A stretch of 43,820 nucleotides of DNA, taken from contig JAGFND010000005.1 in assembly GCA_021409285.1 (NCBI GenBank), positions 1 through 43,820 on the forward strand, read 5' to 3'. The position numbers were made by a program, and so were the translations under genes. Every line of letters starts with the position of its first letter. The first letter of the stretch is position 1. Below the pieces are notes generated by a model. That model worked only from the letters and a program-made list of their open reading frames with translations. It did no database searches and was not told where the DNA came from. This DNA is from Candidatus Methanoperedens sp. (GTDB lineage Archaea; Halobacteriota; Methanosarcinia; Methanosarcinales; Methanoperedenaceae). Below, piece by piece: positions 1 to 43,820 of this stretch.

Positions 1-471
1 GGCGAGGACAGGAAATTGATACCTTCCCCCAGGGTTCCAACGTATGATATGCAGCCTGAGATGAGCGCTTACAGAGTAACAGATAGTGTAATTGAAGGAA
101 TAAATTCTGGAAAATATGATCTCATTATCCTGAATTTCGCCAATCTTGACATGGTCGGTCACACCGGGGTTTTCAGCGCTGCAGTAAAGGCCGTGGAGGT
201 GATCGATGAATGTATCGGTCGTGTCCTTGAAGCGCTGGATCATGTCGGTGGTCTATTGATCATAACTTCGGATCATGGAAATGCTGAAAAGATGATCGAT
301 GAAAAAGGAGGAATCCACACTGCACATACATCGAACCTTGTTCCATTCCTTGTGTGTGAGAAAGACATCAAACTCAGGAAAGGTATTCTTGCTGACATTG
401 CACCCACTATTCTTGAAATCCTGGGTATCAAGAAACCTGAGGAGATGACGGGACAGTCGCTATTAATTTAG
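1..471 (+). CDS. gpmI: 2,3-bisphosphoglycerate-independent phosphoglycerate mutase, 3' part
   Basis: This is the C-terminal 156 residues of a gene that begins before the window; the frame is open from base 1. The enzyme interconverts 3- and 2-phosphoglycerate in glycolysis and gluconeogenesis. Visible metal-site motifs of the alkaline-phosphatase superfamily are [16 protein letters not shown] and HTAHTS, which carry the Asp/His ligands of the di-manganese centre. They match the GpmI (bacterial-type, about 510 residues) family rather than the archaeal ApgM family. The stop lies 6 bases before truA, so the two are probably cotranscribed. The N-terminal half cannot be judged here. Confidence 0.93.
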
Positions 472-477
472 GATCAG

Positions 478-1302
478 GTGGATATGAGAATCACTCTTAA
501 AGTTGCTTATATCGGAACTGATTATCATGGATTTCAGGTGCAGCCAGATGCAAGGACTATAGAAGGAGAACTTTTTGCCGCTCTTGGGGAGATCGGTCTT
601 ATCACTGATCCGCATGAAGCAAGATACATTGCTGCAGGAAGGACGGATAAGGGTGTTCATGCGATTGGCCAGGTGATCGCCTTTGATACTGATAATCCTG
701 AGCTTGCAGTACCAAGGATCATCAACAGTAAACTGCCCCCTGCAATATGGACATGGGCAAGAGCGCAGGTCCACAGCGACTTTGACCCGCGCCGCGATCC
801 TGTATATCGTGTTTACAGGTACATCATGTGTGGAAAATATGATATTTCCACTTTGCGAAATGCATCAAAAATACTTAAAGGAGAACATGATTTCTCGAAT
901 TTTTCTACCCCTGATAAGGATAGGACAGGCACCTGCATGATAGAGATGATAGGCATCAGTGTGGAAAGAGAATTTACCATCATTGATGTGAGAGCAAGAT
1001 TTTTCCTCTGGCACATGGTAAGAAAAATAGCAGCTGCACTGAAAATGGTGGGCAATGGGTCAAGGGATGAATCCTGGTTAAAACAGATGCTTTATCCGGA
1101 TGAATATACAGAAGGGATCCAACCAGCGCCAGCTTATGGTCTAATTCTAAAGAATATTGAATACGAAAATATTAACTGGGTCGAGGATGAATACGCAAAA
1201 AAAAAAATCTCTGAGAATCTTGAAAAACAGTTTCTCTGGAATGGTGTAATGGCCGAAATGCTGCGAGAATTAAGAGAGAGTATGACAGATCAATCATGTT
1301 GA
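478..1302 (+). CDS. truA: tRNA pseudouridine(38-40) synthase TruA
   Basis: The product isomerises uridine to pseudouridine in the anticodon arm of tRNA. The catalytic aspartate sits in GRTDKGVHA (about residue 59), and the N-terminal AYIGTDYHGFQVQP segment is typical of TruA. The length of 274 residues is normal. The start given is GTG 478; ATG 484 is two codons downstream and equally possible, because AGGTGG lies directly in front of it. The 3' end overlaps the next methyltransferase gene by 7 bases, so the two tRNA modification genes are translationally coupled. Confidence 0.95.
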   Translation: MDMRITLKVAYIGTDYHGFQVQPDARTIEGELFAALGEIGLITDPHEARYIAAGRTDKGVHAIGQVIAFDTDNPELAVPRIINSKLPPAIWTWARAQVHSDFDPRRDPVYRVYRYIMCGKYDISTLRNASKILKGEHDFSNFSTPDKDRTGTCMIEMIGISVEREFTIIDVRARFFLWHMVRKIAAALKMVGNGSRDESWLKQMLYPDEYTEGIQPAPAYGLILKNIEYENINWVEDEYAKKKISENLEKQFLWNGVMAEMLRELRESMTDQSC

Positions 1303-2309
1303 TCGCTTTTGAACTTTCAGGTGAACACCGTACACTTCCCAGAAGTGAGGTCATTGCATGTCTTGAATCGCTTGCTGCTGATTTCGGGATCTATCTCTCA
1401 CTTGATGGATGCCTGATCGTTGATCTGAGAAATAATGTCGGGCATATTATCGAAGCCCTTTCAAAAAGGCTTTCAATGACACATCATATAATTAATGTAC
1501 TGGGCATTTCCGGGATTTCTGAAGTGGATATCGTTGATTCTGTGGATCGTTCACGACCCAGGATCCAGGAAACATACAGCATCAGGGTGAGACGAATAAA
1601 AGGATGTTCAACAATAGATGCCGGATTGATGGAAAGAAGAATTGGAGGGATCTTTTTTAAGAGTGGTGCAAAAGCCGACCTGAAGAATCCGGGGATACAG
1701 TTCAGACTTATTCTTACGGAAAACAAAGCCATATTTGGCATGCTATCAAGTTCGATCGACAGGAGTGCATTTGAAGCGAGAAAGCCACATTATAAGCCTT
1801 TTTTTTATCCTGGCGTCCTGATGCCGCGTGTCGCTCTTGCCCTTGTCAATATTGCAAAGCCTGAGAGATCCATTTTCGATCCTTTTTGCGGAACAGGCGG
1901 AATACTCGTAGAAGCAGGGTTTATCGGTCTTTTTGTGTTAGGAGGCGAGATGCAACGAAAGTTGCTTCTGGGTGCAAAAATGAACCTTGACCACTATAAA
2001 GTGAATTATTCACTCATGTTCGGGGACGCCTGCAGCATGGCCATTCGTAATGATAGCATAGATGCTGTTGTCACTGACCCTCCTTACGGCAGGTCGGCGG
2101 CAATAAAAGCTGAATCTATGGAACATTTGCTTACAGGTTCGCTCAAGGAGATATACCGCGTGTTAAAACCCAACAAGCGCGCGGTCTTTATTTCAGACAG
2201 GGAAATATATAACCATGCAGAGAAGGCTGGATTCAAGTTAATCGAGCTTCATTTGCAGAGGGTGCATAAAAGTCTCACCAGGCGAATCCATGTGCTTGAA
2301 AAGAATTGA
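1296..2309 (+). CDS. tRNA (guanine(10)-N2)-methyltransferase, Trm-G10/Trm11 family
   Basis: This 337-residue protein has an N-terminal THUMP-like region and a C-terminal Rossmann methyltransferase domain. The SAM-binding loop FDPFCGTGG lies near residue 194 and the N6/N2-methylase signature DPPYGR near residue 260. The combination is that of archaeal Trm-G10, which makes m2G/m22G at position 10 of tRNA. The ATG start overlaps the truA stop by 7 bases, consistent with one tRNA-modification transcript. Family assignment is firm; the exact target nucleotide is inferred from the family. Confidence 0.9.
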   Translation: MLIAFELSGEHRTLPRSEVIACLESLAADFGIYLSLDGCLIVDLRNNVGHIIEALSKRLSMTHHIINVLGISGISEVDIVDSVDRSRPRIQETYSIRVRRIKGCSTIDAGLMERRIGGIFFKSGAKADLKNPGIQFRLILTENKAIFGMLSSSIDRSAFEARKPHYKPFFYPGVLMPRVALALVNIAKPERSIFDPFCGTGGILVEAGFIGLFVLGGEMQRKLLLGAKMNLDHYKVNYSLMFGDACSMAIRNDSIDAVVTDPPYGRSAAIKAESMEHLLTGSLKEIYRVLKPNKRAVFISDREIYNHAEKAGFKLIELHLQRVHKSLTRRIHVLEKN

Positions 2310-2358
2310 TCAAAGGGAGGATAGTGAGCAGACGGTATTAGGTGGTGTGTAAAAAATG

Positions 2359-2365
2359 TTTTTTT
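2359..2365 (+). terminator. poly-T transcription terminator after the Trm-G10 gene
   Basis: A run of seven T follows A6-TG about 50 bases after the methyltransferase stop codon. Archaeal RNA polymerase terminates on such U-tracts without needing a strong hairpin. It separates the truA unit from the next gene, which has its own promoter-like region. Confidence 0.5.
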
Positions 2366-2378
2366 CTGCCCACTATTA

Positions 2379-2394
2379 TTCGTATATATACGAA
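2379..2394. repeat. perfect 16-bp palindrome TTCGTATATATACGAA upstream of the queH-like gene
   Basis: The 16 bases equal their own reverse complement. They lie about 96 bases before the ATG of the QueH-family gene and just upstream of a TATA-like stretch (TTTATACTTT, about 2401-2410). The position suits an operator for a dimeric regulator, but no regulator is identified here. The AT-rich core could also serve as a TATA element. Confidence 0.5.
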
Positions 2395-2489
2395 CCAAAG
2401 TATTTATACTTTACGCTTTGTGTAAAGAAGGATATCGCAATTCTTATCATTATGGCCGTACTGGTAATTGGATGATTCGAGGCAAACAT

Positions 2490-3038
2490 ATGAGAATTCT
2501 CGTTCATATCTGCTGTGGGCCATGTTTTACTTATCCGGATAAACGATTGGTGGAGGATGGACATGACGTGACAGGTTTTTTCTATAATCCCAACATACAT
2601 CCATACTCTGAATTTAAGAACAGGAAAACTTCCCTTGAAAAGTATGCAAAGATAAGAGGCGCACAGATCATTTATAGAAACGACTATGAACTGGAAAGAT
2701 ACCTTCGAGGCTCCCTTGAAGCTAAAGACAGATGCAGGTTTTGCTATGCAGAAAGACTCCGGGAAACTGCGATCGCAGCAAGTTCACTCGGATTTGATGC
2801 ATTTACTTCGACTCTTTTGATATCCCCATACCAGAAGCATGAGATGCTTGCGGCAGTCGGCAAAGAAATGGCCGATAAATACCGGATTGATTTCTATTAT
2901 GAAGATTTCAGGAAAGGTTACAAAGAATCTCGTGATCTTTCCCGTGATCTGGAACTTTATATGCAGAAATACTGTGGATGCATATTCAGCGAAAAGGAGC
3001 GATACTTCAAACATCCTCCAGTTCCAGTGCCTCTTTGA
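2490..3038 (+). CDS. queH: QueH-family (DUF208) iron-sulfur protein, epoxyqueuosine reductase-like
   Basis: The 182-residue product carries the QueH cysteine pattern: HICCGPC at residues 7-12 (Cys8, 9, 12), CRFC at 82-85 and CGC at 161-163. In bacteria QueH reduces epoxyqueuosine to queuosine in tRNA, using an Fe-S cluster and a second metal site. ATG 2490 was chosen because the family begins at the HxCC motif and a GAGG sequence precedes it; an in-frame ATG at 2472 would add six residues. The 3' end overlaps convergent hisA by 32 bases. Archaea are not known to make queuosine, so the family call is solid but the substrate is open. Confidence 0.85.
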   Translation: MRILVHICCGPCFTYPDKRLVEDGHDVTGFFYNPNIHPYSEFKNRKTSLEKYAKIRGAQIIYRNDYELERYLRGSLEAKDRCRFCYAERLRETAIAASSLGFDAFTSTLLISPYQKHEMLAAVGKEMADKYRIDFYYEDFRKGYKESRDLSRDLELYMQKYCGCIFSEKERYFKHPPVPVPL

Positions 3039-3735
3039 GCGTAAAATTCCCGACATACAGGGCTGCACCCACTACAATGCCTTTTGCTCCTGTTTTCTTT
3101 ATGGTTTCGATATCATATAAATTGGTGATCCCTCCGGAAGCTATTACAGGGATATCGAGGGCCTGAACAAGTTCGTTCGTGGGGGCAGGGTCCACACCTT
3201 TAAGCAGCCCTTCTGTATTAATATCAGTGAACAGGATGCTTCCAGCGCCGAGTTTCTCGAATTTCCTGCCAAGTTCAATCGTCGAGAACAAAGAGGCCAT
3301 TGCCCAGCCGTGAGTTGTCACTTTACCATTTTTTGAATCAAGTGCAACTATAATACGTTTCTTCCCGAATTCACCGGCAAGTTCTTCTACAAGAAAAGGA
3401 TCGTTGATAGCGGCTGTGCCCAATATCACCCTTTCCACGCCGGCATTAAGAAGATCAGCTGCATCATTTTTTGACCTGATCCCCCCGCCTACCTGCGTTT
3501 CCACGCAGGAATTCCTGACAATGGATCTTATTATAGAACTATTCAACCTTTTTCCTTCTATTGCGCCATCAAGATCAATAAGATGCAGCACATCTGCACC
3601 TTCGCTTACCCAGCGCTTGGCCACAGCCAGCGGATTGTCAATAGAGACACGCTCTGTTCCGGGGATGCCCTGTATCAGGGAGACGCATTTTTTGTTTTTA
3701 AGATCAATAGCAGGTATAACTTTGAACATTCTCAT
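3007..3735 (-). CDS. hisA: phosphoribosylformimino-AICAR phosphate isomerase HisA
   Basis: HisA is a TIM-barrel enzyme that isomerises ProFAR to PRFAR in histidine synthesis. The 242 residues are standard length. The N-terminal FKVIPAIDL contains the first catalytic Asp and TDINTEG the second; QVGGGIR and ASGGI are the two phosphate-binding loops. ATG 3735 is given; ATG 3729, two codons in, gives the more usual MFKVIPAIDL start. No other his gene is adjacent, so the pathway genes are dispersed. The 3' end overlaps the queH-like gene on the other strand by 32 bases. Confidence 0.95.
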   Translation of the reverse strand: MRMFKVIPAIDLKNKKCVSLIQGIPGTERVSIDNPLAVAKRWVSEGADVLHLIDLDGAIEGKRLNSSIIRSIVRNSCVETQVGGGIRSKNDAADLLNAGVERVILGTAAINDPFLVEELAGEFGKKRIIVALDSKNGKVTTHGWAMASLFSTIELGRKFEKLGAGSILFTDINTEGLLKGVDPAPTNELVQALDIPVIASGGITNLYDIETIKKTGAKGIVVGAALYVGNFTLKEALELEDV

Positions 3736-3839
3736 CTTTCCAATATTTCCAATATTTCTTTTCTGTTTTATAGTTATTCATGAAATAATAGTTATAAAGG
3801 CAAAAAAGATTATATCCCCTCAGGCCAATTCAGCCTTTC
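3736..3839. promoter_or_regulatory. divergent promoter region hisA / leuD-type gene
   Basis: The spacer contains a TATA-like element for the plus strand (AGTTATAAAGG, about 3790-3799) and one for the minus strand (AACTATAAAAC, about 3766-3776). CCAATATTT is repeated in tandem just before the hisA start. No operator can be named. Confidence 0.45.
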
Positions 3840-4334
3840 ATGACGTCCAAAACCCCTTCAAATGTCTGGAAATTTGGGAATGATATCGATACTGATGCGA
3901 TCATTCCTGGCAAATATCTCACTATTAATAATACTGATGAGCTGGCTAAACATGCCTTTGAAGGTGTGCGCCCTGAATTCTGTCGTTATGTTAAAGATGG
4001 GGATATCATTGTCGCCGGTCTCAATTTTGGATGCGGCTCATCACGAGAGCATGCGCCTCTGGCTCTACGCGGCGCAAAAGTACAATGCATAATAGCAAAA
4101 TCATTTGCACGTATTTTCTTCAGGAATGCGATAAATATCGGTCTTCCGCTGCTTGAAAGCCCGGATACGGACAGGATCGAAGAGGGAGACCATATTGAGG
4201 TCGATCTTGGATCCGGTGTCATTACCAATACAACCAGGAAGCAGAAATATAATGCAACACCACTGCCAGATTTCCTTCGGGGAATCGTGGATGCTGGCGG
4301 ACTTATTGCGTATGCTCGGAAGTTAGTTCAGTAA
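3840..4334 (+). CDS. leuD: 3-isopropylmalate dehydratase / homoaconitase-type small subunit
   Basis: The small (swivelling) subunit of an aconitase-family hydrolyase has 164 residues, typical for archaeal LeuD/HacB. Diagnostic segments are FGNDIDTDAIIPGKYL, FGCGSSREHAP (the substrate-binding serine/arginine loop) and AKSFARIFFRNAIN. The partner large subunit is not in the window. In archaeal paralogues a short loop after GKY helps separate isopropylmalate (leucine) from homoaconitate (coenzyme B) enzymes. Here it reads YLTI, which matches neither signature I remember, so the substrate is left open. It is not cotranscribed with a recognisable leucine gene. Confidence 0.85.
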   Translation: MTSKTPSNVWKFGNDIDTDAIIPGKYLTINNTDELAKHAFEGVRPEFCRYVKDGDIIVAGLNFGCGSSREHAPLALRGAKVQCIIAKSFARIFFRNAINIGLPLLESPDTDRIEEGDHIEVDLGSGVITNTTRKQKYNATPLPDFLRGIVDAGGLIAYARKLVQ

Positions 4335-4346
4335 AAAAAGAAAAAA
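4333..4346 (-). terminator. T-rich terminator of the small membrane protein gene
   Basis: On the minus strand this reads T6-C-T7, starting 22 bases after the stop of the 4368-4715 gene and overlapping the leuD stop region on the other strand. This is a typical archaeal U-tract terminator. Confidence 0.5.
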
Positions 4347-4367
4347 TTAGAATAGGCAAATAGCATA

Positions 4368-4715
4368 TTACTGGTTTGTTTCATATCTTTTCAATATGAC
4401 TATAACCTGATTCAGCAGGTTCTTTGATTCCGTGAGATGCCTGGCACCGATATCCGCAGCCTTATCGAGATTTTCATCTAAAAGGAACAGATTCTGTTCA
4501 AGCAGATATATCAGGTACATCATTACGCACCAGTACACGGCAAGAGCCAGGAATGATAATATACCCATTACGACCAGCTGGTTATATATCAATGCCGTCG
4601 ATTGGCCAAGCGGCTGCAATACACTTATTGCATCCAGAAAATTATATAGAATTATAGCTCCGAATATCAACGGCACAATTGTTGCAAGTATTAAACTCTG
4701 TTTGCTTAACTTCAT
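4368..4715 (-). CDS. small two-helix membrane protein of unknown function
   Basis: The 115-residue protein has two hydrophobic segments (about residues 8-30 and 46-72) joined by a short polar loop. A charged, amphipathic C-terminal tail of about 40 residues (LDENLDKAADIGARHL...) looks helical. I do not recognise the family. The gene stands alone between convergent leuD and the cofE end, with its own T-rich terminator, which supports it being a real gene. Function cannot be inferred. Confidence 0.6.
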   Translation of the reverse strand: MKLSKQSLILATIVPLIFGAIILYNFLDAISVLQPLGQSTALIYNQLVVMGILSFLALAVYWCVMMYLIYLLEQNLFLLDENLDKAADIGARHLTESKNLLNQVIVILKRYETNQ

Positions 4716-4787
4716 TCAGTATCCTCCGGGAATATTCTCCCAATCTTCATTTTATGTTATATGACTATTTAAGTATATCTAACAAGA

Positions 4788-5546
4788 TTATTGTAATTTC
4801 CTGAAACATCCAAAATACAGACATTCATCACGCGATATAATCTGGATATCTTCGCTGCCATTGATAAACCGGGCAGGTGAGTCCCTTATAAGCACAGCTG
4901 GTGTGCTCTCATCAGCTTCTCCCATGATAATTTGCGCAGCCGAGACGAGATTGTCGGCAGTAGCGCGCCGTGTTATCAATAGAGGTTTTCCGAAAAGGTC
5001 TTTTTGCCCCCTAACATCTTCAACAGGTATGATCCCGGCACAGCCCAGCGCGATACCCACGCAACCAAGGCGCAGCGGCTGTGTCCTGCTGTCACCTATT
5101 ATTACAGAGATATTACAGCTGTATTCTTCCATTAATTTCTTCCTGATCTCAATCGCGCATTTTTTCGGGTCAGATGGCAGTAGAACTACAAATCCTTCCG
5201 GGGCATTAGAATTGTCTATTCCTGCGCTGGGTGAAAGCACACCTCCTGTAATAGTGACTACCACGCCAGGTATCCCGCCAAGTATCTCATCAGATTCCCT
5301 GATAATAAGTTCCATCTTTCGCGGGTCGTTCTCGTAGAGCTTTGACAGTTCGATCGCTTTTTTTGAGGGTTTGACATCATCAAGTTTCACGACACGTCCT
5401 TCTGCCGTTGCCACCGCGGATTCTGCCAGGACAAAAATGTCGTTATCTATGGGACACATCCCCCTGGCTTTTAATGCCCTGATCAGCACTTCCGCGAAAT
5501 CATCACCCGGCTTTATAAGTGGTGTTTTTATACCGAATAATTGCAT
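4788..5546 (-). CDS. cofE: coenzyme F420-0:L-glutamate ligase CofE
   Basis: CofE adds gamma-linked glutamates to F420-0 using GTP, making coenzyme F420-2 for hydride transfer in methane metabolism. The 252 residues match the archaeal enzyme length. Recognised segments are SAGIDNSNAPEGF and GDSRTQPLRLGCVGIALG, plus GIIPVEDVRGQKDLFGKPL, which form the family's nucleotide and metal site. It lies 64 bases downstream of thiC on the same strand and probably ends the cofactor operon that begins with the folP-like gene. Confidence 0.95.
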   Translation of the reverse strand: MQLFGIKTPLIKPGDDFAEVLIRALKARGMCPIDNDIFVLAESAVATAEGRVVKLDDVKPSKKAIELSKLYENDPRKMELIIRESDEILGGIPGVVVTITGGVLSPSAGIDNSNAPEGFVVLLPSDPKKCAIEIRKKLMEEYSCNISVIIGDSRTQPLRLGCVGIALGCAGIIPVEDVRGQKDLFGKPLLITRRATADNLVSAAQIIMGEADESTPAVLIRDSPARFINGSEDIQIISRDECLYFGCFRKLQ

Positions 5547-5610
5547 GTTCTTAATTCCATATTGTGTTAGTGTCCAGTGCTATTTGGGGAACTTAGTAAT
5601 CTCACCGCAA

Positions 5611-6840
5611 TTATGTAAACTTCTTCATTATCTTTATTGCACAGAAATCCCCGCACATGGTACAGGGCCCTTCGGAAGGCGCAAGTTCTCTTGCTCTTTC
5701 GCTATCTATCGCATACTTCATTTGCCCTTCCCAGTCAAGCTCTGCTCTTTCTTTTGCGAGCAACCTGTCCATTTCATCAAGGCCGAATTTCATAGAATCC
5801 CCAATATGCGCCGCGATCTTAAAAGCTATCAATCCTTCCCTTACCTGTTCCGGACCCGGAAGACCAAGGTGTTCGGATGGAGTAATATAACACAGGTAAT
5901 CTGCACCTGCTCCGCTGGCTATGCTTGCTCCCACACAGCCTGCAATATGATCATACCCGGCAGCCACATCTATGGGCAATGGGCCTGCCACAAAAAGTGG
6001 GAAATCTGATAAGCTCTTATGGAATCTTACGTATTCGGCAATCCTGTCCGCTCGAACGTGTCCCCCGACCCCTTCAATGATGACCTGTACTCCTTCCTCG
6101 TTCGCCCGCCTTGCCAGTGCCATGTTCTTTCTGATTTCTCCGATCTGCGCATCATCCCGCATATCATGTATGCAGCCGCTTCGCATAGTGTTCCCGAGAG
6201 AAAGGACAATATCGTGTTTTTTCAGGATCTGAAGGATTTCATCAAAATTTTCAATGAAGGGATTCTCACAACGGTTGATAATCATATAGGCACTTGTAAT
6301 AGAGCCGCCTTTTGAGACCACACCCAATATCCTTGAATTCTTTTTAAGAGCTAAAAGGGTATTGATATCGATGCAATGAAAAACGAACGAACTTATCCCT
6401 TCCTTTGCCTGATCCTTAATATTTTGAATAATATCATCATTGGCCATATTTTCGAGACCGATTTCCGCTGCGGTCTGATAGATCGGTACTGTAGTTATCG
6501 GAAGTGTGGTGTTTTCAAGTATTTTTCTTCGGATACTGCTTATATCCCCTCCCATTGAAAGATCTGAAATTGTATCTGCCCCGTACTTTTCAGCTATGCA
6601 GGCTTTTTTTTTTTCTTCATCCGGATCTATCTTCAAGGATGATGTACCCAAATTCACATTGACTTTTGTTCGCAAGCCTTTCCCGATACCTGTCAATATT
6701 TCCCCTCTTTTCATGATAACGGCACTTCCGTTTGCGATACGCCTTCGCAGAACCGATATATCGATATTCTCAGAAAGAGCTACATATTCCATCTCTGCAG
6801 TTACATTTCCATCCTTTGCCCTTGTGATCTGAGTGTTCAT
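5611..6840 (-). CDS. thiC: ThiC-family radical SAM enzyme (HMP-P synthase)
   Basis: ThiC rearranges aminoimidazole ribotide into hydroxymethylpyrimidine phosphate for thiamin. The family is clear from LGNTMRSG, EGVGGHVRADRI, GPLPIDVAAGYDHI and YITPSEHLGLPGPEQVREG. The C-terminal cluster motif is CTMCGDFC, that is CX2CX3C, one residue shorter than the CX2CX4C of E. coli ThiC. The 409 residues suit the short archaeal form lacking the bacterial N-terminal domain. The start ATG overlaps the metF stop (ATGA). The ThiC paralogue BzaF, which makes 5-hydroxybenzimidazole, cannot be fully excluded from sequence reading alone. Confidence 0.9.
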   Translation of the reverse strand: MNTQITRAKDGNVTAEMEYVALSENIDISVLRRRIANGSAVIMKRGEILTGIGKGLRTKVNVNLGTSSLKIDPDEEKKKACIAEKYGADTISDLSMGGDISSIRRKILENTTLPITTVPIYQTAAEIGLENMANDDIIQNIKDQAKEGISSFVFHCIDINTLLALKKNSRILGVVSKGGSITSAYMIINRCENPFIENFDEILQILKKHDIVLSLGNTMRSGCIHDMRDDAQIGEIRKNMALARRANEEGVQVIIEGVGGHVRADRIAEYVRFHKSLSDFPLFVAGPLPIDVAAGYDHIAGCVGASIASGAGADYLCYITPSEHLGLPGPEQVREGLIAFKIAAHIGDSMKFGLDEMDRLLAKERAELDWEGQMKYAIDSERARELAPSEGPCTMCGDFCAIKIMKKFT

Positions 6841-7709
6841 CTTATTCCTGCCGTTTCAAGTATGTGTTTTGTGTTTTTATGATCCCGTATCGGCATAATA
6901 TGTATGCCGTCGCATAAGCTTCGTAATTTTCTTATCAATTCTGCAGCTATTTCAATACCCTCTGAAGCAGGGTCATTTGCTTCACGCATCCTGTTAATAA
7001 TGTTATCGGGAACTTTTATCCCTGCTATATTTTCATTAAGGAACCGTGCACTTTTTTCGGATCTCAGAGGAATTATACCGGCTATTATTACTGGTCTTTT
7101 TGAACTGATCATATCAATCTTATCCATAAAGTTAGACATACTATCCGTGTCAAAAACAGCCTGAGTCTGGATAAAACTTGCACCCATATTTATTTTTTTC
7201 CTTAGTTTGATCATGGAAACATCGCTCAGTTGCGTATTTGATACAGCACCCGGGGTGAAATCTGTCATGCCTTCAAGTCGATTGCCTGAACAGTCAAAGC
7301 CATTATTCAATTTCCGTATCAATGAAAGAACTTGTACTGAATCAAGATCGTAAACCGGCTTTGCGCCTTCATGATCACCTTTCTCCGGATGATCTCCAGT
7401 CATTATAAGGATATTTCTTATTCCCATTGCATGTGCACCGAGAAGATCAGACTGCAGCGCAAGCCGGTTCCTGTCCCTGCACGTGATATGCATTATGGTT
7501 TCATATCCTTTTCCCTGGAGGAGCCAGCAAACTGCCGCAGGACTCATCCGCATAATCGCACGCGGGTTATCAGTGACATTTATCGCATCGACTAAACTTT
7601 TTAACCGGGCAGCTTCACTGAGTAACGGTCTTATTTCTGTGCCTTTAGGTGGGCTTATTTCAGCTGTCACTATGAATTCCCCAGTTAACAGTTTATCGCT
7701 AAAACTCAA
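6837..7709 (-). CDS. metF: 5,10-methylenetetrahydrofolate reductase MetF
   Basis: This is a FAD-dependent TIM-barrel reductase making methyl-tetrahydrofolate. VTAEISPPKG holds the catalytic Glu and LIMTGDHPEKGDH the Asp of the flavin/folate site; FIQTQAVFD is also typical. At 290 residues it is the short single-domain form that works with MetV. Translation appears to start at TTG 7709: AAGGAGC at 7715-7721 is an ideal ribosome site 5 bases away, and TTGA overlaps the metV stop. Its place between metV and thiC suggests an anabolic methyl-C1 role, for example methionine synthesis. Confidence 0.92.
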   Translation of the reverse strand: MSFSDKLLTGEFIVTAEISPPKGTEIRPLLSEAARLKSLVDAINVTDNPRAIMRMSPAAVCWLLQGKGYETIMHITCRDRNRLALQSDLLGAHAMGIRNILIMTGDHPEKGDHEGAKPVYDLDSVQVLSLIRKLNNGFDCSGNRLEGMTDFTPGAVSNTQLSDVSMIKLRKKINMGASFIQTQAVFDTDSMSNFMDKIDMISSKRPVIIAGIIPLRSEKSARFLNENIAGIKVPDNIINRMREANDPASEGIEIAAELIRKLRSLCDGIHIMPIRDHKNTKHILETAGIR

Positions 7710-8329
7710 ACGTTGCTCCTTCTGTTTCTTGTGTGGTCTCTTGGCGCTCTCAGGACATCAAGATATTCAAGCTTCCCGATTTTCTTCAGCCGTTCAAAAA
7801 TCGCATCCCAGACACATAAGCGGTCATCCACCTCACATTTCCCATCTTTTGCCCCGCCACATGGCCCATTAAGCAAGGTCTTCGCACATTGAGAAAGAGG
7901 GCAGATCCCGCCATACATCCAGATAATGCAATCTCCGCACATTCCACACTGGTCTTTCACTGTCTCTTCACAGCATGTACCTCCGAGGGATTCCGTATCA
8001 AGAGCAGGATATGCCGGTATGTCTGCGAATCCAGATATGACCGAAATCCCTCCACCGCATGACATTACCAGAAGTGCATGGGCTTTTTTGATCGCAGGAT
8101 TTTGAGTAAGCACTTCTTCCCATGATCTGATATAGCAGGCAGAACTTAGAACAGTCCATCCAATGATGTTTTTTCCTGCTTTTTCGAGTTTTGTTTTCAT
8201 TTGAAGCACTTCAGGTTCGCCTCCAACACGGAGTTTTTTAGCGCATTTCCCGCATCCGATTATGAAAATATCTTCCTCTTTCAAATTCCTGAGAATTACA
8301 TCAAATTCCTTTTGTTTTGATATTATCAT
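7706..8329 (-). CDS. metV: MetV, cysteine-rich partner of methylene-tetrahydrofolate reductase
   Basis: The 207-residue, cysteine-rich protein matches the 'MTHFR C-terminal' (MetV) family. Visible clusters are GCGKC near the N-terminus, QCGMCGDCI, GGICPLSQCAK and GPCGGAKDGKCEVD, enough to hold Fe-S centres or zinc. In acetogens MetV forms a complex with MetF and passes electrons to it. The gene sits 2 bases after the folP-like stop and overlaps metF by 4 bases, so all three are translationally coupled. The electron donor is not evident from the sequence. Confidence 0.88.
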   Translation of the reverse strand: MIISKQKEFDVILRNLKEEDIFIIGCGKCAKKLRVGGEPEVLQMKTKLEKAGKNIIGWTVLSSACYIRSWEEVLTQNPAIKKAHALLVMSCGGGISVISGFADIPAYPALDTESLGGTCCEETVKDQCGMCGDCIIWMYGGICPLSQCAKTLLNGPCGGAKDGKCEVDDRLCVWDAIFERLKKIGKLEYLDVLRAPRDHTRNRRSNV

Positions 8330-8331
8330 CT

Positions 8332-9552
8332 TTACCTTGAATACCTGAAAATCGTATCGTTCTTCTTCCGGACCAATTCAAAAAGCATATCCGCAATTTG
8401 AGGAAGCGCTCTGACCTGATTTTTGATCTTTTTTATGAGGCGTTCCATTTGAAGATGCGTCCCGGTTATAATGATATCTATTTTTTCCACCTCATGCGAT
8501 ACCGCTTCGCGAGGGAGCGCGGCATCACCTCCCCTTGATAGCATTTCCTGTTTTATTATAAGTGCCTCAGTCGTGGTTAAGTTCCTTAAAAGAATATTAT
8601 ACACAACAGTCTTATTTTTCATTATCTGGCTTCCGCTGTGCGTCACTCCAATTGATTCCATCAGCTTTTCGCAGTCACCAGGATGTTTTATATCAAGAAT
8701 TTCAGCTTCATGATCGCCTGAAATCACTTCGGGTATCCTTGACCTTGCGTTTTCTGCAACCCTGACGGCATCTACTGTTGGAGCAACATCATGGGTGCGG
8801 ATAATATGTGCTCCATTTCTCACCGCAATCGCTGTAGCTGCAATACTCCCATAAAGCCTGTCTGCAGCGGATTTGTTAAGTGTTTCGCCAATAAAAGATT
8901 TTCTTGATATTGCAGCAAGTATGGGTTTCCGGAAAATACGGAGTCTTTTGATATTGTCAATTGTCTCATAATCGTACATCGGAAGTTTATACGGAGTCCA
9001 TTTTCCGATAGCAGGGTCAATAATGATATTATCCGGGTTTAATCCTGCCCTTTCTGCACGACCAGTTATGCTGCCGAGTGAATCTATTATCGCATCCATG
9101 CCCACAGGATCTCCAGGGAGTTTATTGCTCGCCATCAGGATTACAGGACAGTTGTGTTCTTTTGCAACCCCGATCATCTTCTCATCAGCAGTAAATCCGC
9201 TCACATCGTTGATTATCCTGGCACCTGCATCAAGCGCTTCATCTGCCAGATCCGAGAACATAGTATCAACAGAAATGGGGACTGCGATTTCTGCGATATT
9301 TCTTATTGCAGGAAGAAGACGCGTTCGCTCTTTCTCTTTTGTGATCTTTTCAGCAAGCGGCCATGTGGAACGTGCGCCAATATCAATAAGATCCGCCCCT
9401 TCATCGACCATTTTCTGTGCAGCTTCAAGCAAAGAATCAGCATTAATAACAGAACCTTTATAAAAAGACTCTTTACTCAGATTTATAACGCCCATGATCC
9501 TTACAGGTTGATCATCCCCGACTTTCAATCCTGCAATAGTTTTTTCTATCAC
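8332..9552 (-). CDS. folP: dihydropteroate synthase-type protein with C-terminal extension
   Basis: The first ~285 residues are a DHPS TIM barrel: GVINLSKESF, DIGARSTWP, ISVDT, INDVSGF, IDPAIGKW, ISRKSF and IIRTHDV correspond to the canonical pterin and phosphate motifs. About 120 extra residues follow and are not recognised. The canonical STRP loop that contacts p-aminobenzoate reads STWP, losing its Arg, so the aryl acceptor may differ (for example the methanopterin precursor). The start is GTG 9552, supported by a TATA box 26 bases upstream, which makes the mRNA nearly leaderless. It heads the metV-metF-thiC-cofE run. Confidence 0.85.
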   Translation of the reverse strand: MIEKTIAGLKVGDDQPVRIMGVINLSKESFYKGSVINADSLLEAAQKMVDEGADLIDIGARSTWPLAEKITKEKERTRLLPAIRNIAEIAVPISVDTMFSDLADEALDAGARIINDVSGFTADEKMIGVAKEHNCPVILMASNKLPGDPVGMDAIIDSLGSITGRAERAGLNPDNIIIDPAIGKWTPYKLPMYDYETIDNIKRLRIFRKPILAAISRKSFIGETLNKSAADRLYGSIAATAIAVRNGAHIIRTHDVAPTVDAVRVAENARSRIPEVISGDHEAEILDIKHPGDCEKLMESIGVTHSGSQIMKNKTVVYNILLRNLTTTEALIIKQEMLSRGGDAALPREAVSHEVEKIDIIITGTHLQMERLIKKIKNQVRALPQIADMLFELVRKKNDTIFRYSR

Positions 9553-9574
9553 GTTTTAGTATAATACCTTTTAT

Positions 9575-9587
9575 GTTTATAAAAATG
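9575..9587 (-). promoter_or_regulatory. TATA box of the folP-metVF-thiC operon
   Basis: On the minus strand the stretch reads CATTTTTATAAAC. Its centre is about 28 bases before GTG 9552, so transcription would start within a few bases of the codon, typical of a leaderless archaeal mRNA. Confidence 0.55.
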
Positions 9588-9624
9588 TAACCTTTAAGTA
9601 TTCATTTTATGACCCATAATAATA

Positions 9625-9636
9625 CTATATATTTAT
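9625..9636 (+). promoter_or_regulatory. TATA box of the RaSEA gene
   Basis: CTATATATTTAT overlaps an upstream in-frame ATG at 9635. A start site about 26 bases on would be near 9653-9656. The TATA therefore decides against ATG 9635 and for ATG 9653 (or 9665) as the start codon. Confidence 0.55.
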
Positions 9637-9652
9637 GCCTCTTAAACTGAGT

Positions 9653-10690
9653 ATGAAAAATACCATGTCCCTCACCAGTGTCGTTCGAGAAATCCGCCAG
9701 AAGCAAAAGATCAAATTCAATCCTCCCGACAGGCCGACAGCAGTCTGGACAGGGAAAGATCTCTTTGACGGAAAGCTCATAAATTCTCTCACAATCATAT
9801 TCCAGACATCAGGATGCCGCTGGAACAGCTGTGCCATGTGCGGCTATGTTTATGATAGCGCGCGGACGCCTCCATCCCATGATGACCTGATAAAGCAGTT
9901 CGAGAATGCCATGTCGCGCTGCCCGGAGGAAGAATTCATGGTGAAGATCTTCACTTCAGGCAGTTTTCTGGACGATTGTGAAATTTCCGGAGAGACAAGA
10001 AAAGAGATACTTTCGCGCCTGGGAAAAGATGACAGGATCAAAAAAGTGATCGCAGAGACCAGACCTGAGTATGTTACTCCTGAGAGATCAGATGAGGCGA
10101 TAGCAGCCCTTGGCAAACCTTTTGAGGTCGCTATTGGACTAGAAACAAGCAGTGATATGATACGGAAAGACTGCATTAATAAAGGTTTCACATTTGCGGA
10201 TTTTGTCATGGCAAGCGAAGATGCTAAAGCTGCAGGAGCGAGCGTAAAAGCTTACCTGATGCTAAAACCGCCTTTCCTTTCAGAAGGCGTTGCCCTGAAT
10301 GACATGGTACGATCAATAAACGATGCAGCACCATATGCAGGAACAATATCCGTCAATCTCTGTAATGTCCAGAAAGGAACACTGGTTGATGAGATGTTCG
10401 AGCGCGGGGATTACCGGCCGCCCTGGCTCTGGAGCGCAGTGGAAGTCCTGAAAACGGGAAAGGCATCCAATCCCGGTACTATATTAATGTCTGACCCTGT
10501 GGCAGCAGGTTCAGCTCGCGGACCGCATAACTGCAGGATATGCGACAGGGATGTGGCTGAAGCAATACGAGTCTTCTCAGTCGCCCAGGATGTCAGTGTC
10601 TTTGAGGGGCTTGATTGTGAATGTCGTGAATTGTGGAAAAAAGTTGTCGAGCTTGAGGAGTTCACATTCGGTGCGCCGTTCTTAATATGA
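9653..10690 (+). CDS. archaeosine biosynthesis radical SAM protein RaSEA
   Basis: This radical SAM protein has a CX4CX2C cluster motif (CRWNSCAMC, Cys55, 60, 63), preceded by LTIIFQTSG and followed by an archaeal-specific barrel; it matches the TIGR01210 family. RaSEA acts with ArcS to turn the lysine adduct of preQ0 at tRNA position 15 into archaeosine. The C-terminal CRICDRDVAEAI segment adds further cysteines. The start is set at ATG 9653 because the promoter TATA overlaps ATG 9635. No arcS or arcTGT is in the window. It is divergent from the folP-like operon. Confidence 0.85.
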   Translation: MKNTMSLTSVVREIRQKQKIKFNPPDRPTAVWTGKDLFDGKLINSLTIIFQTSGCRWNSCAMCGYVYDSARTPPSHDDLIKQFENAMSRCPEEEFMVKIFTSGSFLDDCEISGETRKEILSRLGKDDRIKKVIAETRPEYVTPERSDEAIAALGKPFEVAIGLETSSDMIRKDCINKGFTFADFVMASEDAKAAGASVKAYLMLKPPFLSEGVALNDMVRSINDAAPYAGTISVNLCNVQKGTLVDEMFERGDYRPPWLWSAVEVLKTGKASNPGTILMSDPVAAGSARGPHNCRICDRDVAEAIRVFSVAQDVSVFEGLDCECRELWKKVVELEEFTFGAPFLI

Positions 10691-10736
10691 AATCAAAACC
10701 TTCAATATCAGTTAGAATATATATAGTATATCTTCA

Positions 10737-11390
10737 ATGACCACTAATCTTACTTTCTTCATTTATGCTTTTACATCCATATTTGCGATAGTCAATCCTG
10801 TCAGCGGGGTAATGACTTTTGTCTCAATAACAGCGCGCATGAACGTAGCTGATAAGATCTATGTGGCCAGGCGCTCTGTGGTGATAGCCTGTGTCGTGGC
10901 TTTAATTTTTTCGATATCAGGAGAATATATAATAAAGATGATTTTCAATATCACGGTCGACCATCTGAGAGTAGCGGGAGGTGTTCTGCTTTTTCTCGTA
11001 GCCATTGATATGCTTTTTGGAAGAACCACACGGGAGAGCATTACCACCGAGGAACTTAAAGATGCTGCCAACAGAGATGATATATCCATATTTCCGATGG
11101 CAATGCCCATGCTCACAGGACCTGGGGCGATCACGACCACAATCCTTGTAACAAAAGCTGCCGGCGATGATATCTTCCTGAAACTGGTTGTCATTGCTGC
11201 TATACTTTTGACCTTTATCATTACATTCATAATTCTCAGATATTCAGATTTTTTCAACCGGACGATAGGCCTGACAGGAATGATGGTAATGACACGTTTG
11301 ATGGGTCTTTTCCTGGGAGCAATTGCGGTTGATTTTATATCTATGGGAATAAAAGGAATATACATCGCCATGTTTTCAGGCGCTGGATAA
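10737..11390 (+). CDS. MarC family integral membrane protein
   Basis: The 217-residue protein has six hydrophobic segments. Family hallmarks include FAIVNPVSGV in the first helix, FLVAIDMLFG and the PMAMPMLTGPGAITT stretch with its conserved prolines. MarC/UPF0056 proteins are inner-membrane proteins whose substrate is unknown; the old link to antibiotic resistance was not upheld. An AT-rich TATA-like stretch lies at 10714-10726. The DHPS-related gene begins 7 bases after the stop, so the two are probably cotranscribed, without an obvious functional link. Confidence 0.88.
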   Translation: MTTNLTFFIYAFTSIFAIVNPVSGVMTFVSITARMNVADKIYVARRSVVIACVVALIFSISGEYIIKMIFNITVDHLRVAGGVLLFLVAIDMLFGRTTRESITTEELKDAANRDDISIFPMAMPMLTGPGAITTTILVTKAAGDDIFLKLVVIAAILLTFIITFIILRYSDFFNRTIGLTGMMVMTRLMGLFLGAIAVDFISMGIKGIYIAMFSGAG

Positions 11391-11396
11391 ATAATA

Positions 11397-12848
11397 ATGA
11401 ATATTCTTATTATAACAGGTAAGCTGGCTGAAAATACTGTGAAAAGGTCTGCAGGGAACAACGCTGATGTGCTCGTTCTTGATATAGAAGTCGCAGCGTT
11501 CACCACACCTAATCTTCTTCACCGCTATTTGCCCGCAAAAAAATATGATCTTATCCTTATTCCAGGGATCGTTTCTTCAGATTTCAATGATCTTGAAAAA
11601 GAAATAGATACACCCATAAGATTGGGGCCAAAACATGCAGTAGATATTGGTTTTATTCTCAGGTTTGCAGAAAAGACTGAATTTTCAGGAAAAATTCCGG
11701 CATGTGAACTCCTTCTTGAAAAAAGACGAATTGATGCCATTAAGAATATCTCGGAACTTGAAGAACGGTCAAAAGCTCTGTTTTTTGCAGGAAAAGTAAA
11801 GATCGGCGGGAACTCCCGAATAAAGGTTATGGCCGAAGTAGTGGATGCCGGTCATTTATTGGAAGATAAGCTTTCGAACAGGATATCGTATTTCCAGGAA
11901 AATGGCGCCGATATCATCGATCTGGGGATGTCCATGGATACAACAGAAAAAGAGGCAATAAGGGCTGTCAGGATAGCAAAAGAAGTGTCGTCTATTCCAT
12001 TAAGTATGGATACTCTTGATCCGGGGTTGATAAATGCAGGTCTGGAAGCAGGGATAGATATTGTGCTGAGCCTGAATTCTAAAAATATGGATGAAGTAAG
12101 AAACAACATTATCAAGAAATCCCGTGCTGCCGTAATAATTCCCGATAATCCCAATGATATAGAAAGCCTGTTCACTAATATCGGGACGGCGAGAAATTCT
12201 GGAATACAAAATCTCATAGCTGATCCTGTGCTTGAACCGGCAGGTCACGGGCTTGCAGGCTCAATTTCTCGATATTATGAGTTCAGGAAACGTGACCTGA
12301 CGACTCCATTATTCTTCGGGGCCGGCAATGTGACAGAACTGATCGATGCGGATTCTATCGGTGTCAATGCAATCCTTTCAGGGATCGCAATGGAGTTTGA
12401 TGCTGCCATCCTCTTCACTCCTGAATACAGTGATAAAGCGTGCGGCAGTGTATTTGAATTAAAGACTGCTTCAAGGATGATGATGCTTGCAAAAGAAAGG
12501 GCAAGCTCACCCAAAGACCTGGGGCTCGACCTTCTTGTGCTGAAGGAAAAAAGGCGGCGCGAGTTTACGATGGAACCTGAAGGATCGATAACTGCTAAAG
12601 CAGCCGAAAAATGGCATCTTGATCCGGCAGGATGTTTCAAGATAGAAATTTCAGAAGGTGGAAAGATCATTGCGAAACATAAAAATGCTTCTATCTCAGG
12701 GAAGACAGCAAGAGAAGTAGTTGATACAATCCTCGAACATGGCCTTGTTACCCGTCCTGACCATGCAGCTTATCTCGGAAGAGAACTTATGAAAGCCGAA
12801 CTTGCTCTGAAGTTCAAAAGGAGCTATTCCCAGGATGACGAATTTTGA
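11397..12848 (+). CDS. archaeal dihydropteroate synthase-related protein (TIGR00284 type)
   Basis: The 483-residue protein has three parts. The N-terminus (~1-125) contains DLILIPG and is not recognised. The central DHPS-like half barrel shows IDLGMSMD, IPLSMDTLDPG, LIADPVLEP and FGAGNVTELID. A C-terminal domain of about 110 residues (from TMEPEGSITAKA) resembles the small cyanobacterial slr0651 type. This archaeal family is thought to serve pterin (methanopterin) synthesis, but its reaction is not established to my knowledge. It overlaps mqnC by 14 bases. Its presence beside a bacterial-type DHPS (8332-9552) is unusual. Confidence 0.85.
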   Translation: MNILIITGKLAENTVKRSAGNNADVLVLDIEVAAFTTPNLLHRYLPAKKYDLILIPGIVSSDFNDLEKEIDTPIRLGPKHAVDIGFILRFAEKTEFSGKIPACELLLEKRRIDAIKNISELEERSKALFFAGKVKIGGNSRIKVMAEVVDAGHLLEDKLSNRISYFQENGADIIDLGMSMDTTEKEAIRAVRIAKEVSSIPLSMDTLDPGLINAGLEAGIDIVLSLNSKNMDEVRNNIIKKSRAAVIIPDNPNDIESLFTNIGTARNSGIQNLIADPVLEPAGHGLAGSISRYYEFRKRDLTTPLFFGAGNVTELIDADSIGVNAILSGIAMEFDAAILFTPEYSDKACGSVFELKTASRMMMLAKERASSPKDLGLDLLVLKEKRRREFTMEPEGSITAKAAEKWHLDPAGCFKIEISEGGKIIAKHKNASISGKTAREVVDTILEHGLVTRPDHAAYLGRELMKAELALKFKRSYSQDDEF

Positions 12849-13929
12849 TATCATAGGTAAGTTATCTGATGATGATCCGATCGCAGAAATACTTGAGCGT
12901 GCGCTGGAGGATGAAACTCTTGAATGTAAAGAAGGCGTTGAGCTGCTTGAATCCAGTAATCTTAATCTCATTGGTGCTGCCGCTGATTGTCTTCGAAAAA
13001 AGAGCGCTGGTGAGTTAGTCACATTTGTCGTGGACAGGAATATCAATTATACTAATGTATGTTCTTCAAAATGCAAATTTTGTGCATTTTACAGGGAACC
13101 CGGGGCTGCAGATGCTTATGTCCTTTCCATAGATGAGATTATCTCAAAAGTGGATGAGGCAGTAAAACTGGGAGCGACACAGATACTTTTACAGGGTGGA
13201 TTGAATTCTGAAATTTCGATAGAGTATTATGAAGATATGCTAAAGCAGGTGAAAAAGCGATACAGCGTCCAGATGCATGCATTTTCGCCTCCTGAAATAA
13301 TCCATATCTCAAAAATATGCGGCAGCGGCATCAGGGAAACTATCTCACGGCTCCATGAAGCAGGGCTTGATTCGATACCTGGTGGGGGTGCTGAGATACT
13401 TGATGACAGGGTGCGCGATTTTGTCTCGCCAAATAAAATAGGATGGAAAAAATGGCGGGAAGTAATGCTTGAAGCACATTCTATCGGGATCCCGACCACT
13501 GCAACAATGGTCTTCGGGCATGTTGAGACACTCAGTCAGCGAATAAAGCATATCATCAGGATACGAGAAATGCAGGGGAAATATAATGGATTCACAGCAT
13601 TTATTCCGTGGAGCTTCCAATCAGAAAATACGCAATTGAGCGGAAATTCAACAGGCATAGACTATTTGAAGATGGTTGCAGTATCTCGGATACTTCTCAA
13701 TGGATATATAAGGAACATCCAGTCGTCATGGGTCACCCAGGGTATTTCCCTGGCTCAGGTTTCATTGAATTATGGTGCAAATGATCTTGGGGGGACAATG
13801 ATCGAAGAGAACGTCGTCAGGGCAGCAGGTGTTCCTTTTCACAGCAAGAATATCGATGAGTTCGTTCATATGGCACGAAAAATGGGGCGACCTGTGGCAA
13901 AAAGGGATACACTTTATAACATTCTATAA
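12835..13929 (+). CDS. mqnC: cyclic dehypoxanthine futalosine synthase MqnC (menaquinone, futalosine route)
   Basis: This is a radical SAM enzyme of the CofG/CofH/MqnE/MqnC superfamily. The cluster motif is CSSKCKFC (Cys76, 80, 83) within RNINYTNVC. MqnC is favoured over its relative CofH by HAFSPPEI, AGLDSIPGGGAEIL, FTAFIPWSFQ, SSWVTQG and the C-terminal RDTLYNIL; CofH has different segments at these places. MqnC cyclises dehypoxanthinyl futalosine, so the organism should make menaquinone. The length of 364 is normal. It is translationally coupled to the DHPS-related gene upstream. Other mqn genes are not in the window. Confidence 0.88.
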   Translation: MTNFDIIGKLSDDDPIAEILERALEDETLECKEGVELLESSNLNLIGAAADCLRKKSAGELVTFVVDRNINYTNVCSSKCKFCAFYREPGAADAYVLSIDEIISKVDEAVKLGATQILLQGGLNSEISIEYYEDMLKQVKKRYSVQMHAFSPPEIIHISKICGSGIRETISRLHEAGLDSIPGGGAEILDDRVRDFVSPNKIGWKKWREVMLEAHSIGIPTTATMVFGHVETLSQRIKHIIRIREMQGKYNGFTAFIPWSFQSENTQLSGNSTGIDYLKMVAVSRILLNGYIRNIQSSWVTQGISLAQVSLNYGANDLGGTMIEENVVRAAGVPFHSKNIDEFVHMARKMGRPVAKRDTLYNIL

Positions 13930-13941
13930 AGTTATACGCCG

Positions 13942-14163
13942 TCAGTGCGGTCTAACTCTATGCAATATCTTATTATATTTAAACGAGATTTTCCCCCTGG
14001 CTTTTTGCAGGAATATTGCAAGGCGCTCCTCAATGAAGTTCACATAAATATGGGGTATTATCAAGAAGAGCGCAATTAGCAGGAATAATCTTATCCATGT
14101 GATCAACGGGGATTCCGGATACCATTCCGGATACGTTTTCATGAGATATTCATATCCTGTCAT
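13942..14163 (-). CDS. small single-helix membrane protein, unknown
   Basis: The 73-residue protein has one strong hydrophobic segment (about residues 23-43, rich in Leu/Ile) and a basic C-terminal tail. ATG 14163 is chosen; a TTG one codon earlier is less likely. A TATA-like TTAACATATAGG lies about 25 bases upstream on the minus strand, compatible with a leaderless message. There is no recognised family. It is the only candidate gene between mqnC and ncsA, and it is short, so confidence is limited. Confidence 0.4.
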   Translation of the reverse strand: MTGYEYLMKTYPEWYPESPLITWIRLFLLIALFLIIPHIYVNFIEERLAIFLQKARGKISFKYNKILHRVRPH

Positions 14164-14212
14164 CAAAAATAATATTGGTTCCTATATGTTAAGTAGTTTA
14201 CTAAGGAAACTT

Positions 14213-15109
14213 TCACTCGACCCGTCCAAGCAGCCTGCACGTCTTGCAGACATTTTCACTTCCAGGCTCCCCACATAACCCGCAACGCACGATTTTGGTG
14301 GCAGGAGGGTGCAAAACTTCTGCAATTTCTTCAAATCCACCGAGAAGAGAGTATTTTGTCCCGGGATGCTTCACTTCATAATTATTGAGTATCTCGCGTA
14401 TTTCGTTCCTTAACGCTTCTCCTGCATAAGGGCATTCATCCGTGCTTACTGGCAAGTTATTCAAGAATCCATAAAGAGCGACTTCTTTTTCAGGAATGCT
14501 CCTTAAAGGTTTGATCCTCGGCACAAGCCCTGGTTGTTCCGTATCCGGAATCATTCTTTTTATCCGGTCTAAATCAGCGCGCAGGTAGTTCATCAAAATA
14601 GTCTGGGATTCATCGTCCAGATTATGGCCTATCGCAAGCTTGTCAGCGCCAAGCTCTCTTGCTGTCCTGTTCAGCAGATTCTTTCGCAGAACTCCACACA
14701 ATGTGCATGCTGCATGCTCTTTCTTTCCCGTAAGCTCATCAAGTGTGATATCGAACCCTTCTTTGAATGAATTAATAGTATGAGAAATTCCGAGGTTCCC
14801 TGCAAGTTTTTCTGCGTGAGCAAGCGTATGCTCCCGATATCCATTTATGCCTTCATCGATGGTAATGGCAATTAGTTCAATGTCAGGTCTTTCATGAAAT
14901 ATCTTATGAAGGATATATAAAAGAGCGATGCTGTCCTTCCCCCCGCTCAAACCAACGGCTATCCTGTTCCCTCTTTCTACCATTTTGAATTTCCGGATAT
15001 CGCGTTTTATCTTACGTTCAACATCCTCTGAAAAATGCGTCTTACAGAGGTGGGCATTTGAATATTTCTGATATATGACCGCTGTTTTATTGCATCTCTG
15101 ACAATTCAT
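14213..15109 (-). CDS. tRNA 2-thiolation enzyme NcsA/TtuA family
   Basis: The 298-residue PP-loop ATPase activates tRNA uridine and inserts sulfur. Features in order: N-terminal zinc site CQRC...LCKTH (residues 3-25), PP-loop GLSGGKDS (53-60), CTLC (135-138) and Cys226 in ECPYAG, the three cysteines that hold the Fe-S cluster in TtuA/NcsA, and a C-terminal CGLC...CKTC zinc ribbon. ATG 15109 is chosen because the zinc site then starts at residue 3; upstream in-frame codons would run through the promoter. The target may be U34 (NcsA) or U54 (TtuA). The TusA/DsrEFH operon at 25-27 kb may supply sulfur. Confidence 0.9.
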   Translation of the reverse strand: MNCQRCNKTAVIYQKYSNAHLCKTHFSEDVERKIKRDIRKFKMVERGNRIAVGLSGGKDSIALLYILHKIFHERPDIELIAITIDEGINGYREHTLAHAEKLAGNLGISHTINSFKEGFDITLDELTGKKEHAACTLCGVLRKNLLNRTARELGADKLAIGHNLDDESQTILMNYLRADLDRIKRMIPDTEQPGLVPRIKPLRSIPEKEVALYGFLNNLPVSTDECPYAGEALRNEIREILNNYEVKHPGTKYSLLGGFEEIAEVLHPPATKIVRCGLCGEPGSENVCKTCRLLGRVE

Positions 15110-15133
15110 CTGGCGTTCAAAGGGTAAGGTATT

Positions 15134-15144
15134 GATATAAATAC
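15134..15144. promoter_or_regulatory. shared TATA element between ncsA/ttuA and aroA
   Basis: GATATAAATAC is AT-rich on both strands and lies roughly 25-30 bases from ATG 15109 on one side and ATG 15174 on the other. It can serve both divergent genes with very short leaders. No other TATA candidate is visible in the 64-base spacer. Confidence 0.5.
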
Positions 15145-15173
15145 TCGCATTATCATTTAGCGTATTCACGATC

Positions 15174-16436
15174 ATGATGCTGACAATCCAGAGATCGGAA
15201 ATCAAAGGTACTGTAAATGCTCCGCCTTCAAAAAGTTATACTCACCGTGCGATCGCGATAGCAGCGCTCTCAAAAAACGCAAAAATATATAATCCCCTTA
15301 TATCCGGGGATACAAAAGCTACCATATGCGCATCAGTGGCTTTCGGGGCAATTATCAACTCAAAAAGGGACTTGCTCGAAGTAACAGGATTTGATGGAAA
15401 TATAAAAACACCTGATAATGTGATAGATGTTGCGAATTCCGGGACTACGCTTCGAATAATGACCGCGGTGGCATCGCTGGCAGATGGCGCGACAGTCCTC
15501 ACAGGTGATGCAAGTATAAGGACACGGCCAAATACGCCGCTTCTTGAGGCTTTGAACGATCTTGGCGCCCAGGCTTTTTCAACACGCAACGGCGGGTGTG
15601 CCCCGATCGTAGTGAAGGGAAAAATTAAAGGCGGTCATATATGCATCGATGGTTCGATAAGCTCACAGTTCATTTCAGCGCTCCTCATTGCATGTCCATT
15701 TGCAGAGAACGAGACAACAATAATTATCAAAGGCGAGCTTAAATCCCGGCCCTATGTGCATATCACGATCGATATGTTAAGGGATGCCGGCGCCAAAATA
15801 ATCAATGAAGAATTAGATACTTTTATCATTCCACCTTCCCAGGAATACGACCTGAGATCTTATAATGTCCCTGGTGATTTCTCCTCAGCGTCATATATGA
15901 TGGCAGCAGGAGCGCTGTGTGGCGATGTCACTTTAAAAAACCTTTTCCCCACAGAACAGGGGGATTCAGCACTTATTGAAATACTTAAGAAGATGGGTGC
16001 AAAGATCACATGGGATGTCAAAAAGGGAATCGTAAAGGCGAGAAAAAGTGAGCTTTTCGGGATAAATGTTGATGTGGGAAAGACACCAGATCTTGTTCCC
16101 ACTCTTGCGGTCCTTGGGGCTGCATCAAAAGGGACAATGGTCATTGAAAATGCAGAGCACGTCAGGTTCAAAGAAACGGACAGGCTCCATGCAATGACTG
16201 TTGAACTTAAGAAAATGGGCGTTAATATTACCGAGGAAAAGGATAGATTGATAATACAGGGGGGAGCGATAAAAAGCGCAACAGTTCACGGCTGGGAGGA
16301 TCACAGGATCGTTATGGCGCTCTCTGTTGCCGGAATGGTGGCAGGAGATACAACTATAGATACTGTCGAATCGGTCAGCATCTCGTACCCTGGCTTCTTT
16401 GAGGATCTTAAAAAGATAGGTGCCGGGGTTTCATAG
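15174..16436 (+). CDS. aroA: 3-phosphoshikimate 1-carboxyvinyltransferase (EPSP synthase)
   Basis: AroA joins shikimate 3-phosphate and PEP in aromatic amino acid synthesis. The 420 residues show PPSKSYTHRA (substrate-binding Lys/Ser), VANSGTTLR, GDASIRTRP, SSQFISALL, the catalytic ETDRLHAM region and DHRIVMAL. ATG 15174 and ATG 15177 are adjacent starts. Menaquinone by the futalosine route also draws on chorismate, so aroA feeds both aromatic amino acids and mqnC's pathway. The toroid-protein gene starts just after the aroA stop. Confidence 0.95.
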   Translation: MMLTIQRSEIKGTVNAPPSKSYTHRAIAIAALSKNAKIYNPLISGDTKATICASVAFGAIINSKRDLLEVTGFDGNIKTPDNVIDVANSGTTLRIMTAVASLADGATVLTGDASIRTRPNTPLLEALNDLGAQAFSTRNGGCAPIVVKGKIKGGHICIDGSISSQFISALLIACPFAENETTIIIKGELKSRPYVHITIDMLRDAGAKIINEELDTFIIPPSQEYDLRSYNVPGDFSSASYMMAAGALCGDVTLKNLFPTEQGDSALIEILKKMGAKITWDVKKGIVKARKSELFGINVDVGKTPDLVPTLAVLGAASKGTMVIENAEHVRFKETDRLHAMTVELKKMGVNITEEKDRLIIQGGAIKSATVHGWEDHRIVMALSVAGMVAGDTTIDTVESVSISYPGFFEDLKKIGAGVS

Positions 16437-16437
16437 T

Positions 16438-17151
16438 GTGTCTGCAGTAAAGAATGAAATACAAAAGGCAGCACGATCTGGAATACGCTGGCTTAAACTT
16501 CAGAAACCAGATTCGATCAAAGACCTATCAAGATCGATACAGGCGCTTTCATTATGGAAAGAAGATGCATCCAGACAAATTGAATTACTTTTATCTTTAA
16601 GAAAAAATGGCTACTGGATGACTGATAGGCCGATTCCTGATACAGCAAGAGCATGCATCGCGCTTTATTCGGGCGGGATCATAGACTCTGATTACGTAAG
16701 ATGGATCCAGGAACAGCAAATAAATGGAAATTGGAATAATAATGAGATAGATACATCCTATGGGCTGATCGCGCTTTCTGATCACGGGATCAGGAATGAG
16801 GCTGGATGTGAATGGCTGCTTAACAATTATGGAGAAAAATGGGAACATGTGGGGACAACTTCGCTTATCATCACTGCTCTTATTAGACAGGATAAAGATG
16901 CATACAGGTTTTTCATTGAAGACAGGGCAGGATGGATCCTGTCAAAAAGGCTTTTTAGAGGTTGGACGTTTATCTCTACAAGCAATCTTGCCATACAGGG
17001 ATTAATGCTTGCCGGGGAAAGGGATCTTGAAAAGGAAATAAGTCTTTCGATAAAATGGCTGCTGGAAAAGCAGACGAAAGATAATTGGGGAGATATCACA
17101 TCGACATCGCTTTCGCTGATCTCATTAAAGATGTATCTTGATATTATTTGA
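16438..17151 (+). CDS. alpha/alpha-toroid (prenyltransferase / squalene-oxidase repeat-like) protein
   Basis: The 238-residue protein contains repeated short helical units of the terpene-cyclase/prenyltransferase toroid type, for example GNWNNNEIDTSYGLIAL, GTTSLIITAL and DNWGDITSTSLSLISL. It is about half the size of a full squalene cyclase and lacks a visible DXDD catalytic motif, so an enzymatic role is doubtful. GTG 16438 is one base after the aroA stop; an earlier in-frame GTG at 16420 overlaps aroA. Its 3' end overlaps the convergent gene by 8 bases. The call rests on repeat pattern only. Confidence 0.6.
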   Translation: MSAVKNEIQKAARSGIRWLKLQKPDSIKDLSRSIQALSLWKEDASRQIELLLSLRKNGYWMTDRPIPDTARACIALYSGGIIDSDYVRWIQEQQINGNWNNNEIDTSYGLIALSDHGIRNEAGCEWLLNNYGEKWEHVGTTSLIITALIRQDKDAYRFFIEDRAGWILSKRLFRGWTFISTSNLAIQGLMLAGERDLEKEISLSIKWLLEKQTKDNWGDITSTSLSLISLKMYLDII

Positions 17152-17638
17152 TGGATCTTAATATTTCTATTCCCTTCACTGGAAGCTCAAGCAGGCTCGA
17201 TCTGAGCTTCTCATGATCATTGTTTACTATTTCACCTGTTAAGGCTTTCATATGCTCTTTATAAACTTCTTTCTCTGTCTTTTTGAATTCATCGTGATAG
17301 TATGTATTGATAATGAGTTCGCTCATATCCAGTTTATCATTAAATGAAGGTTCCTTTTCAAATAAGGAAGGGACGGTGATAAGCTTCTTTCCGTTCTCAA
17401 GTTCAGATAAAAATACTAATATCGTTCTTCCGATGAAGGTCTTTCCAGCTGCAGCTTCAATAGTTCCACGCAGACCTTTTCCTTTGACTTCTTTTATGAT
17501 CAGAGCACTGTAACCTGCCCCTTCATTGTTCATGAAATATCTTACTGTGAATGATAATTCCACATGCAAAATGGGCAATTTCATCTCAGAATGCGCTCCA
17601 TCGATTCTGATCTCCTCGAAACCTTCTAATATTTCCAT
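17144..17638 (-). CDS. conserved-looking protein of unknown function
   Basis: The 164-residue soluble protein has an N-terminal half rich in predicted beta strands and a charged helical C-terminus (FKKTEKEVYKEHMKAL...). There is no signal peptide, membrane segment or cysteine motif. I do not recognise it. It lies 27 bases downstream of pirin on the same strand and is probably cotranscribed with it, and it overlaps the toroid gene tail-to-tail by 8 bases. Confidence 0.6.
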   Translation of the reverse strand: MEILEGFEEIRIDGAHSEMKLPILHVELSFTVRYFMNNEGAGYSALIIKEVKGKGLRGTIEAAAGKTFIGRTILVFLSELENGKKLITVPSLFEKEPSFNDKLDMSELIINTYYHDEFKKTEKEVYKEHMKALTGEIVNNDHEKLRSSLLELPVKGIEILRSIK

Positions 17639-17665
17639 ATTTGATCTCCGGATGCTCTGGATAGG

Positions 17666-18514
17666 TCATCTCCGTTTGATAAAGGTGCCATTCCTGTATT
17701 CTTCAAAAGCAATATCCAGCTCCTCCTGCGTGTTCATAACAACAGGTCCAGCCCATGCCACAGGTTCGTCAATGGGTTTGCCAGATACCAGAAGGAAACG
17801 GAGACTTTTATCACCTGAAGTTATTTTCACCTTATCTCCATCCTGGAAAATTACCAGATGTTCGATGCCGATTAACTTTTCTTTATCTGGTTCAAAATAG
17901 CCCTCTCCTTCAATCACATAAGCAAACACCCTGTATCCTTTTTTGATGGTGTGTTCAAATTCCGCACCTGGTGCCATCGTGATATCAAAATATTCGGGCT
18001 CGACCACGATATCCCGGACCGGTCCTTTTATGTTCTTGAATTCTCCGGATATGATACGGACTACAACAATTCTACCTATCGCGACTTCAGGTATATGCTC
18101 CTTCTTCACTTCCCTGTATCTTGGTTCCATCATTTTATACATGGAGGGAAGATTTACCCACAATTGAAATCCCCACATATGTCCATTATATCCCGCTGGC
18201 ATCTCCTGGTGTATTATACCGCTTCCTGCGGTCATCCACTGGATATCTCCCGGTAAGATCACACCTTTATTTCCCATACTGTCGCCATGTTCGATCATGC
18301 CCTCCAGCATATAGGTCACTGTTTCAATCCCTCTGTGCGGATGCCAGGGAAATCCGGCGATATAGTCTGCTGGATTATCGGAATGAAAATCATCAAGAAG
18401 CAGGAAAGGATCAAGCCCAGGCACTTCATTGTAGCCGAATGCCCTTTTCAGGTGAACTCCTGCCCCTTCAAGTGTGGGTTTGCTTTTTAATATACGGTAT
18501 ATTTTTCGGTACAT
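17666..18514 (-). CDS. pirin family cupin protein
   Basis: The 282-residue bicupin carries the pirin iron site: FPWHPHRGIET (two His) and GIIHQEM (His and Glu). Pirins bind iron and some show quercetin dioxygenase activity; their roles in archaea are unknown. The length and C-terminal cupin (PIDEPVAWAGPVVMNT) match the family. GGAGTGGT precedes the ATG at suitable spacing, and AAATATAC about 30 bases upstream is a likely TATA. The orphan gene 17144-17638 follows. Confidence 0.93.
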   Translation of the reverse strand: MYRKIYRILKSKPTLEGAGVHLKRAFGYNEVPGLDPFLLLDDFHSDNPADYIAGFPWHPHRGIETVTYMLEGMIEHGDSMGNKGVILPGDIQWMTAGSGIIHQEMPAGYNGHMWGFQLWVNLPSMYKMMEPRYREVKKEHIPEVAIGRIVVVRIISGEFKNIKGPVRDIVVEPEYFDITMAPGAEFEHTIKKGYRVFAYVIEGEGYFEPDKEKLIGIEHLVIFQDGDKVKITSGDKSLRFLLVSGKPIDEPVAWAGPVVMNTQEELDIAFEEYRNGTFIKRR

Positions 18515-18586
18515 TTTCTACCACTCCATATTGGACAATGTATATTTAGCGTATGGGTTTATCTTTTTTTCCTTATAGTTCCATAC

Positions 18587-20599
18587 TCAACCCCCGCTTC
18601 CCACATATATCAGTGAAACGACAAGCGTGATAAGGATATATAGCAAATATAATTGTATGCTGCCTGTCTGAATAATCCTCAAACTCCTTGATAAAGCAAG
18701 TACAAGCCATGCCAATGGTAAATAGAGATATTTCTCAAATATGGGCTCGATCTCTGATTCGAAAGTGAACCTCTCCTTAAAATAAGGTGAACCAGCATAC
18801 GTTGTATGGATCTCCCTGTGAGGCCGGTAGATATTGACAAACCACATCCGTATGGGTTTTGAGAATGCTGTAGCTGTATACTCATTCCTGCCAGTGGTCG
18901 CGGGCTGTCCGCATCCCCATGTTTCATATGTCTTCGAAGCGGTTTTTCCTCCGAATGCCAGGGCCAGTATCAGGGGAACGGGGAGGAAAATGAAAAGTGC
19001 AAGGAATAACCAGACTGTTGAGAAGCTTCCGGTCGCTGTCGCTATAGAAAGATCGAAAGTAATTTTTGATATAACGCTTGTGCCCACAAGAGGAGTTGCG
19101 ATATTATCAAGTATGCCCACAAAGTAAAAGGGCAGGATCCCAAGAGCTATGCAAAGGACGGCAAGAATCCCCATCCCGGACAGCATGCTTCCCGGCACTT
19201 CTTTTGCATGCAGGGCATGCTCACTTCGGGGAAGGGCAAGAAAGCTTATTCCGAAAGCTTTTACAAAACATGCAGCAGCAAGAGCGCTTGTGAGGGCAAG
19301 AGCAGCGCCGCTTGAAAGTATGGCTATTTTTGTGATATTGTCTGAGAGATTAATGCCAAGAAGCTGTGCCTGGAAAGTTAGCCACTCGCTAACAAAACCG
19401 TTAAATGGAGGGAGTGCAGAGATGGATATTGAACCTATAAGGAAGAAAAGGGCTGTCCACGGCATCTTCTTAATCAGGCCGCCCATATCCTCGATATTTT
19501 TTGTATGGGTTGAATATATCAGGGAGCCAGCGCCCATGAAAAGCAGGGACTTAAAAACTGCATGATTCATTGTGTGATACAGTCCTGCGATCAATCCGAA
19601 GGCTGCAAGATCGGGATGCCCCAGGGATATAAATATTATGCCTACCCCGACCCCGATCAGGATTATCCCGATATTCTCAACACTATGATAAGCAAGCAGT
19701 CTTTTCAAGTCGTGTTCCATTAATGCGTACATGACACCCAGAAGCGCAGACGCTGATGCAATGATAAGAATGATCAATCCCCACCACGTACTACTTGCTC
19801 CCAGGAAATCAAAAGAAACACGGATAATCATATATATCGCGGTTTTTATCATCACACCTGACATCAAGGCTGATACGTTGCCTGGCGCAGCGGGGTGTGC
19901 ATAGGGAAGCCAGATGTGAAGGGGGACAATGCCTGCTTTTGCCCCGAAGCCGATAAGCGCGAGCAAGAAAACCATATCCCGAAGGAAGGGGGACAATGTG
20001 GAGGCCCCTTCCCGGAATGTCGCAAAATTGAAACTGCCACTTGCACCTGCCATAATAAGGAATGACAATATTATAAATCCAGTCCCGATATGGGTCATCA
20101 CAATATAGAGGAAACCTGCTTTTCTGATCATGGGCTTTTCGTGTTCATATATAACAAGGAAATATGACGCTATTGACATCAATTCCCATACTATGAGGAA
20201 CATGAAAGCATTATCAGCAGATACAACAAGTATCATTGAAAGAATAAAAATGTTATATAAAAAACCAAGATAGCCGATATTTTTCTTGCCGAAATATTCT
20301 TTCACATATCCGAAAGAATATATTGAAACCGAAAATGCAACTATTGATATCACAAGCATGAAAAATGCTGACAGCCCATCAACGAAAATTCCAAAATCCA
20401 GGATTGGTCCACTCTGAGTGAATTTGAAATTATTACCCCTCAGAATAGAAAGAGAAATAATAATTCCCATAATGGATGCCATGGCAGCACAGGAAAATGC
20501 AACAAATGTGCTCAACCGGTCGTTTTTATTTGTTATGACCGCTCCGGCTGCGCCAGTTAGAAAGGTAAGGATCATTCCAAAAAATAAATATTTCATCAT
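18587..20599 (-). CDS. HyfB/NuoL-type proton-translocating membrane subunit
   Basis: This is an antiporter-like subunit of the complex I / group 4 hydrogenase superfamily, with about 14-16 transmembrane helices over 670 residues. Ion-path residues are present: Glu in IVWELMSIASYF, Lys in GFGAKAGIVPLHIWLP, Lys in MIKTAIYM and Lys in HAVFKSLLF. A C-terminal TWGCGQPATTGRNEY segment is typical of HyfB rather than NuoL. ATG 20599 lies 14 bases after the nfnB stop; a TTG at 20617 would overlap that stop. No hydrogenase or other complex I subunits are nearby. It appears to be the third gene of the nfnAB operon. Confidence 0.9.
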   Translation of the reverse strand: MMKYLFFGMILTFLTGAAGAVITNKNDRLSTFVAFSCAAMASIMGIIISLSILRGNNFKFTQSGPILDFGIFVDGLSAFFMLVISIVAFSVSIYSFGYVKEYFGKKNIGYLGFLYNIFILSMILVVSADNAFMFLIVWELMSIASYFLVIYEHEKPMIRKAGFLYIVMTHIGTGFIILSFLIMAGASGSFNFATFREGASTLSPFLRDMVFLLALIGFGAKAGIVPLHIWLPYAHPAAPGNVSALMSGVMIKTAIYMIIRVSFDFLGASSTWWGLIILIIASASALLGVMYALMEHDLKRLLAYHSVENIGIILIGVGVGIIFISLGHPDLAAFGLIAGLYHTMNHAVFKSLLFMGAGSLIYSTHTKNIEDMGGLIKKMPWTALFFLIGSISISALPPFNGFVSEWLTFQAQLLGINLSDNITKIAILSSGAALALTSALAAACFVKAFGISFLALPRSEHALHAKEVPGSMLSGMGILAVLCIALGILPFYFVGILDNIATPLVGTSVISKITFDLSIATATGSFSTVWLFLALFIFLPVPLILALAFGGKTASKTYETWGCGQPATTGRNEYTATAFSKPIRMWFVNIYRPHREIHTTYAGSPYFKERFTFESEIEPIFEKYLYLPLAWLVLALSRSLRIIQTGSIQLYLLYILITLVVSLIYVGSGG

Positions 20600-20613
20600 A
20601 TTTAAATTATTAA

Positions 20614-21990
20614 TCAAGCAACAGGCATATTTTTCAGATACTCATCTATTGCACGTGCTGCTTTCTTGCCCGCGCCCATAGCGCTTATTACTGTTGCTGA
20701 ACCAGTGACAGCATCGCCACCTGCATAAACTCCTGTCTTTGTGGTAGCTCCGTCTTTTCTTGCCACCACTGTGCCTTGTTTTGTTATTTCAAGACCGCCT
20801 GTGGTTCTTGGCACAAGAGGATTGGGTGATGTTCCGATAGCGATTATGATAACATCTGCTTCGATCCTGTGCTCCGAGCCAGCCAGTGGCATGGGTTTGC
20901 ATCGTCCAGATCCATCGGGTTCACAAAGGTACATGTTTATGCATTCGATATGAGTCACCCAGTTCTTTGCATCCCCTATGATTCTTACGGGATTTGTCAG
21001 AAGCCTGAATTTTATGCCTTCTTCTTTTGCATGTTCTATCTCTTCAGCCCGAGCCGGCAGTTCTTTTTCACCGCGCCTGTAGACGATTGTGACGTTATCG
21101 GCACCGAGGCGCAAAGCGCATCGCGCGGAATCCATTGCAACGTTTCCACCTCCCACAACTACAACATTTTTTCCTTTTCTAATCGGAGTATCATGGTCTG
21201 GGAACAAAAAGGATTTCATCAGGTTCACACGGGTCAGGAATTCATTTGCAGAATACACGCCATTCAGGTTCTCGCCATCGATATTCAGAAAAACAGGAAG
21301 TCCTGCTCCTGTGCCCAGGAAAACTGCATCGAATTGCATGAGAAGATCGTCCACGGTCTCAAGCTTTCCGATCACGGAATCAAGAAGAAGGGTAACACCA
21401 AGTTTTTTCACATACTCAACATCGGTCTCTACGATCTTTTTTGGAAGTCGAAATTCAGGAATACCATATGTAAGCACTCCTCCTGCTGCATGCAGCGCTT
21501 CGAAGATTGTTACTGAATGACCTGTTTTTGCAAGATCTGCCGCTGCAGTTAATCCCGCAGGTCCTGAACCTACAATGGCAACTTTCTTTCCAGAGGAATG
21601 TGGTTTTTCGCGAGTTCCATGGTCTTTTTCCATGTCGGCCACAAAGCGTTCAAGACGGCCTATTGAAACTGATGTTCCTTTCTTATTCAGGATGCAGCTT
21701 GCTTCGCACTGTGTTTCCTGGGGACATACGCGTCCGCATATGGCTGGAAGGGCATTATCGACTTTAATCTCTTTAATAGCAGAATCAAAATCTCCGTTAG
21801 CAATATGCTTTATGAAAACCGGTATTTTCACTTCGACCGGACATCCTTCTACACATTTTGGTTTCTTGCACTGAAGGCACCGCGCTGCCTCATCAATTGC
21901 CTGCTTTTCGGTAAAGCCAAGAGCCACTTCTTTGAAATTTGTTCTTCGAACCTTCGGGTCCTGCTCAGGCATCTTTTGACGTTCTAACAT
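20614..21990 (-). CDS. NfnB/GltA-type NAD(P)H flavoprotein, large transhydrogenase subunit
   Basis: The 458-residue protein has an N-terminal 2x[4Fe-4S] domain (CLQCKKPKCVEGCP, then CGRVCPQETQCEASC) followed by FAD- and NAD(P)H-binding Rossmann folds (VGSGPAGLTAAADLA; VVVGGGNVAMDSARCA). This is the GltA/NfnB architecture. Together with the upstream NfnA-type gene it should form the electron-bifurcating ferredoxin-dependent NADH:NADP oxidoreductase. ATG 21990 overlaps the nfnA stop by 7 bases and has GGAAGG before it. No glutamate synthase large subunit is adjacent, so a GOGAT role is less likely. Confidence 0.9.
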   Translation of the reverse strand: MLERQKMPEQDPKVRRTNFKEVALGFTEKQAIDEAARCLQCKKPKCVEGCPVEVKIPVFIKHIANGDFDSAIKEIKVDNALPAICGRVCPQETQCEASCILNKKGTSVSIGRLERFVADMEKDHGTREKPHSSGKKVAIVGSGPAGLTAAADLAKTGHSVTIFEALHAAGGVLTYGIPEFRLPKKIVETDVEYVKKLGVTLLLDSVIGKLETVDDLLMQFDAVFLGTGAGLPVFLNIDGENLNGVYSANEFLTRVNLMKSFLFPDHDTPIRKGKNVVVVGGGNVAMDSARCALRLGADNVTIVYRRGEKELPARAEEIEHAKEEGIKFRLLTNPVRIIGDAKNWVTHIECINMYLCEPDGSGRCKPMPLAGSEHRIEADVIIIAIGTSPNPLVPRTTGGLEITKQGTVVARKDGATTKTGVYAGGDAVTGSATVISAMGAGKKAARAIDEYLKNMPVA

Positions 21991-22829
21991 GTGCATCCTT
22001 CCCTTTCGCATTTGTATTTTTCAAGTGCGAGCTTCTCTTCAGGCTGGTACATCGAAAGCCGGTTCATCAAAAGTGTGAAATCGACGAGATGTGCATCAAA
22101 TTCAGGACCATCGACGCATGCGAATTTGGTTTCATTCCCTACAAGCACTCTGCAGGCTCCGCACATGCCAGTTCCGTCCACCATAATTGAATTCAGGCTA
22201 ACGATCGTCTTGACATCAAAAGGCTTTGTGACGCCAGCGACCGCACGCATCATCACCGGCGGGCCGATGGCCACTACCCTGTCAATTTTTGTTCCGCTCT
22301 CAAGAAGCTTTTTCACGATATCTGTCACAAAACCATGATGACCTTTTGTTCCATCATCTGTTGTGATATAGAGTTCATCGCTTACCGCTTTCATTTTATC
22401 TTCCCAGAGAAGGAGATTGGCACTTCGCGCGCCTATTATCGAAATAACTTTATTTCCAGCTTCTTTGAAGGCCCTGGCCTGCGGAAAGATCGGAGCCACC
22501 CCAACACCGCCTCCTACCATAATCACCGTCCCCTCTTTCTGGATATGAGCCGGGTTCCCAAGAGGCCCGATGAAATCAAGAAGTTCCTCACCTGCTTTCA
22601 ATGTTGACAGATGCATTGTGGTCTTCCCTACAGCCTGAAAGATCATATTTATTATTCCTTTTTTCCTGTCAAAATCAGCGATCGTGAGCGGTATCCTTTC
22701 TCCTTTTCCATTGATCCTCAAGATCACGAACTGGCCTGGCTCTGCTTTTTTCGCTATGCGTGGAGCACTGATATCCATCAAATAAATAGTGGGTACAAGC
22801 TCCTGTTTTCTTATAATTTCAAATGGCAT
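21984..22829 (-). CDS. NfnA-type FAD/[2Fe-2S] NAD(H) subunit (ferredoxin-NADP reductase-like)
   Basis: The 281-residue protein belongs to the sulfhydrogenase-gamma/NfnA group. RIPLTI is the FAD loop, VGGGVGVAPIFPQ the nucleotide-binding loop, and DGTGMCGACRV...FACVDGPEFDAH (Cys223, 226, 238 with a nearby Asp) the [2Fe-2S] site. NfnA is where the family binds NAD(H) and splits electrons between ferredoxin and NADP(H). ATG 22829 begins the canonical MPFEIIRKQEL; in-frame codons up to 22883 look like leader. It heads a three-gene operon with nfnB and hyfB and shares its promoter region with threonine synthase. Confidence 0.9.
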   Translation of the reverse strand: MPFEIIRKQELVPTIYLMDISAPRIAKKAEPGQFVILRINGKGERIPLTIADFDRKKGIINMIFQAVGKTTMHLSTLKAGEELLDFIGPLGNPAHIQKEGTVIMVGGGVGVAPIFPQARAFKEAGNKVISIIGARSANLLLWEDKMKAVSDELYITTDDGTKGHHGFVTDIVKKLLESGTKIDRVVAIGPPVMMRAVAGVTKPFDVKTIVSLNSIMVDGTGMCGACRVLVGNETKFACVDGPEFDAHLVDFTLLMNRLSMYQPEEKLALEKYKCEREGCTC

Positions 22830-22891
22830 GATGAATCTTAAGAGAGGTCGGATACGAAAAAGATATTGGTTATGAAGTCTCACAGTTTCCG

Positions 22892-22904
22892 AATAATATT
22901 TATC
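22892..22904. promoter_or_regulatory. TATA element between the nfnA operon and thrC
   Basis: AATAATATTTATC is AT-rich in both directions. Counting about 26 bases gives a near-leaderless start for thrC (ATG 22927) and a leader of about 40 bases for nfnA. This is a candidate shared bidirectional promoter. Confidence 0.45.
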
Positions 22905-22926
22905 AAAAGCGAGTAAATAATATCTT

Positions 22927-24069
22927 ATGGTCTACGTCACTGACTTTAAATGTTTTCGCTGTCACAAGAAATATAAACCCCATGAGATAGAAAAACTCCC
23001 GATCCCCAGATGTAAAAACTGCGGTTCAGCAATTGATGCCGAATATGATTACAAATCCATACAGAAAGTTATCCTGCGTGACGACTTTATGCGCGATGAG
23101 CCGACTCACTGGAAATACTGGGCTTTCATGCCAGTAAAAGACCTGTCAAAAATAATAACAATGGGAGAAGGCGGCACTCCAATGCTTGAGAACAAAAGAC
23201 TGAGGGGATCTGGAAGATTGCTCATAAAATATGAAGCTGTAAATCCAACAGGTTCTTTTAAGGATAGGGGTTCATCACTTGAGATAACAAAAGCCCTCGA
23301 GTTCGGGAAACAAAAAGTGGCCCTTGCCTCAACAGGCAATATGGGTGCATCCGTGGCTGCGTACGCTGCTTATGCTGGACTTGAGTGCAGGGTTTTCATC
23401 CCGAATATCGTCGGGAAAGAGAAAAGTACCCAGATAAGAGCATATGGAGCAGAAACTATAGCAGTAGATGGTGATTATTCTGTTGCTATGAAACAGGCAG
23501 AGGATTATGTTGTTTCAAATAATGATTCGTTCCTGACCGGGGATTATCCGTGGCGAAGTGAAGGGACAAAGACCGTGGGTTTTGAGATAGCAGACCAGTT
23601 ATACTGGCATGTGCCTGATCATGTTGTGGTGCCGGTGGGCAATGGAACTCTCATCTGGAGCATTTATGAAGCTTTCAGGGAGCTTTCTCTGGTTGGGATC
23701 ACAGATAAAATACCCCGTATCATTGGGGTACAGGTTGAGAATTGCGATCCAATTGTCCTGGCCTGGGAGAATGAGCTTGATGAGGTTGTCCCTGTGGAGG
23801 ATCCGAAAACTATAGCGACTGCGATCGCATGCGGCGACCCGATAGATGGCATTGCAGCGCTTCGGGCTATACGAGAATCCCTGGGAGAAGCGCTTCGTGT
23901 TACGGATGCAGAAGCAATATCTGCCCGGGATACGCTTGCCAGGAACGGCATATTTGTTGAACCAAGTGGAGCAGTGGCTTATGCGGGGGTTATCAAGAAA
24001 AAGCTTGAAGGTACGGTTGTGGTTGTAGCGACAGGACATGGATTGAAGGATATGTACGGCCTTGTGTGA
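22927..24069 (+). CDS. thrC: threonine synthase
   Basis: This PLP enzyme converts O-phosphohomoserine to threonine. An N-terminal zinc ribbon (Cys9, 12, 29, 32) precedes the catalytic domain; the PLP lysine is Lys112 in NPTGSFKDRG, and ASTGNMGAS and PVGNGT are the phosphate and cofactor loops. The 380 residues suit archaeal ThrC. The promoter TATA is about 26 bases before the ATG, so the message is probably leaderless. No hom or thrB gene is adjacent. Confidence 0.92.
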   Translation: MVYVTDFKCFRCHKKYKPHEIEKLPIPRCKNCGSAIDAEYDYKSIQKVILRDDFMRDEPTHWKYWAFMPVKDLSKIITMGEGGTPMLENKRLRGSGRLLIKYEAVNPTGSFKDRGSSLEITKALEFGKQKVALASTGNMGASVAAYAAYAGLECRVFIPNIVGKEKSTQIRAYGAETIAVDGDYSVAMKQAEDYVVSNNDSFLTGDYPWRSEGTKTVGFEIADQLYWHVPDHVVVPVGNGTLIWSIYEAFRELSLVGITDKIPRIIGVQVENCDPIVLAWENELDEVVPVEDPKTIATAIACGDPIDGIAALRAIRESLGEALRVTDAEAISARDTLARNGIFVEPSGAVAYAGVIKKKLEGTVVVVATGHGLKDMYGLV

Positions 24070-24104
24070 TGGTTCTGTCCTGGAAGTGTGGTTTTCAAAT
24101 ATAC

Positions 24105-24674
24105 TCAATCGTACATGAGACTCATCACATAGACCCTGATCTCCTGCCAGCCTTTTCCTAATTTCTCAGTTTTTTCTGTTGATATACGCATATCTCTTCC
24201 CCATCCGTTGTCCCGGTGGATCGACATGCCAAATGAAACATCATTATTTTCTGAATATATCCAGGCAGTTGTTGCCCCGTAGATCTTGCCATAATTTGTA
24301 GAATTGCCCGTGCTGAGCTTAAAACCGTTTTCGAATTTGTCATTTGTCTCAGAATTTCCTGCAAACATTATACCTGTCTGTTTCATTTCTATTCTGAATA
24401 TGCCCGTTCCACTTATCTTGAGAGCCTTTCCATGATCGGTATCGATAATTGAGGTTGAAGCACTGCCTGATATCTCTGGTTTCCCATACATTTCAAGAAC
24501 TTTGCCGTTCTCATCCATGATGACCGGGATGAACAGGGTCGCTCCTTCATTTCCGGATACAACATCGATCGAAACAGAAGTACTTGCATTTTTTACAGCG
24601 CCCACGAACATGATTGATGAGACAAGAAGCACAAGAAGAATAAGGACAAGTCCTGTACCTCTTGATATCTTCAA
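24105..24674 (-). CDS. secreted or membrane-anchored protein, unknown
   Basis: The 189-residue protein starts with a basic N-terminus and a strong hydrophobic segment (residues 8-26, LVLILLVLLVSSIMFVGAV), a signal peptide or anchor. The rest is beta-rich and polar with many Gly, Ser and Asn, which is typical of archaeal surface proteins. It has no cysteines. I recognise no domain. A TATA box (24701-24714) lies just upstream, so it is a monocistronic gene. Confidence 0.6.
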   Translation of the reverse strand: MKISRGTGLVLILLVLLVSSIMFVGAVKNASTSVSIDVVSGNEGATLFIPVIMDENGKVLEMYGKPEISGSASTSIIDTDHGKALKISGTGIFRIEMKQTGIMFAGNSETNDKFENGFKLSTGNSTNYGKIYGATTAWIYSENNDVSFGMSIHRDNGWGRDMRISTEKTEKLGKGWQEIRVYVMSLMYD

Positions 24675-24700
24675 ATATCCGGGAAGATCTTTTGCTGTAC

Positions 24701-24714
24701 TTTTTATATATAAT
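24701..24714 (-). promoter_or_regulatory. TATA box of the secreted-protein gene
   Basis: On the minus strand it reads ATTATATATAAAAA, about 30 bases before ATG 24674. The rest of the 236-base spacer (24675-24910) holds no gene I can support; another TATA-like run occurs at about 24871-24880. Confidence 0.5.
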
Positions 24715-24910
24715 TCATTTGACTTCGTTCAAACCACAGGGAACCATCATGATTTTTGCTTATATATAGCTTGCGGGTTTCCATTGGAATATTATGAACC
24801 TGAATAACAATCGAGGCGCTGAAGGGGGCATATAAAAATCGTTGGAAAACTTTATCCCTCCTTTAAGGTGTATATATAATAGTCGATGATAGTTAGATAT
24901 TGATCTGATG

Positions 24911-25156
24911 TCACCACGATACGACTTTATCAAATTCAAAGATCATCTCAACGATCCTGTCATATCCCACAAGTACATGATTCGTGACCCCTCTTGCCAT
25001 GGCATCATCAAGAGCCGCATAGGATGTTAATCCAGGCGATGCATATACCCCATCATGCATGAGCAGTACTGCAACCTCATGCTCCCTGCTCTGGGCTTTT
25101 GCTATTTCAAGGGGAGTTGCATCATTTGGGTTCCGGATGATATGGAGTATCTTCAT
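24911..25156 (-). CDS. DsrH/TusB-like small sulfur-relay protein
   Basis: The 81-residue protein has the DsrEFH fold pattern (KILHIIRNP..., VAVLLMHDGVYAS). In bacteria TusB/DsrH forms a heterohexamer with TusC/F and TusD/E. This copy has no cysteine at all, so it cannot carry a persulfide and would be a structural subunit. It is the last gene of the five-gene minus-strand operon, 12 bases after the DsrF-like gene. Confidence 0.75.
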   Translation of the reverse strand: MKILHIIRNPNDATPLEIAKAQSREHEVAVLLMHDGVYASPGLTSYAALDDAMARGVTNHVLVGYDRIVEMIFEFDKVVSW

Positions 25157-25168
25157 GATCTTCCACCG

Positions 25169-25516
25169 TCAAAATGATATCACTATTTCAGAATCAGTTA
25201 TTTTTTTCACGATCTCTTCACGTTCAGCCACTTTGATATTCGTAAGAAGGCCGGATATCCCGCGCCTTTTCATGGATGCTTTATCTGCAAGAAGGTCGCA
25301 ATTAAGTAATTTCAGCGCCTCGAACTCTTTATGTAAAGGCTGGAGATTTACAAGCTCAGGTCTCTGCGGCGCTGCTGAATAAACGCCGTCATCTAAGAAT
25401 ATCACACAGATCTTATCTTCACGCAGAGTAAGGCCGACACTCATTCGCAGTGCCTCAGCGTTCCTCCGGGTATTCAGTGGAAGATTGCGAACAATAACCG
25501 TTATTTTTTTTTTCAT
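25169..25516 (-). CDS. DsrF/TusC-like sulfur-relay protein
   Basis: The 115-residue DsrE-superfamily protein contains KITVIVRNLPLNT and CVIFLDDGVYSA, the latter matching the strand-loop shared with its two neighbours. It has Cys37 and Cys73 (LLNCDLLADKASMKRRG, the position usual for the DsrF/TusC C-terminal half). Three bases separate it from the DsrE-like stop. A role in the DsrEFH complex is inferred from the trio order E-F-H. Confidence 0.75.
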   Translation of the reverse strand: MKKKITVIVRNLPLNTRRNAEALRMSVGLTLREDKICVIFLDDGVYSAAPQRPELVNLQPLHKEFEALKLLNCDLLADKASMKRRGISGLLTNIKVAEREEIVKKITDSEIVISF

Positions 25517-25519
25517 GGC

Positions 25520-25822
25520 TTACCCGAAAGACAGGAACCTGTCAACATCCTCTGCAATGCATGCATGATCATACTGGCTCCCGAAAAGAATGCCCTCGGC
25601 CTTCGAAACTTTTCGCTGCTCGGCATTTAGCGCGCAAACGGTGATATTAACCCCTATTTCGATAAGTCCGGCAAATTCCTTTTTATTGATATTGTATACG
25701 CCGTCGTACATCAAAAAGATGGATACGTCATGGCCATGCTTTCGCGCCGCCCTGCTTATTGAAATAACGGTATTTGTATTCTCATTCTCAGGGGTTGTGG
25801 AGAGAAGTATCCCGAGCTTCAT
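25520..25822 (-). CDS. DsrE/TusD-like sulfurtransferase subunit
   Basis: The 100-residue protein shows LGILLSTTPENENTNT, VSIFLMYDGVYN and a cysteine at residue 63 (NITVCALNAEQR), the place of the persulfide cysteine in TusD/DsrE. A second Cys87 is present. It would accept sulfur from or pass it to TusA, whose gene overlaps it by 4 bases (ATGA). Confidence 0.8.
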   Translation of the reverse strand: MKLGILLSTTPENENTNTVISISRAARKHGHDVSIFLMYDGVYNINKKEFAGLIEIGVNITVCALNAEQRKVSKAEGILFGSQYDHACIAEDVDRFLSFG

Positions 25823-26043
25823 GCTTTTCGTATCCTTACTATCCAGAGATGATCATTTCTTTGCTCGATCCCCATTATCTTATGCCCTTCGTTCTTTAAG
25901 CTTCGCGGCACGTTCTCAACAGCCGGAGCATGGTCAAATGTCACGACCAGTTCTTCGCCGCTATCCAGTTCTTCAAGTTTCAATTTAGTCTTTACAAAGG
26001 TATATGGGCACACCTCGCCTTTCAGATCAAGTTCAATTGCCAT
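25819..26043 (-). CDS. tusA: TusA-like sulfur carrier protein
   Basis: The 74-residue carrier has the SirA/TusA motif GEVCPYTFVKTK, with the persulfide cysteine at residue 12. The common second proline of CPXP is Thr here. ATG 26043 is chosen because GGTGA precedes it at 5 bases; a GTG at 26070 would add nine residues and overlap the upstream gene. The stop overlaps the DsrE-like start. TusA moves sulfur between a donor and DsrE or other acceptors. Confidence 0.88.
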   Translation of the reverse strand: MAIELDLKGEVCPYTFVKTKLKLEELDSGEELVVTFDHAPAVENVPRSLKNEGHKIMGIEQRNDHLWIVRIRKA

Positions 26044-26047
26044 TTTT

Positions 26048-26857
26048 TCACCATATCCTGCATGTTTCACCGTATATTTCTTCCTGTATCGAGGTTATTT
26101 TTGGTTTATCGCCGCATACAGGGCATTCCTTATTCCATCGCATTTTGATCTCATCAAATGTCATGTTGAGAGCATCATAGTAAATAAGCCGGCCAACAAG
26201 CAATTCTCCGATACCAAGAAGATATTTCACGACTTCTGTTGCCTGGATCACACCCACTATTCCCGGAAGAACACCTAGGACTCCAGCTTCCTGGCAGCTT
26301 GGCACCATTCCAGGGGGAGGTGCATGTTCAAATAGACATCTGTAACACGGACCTTTGTGCGGTAATATTGTTGTGACCTGTCCTTCGAACCTGTAAATGC
26401 TGCCGTGAGATAATGGTTTGTTCAATATTACGCAGGCATCGTTCACAAGGTACCGCGTTGCGAAGTTATCCGAGCCGTCCACAACGATATCATATTCTTT
26501 GAAAATATCCTCAACATTACTGGCATTCAGCCTCTTTATGTATGTTCTGACATCAATATCAGGATTGAGATTATTGATGAACTTTTTTGCAGATTCTGCC
26601 TTATGTATCCCTATATTTCCGCCATGGATGACCTGTCTTTGAAGGTTGCTCAGGTCAACCGTATCGTCATCGATTATTCCAAGAGTCCCCACGCCAGCAG
26701 CTGCAAGGTATTCAATAATGGGCGCGCCAAGTCCGCCTGCTCCAATGCATAATACCTTTGATGACAGAAGTTTTTTCTGGCCTTTCCCGCCGACCTCAGG
26801 CAGGATGATATGACGTGAGTATCTTTTTATTTGTTCTTCGCTGAATCCACCTAACAT
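26048..26857 (-). CDS. ThiF/MoeB/HesA family E1-like adenylyltransferase
   Basis: The 269-residue protein has GAGGLGAPIIEYLAAAGVG (ATP site), the adenylation segment SNLQRQ, DGSDNFATRYLVND and a zinc site CYRC...CPVC. It adenylates the C-terminal glycine of a ubiquitin-like sulfur carrier (MoaD, ThiS or SAMP). It has no rhodanese domain, so persulfide must come from elsewhere, possibly the TusA/DsrE proteins encoded downstream. GGTGA lies 5 bases before the ATG. It heads the operon and has its own AT-rich upstream region (26858-26929). Confidence 0.9.
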   Translation of the reverse strand: MLGGFSEEQIKRYSRHIILPEVGGKGQKKLLSSKVLCIGAGGLGAPIIEYLAAAGVGTLGIIDDDTVDLSNLQRQVIHGGNIGIHKAESAKKFINNLNPDIDVRTYIKRLNASNVEDIFKEYDIVVDGSDNFATRYLVNDACVILNKPLSHGSIYRFEGQVTTILPHKGPCYRCLFEHAPPPGMVPSCQEAGVLGVLPGIVGVIQATEVVKYLLGIGELLVGRLIYYDALNMTFDEIKMRWNKECPVCGDKPKITSIQEEIYGETCRIW

Positions 26858-26929
26858 TTTTTCACCATATTATTACTGGGAGTATTAAATACATGCTTAA
26901 AGTATTACTGGAATAAATAATTTGTGGTT

Positions 26930-28012
26930 TCACTGGAATTGAAACGGGACAGGCGTGACACACAGAAACCCCATGATAAAAATGAGCATCCCTAAAGCCA
27001 TTCTTCCTTTATCAAGCGGTATATCATCATTAAGAGGTTTGGGATGGCCTGAAGCTGCAAATAAAGAAAGCAGCAATCCCCAGAAAACCCACATGAAACC
27101 GTCTTTATTCTGGATATATGTCACATAGAATCCGAGCGAGATAAGGACAAATGGTAAAAAAGTCGAAATATGTGATGCTTTCTCACCTATCATGGCGCGA
27201 AGAACATGCCCGCCGTCAAGCTGGCCAGACGGGATCAGGTTAAGCGCAGTAACAAGCATCCCGACCCATCCAGCAAATGCCACAGGATGCCGCTGAACTG
27301 CTTCGTTTAACGGGATGAACCTGGTTATGAATTCGAACAGGGGGGGAATTGATAACGTGAACTGGAATCCGGTGTCTATCTGTGCAACAGGCGGCAGGAA
27401 AAGGCCAATGATTGTGACAATAATCGATACGATAAGACCTATGAGGGGTCCGGAAATCCCTACATCAAAAAGAGCTTTGCGGTTGGGTATCGGGCCTCTG
27501 TGCTTAATAACAGCTCCCATTGTTCCTATCAGGCTCGGAAATGGGATAAAATAGGGTAAAGAAGTATGCATTCCGTGTTTTTTTGCGATAAAATAATGTC
27601 CACATTCATGCGCCCCGAGGACGGTCATTATGGCGATCGTAAAGGGGATCCCTTTGAAAGCCTCAGAAGGATTTAATATCGGATCAGCTCCGAAAAGGAA
27701 CGATCCCATAAACATTGTGGTGATACAGGTGGCTGCAAAAAGCACGGCATTTATCCATCTGCGCTCATTTGCCTGCTTCCAGGGCGATGCTATAAGCATA
27801 TGTTCACCAAGTTCATATTTTGTGGTGAATTGCAGACCCTTTTCGGCAAAGACTGTCCATAATTTCGGATAGATTATTTTGCCATCTTCTTTCGGGATAC
27901 CGAAGAAATATATTATATCATCCTGCTGCTGAATATCATATATTGAGAAAAATGGACTTATCTTTTCAGCGAGTTCATCAACAATTTGAGATTCTTTGAG
28001 TTGATCGTTCAT
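26930..28012 (-). CDS. M50 site-2 protease family membrane metallopeptidase
   Basis: The 360-residue protein has an N-terminal soluble region (~1-85) and about six to seven transmembrane helices. HECGH (residues 135-139) and NLIPSGQLDGGH near residue 280 supply the zinc ligands of intramembrane site-2 proteases. ATG 28012 lies one base after the DUF35 stop, so it is the last gene of the mevalonate operon. Site-2 proteases release membrane-tethered regulators in other organisms; a link to lipid synthesis here is only suggested by position. Confidence 0.88.
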   Translation of the reverse strand: MNDQLKESQIVDELAEKISPFFSIYDIQQQDDIIYFFGIPKEDGKIIYPKLWTVFAEKGLQFTTKYELGEHMLIASPWKQANERRWINAVLFAATCITTMFMGSFLFGADPILNPSEAFKGIPFTIAIMTVLGAHECGHYFIAKKHGMHTSLPYFIPFPSLIGTMGAVIKHRGPIPNRKALFDVGISGPLIGLIVSIIVTIIGLFLPPVAQIDTGFQFTLSIPPLFEFITRFIPLNEAVQRHPVAFAGWVGMLVTALNLIPSGQLDGGHVLRAMIGEKASHISTFLPFVLISLGFYVTYIQNKDGFMWVFWGLLLSLFAASGHPKPLNDDIPLDKGRMALGMLIFIMGFLCVTPVPFQFQ

Positions 28013-28013
28013 C

Positions 28014-28421
28014 TCAGCGGGTTTTTGCCGGGGGTTGCGGGACAAATTTCGTACCATAATAAATCATCCCTTTCTCGCTCTCTTCTCCGAGTCTCCTGAA
28101 TACTGATATCACTCTCATCCCAATATGGATGTCATTGTGGTCGCATATCACCTGTGATGTCAGGCGCGGCCCCTCATCGAGTTTTATTATGGCAAGAATA
28201 TAAGGTGTCTGCTTCTCAAAATCCCTTGTAGCGCTATGTATTATAGTGTATGTCAGCACTTCTCCCACCCCATGGAATTTATGCGGGATTATTTTTCCTG
28301 TCCTCCTGCATTTCGGGCACATGTTCCTGGGAGGATAAAAATATCCTTTGCATTTCTCACAATGAGTGCCAATGAGATTATACAGGTTCTTTAGCCTTCT
28401 CCAGAATCTTGGAACTGACAT
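28014..28421 (-). CDS. DUF35 zinc-ribbon/OB-fold protein of the thiolase-HMGCS complex
   Basis: The 135-residue protein has a rubredoxin-like zinc ribbon (Cys21, 24, 35, 38) and an OB-fold (GVGEVLTYTIIHS...). In methanogens a DUF35 protein bridges acetoacetyl-CoA thiolase and HMG-CoA synthase and holds a shared CoA site, letting the endergonic thiolase step be pulled by the next enzyme. The gene order HMGCS-thiolase-DUF35 with 2-base spacing supports that complex here. Confidence 0.92.
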   Translation of the reverse strand: MSVPRFWRRLKNLYNLIGTHCEKCKGYFYPPRNMCPKCRRTGKIIPHKFHGVGEVLTYTIIHSATRDFEKQTPYILAIIKLDEGPRLTSQVICDHNDIHIGMRVISVFRRLGEESEKGMIYYGTKFVPQPPAKTR

Positions 28422-28423
28422 AT

Positions 28424-29593
28424 TTATCTCTCCCTGCCAAAAATATGAACAACAGCCGTGCCGCCTGACCCTCCAACGTTATGAGTCAGGCCTATAGCAG
28501 CACCATCTATCTGGCGCTTCCCGGCGTCGCCCCGAAGCTGCATGGTAATCTCGACAGCCTGTTTCACACCTGTCGCCCCAACCGGATGGCCGCAAGCCTT
28601 AAGACCACCTGACGGATTTATCGGGATCTTGCCTCCAAGTGCAGTCAAGCCTTCGACGGTCGCTTTTCCACCTTCCCCTTTTTTCACGAAACCAAGATCC
28701 TCGATGGCACATATCTCAGCTATAGTGAAACAATCATGAACTTCAGCAAAACCAATATCATCTGGTGTTACTCTTGCCATTTTATAAGCCCTTTTGGCTG
28801 CTGCTGTAGTCGCATCGATAGTTGTTATATCCGGTCTATCATGAAGCGAAAGCGTACCGCTTGCCTGTGCTGAGGCTTTCACATATACCGGCGTGTCCGT
28901 ATATTTTTTGGCGATATCAGCAGGTGCGATGACAACTGCTGAAGCTCCATCTGTTATGGGAGAGCAGTCAAATACATGCAGCGGATCTGCTACCATGACC
29001 GAATTAAGCACTGTTTCTATGGATATCTCATTCTGGAACTGCGCTTTGGGATTCATTGTACCATTATGATGGTTCTTTACAGCGACTGATGCAAGTTGTT
29101 CCTGGGTTGTCCCGTATTTGTGCATGTGAAGCTTGGCTATCATTGCATAAAGGCCAGGGAACGTGGCTCCCATTACGCCTTCCCATTCCCTGTCAGCTGC
29201 TGCTGCAAGGGCGTCAGTGGTAGTCTCGACATCCACATCGGTCATTTTTTCAGCTCCGCCTGCTACTACTATGTCATGATATCCAGACGCTACAGCGATG
29301 ATGCCCTGCCTCAGCGCCAACCCTCCGGACGCGCATGCTGCCTCCACGCGCGTTGAAGGGATATGCAGGCCTGCAAGCCCCGCATAATCAGCGATCAATG
29401 CACCAAGATGCTCCTGCTCTATGAACCTGCCTCCGCTCATGTTCCCTATATAAAGAGCATCCAGTTCCCCACCCTGGACATTTGCATCTTCGATGGCGCT
29501 GATCCCCGCTTCCACAAATATTTCCCTGAATGATTTATCCCATAATTCGCCGAATTCAGTACATCCGACTCCGATAATTGCTACGTCTCTCAT
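28424..29593 (-). CDS. acetyl-CoA C-acetyltransferase (archaeal thiolase)
   Basis: This thiolase condenses two acetyl-CoA to acetoacetyl-CoA, the first step of the mevalonate pathway. The nucleophile is Cys87 (EAACASGG). HDCFT supplies a catalytic His, and GHPVGATG the C-terminal His motif. The 389 residues suit the archaeal SCP2-type enzyme. GGTGA precedes the ATG. It sits between HMG-CoA synthase (21-base gap) and DUF35 (2-base gap), consistent with a channelling complex. Confidence 0.93.
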
Positions 29594-29614
29594 GCTTTCA
29601 CCAATTTTTTAACA

Positions 29615-30655
29615 TTATAACTTTATCTTGCCTTTATGTTTCGCATATGTTGCATAATTAATATAAATGGGATCAGCCAGAAGCTCTTCAACGCTTGGCG
29701 CGCCATTTCGTATCTCATCTATCCTGTCTGTCACGCTTATGCTAAAAGCGTCACTTCCTGCCCCTGAGCCAAAAGCGGTCATAAAAATCTTATCTCCTGG
29801 TTTTGCGATATCAAGGGTTGCTGCAAGACCCATCATACAGGAACCCGAATACGTATTACCCAGGCGTGGGACCACAAGACCAGGTTTTATCTGTTCATTT
29901 GAGAAGCCCAGCATCTTTGCTACTCTTGAAGGGAACTTGCCATTAGGTTGATGGAATACTGCATAATTATAATCAGATGGTTTTGTTCCCATCCTCTGCA
30001 ATAAACCCGAAGATGCAGAGGTGACGTGCTTAAAGTAGCCCGGCTCTCCGGTAAATCGTCCTCCGTGTTCCGGATATGGCATTCCTTCCCTTCTCCAGAA
30101 GTCTGGCGTGTCTGTGGTATATGAATATGTTGAATCTATCTTTGCGATGAGGTCTTTCTTTCCGATGATATACGCGACACCACCCGCTGCTGCTGTAAAT
30201 TCAAGCGCGTCACCTGGAGCCCCCTGCGAAACATCAGAGCCTATCGCAAGCCCAAGATCAATCATTCCTGATTCTGCAAGTCCCATACATACCTGTATAG
30301 CCGCTGTTCCTGCCTTGCATGCAAATTCAAGATCAGCAGCTGTCATATTGGGCGTTGCACCGATTGCTTCCGCCACCACAGTGCTTGAGGGTTTCACAGC
30401 ATAAGGGTGGCTTTCCGAACCGGTATATACTGCTCCTATCCTTTCAGGATCAATGCCAGCCCTATTCACGGCATTGCGTGCTGCTTCTACGGCTATCGTG
30501 ATCGTATCTTCATCAAGATCGGGTACTGATTTCTCAAAAACCATTAGCCCGTCAATAATACTATTCGCATTTTCACCCCATACTTTTGCTATTTCTTCCA
30601 CTTTTATCCTGTAGCGTGGTATGTAAGCACCATACGAAACAATTCCAGCACTCAT
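29615..30655 (-). CDS. hydroxymethylglutaryl-CoA synthase
   Basis: HMG-CoA synthase makes HMG-CoA from acetoacetyl-CoA and acetyl-CoA for archaeal ether-lipid isoprenoids. The catalytic Cys113 lies in EFACKAGT, the Glu in VFEKSVP and the His in HQPNGKFP. The 346 residues match the archaeal form. The ribosome site GAGGT is 5 bases from the ATG. The XRE-regulator gene ends 47 bases upstream on the same strand. Confidence 0.95.
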
Positions 30656-30702
30656 TTTTTACCTCTTTATTTATTTTAGATCTTTTCAAATAAAAATATC
30701 GT

Positions 30703-31488
30703 TTATTGGTGTTTTGCATCATGTGATTGAAGTGCCCTGTTCAATTCATTAATTGGCATTACTGAAGAAATGAGTGGCACTCGTTCAATTTCAGCAATCT
30801 TAATGGCTATCGGGTCAACCTGCGATGCCAGGAGGCCGTGTATCACCACCAAAGCCGGTTTCAAATTCGTCACCCGCAGAGCCACCATTGGGGATCTGCC
30901 TGTCGAGACGTTTGTGAATATCATAGCTCTTTCAGAACTCCAGCCGTAAAGTTTCTGGAATTCATTGTATGAAAGCTGAAGGATGGCTTTTAAGCTATCT
31001 ATTATTGTGTATCCGTATAATGGTTTTATATGTTCGCTTGGAGGTATGTACGCGACTTCACCTTTTATTAGCTTTGTCATATCTTCTACGGATATCGGTG
31101 ACAGATATTCATGAATATCATAGATGACATCGGTATGAAAACCTCCCTGTAATATGCCTTCATAAGAGCGGATTTTTGCTCCTCCCCGTGCCACATCCAT
31201 ATCAAGGATGGAATCAACTATCTTACTTATTATAAATATCCCGGGAGATTTTCGTCTTCCGCTTTCGTAATCACTGATTACGGAAGGTGAAACTTTAAGG
31301 TTTGCAGCAAGATCAGTTTGAGAAATTTCAAACACAGAACGCCATTTTTTTAGAGTATCGCCAGGATTATCTGAGAGAGTTATCTCTCCTGCCATTTTTT
31401 CGGCAAGCCTGTTCCTTATATTTGAAACATTTCCATTTGTTCCGGAAACCGAAACAGACATGGAAGCATTAGCTGCATTTTCAGTCAT
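30703..31488 (-). CDS. XRE-type helix-turn-helix transcriptional regulator with C-terminal sensor-like domain
   Basis: The 261-residue protein has a low-complexity N-terminus, then a Cro/C1-type HTH at about 45-97 (ISQTDLAANLKVSPSVISDYESGRR). A C-terminal domain of about 150 residues (from GILQGGFHTDVIYDI) includes a Ser/Thr-Gly-Arg segment NVSTGRSPMVALRV. The architecture resembles the archaeal COG1709 regulators. It is the first gene before HMG-CoA synthase, so regulation of isoprenoid synthesis is likely, and a repeat-rich site lies at its own promoter. The ATG is within a few bases of the predicted start site. Confidence 0.85.
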   Translation of the reverse strand: MTENAANASMSVSVSGTNGNVSNIRNRLAEKMAGEITLSDNPGDTLKKWRSVFEISQTDLAANLKVSPSVISDYESGRRKSPGIFIISKIVDSILDMDVARGGAKIRSYEGILQGGFHTDVIYDIHEYLSPISVEDMTKLIKGEVAYIPPSEHIKPLYGYTIIDSLKAILQLSYNEFQKLYGWSSERAMIFTNVSTGRSPMVALRVTNLKPALVVIHGLLASQVDPIAIKIAEIERVPLISSVMPINELNRALQSHDAKHQ

Positions 31489-31511
31489 TCAGGCTGGTTT
31501 ACGATGTAGTA

Positions 31512-31522
31512 GCATATAAAAC
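31512..31522 (-). promoter_or_regulatory. TATA box of the regulator / mevalonate operon
   Basis: The minus strand reads GTTTTATATGC, centred about 29 bases before ATG 31488. This implies a nearly leaderless transcript. Confidence 0.55.
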
Positions 31523-31552
31523 TAACGAAGCTGACTTCGTCAAATAACGAAG
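31523..31552. promoter_or_regulatory. candidate operator: TAACGAAG repeats abutting the TATA box
   Basis: TAACGAAG occurs at 31523-31530 and again at 31545-31552, 22 bases (two helical turns) apart. An inverted CTTCGT at 31535-31540 forms a palindrome ACGAAG-CTGA-CTTCGT with the first copy. The array touches the upstream edge of the TATA box, where the BRE and TFB bind. Autoregulation by the XRE protein encoded next to it is the simplest reading. Confidence 0.6.
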
Positions 31553-31643
31553 GGTATGACCAGAAGTGGCTGGTAGTATGTGATTTTGTAAATGGGAGAA
31601 ATTACTTTTTTCTCATAAAAAACTTACTGAATCCAAAAAGCTT

Positions 31644-32102
31644 ATGACTGATGGGCATTTTATTCAGAATAGAAACTTGAACAAGACAACTTTTCATTGC
31701 GATATCAGTATCTGCAATTCCATGTGCTGCCGGAACTGTCCGGTACTCACTCAGGATGAAGTCGCAGAGTTGATAGCGAATGTGAAAAAAAAATATGATG
31801 TCGACCTTGAGAGAAAAAGATATTTCAGATCCGCAAAAGGCGAGCATGGCCTTTATTTCTCAGTAAAGATGATAAAAGGACAATGCATCTTTCTGAACAG
31901 AGAAAAGCGCTGCCGGATATATGATTGCCGCCCGACCCTGTGTGAACTTTATCCTGCTATCGATGTGGATGCTGTTGATGAGAGGTGTCCCGGGATACAG
32001 AAAAATGAGTTCCATGAAGAAATGCTGGATGTTTTGAAAAAGAGGTATGCACAAGAGATCGATGAGAGAATCAAAAAAGAGCATACTTTCATGTTTGTTT
32101 AA
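31644..32102 (+). CDS. YkgJ-family cysteine-cluster (zinc/iron-chelating) protein
   Basis: The 152-residue protein shows the CX3CX3CCX2C-like N-terminal cluster (FHCDISICNSMCCRNC), CIFL, then CRIYDCRPTLCELYP, the pattern of the YkgJ/Fe-S oxidoreductase-like family. These proteins bind a metal or Fe-S cluster and their function is generally unknown. It stands alone, divergent from the regulator and convergent with rtcB (19-base gap). Confidence 0.8.
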   Translation: MTDGHFIQNRNLNKTTFHCDISICNSMCCRNCPVLTQDEVAELIANVKKKYDVDLERKRYFRSAKGEHGLYFSVKMIKGQCIFLNREKRCRIYDCRPTLCELYPAIDVDAVDERCPGIQKNEFHEEMLDVLKKRYAQEIDERIKKEHTFMFV

Positions 32103-32121
32103 AAGACCTATCCGGATCCAG

Positions 32122-33588
32122 TTACCCCTTTGCGACCCCAAGAGGCATCAGCCTCACTACTTTTCGGGCGATGCCAAGCTGGTGAACCACCTCTACAACA
32201 TCCTCGCTTTGTTTATAGACTCCAGGCGCTTCCTCAGCTATCACAGACGGATCGGTCGCCCTCACAGATATCCCCTTTGCAGCCAGTTCTTTCTGGATCG
32301 TTTCGCCATTGAAATCTCTTAGCGCCTGCGTCCTGCTTGAGACGCGACCTGCGCCGTGACATGCACTTCCGAATGAAAGTTCCATTGCTTTTTCAGTCCC
32401 GTGCAGGACAAAGGAAGGCGTACCCATACTTCCAGGGATAAGAACAGGCTGACCGACATCCCTGTAGACTGCGGGAACATCGGGATGTCCTGGAGGGAAA
32501 GCGCGTGTTGCACCTTTTCTGTGAACGTACACCATCTTTTTTACTCCATCTATGTTATGTTCTTCAAGTTTTGCAACGTTATGCGCCACGTCATAAATAA
32601 GATCCATTCCAAGTTCATCTTTATCGCGCTTGAAAAAAGATGAGAATGTTTCCCTGACCCAGTGAGTGATGACCTGCCTGTTCGCCCATGCATAATTTGC
32701 CCCGGAGGCCATTGCCTTAAAATAATTCTGCCCTTCAGTTGACTCAGCAGGCGCGCATGCAAGCTGCCTGTCAGGAAGGACAATGCCATATTTGCGTGTG
32801 GCTCTTTCAAGTATTTTCAAATGGTCGTCACATATCTGGTGGCCAGCGCCCCGCGAACCACAGTGGATCATGACAGTCACATGCCCTTTTTCCAGGCCAA
32901 AAACCTTCGCGACCTCAGGGTCGAATACTTCTTCAACATATTGTACTTCAAGGAAATGGTTGCCGCTTCCCAGTGTCCCGAATTGAGGTTTGCCTCTTTT
33001 CTTTGCTTTTTCACTCACCTTTTCAGGGTCCGCATACTTTATGAAACCATTTTCTTCGCAGTGTTCGATATCTTCTTTTACTCCATAGCCGCTTTCTACT
33101 GCCCATTTTGCGCCGTGAAGGAAAGCGTCATTCAATTCTTTATCTGAAGCCCGGATCTTACTTTTGGAGCCCACACCTGCCGGTATCTCATGGAAAAGAA
33201 GATCTATCAGATCTTTCATCCCTGGTCGCACATCATCAATAGTGAGATTGGTTCTCAATATGCGGACGCCGCAATTGATATCATATCCCACACCTCCAGG
33301 GCTTATTATCCCATCATACCTGTCAAATGCTGCCACTCCTCCGATAGGGAAACCGTAACCTGAATGAGCATCAGGCATTGCCATAGAATATTTCTGTATG
33401 CCTGGAAGAGTAGCAACATTGGCAGTTTGTTCAATAGTCTCATGTTCAAGGCTGGCAAGCAATTTCTTCGACACAAAAATACGTCCAGGCACTCTCATTC
33501 CCGATTTGTAATCCGTGGGAATATCCCATGTATAATCATTGACCTTTGTAACGATGCCTGTGGCATCTTTTTTAATATTTTCCGACAT
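32122..33588 (-). CDS. rtcB: RNA-splicing ligase RtcB
   Basis: RtcB joins 2',3'-cyclic phosphate and 5'-OH RNA ends, sealing spliced tRNA halves in archaea. The manganese-site motifs are GYDINCGVR (Asp103, Cys106), GSGNHF, HCGSRGAGHQ and AHNVA; CHGAGR carries the His that becomes guanylylated. The 488 residues are standard and no intein interrupts the gene. ATG 33588 follows AGGAAA; the reading frame stays open for 51 codons upstream but those codons lie in the divergent promoter region. Confidence 0.95.
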   Translation of the reverse strand: MSENIKKDATGIVTKVNDYTWDIPTDYKSGMRVPGRIFVSKKLLASLEHETIEQTANVATLPGIQKYSMAMPDAHSGYGFPIGGVAAFDRYDGIISPGGVGYDINCGVRILRTNLTIDDVRPGMKDLIDLLFHEIPAGVGSKSKIRASDKELNDAFLHGAKWAVESGYGVKEDIEHCEENGFIKYADPEKVSEKAKKRGKPQFGTLGSGNHFLEVQYVEEVFDPEVAKVFGLEKGHVTVMIHCGSRGAGHQICDDHLKILERATRKYGIVLPDRQLACAPAESTEGQNYFKAMASGANYAWANRQVITHWVRETFSSFFKRDKDELGMDLIYDVAHNVAKLEEHNIDGVKKMVYVHRKGATRAFPPGHPDVPAVYRDVGQPVLIPGSMGTPSFVLHGTEKAMELSFGSACHGAGRVSSRTQALRDFNGETIQKELAAKGISVRATDPSVIAEEAPGVYKQSEDVVEVVHQLGIARKVVRLMPLGVAKG

Positions 33589-33688
33589 AGCTATTTCCTT
33601 TAATATGAAAGTATGGTTATTCAAAGCTATTAATCTTAGGGATTCATGCAGCAAAAAGTATGTATTATTAAAAACGGTATTATAGTCC

Positions 33689-34846
33689 ATGTACCTCACC
33701 TCTGGCGAAGAAAAGCTATTGAACGGAGAGCTTGGCCCCACATATCAGAAAGCCATTGAGATACTCGCTGCCCTTGGCGACATTTACGGCGCCGACAGGC
33801 TGATCCCGATAAAGAGCGCCCAGATAGCCGGTGTATCGTACAAGACCATTGGTGATGCGGGCCTTGAATGGATATCTGATCTCAAAGGAAAAGTAGTTGT
33901 GCCATCGATCCTGAATCCTGCAGGAATGGATATGGAATGCTGGCAGGAGATGGGAATAAGCCAGGAATTTGCCGATAAACAGAAAGAGATCATAAAAGCA
34001 TACGATGCGCTTGGCGTGAAAACTGAATGCTCATGCACGCCATATAACATTTTCGACGATCTTGCTTCCTTTGGCGATCATATCGCGTGGAGTGAATCCT
34101 CAGCCATCTCATACGCCAACTCCGTAATCGGGGCGCGTACGAACAGGGAAGGGGGACCAGGTGCGCTCTCGGCGGCTCTCATCGGAAAAACACCGAATTA
34201 CGGGTTCCATCTGGATGAGAACAGGAGCCCAAATATTTTTATTGAGGTTGAGGCAAATCTTCAGGGTTCTGATTACGGTGCACTTGGCTACATCGTTGGG
34301 GAAATGGTCGGGGACAAAGTGCCGTTTTTCAGGCTCGGATCAACGCCATCAAAGGATGAACTCAGATCACTTGGCGCGGCTATGGCAGCATCCGGAGCTG
34401 TTGCCCTGTATCACGTTCAGGATGTCACGCCTGAAGCAGTAAAGTATGAAGCTCCGGATGAAAAACTGACGATCGAAGAAAAACAGATAAAAGAGGTTTA
34501 TTCCACGGGTGAACCCGACATTATAGCATTCGGCTGTCCACATTCGAGCGTTAGCGAACTTGAAGAACTCGCGCGCCTGCTTGACGGGAAAAAAGTAACA
34601 AAGGAAGTATGGATATGCACTTCGCGAGCCATAAAGAATAAAAATCCTGAACTGATAAAACTCATCAAAAAAAGCGGTGCGAAAGTCTTCTGTGATACAT
34701 GTATGGTAGTGTCGCCAGCAAGTGAGAGGTTTAAATGCATGATGATAAATTCTGGCAAAGCTCATAAATATGTGCCCAACCTGTGCGGGATAAAGAGCAT
34801 AATGGCTACGACTGAGGAGTGTGTGCGAGCAGCGATCTCGAATTAA
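33689..34846 (+). CDS. aconitase X / phosphomevalonate dehydratase large subunit
   Basis: The 385-residue DUF521 protein is the catalytic subunit of the Fe-S hydrolyase that converts mevalonate 5-phosphate to trans-anhydromevalonate phosphate in the archaeal mevalonate pathway. ECSCTPYN, FGCPHSS and CDTCMVV hold the candidate cluster cysteines, and GKTPNYGFH and GLEWISDLKGKVVVPS are family segments. A TATA-like TGTATTATTA lies about 25 bases before ATG 33689. The DUF126 small subunit, often adjacent, is not present; a TPR gene follows after 10 bases. Confidence 0.9.
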   Translation: MYLTSGEEKLLNGELGPTYQKAIEILAALGDIYGADRLIPIKSAQIAGVSYKTIGDAGLEWISDLKGKVVVPSILNPAGMDMECWQEMGISQEFADKQKEIIKAYDALGVKTECSCTPYNIFDDLASFGDHIAWSESSAISYANSVIGARTNREGGPGALSAALIGKTPNYGFHLDENRSPNIFIEVEANLQGSDYGALGYIVGEMVGDKVPFFRLGSTPSKDELRSLGAAMAASGAVALYHVQDVTPEAVKYEAPDEKLTIEEKQIKEVYSTGEPDIIAFGCPHSSVSELEELARLLDGKKVTKEVWICTSRAIKNKNPELIKLIKKSGAKVFCDTCMVVSPASERFKCMMINSGKAHKYVPNLCGIKSIMATTEECVRAAISN

Positions 34847-34856
34847 TATAATAATT

Positions 34857-35630
34857 ATGGCATTTTCTTCTGACCTTTTAAGAAAAAAGAGAAACTCGCT
34901 CAAAAATCTTTCCGGGGGCAAAGATGAGTCTTCATGCTTATTTGTTAAAACAGGGAATTCACTTATTAAAAATGGCAGGTTTGTTGAAGCCATCTGGTAT
35001 TTCAATAAAGCCCTTGAAATATATCCGGATTCCCCTGAGATCTGGAACAACATGGGTTTGGCAATTTCCAGAACAGGAAGGCTTGCAGAAGCAATTACAT
35101 GTTATAATATAGCACTGAAAGATAAACATGATGATGTGGAAGTGATTTATAATAAAGCTCTTGCACATGAGGAACTTGGGCAGTCTGGCGAAGCCATCAA
35201 ATGCTATGATAAACTGCTTGAAAAGAATTCCCTGGACGCTGTAGCATGGTGCAGTAAAGGGGATGTGCTGTTTGAAAGCGGTAATTTTGAAGAAGCTATC
35301 ATCGCATATGAGAGATCGATCAAACTCGACCCAAAGAATGAGATCTCGTGGAATAACATGGGATTTACACATGTAAAACTCAATAACCTTTCTGAGGCGA
35401 TCGATTCTTATGAAAAAGCGCTTGAAATAAATCCGAAAATAGAAAAGATATGGAGCAATAAAGGTCTTGCGCTGGCAAAATTGAGAGATAGTGAAAAGAA
35501 GCTTGATCTCCAAAAAATAGCGGTTTCCATTCGCTCAGAAGGTTCAGAAAAAGAGTCCGGGGAATTTCTTCGTGCTGGTCTGCGATCGATAGAGAGATCA
35601 AAGAATATGAAGGAAGATTTAGATTTGTAA
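34857..35630 (+). CDS. tetratricopeptide repeat protein
   Basis: The 257-residue protein is built from about five 34-residue TPR units (roughly 28-60, 61-94, 95-128, 129-162, 163-196) with a partial sixth. Consensus positions such as AIxYFNKALEIYPDSPEIW, NMG and AIxxYEKALEINP are clear. There is no signal peptide or enzymatic domain. ATG 34857 is taken, 10 bases after the aconitase-X stop. TPRs mediate protein contacts; the partner is unknown. Confidence 0.85.
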   Translation: MAFSSDLLRKKRNSLKNLSGGKDESSCLFVKTGNSLIKNGRFVEAIWYFNKALEIYPDSPEIWNNMGLAISRTGRLAEAITCYNIALKDKHDDVEVIYNKALAHEELGQSGEAIKCYDKLLEKNSLDAVAWCSKGDVLFESGNFEEAIIAYERSIKLDPKNEISWNNMGFTHVKLNNLSEAIDSYEKALEINPKIEKIWSNKGLALAKLRDSEKKLDLQKIAVSIRSEGSEKESGEFLRAGLRSIERSKNMKEDLDL

Positions 35631-35656
35631 GATATTCTCAATATGTGGGTATGATA

Positions 35657-37741
35657 TCATGCTGCGGGGAGAAATTCCTTTCCTGCAATCTTTTCCGCTG
35701 CCCTGAAAGCTATAGCAGCAATTGTTAGAGTTGGGTTCACTCCTACGGTGTCCGGGAAAACTGATCCATCTATAACATAAAGGTCGGGGTAAATCCTGGT
35801 CTTGTTCGATGAGCCGTCATTCCAGAATACATGGCCATAGCTGTCCACGACGCCATTTTCAATGTTATCCCCCATCGAACATCCTCCCAGGGGATGCAGG
35901 ACCACAGTCGAACTGCTCCCGGGTTCATCAAACTTCCAAAGAGGTGTGAATACCCTTTCCTCTCCTCCTTTTTCGATCTTTCCAGCTAATTTCTTCATTC
36001 CATCTAAAATGTCAGTGAATACCTTGTTGTTCTCTTGTGCTGACCATTCTATAAACAACTTCTCACCGGGGTCATTCTTATTCTCCATGTCTTTCCATTC
36101 CGGTTTTAGTTTCAGGATTCCAGGTATTTCACCATTGCCCATGCAAGAAAAGACAAAGAACTTTGAAAGGCGCTCCTCCGGGGTTGCATATGGATTTGCA
36201 TAATCAGTAGTTGCAAAAGTTAATAAACGCTCCATGAACCAGCGCGTGGTCTCATCTTCGATAGTTCTAATCTTAAGAATATTTCTAAGTACATTCCTCA
36301 CTTTATCATCATTCCATGCCTTTGATAATAGACTGGCCTGTTTTGTAAGTGATAATTTCCTGAAGATCAAGTCCATAGCCCCGAATCTATACAACAACCT
36401 TATATCTTGAGTTAAATTCTTCCAATAACTTCCCCCGATTTTTCCTTCTAAATCTGCGGTTAATTCAAGTATTGTGGCAAATGCAGGAGCAACCATCTTT
36501 GGAATTGTCGAATCTTCGATAGTATAAGCGAACTCCCTTTCTTGGGTCTTGAATGAGATGTGTGCTGTGTTTATAGGACCTCTTGTTATATCTATTAATC
36601 TGTTTTGAAGGGTCATGAAGCCAATCATATCACCATTTGTAAAGAACTTTTTTCCAAGAGTTTCACTCAATTTCAGGTGATTTTTTTCTTTGCATTTCAT
36701 TAGCACTTCATTAGAACCAAGAGTTCCTGCAGCAATTACAAGTATTTTTGCTCGCATATTTTTTGATTTTCGTTCCTCGGTTTCAGGATCATACTGAAAA
36801 TAACTGATAGTATATTTGTACTCCTCTTTTTCGTTGAATTCAATATCATATACCTCGCTAAGTTCATTTATTTCTAGCGGTTTCGGCGCAGCCGGAGGTT
36901 TAGGGTTCATGGCCTCAACAAACTTTTTGCTGAATGTATGCCTCGCTCCCGGAATGCATCCTAAAACACATCTTCCCTGTCTCTGGCAATCATTATTCTG
37001 CTTCAATAATCTCTCCACTTCTTGAGGAGAAGGTTGTGATACACCAAACAGTCCACCCGGTAGATTTGTTATCGATAAATCAGCATCAAAATCCCCAGTT
37101 TTTTTGCCGTCCTCGATTTTTGTATTGACTATATTTTGATTGCCTTCATCTATGAGTGCCTGTCCTGCTTCCTGAAAGACTTTGGTTTTTTCAAGCTTGT
37201 TCCCGCTTAATCCGGCATTAGTTGTTATCTTATTTACCCCGATGAAGGCTTTTGCAATATCAAAGTAATCTTCTAATTTTTTACCTTCTGATTGCATTGG
37301 CCAATCCCGATAAACACTCGGGTGAGGCGGTAACGTTACATTAGAATATATAAGTGAACCTCCCCCCAGGCCGCTAGCACAAATAACAGAAACATTGCCA
37401 AGAATCCTGAGATCGTAAAGACCTGTTTTACTCAACTCCCTTGCAGTTGATAAAAGCTCAAGAATCCCATTAACACTATCCGGATGAGCCCAAAAATGGT
37501 ACGGTTTCTTGCCATCTTCCAGAAATTCACGTATGTTAGGATTGGCTCTCCGTTTCTCCTTGGGGGTATAGTTCAATTCATGTGATATCCACCACTCACC
37601 CCGCTCCAGAACACAGACTTTCTTGTTTGTATGGTTATTTGAATTGTCATTTTCAAATTTATTCGCCAGAGAAAGGGCAAGTATTGTGCCGCCGAATCCG
37701 GAACCAACTACCACAGCTTCGAATTTATCATCTTGTGTCAT
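35657..37741 (-). CDS. large GMC-family (cholesterol-oxidase-like) flavoprotein oxidoreductase
   Basis: The 694-residue FAD enzyme has an N-terminal Rossmann motif VVVGSGFGGTILALSLA, a GLGGGSLIYSNV FAD loop, CX5CX3C at Cys252, 258, 262 (CQRQGRCVLGC), and the C-terminal HPLGGCSMG...VIDGSVFPDTVGVNPTLTIAA typical of GMC oxidoreductases. Such enzymes oxidise alcohols, often sterols or terpenoids; the substrate here is unknown. It has no signal peptide or membrane helix. TATATATTTA (~37812-37821) and GAGGAA before the ATG give a single-gene unit. The AT-rich look and mostly bacterial relatives of this type suggest lateral transfer. Confidence 0.88.
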   Translation of the reverse strand: MTQDDKFEAVVVGSGFGGTILALSLANKFENDNSNNHTNKKVCVLERGEWWISHELNYTPKEKRRANPNIREFLEDGKKPYHFWAHPDSVNGILELLSTARELSKTGLYDLRILGNVSVICASGLGGGSLIYSNVTLPPHPSVYRDWPMQSEGKKLEDYFDIAKAFIGVNKITTNAGLSGNKLEKTKVFQEAGQALIDEGNQNIVNTKIEDGKKTGDFDADLSITNLPGGLFGVSQPSPQEVERLLKQNNDCQRQGRCVLGCIPGARHTFSKKFVEAMNPKPPAAPKPLEINELSEVYDIEFNEKEEYKYTISYFQYDPETEERKSKNMRAKILVIAAGTLGSNEVLMKCKEKNHLKLSETLGKKFFTNGDMIGFMTLQNRLIDITRGPINTAHISFKTQEREFAYTIEDSTIPKMVAPAFATILELTADLEGKIGGSYWKNLTQDIRLLYRFGAMDLIFRKLSLTKQASLLSKAWNDDKVRNVLRNILKIRTIEDETTRWFMERLLTFATTDYANPYATPEERLSKFFVFSCMGNGEIPGILKLKPEWKDMENKNDPGEKLFIEWSAQENNKVFTDILDGMKKLAGKIEKGGEERVFTPLWKFDEPGSSSTVVLHPLGGCSMGDNIENGVVDSYGHVFWNDGSSNKTRIYPDLYVIDGSVFPDTVGVNPTLTIAAIAFRAAEKIAGKEFLPAA

Positions 37742-37904
37742 AATGTATTCCTCTATTTTTTTGACGTTTCTTCATATTCTGTGACATAAATTTTCCCTTC
37801 TCACTCGCTAAATATATATTGCTGTCTCTAATAGCATATTTGACTTTGCAGTGTATAAAAGTTTGCAAACGATCGTTATCTTAAGAACACATGCACTTTT
37901 TTTA

Positions 37905-39614
37905 TCACTTATGCGTATAATACGCCACAACCTGGTCACCACTGGCGCTGTCTATCCTCACGAACCCGAATCTTTCGAACTGAACGACGTTATCAAGTTC
38001 CTTTTCCATCCCACGTTCACCGATCCCATTATATTCGCCATCTGGCGAAATGACTTTGACCTTCAGCCCGTCAGGGGGAACCCAGTGGATGATCCGGGCC
38101 TTCTCTTTCCTGACAAGATCCATATCTGTCCCTATGAATTTCACGGATAAAGGTGCGACACCTGTTATCTCGATATTGTACAGGTCTTTCAGACGCAATC
38201 TTTCGCCCCCTCTCAGGGTCTGAGCATCTGCATTACAGATGCATACGGTCGTTCCCACAGGGATTTCCCTCATCCCTCCCCGAGAAGGATGAAGCGGCGC
38301 CTTTGCAACCTTTGGTTGCGCACCTTCAACTTCAAGTTCCACCGGGTCCCACACAAAGAAATACCTGTTCGCTATAGGGTCGACTATCTTCCTGTTCTCT
38401 GCGTAAAGAGTATCGAGACTTAGACTTATATCGGTTTCGCCAAGACCCAGATCGATCATGAATTTGCGCAGCGCTTCGGGTCGTATCCCCCGTCTCCTGA
38501 GCGCCCTTATTGTCGGTACCCTGGGGTCATCCCATCCAGTATATGTCCCTTGCGCTATCGCCTTTTTCAGGCCGCTCGTACTTAATTTCCCGAATTCGTG
38601 TATCTGCACACGCCCCCAGTGAAGGGTTTTTGGGTATGTCCATCCCATATACTTATAGACATACCTCTGGCGTGTTTCACTGTCAATGAGGTCTTTCCCT
38701 CTGATAATAAGTGTTGTCCCGATGAGATGGTCTTCGACTGCACCTTCAAAATCAAGAAGAGGCCATGCATTATATTTATCTGCAACTTCAGGTCTCGGAT
38801 GCGGTGTCTTTATTATGCGAAAAGCTACCCAGTCCCTTATCGCAGGGTCTTTATGGGCGATATCTGTCTTGATGCGAAGCACTGCTTCCTGTTCTTTGTA
38901 TTCGCCAGATAGCATCTTTTTCCATGCTTCAAGGTTTTTCATTTCTCCCTGATCCCTGTGAGGGCATGCTTTCTTTTCATCTTTCATGGCTTTGAAAGCC
39001 TCCTGCTCGCAGAAACAGACGTATGCATCTCCTTTCATAATGAGCTCTTCTGCGACTTCGTAATATTTCGGGATCCTGTCTGAGGCCACGATCACTTCAT
39101 CTGGTTTTGCCCCGAGCCATTCGCAGTCATCAAGATACCAATCATAAGCCTCAAGCATCGGCCGCTTGGTGGCAGGATCCGTATCATCAAAACGAATTAT
39201 CAGCCTGCCATTATAATTTTTCGTATATTCCGAGTTCACTACTATTCCGCGCGAACTGCCGATCGTAGGCGGACCATTTGGATTTGGGGCGAACCTCATG
39301 ACAAGCTCGCCATCAATATCAAGAGGTGGCAGACCTTTATCCGGTTCTTTCTTTTCTTTCAGTTCGGCGATAAGCAATGGAGCGATCCGGGTCAATTCTT
39401 CCTGTCTGGATTCGGGTGACATTTCCTCTATCTCACACAGGACTTCCGCTACAAGAGAATTGATCTCTTTAGCCCGGGAACGAAGTTCAGGGTTTGACAT
39501 GACTTTGCCCATAACAGCCCCTGCCTGCGGGGTCTTACTATATTTAACTGCATTCTGCAAAGCATATTTCTTAATAATTATTCTTATCTCATCAATGGTT
39601 GGCATCGGGTTCAT
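37905..39614 (-). CDS. gltX: glutamyl-tRNA synthetase, archaeal non-discriminating type
   Basis: The 569-residue class I synthetase has an archaeal N-terminal extension (~1-100), a HIGH-like motif in FAPNPNGPPTIGSSRG and a KMSKS-like GKLSTSGLKK, plus the GlnRS-like beta-barrel anticodon domain. In archaea it charges both tRNA-Glu and tRNA-Gln, the latter being amidated by GatDE. ATG 39614 is preceded by AGGATC; ATG 39605 is the alternative. It shares a short AT-rich promoter region with the PRC-barrel gene. Confidence 0.95.
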   Translation of the reverse strand: MNPMPTIDEIRIIIKKYALQNAVKYSKTPQAGAVMGKVMSNPELRSRAKEINSLVAEVLCEIEEMSPESRQEELTRIAPLLIAELKEKKEPDKGLPPLDIDGELVMRFAPNPNGPPTIGSSRGIVVNSEYTKNYNGRLIIRFDDTDPATKRPMLEAYDWYLDDCEWLGAKPDEVIVASDRIPKYYEVAEELIMKGDAYVCFCEQEAFKAMKDEKKACPHRDQGEMKNLEAWKKMLSGEYKEQEAVLRIKTDIAHKDPAIRDWVAFRIIKTPHPRPEVADKYNAWPLLDFEGAVEDHLIGTTLIIRGKDLIDSETRQRYVYKYMGWTYPKTLHWGRVQIHEFGKLSTSGLKKAIAQGTYTGWDDPRVPTIRALRRRGIRPEALRKFMIDLGLGETDISLSLDTLYAENRKIVDPIANRYFFVWDPVELEVEGAQPKVAKAPLHPSRGGMREIPVGTTVCICNADAQTLRGGERLRLKDLYNIEITGVAPLSVKFIGTDMDLVRKEKARIIHWVPPDGLKVKVISPDGEYNGIGERGMEKELDNVVQFERFGFVRIDSASGDQVVAYYTHK

Positions 39615-39662
39615 AATGATCCTGGCATGATATTAAACTTCTTCGGAAAATCGAATCAATAA

Positions 39663-39674
39663 AGTTTATATTGG
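39663..39674. promoter_or_regulatory. TATA element between gltX and the PRC-barrel gene
   Basis: AGTTTATATTGG lies between the divergent genes and reads as a TATA box on both strands. Counting 26 bases gives starts about 30 bases before gltX and about 10 before the PRC-barrel gene. Confidence 0.4.
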
Positions 39675-39704
39675 ATTCCTTCATATTCAGGTTAGGTGAT
39701 ATTG

Positions 39705-40004
39705 ATGCAGGCAGAGGTTTCAACATTGTTCGGTTTGAACATTTATACCGAAAAAGGCATATATATTGGAAAAGTAAATGATGTGGTTCTTAATGTGGGA
39801 GATAAAAAAGTATCGGGTCTTGCGGCAGGAAAATTGAATCCTGATATGTTCGATATGACAGGCAAAGGAGTCGTTATTCCCTACAGATGGGTCACTGCTA
39901 TTGCTGATGTTGTACTTATCAGGCACGTCAAGGACCAGTTCAAGAAACCTGAAGAGATCCCTGAGGATTATAATATTTCAGATGAAGAAGAGGAAGAAAA
40001 ATAA
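39705..40004 (+). CDS. PRC-barrel domain protein
   Basis: The 99-residue protein is a single PRC-barrel (STLFGLNIYTEKGIYIGKVNDVVLN... to IPYRWV) with an acidic tail ending in Asp/Glu repeats. Archaeal PRC-barrel proteins of this size bind RNA-related machinery or cell-division proteins (the CdpB type); the role here is unproven. ATG 39705 was chosen because AGGTGAT (39694-39700) matches the archaeal anti-Shine-Dalgarno and sits 4 bases before it; a GTG at 39696 lies within that site. Thg1 follows after 3 bases. Confidence 0.85.
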   Translation: MQAEVSTLFGLNIYTEKGIYIGKVNDVVLNVGDKKVSGLAAGKLNPDMFDMTGKGVVIPYRWVTAIADVVLIRHVKDQFKKPEEIPEDYNISDEEEEEK

Positions 40005-40007
40005 TTT

Positions 40008-40760
40008 GTGGCTTTTTCAGAAAAAGAGATGAAGGATAGAGAGATCTATTCTGATCTCCGGATATTCCCTCCTTTTGCTGTGCGGATCGATGGCCGCGGA
40101 TTTCATCGCGTTCTGGGGGAACTGGAACTTGAAAAACCATATGATGAACGATTCGCTCATGCGATGGCCGATTCTGTAGAGTCTTTATTCAAAGAGAGCG
40201 GATTAAACCCTCTGTTTGCATTTATTTTTTCTGATGAAATAAACTTATTTTTTTATGAGATGCCCTATAATAACAGGATAGAGAAGATCGATTCGATCAT
40301 TCCATCCTTCATTTCTTCGGCCCTTACGATCAAGCTGGACATGAAAAAACCCATATCATTTGATGGAAGGGTGATCCTCCTTGGAAAAGAGGATATTTAC
40401 CGATATCTTTTATGGAGGCAATCCGAGACATGGAGAAATCATGTCAGCTCATATGGATATTATACGCTGCTAAAAAGTGGAATGACAGAAAAGGAAGCTG
40501 CAGAGCGTCTCAAGAATATGAGATCAAACTCTCTCCACGAACTTGTATTCCAGCACGGCATCAATCTTGCGGAAACACCCGGATGGCAAAGATGCGGCAT
40601 ATTGATTTACAGGGAAAAATATTATAAGCATGGCTATGATCCCATAAGAAAAATCGATGTGACAACTCAAAGAACAAAAGTAATACAGGAATGGGCGACC
40701 CCGATTTTCAGGACGGAAGATGGGAGAAGACTTGTCGAGAAGATTATTGGTTTTTCTTAA
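40008..40760 (+). CDS. tRNA-His guanylyltransferase / Thg1-like 3'-5' polymerase
   Basis: The 250-residue protein has the Thg1 palm motifs RIDGRGFHR (residues 26-34, Asp28) and FSDEINLFF (Ser75-Asp76-Glu77), which bind the two catalytic metals. Archaeal Thg1 proteins add or repair nucleotides at tRNA 5' ends in the 3'-5' direction using templated pairing. GTG 40008 is given; ATG 40029 (MKDREIYSDLR) is equally plausible and nearer the usual family start. It is coupled to the PRC-barrel gene and overlaps the PAS gene by 70 bases. Confidence 0.92.
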   Translation: MAFSEKEMKDREIYSDLRIFPPFAVRIDGRGFHRVLGELELEKPYDERFAHAMADSVESLFKESGLNPLFAFIFSDEINLFFYEMPYNNRIEKIDSIIPSFISSALTIKLDMKKPISFDGRVILLGKEDIYRYLLWRQSETWRNHVSSYGYYTLLKSGMTEKEAAERLKNMRSNSLHELVFQHGINLAETPGWQRCGILIYREKYYKHGYDPIRKIDVTTQRTKVIQEWATPIFRTEDGRRLVEKIIGFS

Positions 40761-41779
40761 CTGATGGCATATCAAAAGATTTAAGTGTTCATGACTATAT
40801 AGATATTTATATAAAATGGTATGAGGTATCAACGTTTGAAGATCTAACAATTAGAGTCAAAGACTTTGCAAAAAGCTTTGTAGATACAATTCATGAGCCT
40901 TTTCTGCTCCTGGATAAAGACAAGAAGGTAATATATGTCAACAGAAGCTTCTGTGATACTTTCAAAGTGACAGTTGATGAAACTATAGGAAATGTACTTT
41001 ATGATATTGGAAAACGGGAATGGGATATCCCTAAACTTCGGACATTATTCGATGATTTTCTTCAAAAGAAAAAGGACTTCAATGGCTTTGAAGTAGAGCA
41101 TAATTTCCCAACCATTGGTCACAAAATAATGATGCTAAATGCCCGGATTATCGAAGCAGAAGGGAGACCTGAACATATAATTCTTCTCGCCATAGAAGAT
41201 ATCACAGATATCAGGAAAAAGGAAAATGAATTGAAAGAGTATGAAGCCCGTTACAGACGTTTCTTTGAGACCGCACATGACGGACTATTGCTCATCGACT
41301 ATAATACTGGACGAATAGTTAATTCTAACCCGGCCATCATCAGTATGCTGAATTATTCAGCGGAAGATTTTAAGGGAAAATCTCTCCATGATGTCGGTCT
41401 AATTAATGAGGTAGAATTCCAAAATGTTCTTTTGAATTTGAAAGATTTTGGATTCGTCTATTTTGATTATTTCCTGGCAAAAACTAAAGAAGGAAAAACA
41501 ATTGATACTGAAATTTATTTAGTTGACCGAACAAAATTAATTCAATGCAATGTTCGTGACATAACAGAGCGAAAGAAAACGGAGAATGAATTGCGCATAT
41601 ATCATGAAAATCTTTCAGAACTGGTCACAGAGAGAACCAGGGAACTTAATGCCAAGATTCATGAGCTTGAGACTTTTAACAAGGTGTTTATAGGGCGTGA
41701 ATTGCGGGTGATAGAACTAAAAAAATTAGTTGAGGAACTTGAAAAAGAGGTCGCATCTTTGAAAAAATCTGTGTTATGA
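40691..41779 (+). CDS. PAS-domain protein without kinase domain
   Basis: The frame encodes two PAS domains (roughly residues 55-170 and 185-295) followed by a coiled coil from about 300 (ELVTERTRELNAKIHELETF), and it stops without a histidine kinase, GGDEF or output domain. The only in-frame ATG before the first PAS is 40691, inside Thg1, giving a 70-base overlap; downstream candidates are absent or non-standard. It may start there, use an unusual start, or be a remnant of a longer sensor. The stop is 21 bases from the convergent histidine kinase gene. It probably works as a sensor or dimerisation partner. Confidence 0.75.
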   Translation: MGDPDFQDGRWEKTCREDYWFFLTDGISKDLSVHDYIDIYIKWYEVSTFEDLTIRVKDFAKSFVDTIHEPFLLLDKDKKVIYVNRSFCDTFKVTVDETIGNVLYDIGKREWDIPKLRTLFDDFLQKKKDFNGFEVEHNFPTIGHKIMMLNARIIEAEGRPEHIILLAIEDITDIRKKENELKEYEARYRRFFETAHDGLLLIDYNTGRIVNSNPAIISMLNYSAEDFKGKSLHDVGLINEVEFQNVLLNLKDFGFVYFDYFLAKTKEGKTIDTEIYLVDRTKLIQCNVRDITERKKTENELRIYHENLSELVTERTRELNAKIHELETFNKVFIGRELRVIELKKLVEELEKEVASLKKSVL

Positions 41780-41800
41780 TTTTTCATATTGCCTGCGAGG

Positions 41801-43726
41801 TCATTCCAGATCTTTCTCAAGCGGAAGAGTAAATCTAAACGTGCTCCCTTCACCATATTTACTCTCTGCCCAGATCCTTCCCCCATGCAGCTCCACAAGC
41901 TTTTTCGTGATAATAAGCCCTAATCCCGTACCCCCATACTTTCTTGAGATACTCATATCTATCTGCTGGAATGCCCTGAACAGTTTATTCATATCCTCTT
42001 CTTTAATGCCCATGCCAGTATCTGAAATAGAGAACTGTGCCGCATCGTCAATCCTCTTGGCCTTCACAGTTACTTTTCCACCTTCATCCCTGCTGAACTT
42101 CACCGCATTGCTCAGAAGATTAAAGAGTATCTGGCTCAACATCTTCCTGTCAGCCTCTATGAACTCAAGCGACGGGTCAATTTCCTTTTCAAGGGTTACA
42201 TTTCGCCGCATGGCGTCTTTTCTTATAAGCTCCAGATTGTCATCTATAGCATCATGCGCTGATATTTTTTCAACATGCATTTTCACTTTACCCGCCTCTA
42301 TTTTTGTCAGGTCGAGGATCTCATTAATTATTTCGAGCAGGTGTTTGCCGCCTGAAATGACATTGACAATGTAGCCTTCCTGTTTTTTATTCAGTTCACC
42401 TGCGCCCTTTTGCTTTAAGAGTTCAGAAAAACCAAGGATAGCGTTCAAAGGCGTTCGAAGCTCATGGCTCATGATCATCAGGAATTCTGACTTTGCCTCG
42501 TTAGCAAGGGCAAGGCGCTCATTCTCAAGTCGAAACGCCTCCAACTTCTTGCGTTCTGTAGTGTCGCGAACAGTTGCCTGCAGAACCCTTTTTCCTTTGA
42601 AATTAAAAGCTGTCATCAATACATCGGCAGAAAAATCTTCCCCATTCTGTCTCCGATGCACCCACTCAAAATAATTTGTACCTGTCTTAAAAGCCTCTGC
42701 GATCTTATTGTTCGCTGCTGTGGGTGAATCCACGCCATCGGGTTGATATGGCGGCGATACATCAGACGGATGCACTGTGAAGTCTTCTGTTTTCGAAAAT
42801 CCAAACATACGCAGCGTCGCATTGTTGCAGTCAAAAAAGCCTTTTTCATCAAGGAGCATGATCGCATCGGATGAACTATCATACAGCGTGCGGTATTTCT
42901 CTTCAGACTGCCTCAGCAATTCATCCATGCGCTTGCGTTCTGTGATGTCTCTTGCCACATGAATGACCTGTACCACCTTTCCAGTATTGTCTTTTATCGG
43001 GGACGTGGAAACTTCCACATATATCTTATTGCCATTTTTCCCGAAATGCACATGCTCAACTGATGAATATGTTCCCTTTTCAACAGATTCAATGAGAGGA
43101 CAGATTTCATTTTTCAGGTAGCACGGTTCAGTGATCTTATGGGATATTTCATAGCATTTCTTTCCAATGACCTCATCTTCTTTCATTCCGAACTTTTCAA
43201 GGAAAAGGCCGTTGGCGCCAACTATGCTAAAATCGCCAACATCAATCACCATGATGGCGTCGTTCATGCTGTTGAGAACTGTCCTTGAGAATTCCTCGCT
43301 CTTTCGAAGCGCCTCATCCTGTCTCTTATGCTCTGTGATATCCCTGATTATTAAAGAACGTCCTGCAATGTTCTGGTTTTCATCCACCAGCGGCGATATC
43401 GTAATGCTTACGTATATCTCTGTCCCGTCCCTGCGCATGCATGAAATTTCATGTCCGGATATAGTGTCAGGCAGTATTTCACATATCATCTTTTCTTTCT
43501 CAGCAGCAGTTTCCTGAGTGGCAAGCATCTCAACCATTCTCTTTCCGGTTATTTCCTCTGCAGTCCAGCCAAAGAGTTTCTCCGCGCTTTTATTCCAGGA
43601 TGTAACGAACCCCCTGATATCTGTGGTAACAACAGCATCGTTAGCATGGTCTAAAAGGCGACGATAGTTCTCCTCGCTCCCTCTTATTGCTTTTTCGGTA
43701 CGCCTGCTCCGGGTGATATGTTTCAT
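41801..43726 (-). CDS. PAS-sensor histidine kinase
   Basis: The 641-residue soluble kinase has three PAS/PAC units (about 17-135, 145-262, 270-395; each ends in a DITEHKR/DITERKR/DTTERKK-type linker), a HisKA domain with the phospho-accepting His near residue 421 (MSHELRTPLNAI) and a HATPase domain (NLLSNAVKFS, ISDTGMGI, GGTGLGL). There is no transmembrane segment, so it senses an intracellular cue; PAS2 contains cysteines (KCYEI, EPCYLKNEICP) that could bind a cofactor. ATG 43726 follows GAAGGA. No response regulator is adjacent. Confidence 0.93.
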   Translation of the reverse strand: MKHITRSRRTEKAIRGSEENYRRLLDHANDAVVTTDIRGFVTSWNKSAEKLFGWTAEEITGKRMVEMLATQETAAEKEKMICEILPDTISGHEISCMRRDGTEIYVSITISPLVDENQNIAGRSLIIRDITEHKRQDEALRKSEEFSRTVLNSMNDAIMVIDVGDFSIVGANGLFLEKFGMKEDEVIGKKCYEISHKITEPCYLKNEICPLIESVEKGTYSSVEHVHFGKNGNKIYVEVSTSPIKDNTGKVVQVIHVARDITERKRMDELLRQSEEKYRTLYDSSSDAIMLLDEKGFFDCNNATLRMFGFSKTEDFTVHPSDVSPPYQPDGVDSPTAANNKIAEAFKTGTNYFEWVHRRQNGEDFSADVLMTAFNFKGKRVLQATVRDTTERKKLEAFRLENERLALANEAKSEFLMIMSHELRTPLNAILGFSELLKQKGAGELNKKQEGYIVNVISGGKHLLEIINEILDLTKIEAGKVKMHVEKISAHDAIDDNLELIRKDAMRRNVTLEKEIDPSLEFIEADRKMLSQILFNLLSNAVKFSRDEGGKVTVKAKRIDDAAQFSISDTGMGIKEEDMNKLFRAFQQIDMSISRKYGGTGLGLIITKKLVELHGGRIWAESKYGEGSTFRFTLPLEKDLE

Positions 43727-43820
43727 GGTTCCTTCTTTAACATGATATTCCTTCAAACACTTCACACAGATATTTAATTGGATGTTATTCTATTTTAACG
43801 TATCCAGGTTGTTCCTATAC

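Follow-up and report, generated by a model that had tools for sequence, protein, structure and literature searches.

A conserved predicted operator at the BRE/TATA of the XRE regulator and HMG-CoA synthase operon in Candidatus Methanoperedens and its relatives

The membrane lipids of archaea have isoprenoid side chains, which are made via the mevalonate pathway. Several archaeal repressors, such as Phr, MDR1, LrpA, and NrpR, act at the BRE/TATA, and some archaeal activators recruit TFB/TBP, with archaeal activator sites lying just upstream of the BRE/TATA. An autoregulatory gene that heads a biosynthetic operon more often encodes a repressor. Tandem operators are used by the controller proteins of restriction-modification systems (C.BclI, C.AhdI, and C.Esp1396I), which are autoregulators of the Cro/C1 (XRE) family. 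A 'regulator', COG1709 (PAB0475), has been tabulated among proteins 'specific to all Archaea', in a passage that gives no operator, target, or ligand (PMC1852104). In the open-access library that was searched, we found no prior description of the operator presented here or of a dedicated archaeal mevalonate-gene regulator.

The window analyzed here, i.e., the whole stretch of 43,820 nucleotides, is contig C192 of a 2.78 Mb genome. Its minus strand carries, in this order and with short intergenic gaps, genes for an XRE regulator of 261 amino acids (30703-31488), an HMG-CoA synthase (HMGS) of the archaeal type (29615-30655; TIGR00748 and PRK04262 equivalogs over cut-off), an acetyl-CoA acetyltransferase (thiolase; 28424-29593; NF053570 equivalog over cut-off), and a DUF35 partner protein with a ChsH2-type OB fold (28014-28421; PF01796 and PF12172 over cut-off). 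An open reading frame for an M50-type peptidase (26930-28057, minus strand) shares 44 bp with the end of the DUF35 gene and may thus belong to the operon transcript. Elsewhere in the window, a 694-amino-acid reading frame (35657-37741, minus strand) resembles, by eye, a GMC-type FAD oxidoreductase.

The promoter of this operon reads, on the gene strand, TTCGTTATTTGACGAA-N6-TTCGTTA-N-TTTTATAT. The half-site F1 (TTCGTTA, 31545-31551, minus strand) and the inverted half-site R2 (ACGAA, 31536-31540, minus strand) form the 16-bp dyad O1 (TTCGTTATTTGACGAA, 31536-31551), which a 6-bp spacer separates from a third half-site, F3 (TTCGTTA, 31523-31529, minus strand). F3 overlaps the expected BRE position and is followed, after one base, by the TATA box TTTTATAT (31521-31514, minus strand), and F1, R2, and F3 succeed one another in steps of approximately 11 bp on one face of the helix. 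On the plus strand, the same bases appear as two copies of TAACGAAG (31523-31530 and 31545-31552), offset by 22 bp and the proximal one a single base from the TATA box, plus CTTCGT at 31535-31540, all at exactly the coordinates that an initial annotation of this DNA had assigned. The start codon follows the TATA box at a distance of about 25 bp, so the leader is probably very short or absent. Because the motif lies upstream of the TATA box, an RNA element was rejected.

The closest relatives of the regulator all come from Candidatus Methanoperedens and its kin, and its family is, we believe, COG1709. Its helix-turn-helix region (residues ~42-91) scores 29.9 bits with PF01381 (HTH_3), whose cut-off is 23, which places the protein in the XRE/Cro-C1 family, and HTH_3 was matched in all 38 members of the regulator family (set A1). 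Residues S67, S69, V70, S72, D73, Y74, and E75 of the recognition helix are invariant in 46 sequences, haloarchaeal ones included, as expected if the core of the half-site is itself invariant. The C-terminal region (residues ~120-260) gave no significant Pfam match, with no hit to DRTGG (PF07085) at E values of up to 1 in the 38 members, and a sequence search of solved structures returned relatives of the HTH only. In the AlphaFold2 model (pLDDT 85, pTM 0.64), the C-terminal domain was aligned by Foldseek with the DRTGG domain 2ioj (TM-score 0.72, normalized to 2ioj; probability 1.00; E 3.5e-3) and also with 3l31. The resemblance is one of fold, with no profile match, and hence we call the domain DRTGG-like rather than a DRTGG member. 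This modeled fold suggests a putative sensor domain, in which the conserved segment T-G-x-S-P-(M/L)-V-A-x-R-V (residues 196-206) may bind a ligand.

The sequence evidence suggests, with good probability, that positions 31514-31551 serve as the operator for the XRE regulator that the operon itself encodes, overlapping the BRE/TATA and most likely repressive; the protein encoded by the first gene very probably docks at this element. One regulator dimer would sit on O1, whose F1/R2 arrangement fits a Cro-type dimer, and a second dimer, or part of one, would occupy F3, for which the TATA box would supply a degenerate partner half. The centers of the two sites would then lie on the same face of the DNA at a distance of 22 bp (two turns). 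With F3 occupied, TBP/TFB would be blocked and the regulator, HMGS, thiolase, and DUF35 genes repressed (negative autoregulation), and the DRTGG-like domain may set occupancy by sensing an early metabolite of the mevalonate or CoA pool. It is from the position of the operator that we infer repression and feedback. The same position would also fit an activator: the same regulator, bound to the same operator at O1 and F3 upstream of the BRE, might recruit TFB/TBP, much as at known archaeal activator sites, and in three distant loci (L156, L157, and L159) a shift of the TATA box by about one helical turn has preserved its phase. However, F3 is only 1 or 2 bases from the TATA box, so that a protein bound there should clash with TFB, and the usual role of autoregulatory genes at the head of biosynthetic operons points to repression; we therefore regard activation as unlikely.

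If the element is an operator of this kind, its parts should be legible in related promoters. Among 80 fetched loci, the order regulator-HMGS-thiolase-DUF35 was found in nearly all those with long enough contigs, the exceptions being unlinked paralogs. The operon promoters of Methanoperedens, of ANME-2 and others, and of Methanosarcinaceae, treated as three separate groups, align without gaps, and only F1, R2, F3, and the TATA box are rich in information. In each group, the information per column is 1.9-2.0 bits in F3 and 1.8-1.95 in the TATA block, as against 0.62-0.66 in the O1-F3 spacer and 0.24-0.6 in the upstream flank; O1 is kept while the spacer and flanks are near random. All 75 aligned operon promoters have the core CG of both F1 and R2, the distance from F3 to TATA is conserved, and in several Methanolobus O1 is a perfect palindrome, TTCGTCAATTGACGAA. 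When a matrix trained on Methanosarcinaceae alone was used to scan whole loci on both strands, the operator was the top-scoring site in 45/45 other operon loci of the first set, the window included; in the window it scored 13.0 and the runner-up -7.9. The pattern TCG-N8-CGA-N7-TTCGTTA occurs in 105 of the 238 genomes of the class, at about one site per genome. Among the matches listed, 90 of 107 sites lie 14-199 bp upstream of a regulator gene on the same strand, and none was contradicted; two of the remaining 17 were confirmed through loci L152 and L164, so that at least 92 of 107 stand just upstream of an XRE gene. Some genera with no exact match have variants of the form TGCGACAATTGCCGAA-N6-ATTCGTTA (L051, L125, and L129). 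The initial annotation, which predicted an operator at the promoter of the gene for the mevalonate-operon regulator, was open to refutation by footprinting in relatives, and the outcome of that footprinting is strongly positive: conservation is very strong, tracks the regulator, and, in haloarchaea, follows HMGS. The same alignment rejects the palindrome ACGAAG-N4-CTTCGT, which had been put forward as the unit to search for. It has one exact match in the 2.78 Mb genome. Its outer G/C bases are not conserved, and it mostly reflects the 10-11 bp spacing of two half-sites. The symmetric unit that is conserved is F1/R2, TTCGT-N6-ACGAA, with a third half-site at the TATA box.

Searches of the window's own genome indicate how far the control might extend. 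The dyad TTCGTYATTTGACGAA and TTCGTTANNTTTATA were each found exactly only at the operon promoter, the runner-up to the former having two mismatches, and since TTCGTTANNTTTATA is unique it is not a general BRE/TATA sequence. TCG-N8-CGA-N7-TTCGTTA is likewise exact only there, with one other site at one mismatch, and loose matches to the 16-bp dyad were no more frequent than those to a reversed-pattern control. A wider regulon with other genes was therefore rejected at this sensitivity, there being no second exact site and no excess of near-matches over reversed-pattern controls, and the sequence suggests a regulon of one operon. A second target that we considered, the divergent CxxCxxCC (YkgJ-like) gene at 31644-32102, is not favored because the other loci showed no relative of this gene next to the operon. 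The feedback point that had been proposed for isoprenoid lipid synthesis is thus narrowed: a single-copy operator is consistent with local control of the first steps, and not with control of the entire isoprenoid pathway.

Loci in which the operon and the regulator are parted served as negative controls. The operator was not found at the unlinked regulator paralogs of Methanoperedens loci L033, L034, L035, and L037, and five genomes with two regulator copies (G043, G044, G045, G053, and G069) have one site each. Such second, unlinked copies are present in several Methanoperedens genomes (e.g., L033:2953-3780) and are 71-75% identical over the matched part. In genomes with no detectable regulator, the full element was present at 0 of 20 HMGS loci. 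Two of these regulator-less operons, L227 and L229, have kept TTCGTTAGATTTATATG but no longer have O1, as though sampled once the regulator was already gone. Thus, the operator occurs with the regulator at the regulator's own promoter and disappears with it, apart from the F3-like sequence at these two loci. The loss of O1 there indicates that O1 depends on the regulator, and the survival of TTCGTTAGATTTATATG that the conservation of F3 may in part reflect constraint on the BRE.

Of 148 genomes from across the phylum, 112 have the regulator, and the more distant ones appear to include Methanomicrobia-, Archaeoglobi-, Methanotrichaceae-, and Methanocella-like lineages. In these more distant families, diverged forms of the operator precede regulator-HMGS-thiolase-DUF35: TTCGTGAAATGTCGAA-N6-TTCGTTA in L161, L165, and L168, TCGTCATATGACGAACTCCTCTTCGTTAACTTTATAT in L164, and GTCAATTGTCGAA-N6-TTCGATAGATTTATAA in L155. 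O1 is retained and F3 decayed in L142, L145, and L153. In L156, L157, and L159, an extra half-site (TCGATA or CCGTTA) lies between F3 and the TATA box, which is shifted by about 11 bp; the operator looks as though extended by one helical turn.

Haloarchaea have a distinct type of HMGS (NF041302; matched in 97/97 genomes, 96 of them over cut-off), which is about 28% identical to that of the window. In several haloarchaea, the regulator gene is near HMGS, and the tripartite element stands upstream of the HMGS gene itself, as in L172 (TTCGACACCTGACGAA-CCACCC-ATCGACAGGCCCATATA). A genome-wide search of the 97 haloarchaeal genomes for TCG-N8-CGA-N8-TCGACA-N4-CATA gave 18 exact sites, against none for the reversed control, and 15 of the 18 precede HMGS by 25-30 bp. 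The looser CG-N8-CG-N10/11-CGACA was present in 35 of 40 further haloarchaeal HMGS promoters, mostly 59-60 bp before the ATG, against a shuffle rate of 0.0015; the other five have, by eye, two of the three half-sites. A TTCCGATACCC/TTCGATACCCTTTT-like motif was also seen before the regulator gene in L172, L174, L183, and L184, a sequence likeness that hints at, without clearly showing, autoregulation of the haloarchaeal regulator gene itself, retained besides the HMGS site. That the same element precedes a distinct HMGS suggests that HMGS is the step under control, and we take the element, judged by its sequence distribution, to exist to control HMGS; this haloarchaeal switch is in our ranking the strongest evidence. 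On balance, we lean slightly toward an ancestral, phylum-wide HMGS switch, in which an XRE protein with a DRTGG-like sensor would read a metabolite at the entry to the mevalonate pathway and set the supply of HMGS via the tripartite BRE/TATA operator; selection would then have acted on the control of this step and not on one promoter.

These distributions also bear on whether the XRE protein is the one that binds. Another transcription factor might use the site, with the XRE protein merely co-transcribed, and our assignment of the operator to the XRE protein is itself a prediction. This reading is quite improbable, however, given that HMGS lacks the operator in genomes lacking the regulator, that haloarchaea, in which the site has shifted to the HMGS gene, keep the regulator and often have it near HMGS, and that half-site and recognition helix are both invariant. 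Chance repeats, or an ordinary promoter with a strong BRE and no operator function, can be dismissed almost entirely, even though F3-TATA alone persists in two genomes lacking the regulator, since O1 is kept between near-random sequences, TTCGTTANNTTTATA is unique in the genome, and the haloarchaeal matches far exceed the shuffle rate, with the matrix scan further ruling out a chance repeat and the cross-class footprint effectively refuting it.

What we favor is therefore the autoregulatory operator, which would place a switch before the genes that start membrane-lipid (mevalonate) synthesis. A precise DNA element, a probable protein, and a single target are found together in a phylum that includes the tractable Methanosarcina and Haloferax, and hence, how isoprenoid supply is matched to membrane demand in archaea becomes directly testable. 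With HMGS as the controlled step, the logic would be comparable to the sterol-level control of HMG-CoA enzymes in eukaryotes.

Among described systems, the controller proteins have an HTH related to that of this regulator, C.BclI giving, with the HTH of EDF1/MBF1, the best natural match in both sequence and fold to its HTH. As is established for the controller proteins, the predicted layout places dyad operators at the promoter of the regulator's own gene, with a spacing of about two turns. In contrast to them, the promoter is an archaeal BRE/TATA, the second site consists of one half-site adjoining the TATA box, the target is a metabolic operon, and the regulator has a large C-terminal domain that C proteins lack. 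That domain aligns over ~130 columns with DRTGG proteins, namely AF1212 (PDB 2ioj) and the CBS-DRTGG region of the Clostridium perfringens pyrophosphatase (PDB 3l31/3l2b), but at 14-15% identity, and it is fused to an XRE domain rather than to CBS or pyrophosphatase domains. With Phr, MDR1, LrpA, and NrpR, this locus shares an operator that overlaps or abuts the BRE/TATA at the regulator's own or a neighboring promoter, whereas those repressors belong to other DNA-binding families, recognize other sequences, and serve other pathways.
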